Of a stretch of 18,020 nucleotides of DNA, positions 1-18,020 are shown in pieces (positions within the stretch are counted from its first letter, which is position 1; each line of letters opens with the position of its first letter). The translations under genes were made by a program, and so were the position numbers. The stretch is from Planctomycetaceae bacterium. GTDB lineage: Bacteria > Planctomycetota > Phycisphaerae > SM23-33. Where the stretch lies: positions 1 through 18,020 of the forward strand of contig JAJFVE010000147.1 in assembly GCA_021371965.1 (NCBI GenBank), read 5' to 3'. The notes under the pieces are model-generated. The model was not told where the DNA came from, did not search any database, and worked only from the letters and a program-made list of their open reading frames with translations.

Positions 1-234
1 GCGTTTGGGCCTGAACCTGCCGTCGAGGATGAAGATCATGCCCCCGCCGCTGACTGCTTCGTAGCGATGTAGTGAAGACTTTCAGGGCGCTGCCCTTGAT
101 AATAAAGCACTTACGTCGCCAACTGCGGAAGTTGGGCTAGCCGATGCTGCTGCGGCTTGCGGCGTTCCGCGGCCAGCCGTATCATGCGTTCGTTGAGGCC
201 GATGAGGGATAACCTGCTGTCGGGGAGAGTAGCG
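1..234. other. Left edge, no assignable gene
   Basis: No complete gene could be supported here. On the plus strand, frame 1 is open from the edge to a TAG at 70-72 and could be the last 23 residues of an upstream gene. On the minus strand an ATG at 39 reads MIFILDGRFRPKR to the edge, with only a weak G-rich stretch as a possible ribosome site. Neither is long enough to judge. The rest is the 5' region of the GH5 gene. Confidence 0.3.
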
Positions 235-1494
235 ATGAACTGGGGTAGATACTCGAAGGCGCGTGCGGCCGCAGTGGCCATCGGGTGCCTCATGATCATC
301 TGTGCCGGCTCCCGCTCCGATGAGCCCGCCGCGCCGCCGCAAGGCGTACCCGCCTCGCGACTGGCCCGGCTGACGCGAGGGCTGAACCTGTCGATGTGGT
401 TTGCCCAGCTCCCGCCCGACGAGAAGCGATACAAGTCGCACGTGACGGCTGACGACTTGCGATTGATCCAGCAGATGGGGTTTCGGTACGTCCGCGTGCC
501 GGTGGATCCCGAGGCCCTGATCGTGGCGGGCAAGCCTGCTGAACTGAACGCAAAACACCTGGCGCTGCTGGACGAGGCGCTGGACAAGATAGCGGCCGCC
601 GGCTTGGCGGTCATCGTGTGCCCGTATTTCAACGACGAGCCCAAGTTCCGACTCTTCACCGATCGCGCGTGGGCGGAGGGTTTTGTGCGGTTCAGCGAAA
701 CGTTCGCCGCCCATCTGGCCAGGCGAAGCCCCGAGACCGTCTTCATCCAGGTGCTCAATGAACCTTCGATCGACAATCAGCGTGCGTGGGACGTGCTTCA
801 GGCGGTCGTGGCGGCCCGTATCCGCAAGGCGGCGCCGCGGCACACGATTATCGCTTCGTCCAACATGCGGGCCGGGGGACGATGGAATCTGATCGCCGGG
901 TTCGTCTCCGGTCAGCCGCTCCAGGATCGCAACGTGGTTTACGATTTCCACTTCTACGACCCGGTTCAGTTCACGCACCAGAGCGCGAACTGGATGATGT
1001 GGCAGATTCACAACTATAAGAACATCCCGTACCCTTCGTCGCCGGAGATCATGGCCCCGCTGCTGGCGTCGATTGCCGAGGGTGGCCCGCGGGCATACGC
1101 CCGGCTTTATGGGCTGGAGCGGTGGAACCGCCAGCGCCTGCAGCGGCAGATTCAGCCCGCGGTCGATTGGGCGCGGCGCCACAAGGTGGCGCTGCTGTGT
1201 GGCGAGTTCGGCTGCTTCGGGCGTTTTGCCCCGCCGGCAGACCGCAACCGGTACCTCAAAGACGTGCGGGAGATTCTGGAAAGCCAGGGTATCGGCTGGG
1301 CCATGTGGGACTACTGCAGCGAGTTCGGCGTGCTGAACGAAAAAGACGGCAAGCGCCTGATCGACACGGAGACGGCCGCCGCACTGGGCGCCAGTGTCCC
1401 TAAAGGCGCCGCGGTGCTATCGCCAGCGGTGGCCGCCTCTCAGCCCGCCTCGGCCTCGTCGCCTGCCACGCAGCCTGCCCGCGGCGGGCAGTAG
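235..1494 (+). CDS. Secreted GH5-type glycoside hydrolase (cellulase fold)
   Basis: Predicted 419-residue exported glycoside hydrolase of the GH5 cellulase superfamily, a TIM-barrel retaining enzyme that cleaves beta-linked polysaccharide. The N-terminus (MNWGRYSKARAA, then a hydrophobic run to about residue 24) looks like a Sec signal peptide. Visible family marks are RGLNLSMWF near the start, GFRYVRVPVD on an early strand, VLNEPS with probable acid/base Glu176, DFHFYDP mid-protein, and LLCGEFG with probable nucleophile Glu324, then WAMWDY. The last 25 or so residues form an Ala/Ser/Pro/Gln-rich tail (SQPAS, ATQPA) typical of planctomycete secreted proteins. The frame is open upstream to 157, but the ATG at 235 is preferred because GGGGAGAG lies 5 bases before it and the signal peptide begins there. 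The gene stands alone and converges on the efflux operon. The substrate cannot be read from sequence; beta-glucan or mannan are both possible. Confidence 0.85.
   Translation: MNWGRYSKARAAAVAIGCLMIICAGSRSDEPAAPPQGVPASRLARLTRGLNLSMWFAQLPPDEKRYKSHVTADDLRLIQQMGFRYVRVPVDPEALIVAGKPAELNAKHLALLDEALDKIAAAGLAVIVCPYFNDEPKFRLFTDRAWAEGFVRFSETFAAHLARRSPETVFIQVLNEPSIDNQRAWDVLQAVVAARIRKAAPRHTIIASSNMRAGGRWNLIAGFVSGQPLQDRNVVYDFHFYDPVQFTHQSANWMMWQIHNYKNIPYPSSPEIMAPLLASIAEGGPRAYARLYGLERWNRQRLQRQIQPAVDWARRHKVALLCGEFGCFGRFAPPADRNRYLKDVREILESQGIGWAMWDYCSEFGVLNEKDGKRLIDTETAAALGASVPKGAAVLSPAVAASQPASASSPATQPARGGQ
1475..1491. terminator. Hairpin at convergent gene ends
   Basis: CTGCCC, five bases, then GGGCAG form a perfect GC-rich stem just before the GH5 stop codon. 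It sits between convergent genes and could slow polymerase in either direction. There is no T-tract on either side, so intrinsic termination is doubtful. Confidence 0.3.
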
Positions 1495-1543
1495 CATTTC
1501 GTCCACTTCTTACAGCCTCAGCGTCTGCGGCGACCTCAGCGGC

Positions 1544-4500
1544 TTAATCCACCGGGTCTGTCAGCGGGGTCTTGTGCGCTTTGCGCTCGAAGATCGAGTA
1601 GATCACCGGCACGAAGACCAGGGTGATCAGAGCCGAGGTGGCCAGTCCGCCGACGACGGCGCGGGCCATCGGGGCCTGGGCCTCGCCGCCGTCGCCCAGT
1701 CCCAGCGCCAAAGGCAGCAGGCCCAGGATCGTCGTCAGGGCGGTCATGAGGATCGGTCGCAGGCGGCGCCGCCCCGCCTCCTCAATGGCCGCTCGCAGTT
1801 CCATGCCGTCGCGGCGCCGCAGCAGGTTGATGGTGTCGACGAGCAGGATGGCGTTGTTGACGACGATGCCGCCGAGCATGATGCAACCGATGTAGCTCTG
1901 CATATTGAACGTGGTGTGAGTCAGCAGCAGCGTCAGCACCACGCCGATGACGGCCAGGGGCACCGAGAACATCACCACGAACGGATCCCGCAGCGATTCG
2001 TATTGGCAGGCCATCACCATGTAGACCAGCACCAGCGAGAGCACGATGGCCAGCAACAATTCGCCGAAGCTCTTCTGCTGCTCTTCGTAGTCGCCGCGAT
2101 AGGCGATGGTGAAGTCGCGCGGGACCGGCACGGAGGCGAGCTTGGTCTGCACGTCGGCGATGACCGATCCCATGTCGCGCTGGCCGGTATTGGCCTGCAC
2201 CGTCACCACGCGCTGGCGGTTGACGCGTTCGATCAGCACCGGTCCCAGGCGCGGGGCCGATTTCAGCACGTTGCGCAGCGCCACCGGCTGACCTTCGGCG
2301 TTAGTGATCGTCAGGTCGAGGATGTCCTGCAGGTCGCGTTTCTCGGCGTCTTTCAGGATGACGCGGATGTCGTATTCCTTGCCGGCGTCGCGGAAGTAGC
2401 CAGCCTGCGTTCCCGAGACCAGCGTCTGGAGCATCTCAGCGATCTGCTGGACGGTCAGCTTGAGGTCGGCCGCCTTGGAGCGGTCGATCACGATCAGCTC
2501 CTCGGGCGTTCCGGATTCTCGGCTGATCTTGACGTCGGTGACGCCTTCGACCGAATCCACCAAGCCCGCGACCCGCGCCGCCAGCGCGTCGGCCGTTGCG
2601 ATGTCGTGCCCGCGAACCTCGACCTCGAGTTTCTCGTCATTGCTGCCCATGAGTCGGCCCATGAGCCCCTGGCCGGTGCGGATGCGGACGTCCAGGCCGG
2701 GGATCTTTCGCACCAGGGCCTTTCGCAGTTCCTCGGCGATCTGCTCGCTGGAGCGGTTGCGCTGGGAGACGTTCACCAGGGCGACGCGCATTTCCCCTCG
2801 GCTGGCGCTGCCTCCGTGCCAGGAATCGGCGCCGACCGAGGCGACGACGCTCTTGGCGTCCTTGCCGACGATCTTCCCCACGATCGCCTCGAGCTTGCGG
2901 ATCTGCCCGTCGACGATGTCCAGGCGCGTCCCGACCTCCATTTCGGCGGTGATGCGCACCTCCGACTCGTCGGTGTTGGGCATCAATTCACTGCCCACCA
3001 GGGGCACCAGCAGCACGCTGGCGCCGATGGCGGCAACGGCCACGATCACCACGGTCAGCCGATGGGCGAGGCTGACGTGCAGCATGCCTTTGTACCCTTG
3101 CTCCAGCGAGTTGAAGAACCCCTCGCTGGCGCGATAGATCCAGGCGATGAAGCCCTTCCGCGACTTCTGGAGCTTGAGGATCTTGACCGCCAGCATCGGC
3201 ACCATGGTCAGCGACGAGACCAGCGAGCACAGCAGGGCGCAACTGACCACCGTGGCCATCTGCATGAACATGATGCCCGTCATGCCCTGCATGAAGACCA
3301 CCGGCAGGAACACCGCCACCGTCGTCAGCGTGCTGGCGAAGACGGCCGCCGTGACCTCGTGCGTGCCTTCGATGGCCGCCTCTTCGATGGCCATGCCCTG
3401 CTCGTGCAGGCGGTAAATGTTTTCCAGCACGACGATGGAGTTGTCGACGAGCATGCCCACGCCCAGCGCCAGGCCGCCCAGGGTCATGATGTTCAGCGTC
3501 ATGCCGCCGAAGTACATCAGACCGAAGGTCGCGACGATGCTGATGGGGATCGACACGGCGATGATGATCGTCGAGCGGATGTTCCGCAGGAACAGCAGCA
3601 GCACCATCACCGCCAGCAAACCGCCGTAGACGGCGCTGGAACCGACGTTGGTGATAGCACGGCGGATGTAATCGGAGGAATCGATGATAGGCACCAGGTG
3701 GATCTGCGGCAGGTCGTGATTGATGCGGTCGATCTCCGCCCGCACGCCGTCGACGACGTCGACGGTGTTAGTCCCGCTCTGCTTGGTCACCGACATCATT
3801 ACGCCGCTGCGCCCGTTGACCCGGACGTACTGGCGCACGCGCTGAGAAGTGTCCTGCACCACGGCCACGTCCCGCAGGCGCACCAGCGACGGACCGCGCG
3901 TCGCGATCACCTGGTTGTTCAATTCCTCCACGTCGACATACTCGCCGGGTGTGCGGACGGTGACCTCATAGTTGCCCCGGTCGATGGTCCCGGCCGGCAG
4001 GTTCAGGTTGGCGCTCTTGATTTTGGCGATGACGCTGTCGAGGGGCAGGCCCAGGCTCTTGATCTTTTCGGGCAGGAGGCTGACGCGGATTTCGCGGCTG
4101 AGCCCGCCGCGGATGTCCAAGGCCGCCACGCCGGCGACCTGCTCGATGCGGTCCTTGATCTGGTCCTCAATGATCATCCGCATGCGCACGGGGTCCAGGT
4201 CGCTCGAGGCGCCCAGGATCAGCACCGGGAAGCCCGCCAGGTCCGCCTTCCACAGCACGGGGGTTTCGGCCTCTTCCGGCAGGCGCGATCGCACGCGGTC
4301 GAGGCGGCTGCGGACGTCGTTGGCGGCCTCGTCGATGTTGGCCGACCAGTTGAACGACACGCGGACGGAACTGTTGCCCTCGCTGGAGGTCGAGGTGACT
4401 TCCTCGACGCCGGGGGTGGCGCTGACGGCGTCTTCGATGGGGCGCGTGATGAGCTGCTCGATCTCCTCGGGGCTGGCATTCTCGTACGTGGTGCGGATGC

Positions 4501-4636
4501 TGATTCGCGGGCGCGTCACGTCGGGCATCAGGTCTACCGGCAGGCGCGACAGCGAGATCCCGCCCAGCAGAATCACCACCAGCGCCACCATCGTCGTCAT
4601 CACCGGGCGCTTCACCGCATGATGGGCTATCTTCAC
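1544..4636 (-). CDS. RND efflux pump permease (AcrB/HAE1-like)
   Basis: 1030-residue inner-membrane proton-driven RND transporter, the usual length for the AcrB/HAE family. It begins with the typical cytoplasmic start and first helix ([20 protein letters not shown]) and shows the porter-domain words [19 protein letters not shown] and TRPIEDAVS. The central helix block has the proton-relay helix [16 protein letters not shown], with Asp398 present and Asn399 where AcrB has a second Asp. The C-terminal half repeats the fold ([12 protein letters not shown], then [16 protein letters not shown]). The start is GTG at 4636. Its GTGA overlaps the adaptor stop, so the two are probably translationally coupled in one operon. 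A TetR-type operator lies upstream of the adaptor. No outer-membrane channel gene is nearby. Drug, solvent or lipid export is more likely than metal export, but the substrate is not visible. Confidence 0.93.
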
Positions 4637-5862
4637 GGGCGAGCCCCCTTCCTGCGCGGACGAGGCTGCGAGGCCGCGGGCTCCTGGCCCGGCAGGATCA
4701 CCGCGGCCCCGTCGTTGAGCAAGTGCTGGCCGAGCACCGCGATCTGGCCGCCCAGGGCCGGCTGGAGAATCTCCACCTGCTGGCCCTCGACGATCCCCTC
4801 GGTCACCGGCACGAAGACGGCCTTGAGTTCCTTGGGATCGATCGTGAAGACCCCGCGGCGGTTGTTGCGCCGCACCAGCGCCGACAGCGGCGCCACCGTC
4901 GCCTGGGGATGCACGGCGAAGACGATCCGGGCGCGGATGAACATGCCGGGCTTGAGCACGCGATCGTCATTGGGCACGGCGATCTCGATCTGTGCCTGGC
5001 GCGACGTCTCCTTCACCAGCGGGGCGATGCGGGCGACCTTGCCAGTGAACGTGCGGCCGGGGAAGGCGTCGGTGTCGATGATCGCCTCCTGGCCGATGTG
5101 GAGCTTGGGATAGTCGCGCTCGATAACGGTGATGACGGCCTTGAGCGTGTTGATGTCGAGCACCGAGACAATGGGGTCGTTGGGCGAGAGCATGGCGCCC
5201 TTGTGTACGAACCGCTCGCCGATGACGCGGGGCTGTGTGGCCGCGCGGGTCGTGGCGGACTCGTCCGCCTGCCAGACCGCGTGGATCTTCGTGTACGCCA
5301 GGCGCACCTGGGCTTCCTTGAGGGCCGCTTCGCGCTGCGCCACGGCCGCCTGCGCGAGGCGGCACTTGGCCTGCTGACTCTTGAAGGCCGCCTCGGCGGT
5401 GTCGAACTCGAGTTCCGACGCGAGCTTCTTCTCGTATACCGTCTTGATGCGATCGTACTGCTTGGTGGCCGCATCGAGCTGCGTCTGGCAGTCTTCCGCG
5501 GTGGCCTTGGCGACGTCGAGTTCGGCCTTGGCGGCCTCGACCTGGCGAACGTATTCCTCATCGTCCACGGCGGCGATGAGCTGTCCGGGCTGGACGCTGT
5601 CGCCGACATCGACGGTAAGCTTGACGAGCAGCCCGCCGACGCGCGGGGCCATGACGAATTGGACGTTAGGCAGCAGGGTTCCGCTGAAATCGCCCACGTC
5701 GCGGATGTCGGCCTTGACGACCGGTGCGATCTCGACAGGCACCGCCAGCGCGCCGCGACGCGCCTGGGGCGCGTTGGCCGTTTCCTGCATGCGCTGGTAG
5801 ATCAGCCAGCCCAGTCCTGCCAGTGCAGCCACGGCGATGACGATAGCGATGCCCTTCTTCAT
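4633..5862 (-). CDS. RND efflux periplasmic adaptor (membrane fusion protein)
   Basis: 409-residue adaptor that links the RND pump to an outer-membrane channel. Residues 5-22 form a single N-terminal membrane anchor or signal. The barrel-sandwich half motif is at about 70-100 (APRVGGLLVKLTVDVGDSVQPG), followed by an alpha-helical coiled-coil hairpin at about 103-188 rich in Ala, Lys and Glu. The second lipoyl half is at 189-240 and the beta-barrel and membrane-proximal domains follow (PGRTFTGKVARIAPLV, LKPGMFIRARIVF). An Ala/Thr/Gln-rich insert at about 197-212 replaces the usual APFDG turn in the lipoyl domain. The tail is basic (RPRRKGARP). The frame is open to 6351, but the ATG at 5862 is chosen for GAGGAG six bases upstream and for the anchor helix. 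It overlaps the pump start by four bases, as first gene of a two-gene operon. Confidence 0.93.
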   Translation of the reverse strand: MKKGIAIVIAVAALAGLGWLIYQRMQETANAPQARRGALAVPVEIAPVVKADIRDVGDFSGTLLPNVQFVMAPRVGGLLVKLTVDVGDSVQPGQLIAAVDDEEYVRQVEAAKAELDVAKATAEDCQTQLDAATKQYDRIKTVYEKKLASELEFDTAEAAFKSQQAKCRLAQAAVAQREAALKEAQVRLAYTKIHAVWQADESATTRAATQPRVIGERFVHKGAMLSPNDPIVSVLDINTLKAVITVIERDYPKLHIGQEAIIDTDAFPGRTFTGKVARIAPLVKETSRQAQIEIAVPNDDRVLKPGMFIRARIVFAVHPQATVAPLSALVRRNNRRGVFTIDPKELKAVFVPVTEGIVEGQQVEILQPALGGQIAVLGQHLLNDGAAVILPGQEPAASQPRPRRKGARP

Positions 5863-5954
5863 GGGAACTCCTCGAGCGGGTGGTGAGCAGCTTTTCCGCT
5901 GCGGCCATGATTTCCCGCCGTCGGCCTCGCCGGGCCATGGAGCACTCCGGGAAA

Positions 5955-5968
5955 ACTGACCGGTCAGT
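5955..5968. promoter_or_regulatory. TetR-type operator palindrome
   Basis: ACTGACCGGTCAGT is a perfect 14-bp palindrome 93 bases upstream of the efflux adaptor start. Operators of this form are typical of TetR-family repressors that control RND pumps. A TATATT-like -10 lies just upstream on the minus strand (about 5973-5979), so bound repressor would cover the likely transcription start. No TetR gene is in the window. Confidence 0.65.
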
Positions 5969-6048
5969 ACAGAAATATAACACGCCATCAGCGACCGCGT
6001 ACTGCGAAATCCCCCCCAGCAGCCACGGGCGGTTGCGGAGGAACAAGA

Positions 6049-6106
6049 TTTGCCACAGAGGCACAGAGAGCACCGAGGTAGAAACGAAGACACAGGCAGA
6101 AGAGGT
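6049..6106. repeat. Dispersed GCCACAGAG-type intergenic repeat
   Basis: This stretch carries TTTGCCACAGAGGCACAGAG, then a related purine-rich run (GCACCGAGG, GAAGACACAGG). It is unlike the surrounding GC-rich coding style. The 12-base core TTTGCCACAGAG recurs at 13410-13421. Similar CTCTGTGCCTCTGTGGC-like sequences are, from general knowledge, found scattered in many environmental bacterial genomes. Its mode of spread is not visible here. Confidence 0.5.
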
Positions 6107-6288
6107 TTCCCAGCGATGTCTATGGCATCTTGGCCTTCGGTATCCTTGGAGTAGGGCAGCATGCCGGCGATGGGGCCCTGAACCTTGCCCTTGCCGCGCT
6201 TGGCCTTGGCGCCATAGATGCCCTTTTCGCGCTGGTCGGGCGGCATCGTCTGCGTGCACAGGTCCAGATGCAGGAACTTGCCCCGCGG
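6103..6288 (-). pseudogene. Broken gene fragment, product unknown
   Basis: On the minus strand a 62-codon stretch reads like real protein (HLDLCTQTMPPDQREKGIYG early, GPIAGMLPYSKDTEG later). Nearly every third codon position is G or C, as in the genuine genes of this window. It has no credible start upstream. Its downstream end runs straight into the dispersed repeat at 6049-6106, where the coding style stops. I read it as the remnant of a Lys/Gly-rich protein truncated at both ends. I do not recognise the family. It could also be chance in GC-rich DNA, or a small gene with a non-ATG start. Confidence 0.35.
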
Positions 6289-6349
6289 AACCACGGGTCT
6301 CGAACAAATCAACGATGTCAGTTTAACTCTAGGCCGCAGTGCCAGTGGC

Positions 6350-6383
6350 AAAAAAAGACGGCTGACCCTTGAGAGGCCAGCCG
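6350..6383 (-). terminator. Rho-independent terminator
   Basis: On the minus strand a 9-bp stem (CGGCTGGCC with GGTCAGCCG, one G-T pair) closes a 7-base loop. It is followed by GTC and a run of seven T at 6356-6350. This is a textbook intrinsic terminator for transcripts coming from 6434 or from the small membrane gene further up. Confidence 0.8.
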
Positions 6384-6434
6384 CCTGAGGACACTCAGAG
6401 ATCAGTCACGGCAACTGCTCTCCGAGCGCGGTGT
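6350..6434 (-). ncRNA. Candidate small RNA, about 85 nt
   Basis: A sigma70-like promoter (6469-6441) fires into a short non-coding stretch that ends at a strong intrinsic terminator. The predicted transcript is about 85 nt with no usable reading frame. It has three possible hairpins in order: GCTC-GGA-GAGC, CTGAG-TGTC-CTCAG, and the terminator stem. It does not match 6S, SRP, tmRNA or RNase P RNA. Alternatives are an attenuated leader, although the next gene start is about 490 bases away, or a minor promoter inside the 3' region of the small membrane gene. Confidence 0.45.
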
Positions 6435-6440
6435 TCAAGA

Positions 6441-6469
6441 AGTCTACTCGCGTCATCCGCCCAAGTCAA
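6441..6469 (-). promoter_or_regulatory. Sigma70-like promoter of candidate small RNA
   Basis: TTGACT (6469-6464), a 17-base spacer, then TAGACT (6446-6441) on the minus strand. Each box is close to consensus and the spacing is ideal. The expected start is near 6434. Confidence 0.6.
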
Positions 6470-6586
6470 TGCTCTGATCGGACATATACATGTTCAAGTA
6501 AGACATTATACCGGAATTCAGGCCATTCTGGAGCTGGCCGTAGGACAACATTTGAAGGCCCGGTGTGCCACGGATCGCGGACCGCG

Positions 6587-6838
6587 TCAATCCCATTTCC
6601 ATTCCAAGAGGCCAAAAACGATCAGCAGCGCCCCGGCGATGATCGGGCCCAGAATCGTCGCGAAGAAATGCAGCATCGGGTACTTGGGATCGCTGGAACT
6701 CTCGCGGGCGCTCGAGTCGTACCAGTCCGACTCGCTGAACGATTCATCGCCGCTGCCGCCTTGCCAGCGCACCAGCCGCCTGCCGCCCAGAAGCATCATC
6801 GCCAACCCAACCAGGATTAGAATGCCGCCAAAAATCAT
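6587..6838 (-). CDS. Small two-helix membrane protein, function unknown
   Basis: 83-residue protein, family not recognised. Residues 1-19 form one hydrophobic helix (FGGILILVGLAMMLLGG) ending in an Arg pair. Residues 25-52 are an acidic, Ser-rich hydrophilic loop (GDESFSESDWYDSSARESSS). Residues 54-79 form a second helix (FFATILGPIIAGALLIVFG), and the end is LEWKWD. Both termini would lie on the same side of the membrane. The ATG at 6838 has AAGG close by and AGGGGAG further up, so the ribosome site is not decisive. The intact frame, the clear amphipathic layout and the lack of a competing gene on the other strand support it being real. It is transcribed in the same direction as the receiver gene, but a terminator at 6921-6946 separates them. 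Confidence 0.65.
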   Translation of the reverse strand: MIFGGILILVGLAMMLLGGRRLVRWQGGSGDESFSESDWYDSSARESSSDPKYPMLHFFATILGPIIAGALLIVFGLLEWKWD

Positions 6839-6920
6839 GCCTTGAATTTCTCGCTCCCCTGAAGAACTTTATCATATGCAAGCCCGCGCGCATAGGCCCA
6901 GATTTCTCCGCCCGATGCGC

Positions 6921-6946
6921 AAAAAAAGCCCGTCTCGTAGACGGGC
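6921..6946 (-). terminator. Rho-independent terminator after receiver gene
   Basis: GCCCGTCT, a three-base loop ACG and AGACGGGC form a perfect 8-bp stem on the minus strand. Seven T follow at 6927-6921. It terminates the receiver-domain gene that stops at 7016. Confidence 0.88.
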
Positions 6947-6952
6947 TTGCGC

Positions 6953-6998
6953 TGCCCCCCCCAGCCGCTGATTCCCCCCCCGTCCCGCCGCGGCTGGG
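6953..6998 (-). other. Nine-bp stem with two eight-base G runs
   Basis: CCCAGCCGC at 6960-6968 pairs with GCGGCTGGG at 6990-6998. On the minus strand the loop carries GGG, AC and a G8 run, and a second G8 run follows the stem. This lies between the receiver stop codon and its terminator. It could fold as a long-loop hairpin or a G-quadruplex. Confidence 0.4.
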
Positions 6999-7015
6999 CG
7001 TTCCTCTGACCGTTG

Positions 7016-7414
7016 TCATGCAGTGGCGGTGGCCGGCAGTTGGCTTCCTCGCGTGCCGGCAGTGGCGTTTTCCATCGCCGTGACGATGGCCCCGTGCAAC
7101 TCTTCGCAGCGGAAGACTGGTTTCATCAGCAGTTCGTTGCCGCCGCGTTGCCAGGCTCGCCAGGCGACGTCGTAGCGGTCCATCCAGCCCGTCAGCAGCA
7201 CCGCGGGCCGCCCTGGAAGGTCCGCCAGCGATTCCAGCAGCCCCTCGTCGGCGAACACGTCGGCCGCGATCACCAAGTCTGGCTGCCAGTGCCCCGCCTT
7301 GGCCAGCCCGCCCTCCGCGGTGGTCTCGTGGATCGTCAGGTGTGCGTGCGATTCTAAAAAGGCCGTCGCCTGCCGTGCAAACCGCCAGTCGGGCTCGATG
7401 ATCAAGACTTTCAT
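7016..7414 (-). CDS. Stand-alone receiver-like protein, atypical phosphosite
   Basis: 132-residue CheY-like receiver with no output domain. Strand 1 gives KVLIIEPDW, where Glu7 and Asp9 replace the usual acidic pair. Strand 3 gives PDLVIAADVF, where Ala51 sits at the expected phospho-acceptor position and the Asp is shifted to 52. Strand 4 ends in LLTGW with Thr75, and strand 5 keeps the conserved Lys98-Pro. Either the loop is slipped by one residue and Asp52 is used, or the protein is a pseudo-receiver. The start at 7414 is chosen for AAAAGGAG eight bases upstream and because the fold begins there, although the frame is open to 7516. It is followed by a strong terminator, so it is probably monocistronic. 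No kinase is adjacent; the nearest is at 10238-11689. Confidence 0.75.
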   Translation of the reverse strand: MKVLIIEPDWRFARQATAFLESHAHLTIHETTAEGGLAKAGHWQPDLVIAADVFADEGLLESLADLPGRPAVLLTGWMDRYDVAWRAWQRGGNELLMKPVFRCEELHGAIVTAMENATAGTRGSQLPATATA

Positions 7415-7444
7415 GATCGCGCTCCTTTTAATCAGCCCGCCACC

Positions 7445-7468
7445 GTGGCCGGCCACTATCGATATCGA
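7445..7468. promoter_or_regulatory. Twin palindromes upstream of receiver gene
   Basis: GTGGCCGGCCAC (7445-7456, 12 bp) and TCGATATCGA (7459-7468, 10 bp) are both perfect palindromes, two bases apart, within 55 bases of the receiver start. TTGAAT lies 15 bases upstream of TATCGA on the minus strand, so the second palindrome overlaps a possible -10. They are operator candidates for an unknown regulator. Confidence 0.4.
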
Positions 7469-7635
7469 CCGCCCACCTGATTCAACTGAAGAGAATTTGG
7501 CAATTCGCGTTGTCATTCTGATTATTCAGACTTACACCCATCGCCGCTGCTTTTGATCCAGCGACCCAGCTATCGGCTATCAGGTAACGCCCCGAGCGAA
7601 AATGATTGCACCGGCTCCTGTTTTAAAAAAGCCCT

Positions 7636-8093
7636 GTTCGATGCGCTGTAAGCCGAGTTCTGTCGGCGAGGGGCGCCTGGGCCGGCGCGGCCGCCTGAAG
7701 ACCATTTATCTGGACCCGCCGTTGCCGACGAGCTCTGCCGCACGCGGGCGGACCCGCTTGCGGCACGCAGCCTACCCACGATCGCGTCCGCGGGGCGAGC
7801 CCCGCAGACGGGCCTGAGCCGCACCTTGCGATCGCTGCTTGGCTTTGCACCCGGTGGGGTTTGCCATGCCGCCGCTGTCGCCAGCGGCGCGGTGCGCTCT
7901 TACCGCACCATTTCACCCTTACCCTTCGACGGCCCTGACGGGCCGCTCGGGGCGGTATCTTTTCTGTGGCACTTTCCCTATCCTGCGCCGCCGAAACGGG
8001 CGGGACGGTGGGCGTTACCCACCACCGTGGCTCAGTGGTGCTCGGACTTTCCTCCCCAGCCTCGCGGCCGGAGCGGTCTTCCACGCATCGAAC
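7636..8093 (-). ncRNA. rnpB: RNase P RNA, bacterial type A
   Basis: Catalytic RNA of RNase P, which trims the 5' leader of pre-tRNAs. On the minus strand the near-universal GAGGAAAGTCCG is at 8054-8043. The P10-P11 core (AGGGTGAAATGGTGCGGTAA and GAGCGCACCG) is near 7920-7890. GTGGGTAGGCTG is near 7780, and the 3' core ACAGAACTCGGCTTAC is at 7663-7648. The ends are set by the P1 helix: GTTCGATGCG at 8093-8084 pairs perfectly with CGCATCGAAC at 7645-7636. At about 458 nt it is longer than the E. coli RNA (377 nt). A T6 run at 7630-7625 follows the 3' end and may aid termination. Any open frames across it are not genes. Confidence 0.95.
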
Positions 8094-8099
8094 ACGTTC

Positions 8100-8105
8100 A
8101 TTATA
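8100..8105 (-). promoter_or_regulatory. -10 box of rnpB
   Basis: A perfect TATAAT on the minus strand lies six bases before the 5' end of P1 at 8093. No good -35 is present. The -35 region instead overlaps a decayed REP-like palindrome (8112-8129). Confidence 0.65.
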
Positions 8106-8111
8106 CCGCGG

Positions 8112-8129
8112 CACGGCCGTCGCGGCCAT
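8112..8129 (+). repeat. REP-like palindrome, decayed copy
   Basis: CACGGCCG, loop TCG, then CGGCCAT. It is almost identical to the copy at 16332-16350 but has two arm mismatches. It lies across the -35 region of rnpB. Confidence 0.5.
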
Positions 8130-8302
8130 ACGCTGGACGGGCGAAGAGTAAACATCATCAAAGTCTGGATTGCCGAGCGGTTGGAGAAATCATCCACCTG
8201 ATTCTGCGCCATGGCAGGCGGGGCATTCCATTCTTGCGCAGATGTGGTACTCTACGGGTTCGCCGGGGCTGGGGGCGGTCGCTTCGGCGGGCAGGAAACA
8301 TC

Positions 8303-9820
8303 ATGATGCATCATACCCAGTGGTCCAGTCGTCGCATCGGGGCGGCCGGGGCGGTTCTTATCGCCGCCTCTGTGTTGTCGTGCGCTGCCGGCGGGGCGGC
8401 GGGGCAGGACTACATGACGGCCCTGAATTACCTTTCGGCGGCCTTGGCCGACAACGGCAGGACTCGCAGCATTCTTCCGGCGTTGCGGGCGGTTCGCGAC
8501 CCCGCGTTGCTACCGGTGTTTGCCGCCCTGAGCCGCTGCGGCGACCGCGAGCTGCGGGCCTTCGCCGTCGAGGCGTTGCCTGAGTGCGGCGGCGCCGAGG
8601 CGGGGGCGGCATTGAAGGAGCGGGTCTGGAACGACCCGAGCAACGAGATCCGCGCCGGGGCGCTGGTACACCTGAGCTCGCTGAAGATTCTGACCGATCA
8701 GGAGTTGCTCGACGTCATCGCCAAGGTCGGCGACGAGAACGTGCGGTCGCTGGCGGCCGACATGCTCACCCAGGGCGAGGGCCGGGCCAAGGCCATTCCG
8801 GCCTTGCGGTCGCTGGTCAAGTCGAAGGACCCGACCATCCGCACCGCGGCGCAGTTGGCGCTACTCAAGCTGGGGATCGAGGACTTCAAGGACGATCTGT
8901 TCAAGGCGGCGGCCGACGCCAACACCTCTGACGCGGTGGTGAGCCTGCTGGTTCGCAAGATCGGGCAGGACAAGATCGCCGCCGGTCTGGAACTGGCGCG
9001 ACAGGTGGCGCAGTCGGACCGCGCCGCCCCGGTGCGCGTCTCGGCGTATGCTGCCTTGGCTGAACTCTCCCCGCGCGACGTGCAGACGGTTCGCACGGCC
9101 CTGCAGGGCTCGGACATGACGATCTTCAAGATCTACCTGCTCAAGATCGTTGCCAAGAGCCCGCAGGCTCAGCAGCAGTTGAGGATACTGGCCTCGAACG
9201 ACAATCCGTCGGTGGCCGTGCTGGTGCGGCTGGAATTGGCGCGGCTGGACGGAGCGGCCCAGACCGGTGCGGCCGCGGCTGCGGCGCTCAAGCTGGGCCA
9301 CCCGATCGTTGTCGATTACGTCGTCGAGTGCGCCCGCAAGGACATGGCCGACCGAGGCCCGCTGGCCGAGGCGTACGTGGCGCCGCTGCTGGCGTACATT
9401 CGCAGCCTCGACGCCCCGGGCGCGACTCTCGGAGCCGACCACATCCGCGGGGCGATGGCCGCGACGCTATTGATTAATCTCGGCACGCCGGCGGCGACGG
9501 ATGGCCTGCGCGAGATCGCCGCCGGACGCTACGGCAGTGGCGTGCGGATGGTGGGGGCCGCCCTGATGCGCACGACCAACCCCGAATGCATCGGCTTGGC
9601 GCGGGTGCTGATTGCCAGCTCGTATCAGGAGGTGGTCTTCGACGGGGCGCTGACGCTGGCGCGGTTCAATCAGCCCCAGGCCCTGCCGGCGCTGCGAAAG
9701 ATTGTCGACAATCCCGACCCGGCCCAGCCCGGCGCTACGGCCATGGCCGCCTGGTACGTGCTGAAGCTCTCGGGCAAGGGTCCGGCGGCCGCCCGAGCGC
9801 TGGCCGAGCAGATCAAGTAG
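8303..9820 (+). CDS. Exported HEAT-repeat protein
   Basis: 505-residue protein with an N-terminal signal (hydrophobic AAGAVLIAASVLSCAAGG). The sequence VLSC could be a weak lipobox, so it may be a lipoprotein or a soluble periplasmic protein. The rest is a superhelix of HEAT/Armadillo-like repeats, seen as recurring LLPVFAALS, IPALRSLVKSKDPTIRTAA, ALLKLG, ALPALRKIVDN and AAWYVLKLSG units with Asp/Pro turns about every 30-40 residues. Such scaffolds bind other proteins; no catalytic motif is visible. The ATG at 8303 (an ATG doublet) follows AGGAAA, and the open frame further upstream merely crosses rnpB. A TGGTACTCT extended -10-like box is near 8245-8253. The stop codon TAG is the TAG of a REP-like GTAG motif. 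The gene is divergent from rnpB and convergent with the response regulator. Confidence 0.85.
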   Translation: MMHHTQWSSRRIGAAGAVLIAASVLSCAAGGAAGQDYMTALNYLSAALADNGRTRSILPALRAVRDPALLPVFAALSRCGDRELRAFAVEALPECGGAEAGAALKERVWNDPSNEIRAGALVHLSSLKILTDQELLDVIAKVGDENVRSLAADMLTQGEGRAKAIPALRSLVKSKDPTIRTAAQLALLKLGIEDFKDDLFKAAADANTSDAVVSLLVRKIGQDKIAAGLELARQVAQSDRAAPVRVSAYAALAELSPRDVQTVRTALQGSDMTIFKIYLLKIVAKSPQAQQQLRILASNDNPSVAVLVRLELARLDGAAQTGAAAAAALKLGHPIVVDYVVECARKDMADRGPLAEAYVAPLLAYIRSLDAPGATLGADHIRGAMAATLLINLGTPAATDGLREIAAGRYGSGVRMVGAALMRTTNPECIGLARVLIASSYQEVVFDGALTLARFNQPQALPALRKIVDNPDPAQPGATAMAAWYVLKLSGKGPAAARALAEQIK

Positions 9821-9863
9821 CACGGGCATCTTGCCCGTCAGTAGCATGGGCGTCCCGCCCATG
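9817..9863 (+). repeat. REP-like cluster 1, two palindromes
   Basis: Copy a is GTAG then ACGGGCA-TCT-TGCCCGT (arms 9822-9828 and 9832-9838). Copy b is GTAG then CATGGGCG-TCC-CGCCCATG (arms 9845-9852 and 9856-9863). Both face the same way and fill the whole gap between the convergent HEAT and response-regulator genes, ending on the base before the regulator stop. Confidence 0.75.
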
Positions 9864-10253
9864 TCACCGCGCGAGCAGGGCCTGGACCTTCGAGATCAGC
9901 ACGTCGAGGTCGACGGGTTTTTCCAGAAAATCCGCATGGGGCAGCAGCGCGCCCGGCGCGTGCTGGGCGCCGAAGCCCAGCGGTCCGCGCGGGTCGACGG
10001 CCGACAGGATCAGGATCGTCAGGCCCTGAAACTGTTCGTCGTCGGCCAGCGATTGCGCCAGGTCAAGGCCCTCGGCGCGGCGTTCGGGGAACATCACGTC
10101 CAGGATGAGCAGGTCGGGGCGTCGCAGGGCCAGGGTTTCGCGTGAGGCCTCGATGCTGGCGGCGATCCGGGTCTGGTGGCCCAGGGCCCGCATGACGGTT
10201 GCGACGGCTTGGGCGAAGTCCTCGTCATCATCGACGATCAGTATGTACGCCAT
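9864..10253 (-). CDS. Single-domain response regulator
   Basis: 129-residue canonical receiver domain without an output domain. The acidic cluster is Asp8-Asp9-Asp10 (LIVDDDEDF). The phospho-acceptor is Asp52 in LILDVMFP, the switch residue is Ser84 (ILILSAVD), and the conserved Lys is Lys112 in FLEKPVD. Between strands 3 and 4 the loop is longer than usual (PERRAEGLDLAQSLADDEQ). The start ATG at 10253 lies inside the last codons of the kinase gene, with GGAG and AGGA just upstream, so the two are co-transcribed and probably coupled. It most likely accepts phosphate from that kinase and acts by protein contact, or passes phosphate on in a relay, since no DNA-binding region is present. Confidence 0.92.
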   Translation of the reverse strand: MAYILIVDDDEDFAQAVATVMRALGHQTRIAASIEASRETLALRRPDLLILDVMFPERRAEGLDLAQSLADDEQFQGLTILILSAVDPRGPLGFGAQHAPGALLPHADFLEKPVDLDVLISKVQALLAR

Positions 10254-11689
10254 GGTCCTGCTCCGATCTCGTCGGCTGGCGGCGGGGGCTGGTCTGACGC
10301 CAGCGGCAGCGTGGCTTCAAAGGTTGTGCCCTCGCCTACGGCGCTGGAGACTTTCAGGCGGATGCCGTACATCGCCACGATGTCCCGCACGATCGCCAGG
10401 CCCAGGCCGGACGACTCGCGATTGTGCTGTGCGGCTGCGGCCGTGCGGTAGTACGGGTCGAAGATGCGCGACAGCTTGTCGGGCTCGATCCCGATGCCGC
10501 GGTCCTCAATGCAGGCGACGGCGCGGCCGCTCTCGTCGCGATGGCAACTGACGCGCACCTGCCCGCCGGGGCGCGAATAGAGCACGGCGTTGGTGACGAG
10601 GTTGCCGAAGAGCATCTTGAGATGCTCCTCGACGCCGCGGGCGGGCGAGGACTGCAGCGACTCGATCAGCGTCACGCCGCGTTCGGCCGCGCGGTCGCGC
10701 ACCTGCTGGCAGCACCAGGCCAGCACACCGGCCAGGTCCAGCTCGACCATTGCGGCCGCACGCTGGCTGAGCGACTGAAGATTGGCCAGCAGCAGCATGT
10801 CCTGGATCTCGTTGGCCAGGCGCCGCGAGCGGGCGTCGATGCGGCGCACGATCGGCATCGCCGCCTCGCTGAGCTCTCCGGCGTAGCCCTTGAGCAGCAA
10901 CTGCGTGTTGGCGTGGATAGCCGCGAAGGGCGCCTTGAGCTCGTGCGTGGTCTGCAGCATGTGACGCATGCGCTCCTGGCGGGCCTGCTCGAGTATGCGA
11001 TTGGCCGCCGCCAGCTCGCGGCTGCGGCGGCGGACCAGCTCCGAAAGCATCGACGCCAGATACCACACCACGATCATGAAGGCGATCATCAGGGCGAAAT
11101 TAACCGCCCCGAGCCCGCGCGGCGCCGGTTGAGCGAACACGCTTGCAGATGTCGCCAGGCCCGACTGCTCGGCTGCCACGCAGGCGATGAACATTCCCGC
11201 CGCCACGAGCGCCACCGCCAGGCTCTGCCGCCGCGAAAAGAAGATGCACGCCAGGATGATGTGAAACAGATACGCCCCGGCCGCGAACGTGCCCAGGCTG
11301 CCGATGAAATGCACCACGGCCGTCAGCACCAGAAGGTCGACGACGATCTGCGCCCAGAGCATGACCTGGGCGTTGGCGCGGGCGGCCCCGGCGCGTCGCG
11401 CCCAGCCGACGTAGCCGACGTTCGCCACCACCAGCGCCGCCGCCAGCACCCACGGCCACAGCATCGCCCCGCGCAGACCCAGCGAGTCGATGACGAGCGG
11501 GATAGCCGTAGCGGCGCCGGCGGCCGCCAGCACCGCCGCCACCAGCCAGCGGAAGCGGCAGAACATGATAACGTTTCGCCCGAGGATGTCCTGGGGCATG
11601 GCCGCGTCGCCGGCGTCGGCCTCCTCGCGGCGCGACGCGGGTGGCGCTAAGGGCAGTTCGTACGTCGCTCTGTCGGCGATACCGGCCAA
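10238..11689 (-). CDS. Membrane sensor histidine kinase
   Basis: 483-residue sensor kinase. After a hydrophilic 40-residue N-terminus come about six membrane helices (residues 46-68, 76-96, 108-130, 133-151, 155-173, 192-215) with short connections and no large periplasmic domain. The signal is therefore probably sensed in the membrane. A short coiled linker (SELVRRRSRELAAANRILEQ) leads to the HisKA domain with phospho-acceptor His249 (TTHELKAPF). The ATPase domain shows the N box (Asn363 and Asn367 in FGNLVTNAVLYS), G1 (IEDRGIGIE, Asp396), F box (IFDPYY) and G2 (SSGLGLAIV). The start is TTG at 11689, chosen because GAGGAG lies six bases upstream. The 3' end overlaps the response regulator by 16 bases. 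The six-helix sensor is not a family I can name. Confidence 0.92.
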   Translation of the reverse strand: MAGIADRATYELPLAPPASRREEADAGDAAMPQDILGRNVIMFCRFRWLVAAVLAAAGAATAIPLVIDSLGLRGAMLWPWVLAAALVVANVGYVGWARRAGAARANAQVMLWAQIVVDLLVLTAVVHFIGSLGTFAAGAYLFHIILACIFFSRRQSLAVALVAAGMFIACVAAEQSGLATSASVFAQPAPRGLGAVNFALMIAFMIVVWYLASMLSELVRRRSRELAAANRILEQARQERMRHMLQTTHELKAPFAAIHANTQLLLKGYAGELSEAAMPIVRRIDARSRRLANEIQDMLLLANLQSLSQRAAAMVELDLAGVLAWCCQQVRDRAAERGVTLIESLQSSPARGVEEHLKMLFGNLVTNAVLYSRPGGQVRVSCHRDESGRAVACIEDRGIGIEPDKLSRIFDPYYRTAAAAQHNRESSGLGLAIVRDIVAMYGIRLKVSSAVGEGTTFEATLPLASDQPPPPADEIGAGPWRTY

Positions 11690-11730
11690 GATCGCTCCTC
11701 GGGCGCAGCGTGGGGACTGTCGTCTTCATC

Positions 11731-11736
11731 ATTTTA
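11731..11736 (-). promoter_or_regulatory. Possible -10 box of kinase operon
   Basis: TAAAAT on the minus strand would start transcription near 11724, giving a leader of about 35 bases that includes the GAGGAG ribosome site. The -35 is weak (CTGCCG at 18 bases). Confidence 0.35.
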
Positions 11737-11803
11737 CCAACGTGTCGGCAGTGCCGGCAGCGTAATGCCTGAGTTACCGGGAGGAAAAGTCGCGGCGGCG
11801 CCA

Positions 11804-11832
11804 TTGTTCCGGCGGCGGCGGGACACTACGAT
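11804..11832 (+). promoter_or_regulatory. ispD promoter, leaderless arrangement
   Basis: TTGTTC (11804-11809), a 17-base spacer, then TACGAT (11827-11832). Seven bases later comes the ATG at 11840, so transcription should begin at or next to the start codon. Confidence 0.45.
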
Positions 11833-11839
11833 GTGGGCC

Positions 11840-12514
11840 ATGCGCAACGTGTCGGTGATCATTCCCGCGGCCGGGGCGTCCAAACGGTTCGGCGGGCCCG
11901 TCAGCAAGATCTTCGCTCCGCTGCAGGGGCGGGCGGTGCTGCTGCGCACGCTGGATGTCTTTGCGGCGCGGGCGGAGGTGCTGGAGATTCTCATGCCCGT
12001 CTCGCCCGACGACATGGCGGCCGTGCGCGAGCGCTTCGGCGGAGAGCTGGAGGGCCTGAATGTGCGTCTGATCGCCGGCGGGGCGATGCGCAGCGACTCG
12101 GTTCGGGCGGCCCTGATGGCGGTCGACGGGCGGGCCGAGCTGGTGTGCGTACACGATGCGGTGCGTCCGTGCGTGAGCCAGGCGTGCCTGGATGCGGTGC
12201 TCACCGAGGCGGCGCGGGGCGGGGCGGCGATTCTTGCCTGGCCGATCCACGGCACGGTCAAGCGGGTCGACGCCGAGGGCGTGATCGAGGCCACCGTCGA
12301 CCGCAGCGGTCTGTGGGAAGCCCAGACCCCGCAGGTGTTCCGCCTGGACATTCTTCGCCGCGCGTACGCCGCCGGCGCGACGGCCACCGACGACGCGCAC
12401 CTGGTGCAGCAGGCCGGGTTTGACGTTCGTGTCGTTCCCGGCGATGCCCGCAACATCAAGATCACGACGCCCGCCGATCTGGAGTTCGCCCAGATCGCGC
12501 TGGGTTCCATCTGA
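11840..12514 (+). CDS. ispD: 2-C-methyl-D-erythritol 4-phosphate cytidylyltransferase
   Basis: 224-residue cytosolic enzyme of the MEP isoprenoid pathway. It joins CTP and 2-C-methylerythritol 4-phosphate to form CDP-ME and pyrophosphate. The nucleotide-binding loop is IIPAAGASKRFGG at the very start, followed by the conserved Lys in SKIF. GGAMRSDSVRAAL binds CTP. VHDAVRP carries the metal-binding Asp, and TVKRVD holds the second conserved Lys. The family words TPQVFR and TDDAHLVQQAG follow, and KITTPADLEFA closes the fold as in other IspD proteins. The frame is open back to 11765. Two ATGs compete, 11831 and 11840. I prefer 11840 because it places the Rossmann strand where other IspD proteins have it and sits seven bases after a -10-like box. 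IspF is not adjacent. The gene is divergent from the kinase operon. Confidence 0.93.
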   Translation: MRNVSVIIPAAGASKRFGGPVSKIFAPLQGRAVLLRTLDVFAARAEVLEILMPVSPDDMAAVRERFGGELEGLNVRLIAGGAMRSDSVRAALMAVDGRAELVCVHDAVRPCVSQACLDAVLTEAARGGAAILAWPIHGTVKRVDAEGVIEATVDRSGLWEAQTPQVFRLDILRRAYAAGATATDDAHLVQQAGFDVRVVPGDARNIKITTPADLEFAQIALGSI

Positions 12515-12720
12515 GGCGCGTCCGCATCCCGTTTTGGCAGCGGTCGAGTCCCCATGGGATCTTCGGCTTGCTCGGCGGGTTGTTTCCCCGATTCTTTGAA
12601 CTTTCTTTATGCCATCGTATCCCCCCCATGACTGAGGCATTTCACGCCATCGAAGAATTATCGCCACTCAAATTTGCCTGCGGCCGATTCGTGGCCTATG
12701 TTGATTAGTGGAACACCCAG

Positions 12721-12818
12721 CCTCCCGACTCAAGGCCCGCGTGGCCATGTTCCTCGGGAGGATTCCTGGATAGTCGGCCTTGGCCGCTGTGGAGGGATCG
12801 TCCCTTCGGCCAAGGCCG
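12721..12818 (+). other. Two tandem stem-loops
   Basis: Stem 1: CCTCCCGA (12721-12728) pairs with TCGGGAGG (12754-12761), and GGCC-CGCGT-GGCC lies inside. Stem 2: CGGCCTTGGCCG (12775-12786) pairs with CGGCCAAGGCCG (12807-12818), with AGGGA-TCG-TCCCT nested inside. In addition GGAACA at 12710-12715 could pair with TGTTCC at 12748-12753, crossing stem 1. This may be a structured RNA or a transcription barrier; the strand is not determined. Confidence 0.4.
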
Positions 12819-12860
12819 CTTATTTGCGCCCCCGATGGCGGACTGTCTACATCTTCAACT

Positions 12861-12889
12861 TCGACCTTTGAACTTCCCGCAGGTACAAT
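12861..12889 (+). promoter_or_regulatory. Phosphodiesterase promoter, leaderless arrangement
   Basis: TCGACC (12861-12866), a 17-base spacer and TACAAT (12884-12889), then six bases to the ATG at 12896. No Shine-Dalgarno sequence is at normal distance. Confidence 0.5.
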
Positions 12890-12895
12890 CGCGAT

Positions 12896-13402
12896 ATGAA
12901 GATCGGAATCGTTTCGGACAGTCATGGCAAGAGCGTGCGGCTGCGGCGGGCGATGGAGATCTTCATCGCCGCCGACGCCGATGCCGTCGTCCATTGCGGC
13001 GACATCTGCTCGCTCGACGACGTCGAGCTGCTGGCGATGGGGCCTTCCGGGCGGCCGCAACCGCATCTCGTCGCAGGCAACATGGACCGCAACCGCCCGG
13101 CGCTGCTGGCCGCGGCCCGGCATTGGAACGTGCGGTATCATGACGAAGTGATTGAGGTCCCCATCGGCGAGGGCGAGTATCTCGCGGCCGTTCACGGCCA
13201 CATCCCCTCGCTACTGTCGGACCTGATCGACGACGAGCAGTTTCCGTACGTCTGTCACGGCCACACGCACGACACGCGCGACGAGCGCGTGGGCATCACG
13301 CGGGTCATCAACCCCGGCGCGCTGTACGACGCGAGGCCGCTGACGGTGGCCATCCTGGACACCGACACTGACGAGTTGACATTTCACGAAGTGGAAGATT
13401 AG
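12896..13402 (+). CDS. YfcE/MJ0936-type metallophosphodiesterase
   Basis: 168-residue cytosolic calcineurin-like phosphoesterase with a two-metal active site. All ligand motifs are present in order: SDSHG (Asp8, His10), HCGDI (Asp36), GNMD (Asn62), VHGH (His100), and HGHTH (His121, His123). INPGA closes the fold. The length and motif spacing fit the YfcE/MJ0936 group, whose members cleave phosphodiesters in vitro with broad substrates; the physiological substrate is usually unknown. The start ATG is at the very beginning of the fold (MKIGIVSDSH), so no upstream extension is likely. It is probably transcribed alone from a promoter that may give a leaderless mRNA. It converges on pyk, with a 104-base gap that contains a second copy of the TTTGCCACAGAG core. 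Confidence 0.9.
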   Translation: MKIGIVSDSHGKSVRLRRAMEIFIAADADAVVHCGDICSLDDVELLAMGPSGRPQPHLVAGNMDRNRPALLAAARHWNVRYHDEVIEVPIGEGEYLAAVHGHIPSLLSDLIDDEQFPYVCHGHTHDTRDERVGITRVINPGALYDARPLTVAILDTDTDELTFHEVED

Positions 13403-13409
13403 CAGAAGC

Positions 13410-13421
13410 TTTGCCACAGAG
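13410..13421. repeat. Short copy of the GCCACAGAG repeat core
   Basis: TTTGCCACAGAG, identical to 6049-6060, lies eight bases after the phosphodiesterase stop. The match ends there, so this is either a tiny remnant or chance. Confidence 0.3.
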
Positions 13422-13506
13422 ATCTTGGCGCGGCCTCAGGGATATGGCGGCTGGGAAACGGCTGCCATGGCACCCGAGGTCTCGCACCGGCCGGAGTCTT
13501 CACCGG

Positions 13507-14928
13507 CTACTGCACTGTGTGCACCACCAGCGTGTTGGTCAGGCCGGGGATGCCGAAGGGTTGGCCCGAGATCACCACCAGCTTGTCGCCCTTGGCGGCC
13601 ACGCCCAGGCGCAGGGCGAACTGTGTCGCCGTCGCCAGCACCTCGTCGGTGCTTGTCAGCATCGGCGTCTGGAGGCCCAGCACGCCGTAGTACAGGCACA
13701 TCCGCCGCACGCTGTCGGCCTTGGGCGACAGGCCCAGGATCGGGCACGACGGGCGGTGCTTGGAGAACATCTGGGCGGTCTTGCCGGTCATGGTGAAGAC
13801 GGCGATGGCCGCGACGGGTTCGCGGGCGGTGATGTCGCGGATCGAGTCGGCCAGGGCGGCGGTCGTCGCCGATGTGTGGCGCGGCGGAATCTTCAGGTCC
13901 CGCAGCGTGCGGTCGTGATAGGACTGCATCGAGCTGACGATAGAGTTCATCATCGTCACGGCCTCGATGGGGTACTTGCCCACGGCCGTCTCGCCCGAGA
14001 GCATCACCGCGTCGGCGTGGTCGAGCACGGCGTTGGCCACGTCCGAGACCTCTGCCCTCGTGGGGGTGGCGTTTTCGGTCATCGACTCGAGCATCTGCGT
14101 GGCGATGATGCACGGCTTGGCCTGGATCGCGCAGTGGTGGGCGATGGTCTTCTGCGCCACGGGCACTGCCGGCAGGTCCATCTCGACGCCCAGGTCGCCG
14201 CGGGCGACCATCACCGCGTCGGCGGCCGCGACGATGTCCTGGATGGCGTCCATCGCCTGGGGCTTCTCGATCTTGGCGACGATGGGCAGCGGCCGCCCGG
14301 CGGCGGCCAGCACGCCTCGCAGGTCCTCGATATCCTGGGGTTTTCGCACGAACGACTGGGCGACGTAGTCGAAGTCGTGGGCCGCGATCCAGGCCGCGTC
14401 GGCGTGATCCTTCTCGGTCAGCGACGACAACGTCAGCGTCGTGTGTGGGAGGTTGACGCCCTTGCCGCAGGCGAGTACGCCCCCGCGCTGGACGGTGCAG
14501 ACGATCTGGTCCTTGTCGCCGGCCTCGGTCACCTGCAGGCGGATCTTGCCGTCGTCGAGCAGGATGGTCTGCCCGGGTCGGGCCTGGTCGACCAGTTCGG
14601 CCAGCGTCGTCGAGATGTGCTGCGCGTCGCCGATGATCGGCTGGCGCTGGATGATGAGGCTCTGCCCCTCGCCCAGCAGCACGCTGCCGCCGGTGATCTG
14701 GCCCACGCGGATCTTGGGCCCGCACAGGTCGCCCAGCACCGCCAGCGGACGGCCGATCTCCCGCTCGATCTTGCGGATGGCCGTCAGCACCTCGAGCCGC
14801 TGCTCGTTGGCCCCGTGCGAGAAATTGATCCGGAACACGTCCACGCCCGCCTCGACCAGCCGCCGTAGCGTGGCCTCGGACGCACTGGCCGGCCCGATCG
14901 TCGCGATGATCTTTGTGCGTATCAGCAT
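13507..14928 (-). CDS. pyk: Pyruvate kinase
   Basis: 473-residue glycolytic enzyme converting phosphoenolpyruvate and ADP to pyruvate and ATP, of normal length for bacterial pyruvate kinase. The start TKIIATIGPAS is diagnostic. Substrate-site residues are Arg33, Asn35 and Ser37 (VFRINFSHG), then Asp67 and Lys72 (GDLCGPKIR). The signature IVAKIEKPQAMD supplies catalytic Lys219 and metal ligand Glu221. VARGDLGVE gives Asp245. ATQMLESM, DVANAVLD and MLSGETAVGKYP complete the A domain. The C-terminal domain is full length and ends in LVVHTVQ. An in-frame ATG at 14937 overlaps the -10-like box, so the next ATG at 14928 is preferred. No other glycolytic gene is nearby. A REP-like cluster lies directly upstream. 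Confidence 0.96.
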   Translation of the reverse strand: MLIRTKIIATIGPASASEATLRRLVEAGVDVFRINFSHGANEQRLEVLTAIRKIEREIGRPLAVLGDLCGPKIRVGQITGGSVLLGEGQSLIIQRQPIIGDAQHISTTLAELVDQARPGQTILLDDGKIRLQVTEAGDKDQIVCTVQRGGVLACGKGVNLPHTTLTLSSLTEKDHADAAWIAAHDFDYVAQSFVRKPQDIEDLRGVLAAAGRPLPIVAKIEKPQAMDAIQDIVAAADAVMVARGDLGVEMDLPAVPVAQKTIAHHCAIQAKPCIIATQMLESMTENATPTRAEVSDVANAVLDHADAVMLSGETAVGKYPIEAVTMMNSIVSSMQSYHDRTLRDLKIPPRHTSATTAALADSIRDITAREPVAAIAVFTMTGKTAQMFSKHRPSCPILGLSPKADSVRRMCLYYGVLGLQTPMLTSTDEVLATATQFALRLGVAAKGDKLVVISGQPFGIPGLTNTLVVHTVQ

Positions 14929-14935
14929 GCAGGCC

Positions 14936-14962
14936 ATTCTATGGAAAGCGCCCGCCGGGCAA
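14936..14962 (-). promoter_or_regulatory. pyk promoter, leaderless arrangement
   Basis: TAGAAT (14941-14936) lies seven bases before the ATG at 14928. A possible -35, TTGCCC (14962-14957), is 15 bases upstream, which is short. Confidence 0.4.
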
Positions 14963-14977
14963 CAGCGCCAACTGAAA

Positions 14978-15073
14978 GTAGCATGGGCGGGACGCCCATG
15001 TCCCTGATCCTTGAAAGGTCGGAGAGCATGGGCGAGACGCCCATGCCACTCACGGGCGGGACGCCCGTGCTAC
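14978..15073. repeat. REP-like cluster 2, three palindromes
   Basis: Copy c: arms CATGGGCG 14982-14989 and CGCCCATG 14993-15000, loop GGA, preceded by GTAG. Copy d: arms 15027-15034 and 15038-15045, loop AGA, followed by CCAC. Copy e: CACGGGCG 15051-15058 and CGCCCGTG 15062-15069, loop GGA, followed by CTAC. The cluster occupies the divergent gap between pyk and the first beta-helix gene. Confidence 0.75.
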
Positions 15074-15121
15074 ATCAGACTATGATATAAAGACGCCTTC
15101 AGCGGAAATCGAGGAGCACTC

Positions 15122-16327
15122 ATGGTCGCCTTGAGAACCATCGCGTGGATCGCCGCGGCTTGCTGCCTCGCGGCTGGAATGGCCATCGCCCAGCAGGATC
15201 AGCCGCAGGAGCAGGCCCCGCCGCCGCGCACGCTGAAGGTCGGGCCCGGCGAAAAGTATGCCAAGCCCTCTGCCGCCATCGCCGCAGCTAATAAGGGCGA
15301 CACCGTCGAGATTGCCCCAGGAACATACCAGAACGACTGGTGCTCCGTCCGCCGCGACCGGCTGACGCTGCGCGGCCTGGTAGACGCCGAAGGTCGCAAG
15401 CCGCTGCTCAAGAGCTCCGGCAGCATCAATAACGGCAAGGCCATCTGGGTCGTCAGCGGCCACAACGTGACGGTCGAGAACATCGACTTCGCCGGCGCCC
15501 GCGTGAAGGATCACAACGGGGCGGGCATCCGCGCCGAAGGGCGCAACCTCACCGTGCGCGGCTGCAAGTTCAGCGACTGCGAGAACGGCATCCTCGGCGG
15601 CGGCAGCGACCCGCGCAGCGAGATGCTCATCGAGCACTGCGAGTTTGCCGGCTGTGGGCTGCGCGGGCAGTCGCACAATCTTTATATATCCGCCATCGGC
15701 AAGCTGACGTTCCGCTACAACTACACGCACCGCGCCAAGGAGGGGCACCTGCTCAAGTCGCGGGCGCGAGAAAACCACATCCTCTATAACCGCATCGCCG
15801 AGGAGGAGACCGGCTCGGGCAGCTATGAGATCAACCTGCCCAACGGCGGCAAGGCTGTAATCATGGGCAACGTGATTCACCAGGGGCCCAAGTCGCAGAA
15901 CTCCAGCATGCTCGCCTACGGCGAGGAGGGCATGAAGTACCAGGCCAATTCCGTATACGTAATAAACAACACGTTTATCAACGAGCTGGGCAAGGGCATC
16001 TTCGTGAACATTCGATCCCGCAGTGTCGAGCCGCCGGTGCTGATCGCCAACAACATCTTCGTCGGCCGCGGCGAACTGTGCAGTTATCCCAAAGCCGAAC
16101 TGAAATCCAACGTCACCGATGACCCCCAGTTCGTCGATCGCGCCACGTGGAACCTGCACGTCAAGGCCGACTCGCCCTGCGTCAACAACGGCGCTCAACT
16201 GCCAGCCGCCGACGGCGTGAGCTTCGTCCCAGCGTTCCAGTACGTTCACCCCTGCTCGATGGCCAAACGCACTGACGACGGCAAGACCGTCGGCGCGTAC
16301 GAAGTGGCACGGACGTCTCGCCCGTGA
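15122..16327 (+). CDS. Secreted right-handed parallel beta-helix protein
   Basis: 401-residue exported protein. Residues 1-23 are a Sec signal peptide (IAWIAAACCLAAGMAIA, cleaved before QQDQ), followed by a short Gln/Pro linker. The start of the helix, LKVGPGEKYAKPSAAIAAAN and DTVEIAPGTY, is typical of beta-helix polysaccharide-active proteins. Successive coils are visible as NVTVENIDFAG, NLTVRGCKFSDCENGI, EMLIEHCEFAGC, KLTFRYNYTHR, NHILYNRIAEE, AVIMGNVIHQG and SVYVINNTFIN. It may be a lyase or a glycan-binding protein; no catalytic set could be assigned. GAGGAG lies five bases before the ATG. The final residues (VARTSRP) and the TGA stop are encoded by a REP-like palindrome, so the original C-terminus may have been replaced. 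It is followed by the second beta-helix gene on the same strand. Confidence 0.85.
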   Translation: MVALRTIAWIAAACCLAAGMAIAQQDQPQEQAPPPRTLKVGPGEKYAKPSAAIAAANKGDTVEIAPGTYQNDWCSVRRDRLTLRGLVDAEGRKPLLKSSGSINNGKAIWVVSGHNVTVENIDFAGARVKDHNGAGIRAEGRNLTVRGCKFSDCENGILGGGSDPRSEMLIEHCEFAGCGLRGQSHNLYISAIGKLTFRYNYTHRAKEGHLLKSRARENHILYNRIAEEETGSGSYEINLPNGGKAVIMGNVIHQGPKSQNSSMLAYGEEGMKYQANSVYVINNTFINELGKGIFVNIRSRSVEPPVLIANNIFVGRGELCSYPKAELKSNVTDDPQFVDRATWNLHVKADSPCVNNGAQLPAADGVSFVPAFQYVHPCSMAKRTDDGKTVGAYEVARTSRP

Positions 16328-16441
16328 GTCGCACGGCCGTCCCGGCCATGCAAGAAACAAGAGCATGGCCGAGACGGCCATGCCACACCCGGAGCATGGG
16401 CGAGACGCCCATGCTACTCACGGGCAAGATGCCCGTGCTAC
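16304..16441. repeat. REP-like cluster 3, five palindromes
   Basis: Copy j: GTGG then CACGGACG-TCT-CGCCCGTG (16308-16326, one mismatch), containing the upstream stop codon. Copy f: CACGGCCG-TCC-CGGCCATG (16332-16350, one mismatch). Copy g: CATGGCCG-AGA-CGGCCATG (16364-16382). Copy h: CATGGGCG-AGA-CGCCCATG (16395-16413), flanked by GGAG and CTAC. Copy i: CACGGGCA-AGA-TGCCCGTG (16419-16437), followed by CTAC. Together they fill the space between the two beta-helix genes almost completely. Confidence 0.75.
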
Positions 16442-16457
16442 GGGTGCGACTTCAGCG

Positions 16458-16463
16458 CATAAT
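16458..16463 (+). promoter_or_regulatory. -10-like box before second beta-helix gene
   Basis: CATAAT lies six bases before the ATG at 16470, with no clear Shine-Dalgarno sequence. The -35 position would fall in the last REP-like copy (GTGCTA at 17 bases), so the repeat may shape this promoter. Confidence 0.4.
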
Positions 16464-16469
16464 AGCGGG

Positions 16470-18020
16470 ATGATCTGTTCCAACCTGACGATGATTTCTC
16501 TAATTATGGCGACGACAATGACCGCCGCCGCGATTGCGGAGGAACCTCCCACGGCTGACATCTACCTTTCCCCGGACGGGCGCGACACGTGGAGCGGCAC
16601 GCTGCCCCAGCGCAATTCCGATTTCACCGACGGGCCTCTGGCGACGCTGCAAGCCGCCCGTGACGCTGTGCGAAAGATTCGCGCCGCCCAGCCGGCGCGC
16701 AAGACCCCCGTCATCGTCATGCTCCGCCAGGGACGCCACGAACTCGATGCAACGCTGGAGCTGGACCGCCCTGACAGCGGCACCGCCGACTCGCCCACGA
16801 TCTATTGCCCCTGGCCGCAGGAGAAAGTCCAGATCAGCGGCGGCCGCGTCATCGACGGCTGGACCATCGACGCCCGCGGGTGGTGGCAGGTGCGCCTGCC
16901 GGAAGTCGACCAGGGCAAGTGGGCGTTCATGCAACTGTTCGTCGACGGCCAGCGGCGATTCCGCCCGCGCCTGCCGGGCAAGGGCTTCTATCTCATCGCC
17001 CGCACGCTGAAGGAAACTCCCGCGGCCGGCGGCAAGGGTTACGACCGCTTCGGTTTCAAGGACGGCCAGATCAAAGCCGACTGGGCCAATCGCGGCGACA
17101 TTGAGGTGATCGTCTTCCACTCGTGGACGACCTCGCGCCTGCACATCGCCGCCGTCGAGGGAAGCGCCGTGACCTTCACCGGCCCCACCGCCATCCAGGA
17201 ATGGTGGATGTCGCTCGAGGCCGGCCGGCGATACCTCGTCGAGAACGTCAAGGAAGCCCTGGGCGAAAAAGGCCAGTGGTACCTCGACCGCCCCAGCGGC
17301 GTGCTGACGTACGTGCCGATGGAGGGCGAAACGCCGCAGCGGACCTACGTGATCGCCCCCCGCCTGACGCAGCTCATGCGCCTCGACGGCGTCGAGCACG
17401 TGCAATTCGCCGGCCTGACGTTCGAGCACGCCGACTGGTCGCTCGAGCCTCGCGGCCGCAGCGTCGTGCAGGCGGAGGTGCCCTACCCCGCGGCCGTCGC
17501 GGCCGAGGGCATTCGCCACTGCCTGTTCAATCGCTGCGTGTTCCAGCACGTGGGCGAGTATGCCATCGAGCTTGGCCTGGGCTGCAAGAACAACCGCATC
17601 GTCGACTGCGAGGTGCTCGACACCGGCGCCGGGGCGATCAAGATCGGCTCGTACGGCGACGCCGACACGCTCCACGGCACCAAGGCGCAGCTCAGCGACG
17701 AGACGGTGGCCTCGCACAACGTCGTGAGCAACTGCCTGCTAGCCCAGGGCGGGCGCGTGCATCCGGGAGCGGTGGGCCTGTGGGTCGGCCACGCCCATCA
17801 CAACACGCTGGAGCACAACGAAATTTACGACCACTACTACAGCGGCGTGAACCTGGGCTGGTCGGGCACGTACGGGCCACACTTCGGGCATCACAACGAT
17901 TTCGCATTCAACCTCGTACACAAGATCGGGCAGAACCTGCTCAACGACATGGGCGGGGTGTACACGCGGGGCATTTCGCCGGGCACGACGATCCGCAACA
18001 ATGTCATCCGCGACGTGATG
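16470..18020 (+). CDS. Secreted beta-helix glycosidase, GH141-like, 3' partial
   Basis: 517 residues are visible and the gene runs off the window with no stop. A signal peptide covers about residues 1-23 (TMTAAAIA, then EEPP). The mature start has the words IYLSPDGRDTWSG and DGPLATLQAARDAVRKI, typical of large beta-helix glycosidases such as GH141 (fucosidase/xylanase). A mixed beta domain follows (ISGGRVIDGW, MQLFVDGQRRFRPRLP). From about residue 300 the parallel beta-helix coils begin: HVQFAGLTFEHADW, CLFNRCVFQHVGEYAIEL, NRIVDCEVLDTGAGAIKIG, NVVSNCLLAQGG, NTLEHNEIYDHYYSGV. Near the end, NDMGGVYTRGISPGT is a pattern I associate with GH141-like proteins. The family call is from motifs only. 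Start choice is uncertain (ATG at 16470, 16491 or 16506). Minus-strand frames across it are shadows. Confidence 0.82.
   Translation, partial: MICSNLTMISLIMATTMTAAAIAEEPPTADIYLSPDGRDTWSGTLPQRNSDFTDGPLATLQAARDAVRKIRAAQPARKTPVIVMLRQGRHELDATLELDRPDSGTADSPTIYCPWPQEKVQISGGRVIDGWTIDARGWWQVRLPEVDQGKWAFMQLFVDGQRRFRPRLPGKGFYLIARTLKETPAAGGKGYDRFGFKDGQIKADWANRGDIEVIVFHSWTTSRLHIAAVEGSAVTFTGPTAIQEWWMSLEAGRRYLVENVKEALGEKGQWYLDRPSGVLTYVPMEGETPQRTYVIAPRLTQLMRLDGVEHVQFAGLTFEHADWSLEPRGRSVVQAEVPYPAAVAAEGIRHCLFNRCVFQHVGEYAIELGLGCKNNRIVDCEVLDTGAGAIKIGSYGDADTLHGTKAQLSDETVASHNVVSNCLLAQGGRVHPGAVGLWVGHAHHNTLEHNEIYDHYYSGVNLGWSGTYGPHFGHHNDFAFNLVHKIGQNLLNDMGGVYTRGISPGTTIRNNVIRDVM

What the first reader, a model, noticed from the sequence alone, without database searches (positions are those of the whole stretch)
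8112..16441. REP-like palindrome family, eleven copies with compensated arms
Copies share the form CAYGGSCR-NNN-YGSCCRTG with a constant three-base loop. Perfect copies differ from each other at paired positions: CATGGGCG/CGCCCATG, CACGGGCG/CGCCCGTG, CATGGCCG/CGGCCATG, CACGGGCA/TGCCCGTG. Both arms change together, so pairing appears to be maintained. The loop is TCN on one strand (AGA or GGA when reversed), which gives orientation. In most copies GTAG, GTGG or GGAG precedes the element on the TCN-loop strand; copy c is an exception. REP elements mobilised by RAYT (TnpA-REP, Y1 HUH) transposases carry such a GTAG-like tetranucleotide beside an imperfect palindrome. The link to RAYT is inference, as no RAYT gene is visible. 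Clusters sit only at gene borders.
Basis: partly seen in the sequence, partly recalled or inferred. Interest (0 to 1): 0.7.

Follow-up and report, generated by a model that had tools for sequence, protein, structure and literature searches.

The report
Planctomycete REP family with gene-nested transposase
The window's small DNA hairpins are scattered copies of what looks like a mobile repeat family, and in related bacteria the transposase gene bordered by such hairpins sits in frame inside the coding sequence of other genes, such as a tRNA synthetase.

Summary
In detail: eleven copies of one 19-nt hairpin (8-bp stem, TCN loop), seven perfect, with covarying arms and usually a GTAG/GTGG tail; shuffles give at most one. 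The window's genome is not held, but 27 of 35 relatives carry the exact consensus (up to 468 copies; reversed-pattern control 0-3). They are REP elements, and the RAYT inference is supported: in 9 of 35 related genomes a RAYT (HUH/Y1, H-H-Y intact) is bordered on both sides by palindromes of this family.

The unexpected part lies outside the window. In all nine genomes the REP-RAYT element is in frame, without a stop, with another gene: ValRS (eight; seven at one site) or EtfB (the window's nearest relative). In 392 Planctomycetota genomes, 21 of the 36 best matches are nested (FabZ, AlaRS, R-M methylases and others), 12 stand alone, 3 contain stops. Trees show nesting to be clade-specific, with several host changes. 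An AlphaFold model gives a FabZ fold with a TnpA_REP-like domain looped out between disordered linkers. Ten searches of open-licence PMC papers gave no description of this. In-frame nesting is shown at DNA level; translation as one protein, transposase activity and a protective benefit are inferred.

The parts
8108..8130 (+). REP copy a, decayed (tail GCGG, last stem base mismatched), about 20 bp upstream of the 5' end of rnpB
   Evidence: absent from the corresponding rnpB-HEAT gap of G020
9817..9839 (+). REP copy b1, GTAG tail; its TAG (9818-9820) is the stop codon of the HEAT-repeat ORF; one end base mismatched
9841..9863 (+). REP copy b2, GTAG tail, perfect stem, head-to-tail with b1 (24-bp register)
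14982..15000 (-).
15027..15049 (-). REP copy d, GTGG tail, perfect stem
15051..15073 (-). REP copy e, GTAG tail, perfect stem, head-to-tail with d (24-bp register)
16304..16326 (+). REP copy f, GTGG tail, one stem mismatch; encodes the C-terminal residues of the beta-helix ORF (stop codon 16325-16327)
16328..16350 (+). REP copy g, GTCG tail, one stem pair unmatched, head-to-tail with f (24-bp register)
16364..16386 (-). REP copy h, GTGG tail, perfect stem; the only one of the 11 that passes a loose terminator-like scan
16395..16417 (-). REP copy i, GTAG tail, perfect stem
16419..16441 (-). REP copy j, GTAG tail, perfect stem, head-to-tail with i (24-bp register)
7633..8092 (-). RNase P RNA (rnpB), neighbour of copy a
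   Evidence: Rfam RF00010, 202 bits
7826..9820 (+). HEAT-repeat protein ORF (mechanically listed start; the part that aligns with G020 begins at 8302), ends in the GTAG of copy b1
   Evidence: PF13646
13507..14937 (-). pyruvate kinase gene, divergent from the beta-helix gene across copies c-e; used to find relatives
   Evidence: 90% identical in G020
15122..16327 (+). right-handed beta-helix protein ORF whose end is REP-encoded
   Evidence: PF13229

Best explanation
The eleven elements are one family of REP elements: non-autonomous mobile palindromes recognised by a RAYT (TnpA_REP-type HUH/Y1 transposase). Single-stranded REP DNA would fold into the 8-bp hairpin with its TCN loop; the RAYT would read the tail GTAG/GTGG, stem and loop, cut beside it and paste copies elsewhere, mostly at gene borders, often as head-to-tail pairs in a 24-bp register. 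Shown here: the family, its copy numbers in relatives, its covarying arms, its orientation with the tail, and a RAYT with intact catalytic residues bordered on both sides by palindromes of the family in nine related genomes. Inferred from published work on E. coli, S. maltophilia and Marinomonas RAYTs: the cutting and pasting. In this lineage the RAYT is not an ordinary separate gene: REP-RAYT-REP is inserted in frame in a host coding sequence (ValRS, EtfB; in sister clades FabZ, AlaRS and others). The REP ends carry no stop codon in the frames used, so the host gene is read through, the REPs become linkers and the RAYT an internal domain. The likeliest consequence (inferred, untested) is that the RAYT is expressed with its host enzyme and is shielded from frameshift, nonsense and careless deletion, because these would also destroy the host gene.
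For: Family. RAYT link: 9 of 9 close RAYTs bordered on both sides; H-H-Y in 126 of 126 proteins; only PDB match by sequence is 4er8, TnpA_REP, E 6e-9. Nesting: hosts by Pfam and TIGR00422; 1,287 proteins of 723-2,300 aa carry the domain; 21 of the 36 best phylum matches nested; all 20 outside G001 have a host domain; 62 of 85 ValRS fusions have no Met between ValRS and RAYT; KMSKS kept in 82 of 85; FabZ fold and TnpA_REP fold in one predicted chain; nesting clade-specific. Controls: 29 DDE_Tnp_1 matches in the same 35 genomes, longest open frame 603 aa; the other ten Y1 matches of G001 lie in frames of 123-225 aa. The two GTGG-tailed repeats translated are open in all six frames.
Against: No transposition is shown: REP absence in G020 could also be loss, and only the decayed copy a has both flanks otherwise unchanged. 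The window holds no RAYT and its genome is not held. Five relatives have 40-81 consensus copies but no close RAYT in their assemblies, and G012, G016 and G017 have a close RAYT but only 18-19 consensus copies. By the published guide model GTGG should go with cutting at CC or CA, while CT follows 16 of 25 such copies. ValRS and RAYT distances correlate only moderately (r 0.40). In G017 only the upstream host half is on the contig with the RAYT; in G010 the host frame breaks further on. No protein-level evidence for a fusion. The AlphaFold model has pTM 0.50, so the arrangement of its domains is uncertain.
Confidence: 0.85

Rival explanations
1. The hairpins are transcription terminators or RNA stability elements that spread by duplication with no transposase; the RAYT association is incidental.
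For: They sit at gene borders, some at the 3' end of an ORF, and stem-loops there could act on RNA. One of the 11 (16364) passes a terminator-like scan.
Against: The other 10 do not pass that scan, which found 6 sites against 3.3 in shuffles over the region. Copies lie also in the divergent pyk/beta-helix gap and upstream of rnpB, and in frame inside a glycosyltransferase gene of G020. An oriented tail is not expected of a terminator. Copy number tracks the RAYT and the RAYT is bordered by palindromes of the family in 9 of 9.
Confidence: 0.06
2. The nested RAYT is a host-domesticated domain: the ValRS (or FabZ) uses the HUH domain for its own job, and the REPs are by-products.
For: One site in ValRS shared by seven of the nine genomes and by 85 of 126 examined proteins; mean identity 63.0% for RAYT and 69.6% for ValRS, so the RAYT evolves only somewhat faster.
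Against: Related RAYTs sit in unrelated enzymes (ValRS, EtfB, FabZ, AlaRS, NadE, MetH, DnaE, IspG, methylases), and a tree of 44 needs 14 changes among 12 labels ('alone' and a second ValRS site among them). REP borders are present in every one of the nine family genomes.
Confidence: 0.12
3. The RAYT is an overlapping nested gene translated from its own start, and the host protein is dead or is made from a second copy.
For: 19 of 32 nested loci have an ATG within 50 codons upstream of the domain. G010's ValRS frame is broken further downstream.
Against: 62 of 85 ValRS fusions have no Met in the linker, though GTG or TTG starts are possible; two nested loci have no ATG, GTG or TTG in 50 codons. 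A start behind a Shine-Dalgarno-like motif is found in 6 of 32 nested loci, but also in only 3 of 12 lone ones, so that measure says little. No second full-length, RAYT-free ValRS is listed in the eight ValRS genomes (the list is cut at weak matches). KMSKS is kept in 82 of 85.
Confidence: 0.15
4. The nested frames are artefacts of metagenome assembly or binning.
For: The named relatives are MAGs; G010 shows a frame break, and the ValRS genes of G017 and G035 are split over contigs.
Against: The same ValRS site recurs in seven genomes and in many database proteins from several sources, one FabZ site in ten genomes (nine with both halves read); the junctions carry inverted REP-like hairpins (in one search for most but not all loci).
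Confidence: 0.02

Closest known systems
GTAG-tagged REPs (Di Nocera, De Gregorio and Rocco 2013, PMC3733652; abstract, first part of section 4, sections 15 and 16, and search passages read)
   Same: GTAG-type tail (GTGG in most O. terrae GTAG-20 elements), 6-13-bp stem, short loop, complementary stem changes, mostly intergenic, TAG of the tail used as stop codon, some REPs inside genes (tRNA synthetases among them); Planctomycetes included (R. baltica).
   Different: Neither CATGGGCG nor CACGGGCG occurs in the paper's text (its Figure 1 is not held). [quoted passage not shown] In the sections read, RAYTs are described as flanked by REPs, not as inserts inside another gene's frame.
S. maltophilia REPtron, group 3 TnpA_REP (PMC8266576, passages read)
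   Same: 23-nt unit: GTAG, 8-bp perfect stem, 3-nt loop; the purified transposase cuts single-stranded REP at CT.
   Different: Sequence, and the GTGG variant; no cutting tested here; transposase nested in host genes.
E. coli TnpA_REP (PDB 4er8)
   Different: The PDB chain is a 165-residue protein; E. coli REPs have a bulge (PMC8266576 passage).
Rickettsia palindromic elements (RPE), via PMC3733652 passages
   Same: Palindromic repeats inserted in frame in genes that probably stay functional.
   Different: No transposase is mentioned for them there; here a whole transposase is carried through the frame.
Inteins and intron-borne homing endonucleases (recalled; no call made on them)
   Same: Mobile enzyme carried inside a conserved host gene at a tolerated site.
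   Different: No splicing domain was reported by Pfam in the proteins scanned, so the insert seems to stay in the protein.

Membership tests
GTAG-type REP family | Short palindrome, 6-13-bp stem, short loop | tested here: met
   8-bp stem, 3-nt loop, 11 copies
GTAG-type REP family | GTAG-like tetranucleotide at one end, giving orientation | tested here: met
   38 of 41 orientable matches in G020 stretches have GTGG or GTAG on the TCN side; 8 of 11 in the window
GTAG-type REP family | High copy number in the genome | tested here: met
   Relatives only: 337, 341, 468 and 250 exact copies in G001, G006, G020 and G035; the window's own genome is not held
GTAG-type REP family | Complementary changes in the stem | tested here: met
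   Covariation score 0.203 against 0.096 and 16 doubly changed cells against 5.8, each 0 of 500 shuffles; the number of doubly changed pairs (3) does not stand out (170 of 500)
RAYT (REP-associated Y1 HUH transposase) | H-x-H motif and catalytic Tyr | tested here: met
   126 of 126 proteins; invariant in the 9 family RAYTs
RAYT (REP-associated Y1 HUH transposase) | Gene bordered by REPs of the genome's own family | tested here: met
   9 of 9 on both sides, exact consensus on both sides in 5, two or three letters off in 4; that variant is frequent in three of those four genomes
RAYT (REP-associated Y1 HUH transposase) | TnpA_REP fold | tested here: met
RAYT (REP-associated Y1 HUH transposase) | Binds and cuts single-stranded REP DNA | not testable with these tools
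   Needs purified protein
REPIN (paired inverted REPs as the replicating unit; definition recalled) | Two REPs in inverted orientation as the usual unit | tested here: inconclusive
   Only 5 of 26 close neighbour pairs in G020 are inverted, 20 are head-to-tail, 1 undecided; the window has both kinds
Intein | Self-splicing (Hint) domain | tested here: not met
   None reported by Pfam in the nested proteins scanned

The most novel reading that the evidence does not exclude
Some RAYT clades live an intein-like life without splicing: REP ends that are free of stops let REP-RAYT-REP land in frame in conserved genes, the transposase is made as an internal domain of an indispensable enzyme (ValRS, FabZ, AlaRS, EtfB and others), and the host's need for that enzyme protects the transposase from decay, so that it persists by descent for long periods, moves now and then from one reading frame to another, and feeds the genome-wide REP population from there.
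Probability: 0.5. Interest if true: 0.86.

Novelty: new variant of a known kind. Interest (0 to 1): 0.72.

Why it matters
RAYTs are described as single-copy, vertically inherited genes that do not copy themselves and whose exact function is unknown, and the long persistence of their REP populations is treated as a problem to be explained (PMC8049555, passages). A RAYT built into the reading frame of an indispensable enzyme would explain persistence in a simple way and makes it testable: loss of the frame is loss of the enzyme. It would also mean that surveys may have missed such proteins: one survey of Y1 transposases states that it discarded a few unexpectedly long proteins as gene fusions or annotation errors (PMC6006769, passage), and the nine FabZ-RAYT proteins that carry an NCBI name are all named 'transposase'. 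If the fusion is translated, it further shows a mobile element that is translation-transparent without splicing.

Tried and rejected
Tried without result: the window's own genome (not held); Rfam (only RNase P RNA); tRNAs (none). Literature: ten searches gave no paper that I could see to describe a RAYT nested in another gene; I saw listings and passages or sections of four papers only (PMC3733652, PMC6006769, PMC8266576, PMC8049555), the library holds open-licence PMC papers, and one paper I recalled as relevant is not held.

Considered and rejected: a terminator family (1 of 11 passes the scan; in-frame and divergent positions); an intein (no Hint domain reported); one domesticated ValRS (many hosts); assembly error (recurrence). 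The guide-sequence rule of IS200/IS605 was checked against the 3' neighbours: CT or CA follows the stem in 28 of 43 tailed copies, but GTGG does not go with CC (1 of 25; CA in 6), so the rule is not supported here, and tandem duplication inflates the count.

Weak points of the counts: admits only proteins of 0.55-1.75 times the query's length, so it cannot say what share of RAYTs is nested; the family scan and the phylum scan can, but at most 8 candidates a genome were scored and a nested gene was first taken as an open frame of 355 aa or more, which Pfam then confirmed. The tree holds all 9 close family RAYTs, the 32 unbroken matches other than G001 among the first 36 rows (20 nested, 12 alone) and 3 weaker nested ones; the 3 rows with stops and the other weaker rows were left out. 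The tree is a sample biased towards nested proteins (30 ValRS, 14 FabZ and 30 lone ones, mostly drawn at random, plus the other hosts). In one search copies with odd loops were left out, and before the coding match was dropped (26 of 27 distinct sequences kept); six matches could not be oriented, and its 47 matches include the coding one in pyk. The host counts were read off the Pfam column by eye. The 126 proteins are the 120 listed and six translated here, one protein being in both. L228 reads into a run of N after the RAYT, so its downstream FabZ half is not seen; in L227 the frame is cut by the stretch's end; in L162 (G003) the LeuRS part before the RAYT is not on the contig.


Full report
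1. The observation. The window holds eleven copies of a 19-nt palindrome CAYGGSCR-NNN-YGSCCRTG in four places: 8112; 9821 and 9845; 14982, 15027 and 15051; 16308, 16332, 16364, 16395 and 16419. Sixty dinucleotide shuffles gave at most one match at the same tolerance. A twelfth match (13981) is coding sequence of pyruvate kinase. Seven copies are perfect. The loop is TCN on one strand, and on that strand GTAG, GTGG or GTCG precedes the stem in 9 of 11 copies. Arms covary (paired fraction observed against expected if arms were independent 0.87/0.53, 0.92/0.71 and 0.98/0.76 for the three variable pairs, which still includes the coding match). Two copies touch ORF ends: the TAG of one GTAG is a stop codon, another encodes VARTSRP before the stop. 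Both habits are described for GTAG REPs in PMC3733652 (section 15 read).

2. Where it comes from. No genome of the window is held. Window 7625-14946 and G020 are collinear in six aligned blocks of 78-88% DNA identity.

3. The family in relatives. The exact consensus occurs in 27 of 35 genomes of that family, up to 468 times (G020), the reversed pattern 0-3 times. In 405,179 bases of G020 there are 47 matches with at most one mismatch, one of them the coding match in pyk (reversed sequence: 5); of 41 that can be oriented, 25 have GTGG and 13 GTAG on the TCN side; close neighbours are head-to-tail in 20 of 26 pairs, in registers of 24 and 30-34 bp. Beside genes that G020 shares, none of six window copies (a; b1, b2; c, d, e) is present in G020, but only copy a has both flanks otherwise unchanged: between HEAT and kinase genes G020 also lacks the response-regulator gene, and upstream of pyk the beta-helix gene is not found in the stretch. 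The five copies at 16308-16437 could not be tested. So turnover is shown, insertion is not.

4. The transposase. A Y1 domain in G001 lies between two pairs of these palindromes in inverted order, tails outward. Searching the 35 family genomes with it gave nine close matches (51-100% identity over nearly the whole protein) and weaker ones of 43% or less. All nine are bordered on both sides by palindromes of the family: exact consensus copies on both sides in G001, G006, G012, G019 and G020, copies two or three letters off in G010, G016, G017 and G035. The profile's only PDB match is TnpA_REP 4er8. Genomes with this RAYT have more copies (median 115, n 9, against 3, n 26; p 1.9e-4), with exceptions both ways: five genomes without it have 40-81 copies, and three with it have 18-19. 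The stem variant CGCGGGC...GCCCGCG, which borders the RAYT in G010, G017 and G035, has 8 or more copies in 8 of the 9 RAYT genomes and in 0 of 26 others.

5. The surprise: nesting. In all nine genomes the RAYT lies in one open frame with another gene. In seven (G006, G010, G012, G016, G017, G019, G035) the host is ValRS, interrupted at position about 204-211 of the TIGR00422 model; in G001 it is ValRS near position 718. In G020 the host is EtfB, and its ValRS is free of it. Reservations: in G017 the contig ends just after the RAYT and the rest of ValRS is on another contig; in G035 the gene is split further on; in G010 the frame breaks further on. No second full-length, RAYT-free ValRS is listed in these eight genomes (list cut at weak matches). 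A second, distant RAYT clade with other linkers sits in LeuRS of G017 and G003 a little before the editing-domain TTRPDT motif (in G003 the upstream half is not on the contig), as the ValRS insert sits a little before TTRPET. Eighteen database proteins match that clade's region: by Pfam 9 LeuRS, 3 ValRS, 3 DUF1156, 1 PurH, 2 without domains.

6. How common. 1,287 database proteins of 723-2,300 aa match the first clade's domain; among the 120 listed I count 86 class I tRNA synthetases (mostly ValRS), 8 NadE, 7 MetH, 7 N6/N4 DNA methylases, 5 AlaRS, 2 IspG, 2 with PF20465-type methylase domains, 1 DnaE, 1 DUF1156 and 1 with Y1 alone. In the less biased scan of 392 Planctomycetota genomes (56 with a match at E 1e-30), of the 36 best matches 21 lie in open frames of 355 aa or more, 12 stand alone (200-279 aa) and 3 contain stops; weaker matches are mostly in frames of 150-350 aa. 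All 20 nested ones outside G001 contain a recognisable host domain: 10 FabZ-like, 3 AlaRS, 3 R-M methylases of the Eco57I/MmeI kind, and one each of N6/N4 methylase, DUF1156, helicase and FAD/FMN oxidoreductase; weaker matches fetched besides sit in two Eco57I methylases and PurH. REP-like hairpins flank most of these loci, nested and lone, on one or both sides, but none reached my threshold in L218, L227, L230 and L250. Controls: 29 DDE_Tnp_1 matches in the 35 family genomes have open frames of 220-603 aa; G001's other ten Y1 matches have 123-225 aa.

8. History. On a tree of 44 genome-sampled RAYTs the ValRS/EtfB clade is nested in 10 of 10, the FabZ/AlaRS clade in 13 of 14, a third clade stands alone in 9 of 9, and the last three-row and single branches are mixed; twelve labels need 14 changes (least possible 11; shuffled mean 28.1) (bootstrap/SH-aLRT of the three clades 91/93, 98/94 and 92/75). 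A larger, biased sample of 118 gives 19 changes (least 15) against 75.5 shuffled. So nesting is clustered by clade and seems inherited, yet the host gene has changed several times.

9. Mechanism. Published biochemistry (PMC8266576, passages) shows that RAYTs cut single-stranded REP DNA at CT or CA, and that the S. maltophilia unit has the very anatomy seen here (GTAG + 8-bp stem + 3-nt loop, 23 nt). That this RAYT does so is inference. The two GTGG-tailed repeats translated are open in all six frames, the two GTAG-tailed ones have a stop in one; I infer that this openness lets the element pass through reading frames. The shielding idea is my inference and untested.

10. Verdict. The window's repeats are a new family of a known kind (REP/RAYT). 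The nested RAYT is a new variant, for which I found no report in the searches listed. It rests on DNA from many assemblies, not on protein or activity data.

Noticed in passing
L165:9325-10416 (+), G020: REP copies without RAYT lie in frame inside a glycosyltransferase family 9 gene (REP-encoded CMGGTPMPHSRSMGETPMPH near the N-terminus).
   Followed up: partly
window 9864-10253 (-): The response-regulator gene beside REP pair b is absent from the corresponding HEAT-kinase gap of G020, so the REPs mark a spot of gene gain or loss.
   Followed up: no
L163:191-3982 (-) and L162:3001-5904 (-): A second RAYT clade, with other linkers (GTGFQPV, LQTCAT), is nested in LeuRS a little before the editing-domain TTRPDT motif, much like the ValRS site; 18 database proteins match it.
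   Followed up: partly
L230, L233, L234 (all G417): One genome has three nested RAYTs, in a DUF1156 protein and two Eco57I-type R-M genes.
   Followed up: no
P0127-P0162: The nine FabZ-RAYT proteins here that carry an NCBI name are all called 'transposase', hiding a fatty-acid synthesis gene.
   Followed up: no
window 6928-6946: A perfect GCCCGTCT-CGT-AGACGGGC hairpin preceded by an A-run looks like an intrinsic terminator on the minus strand; not part of the REP family.
   Followed up: no
G010:C145:11186-14930: The ValRS with nested RAYT continues in another frame near 14055: a real frameshift or an assembly error.
   Followed up: no
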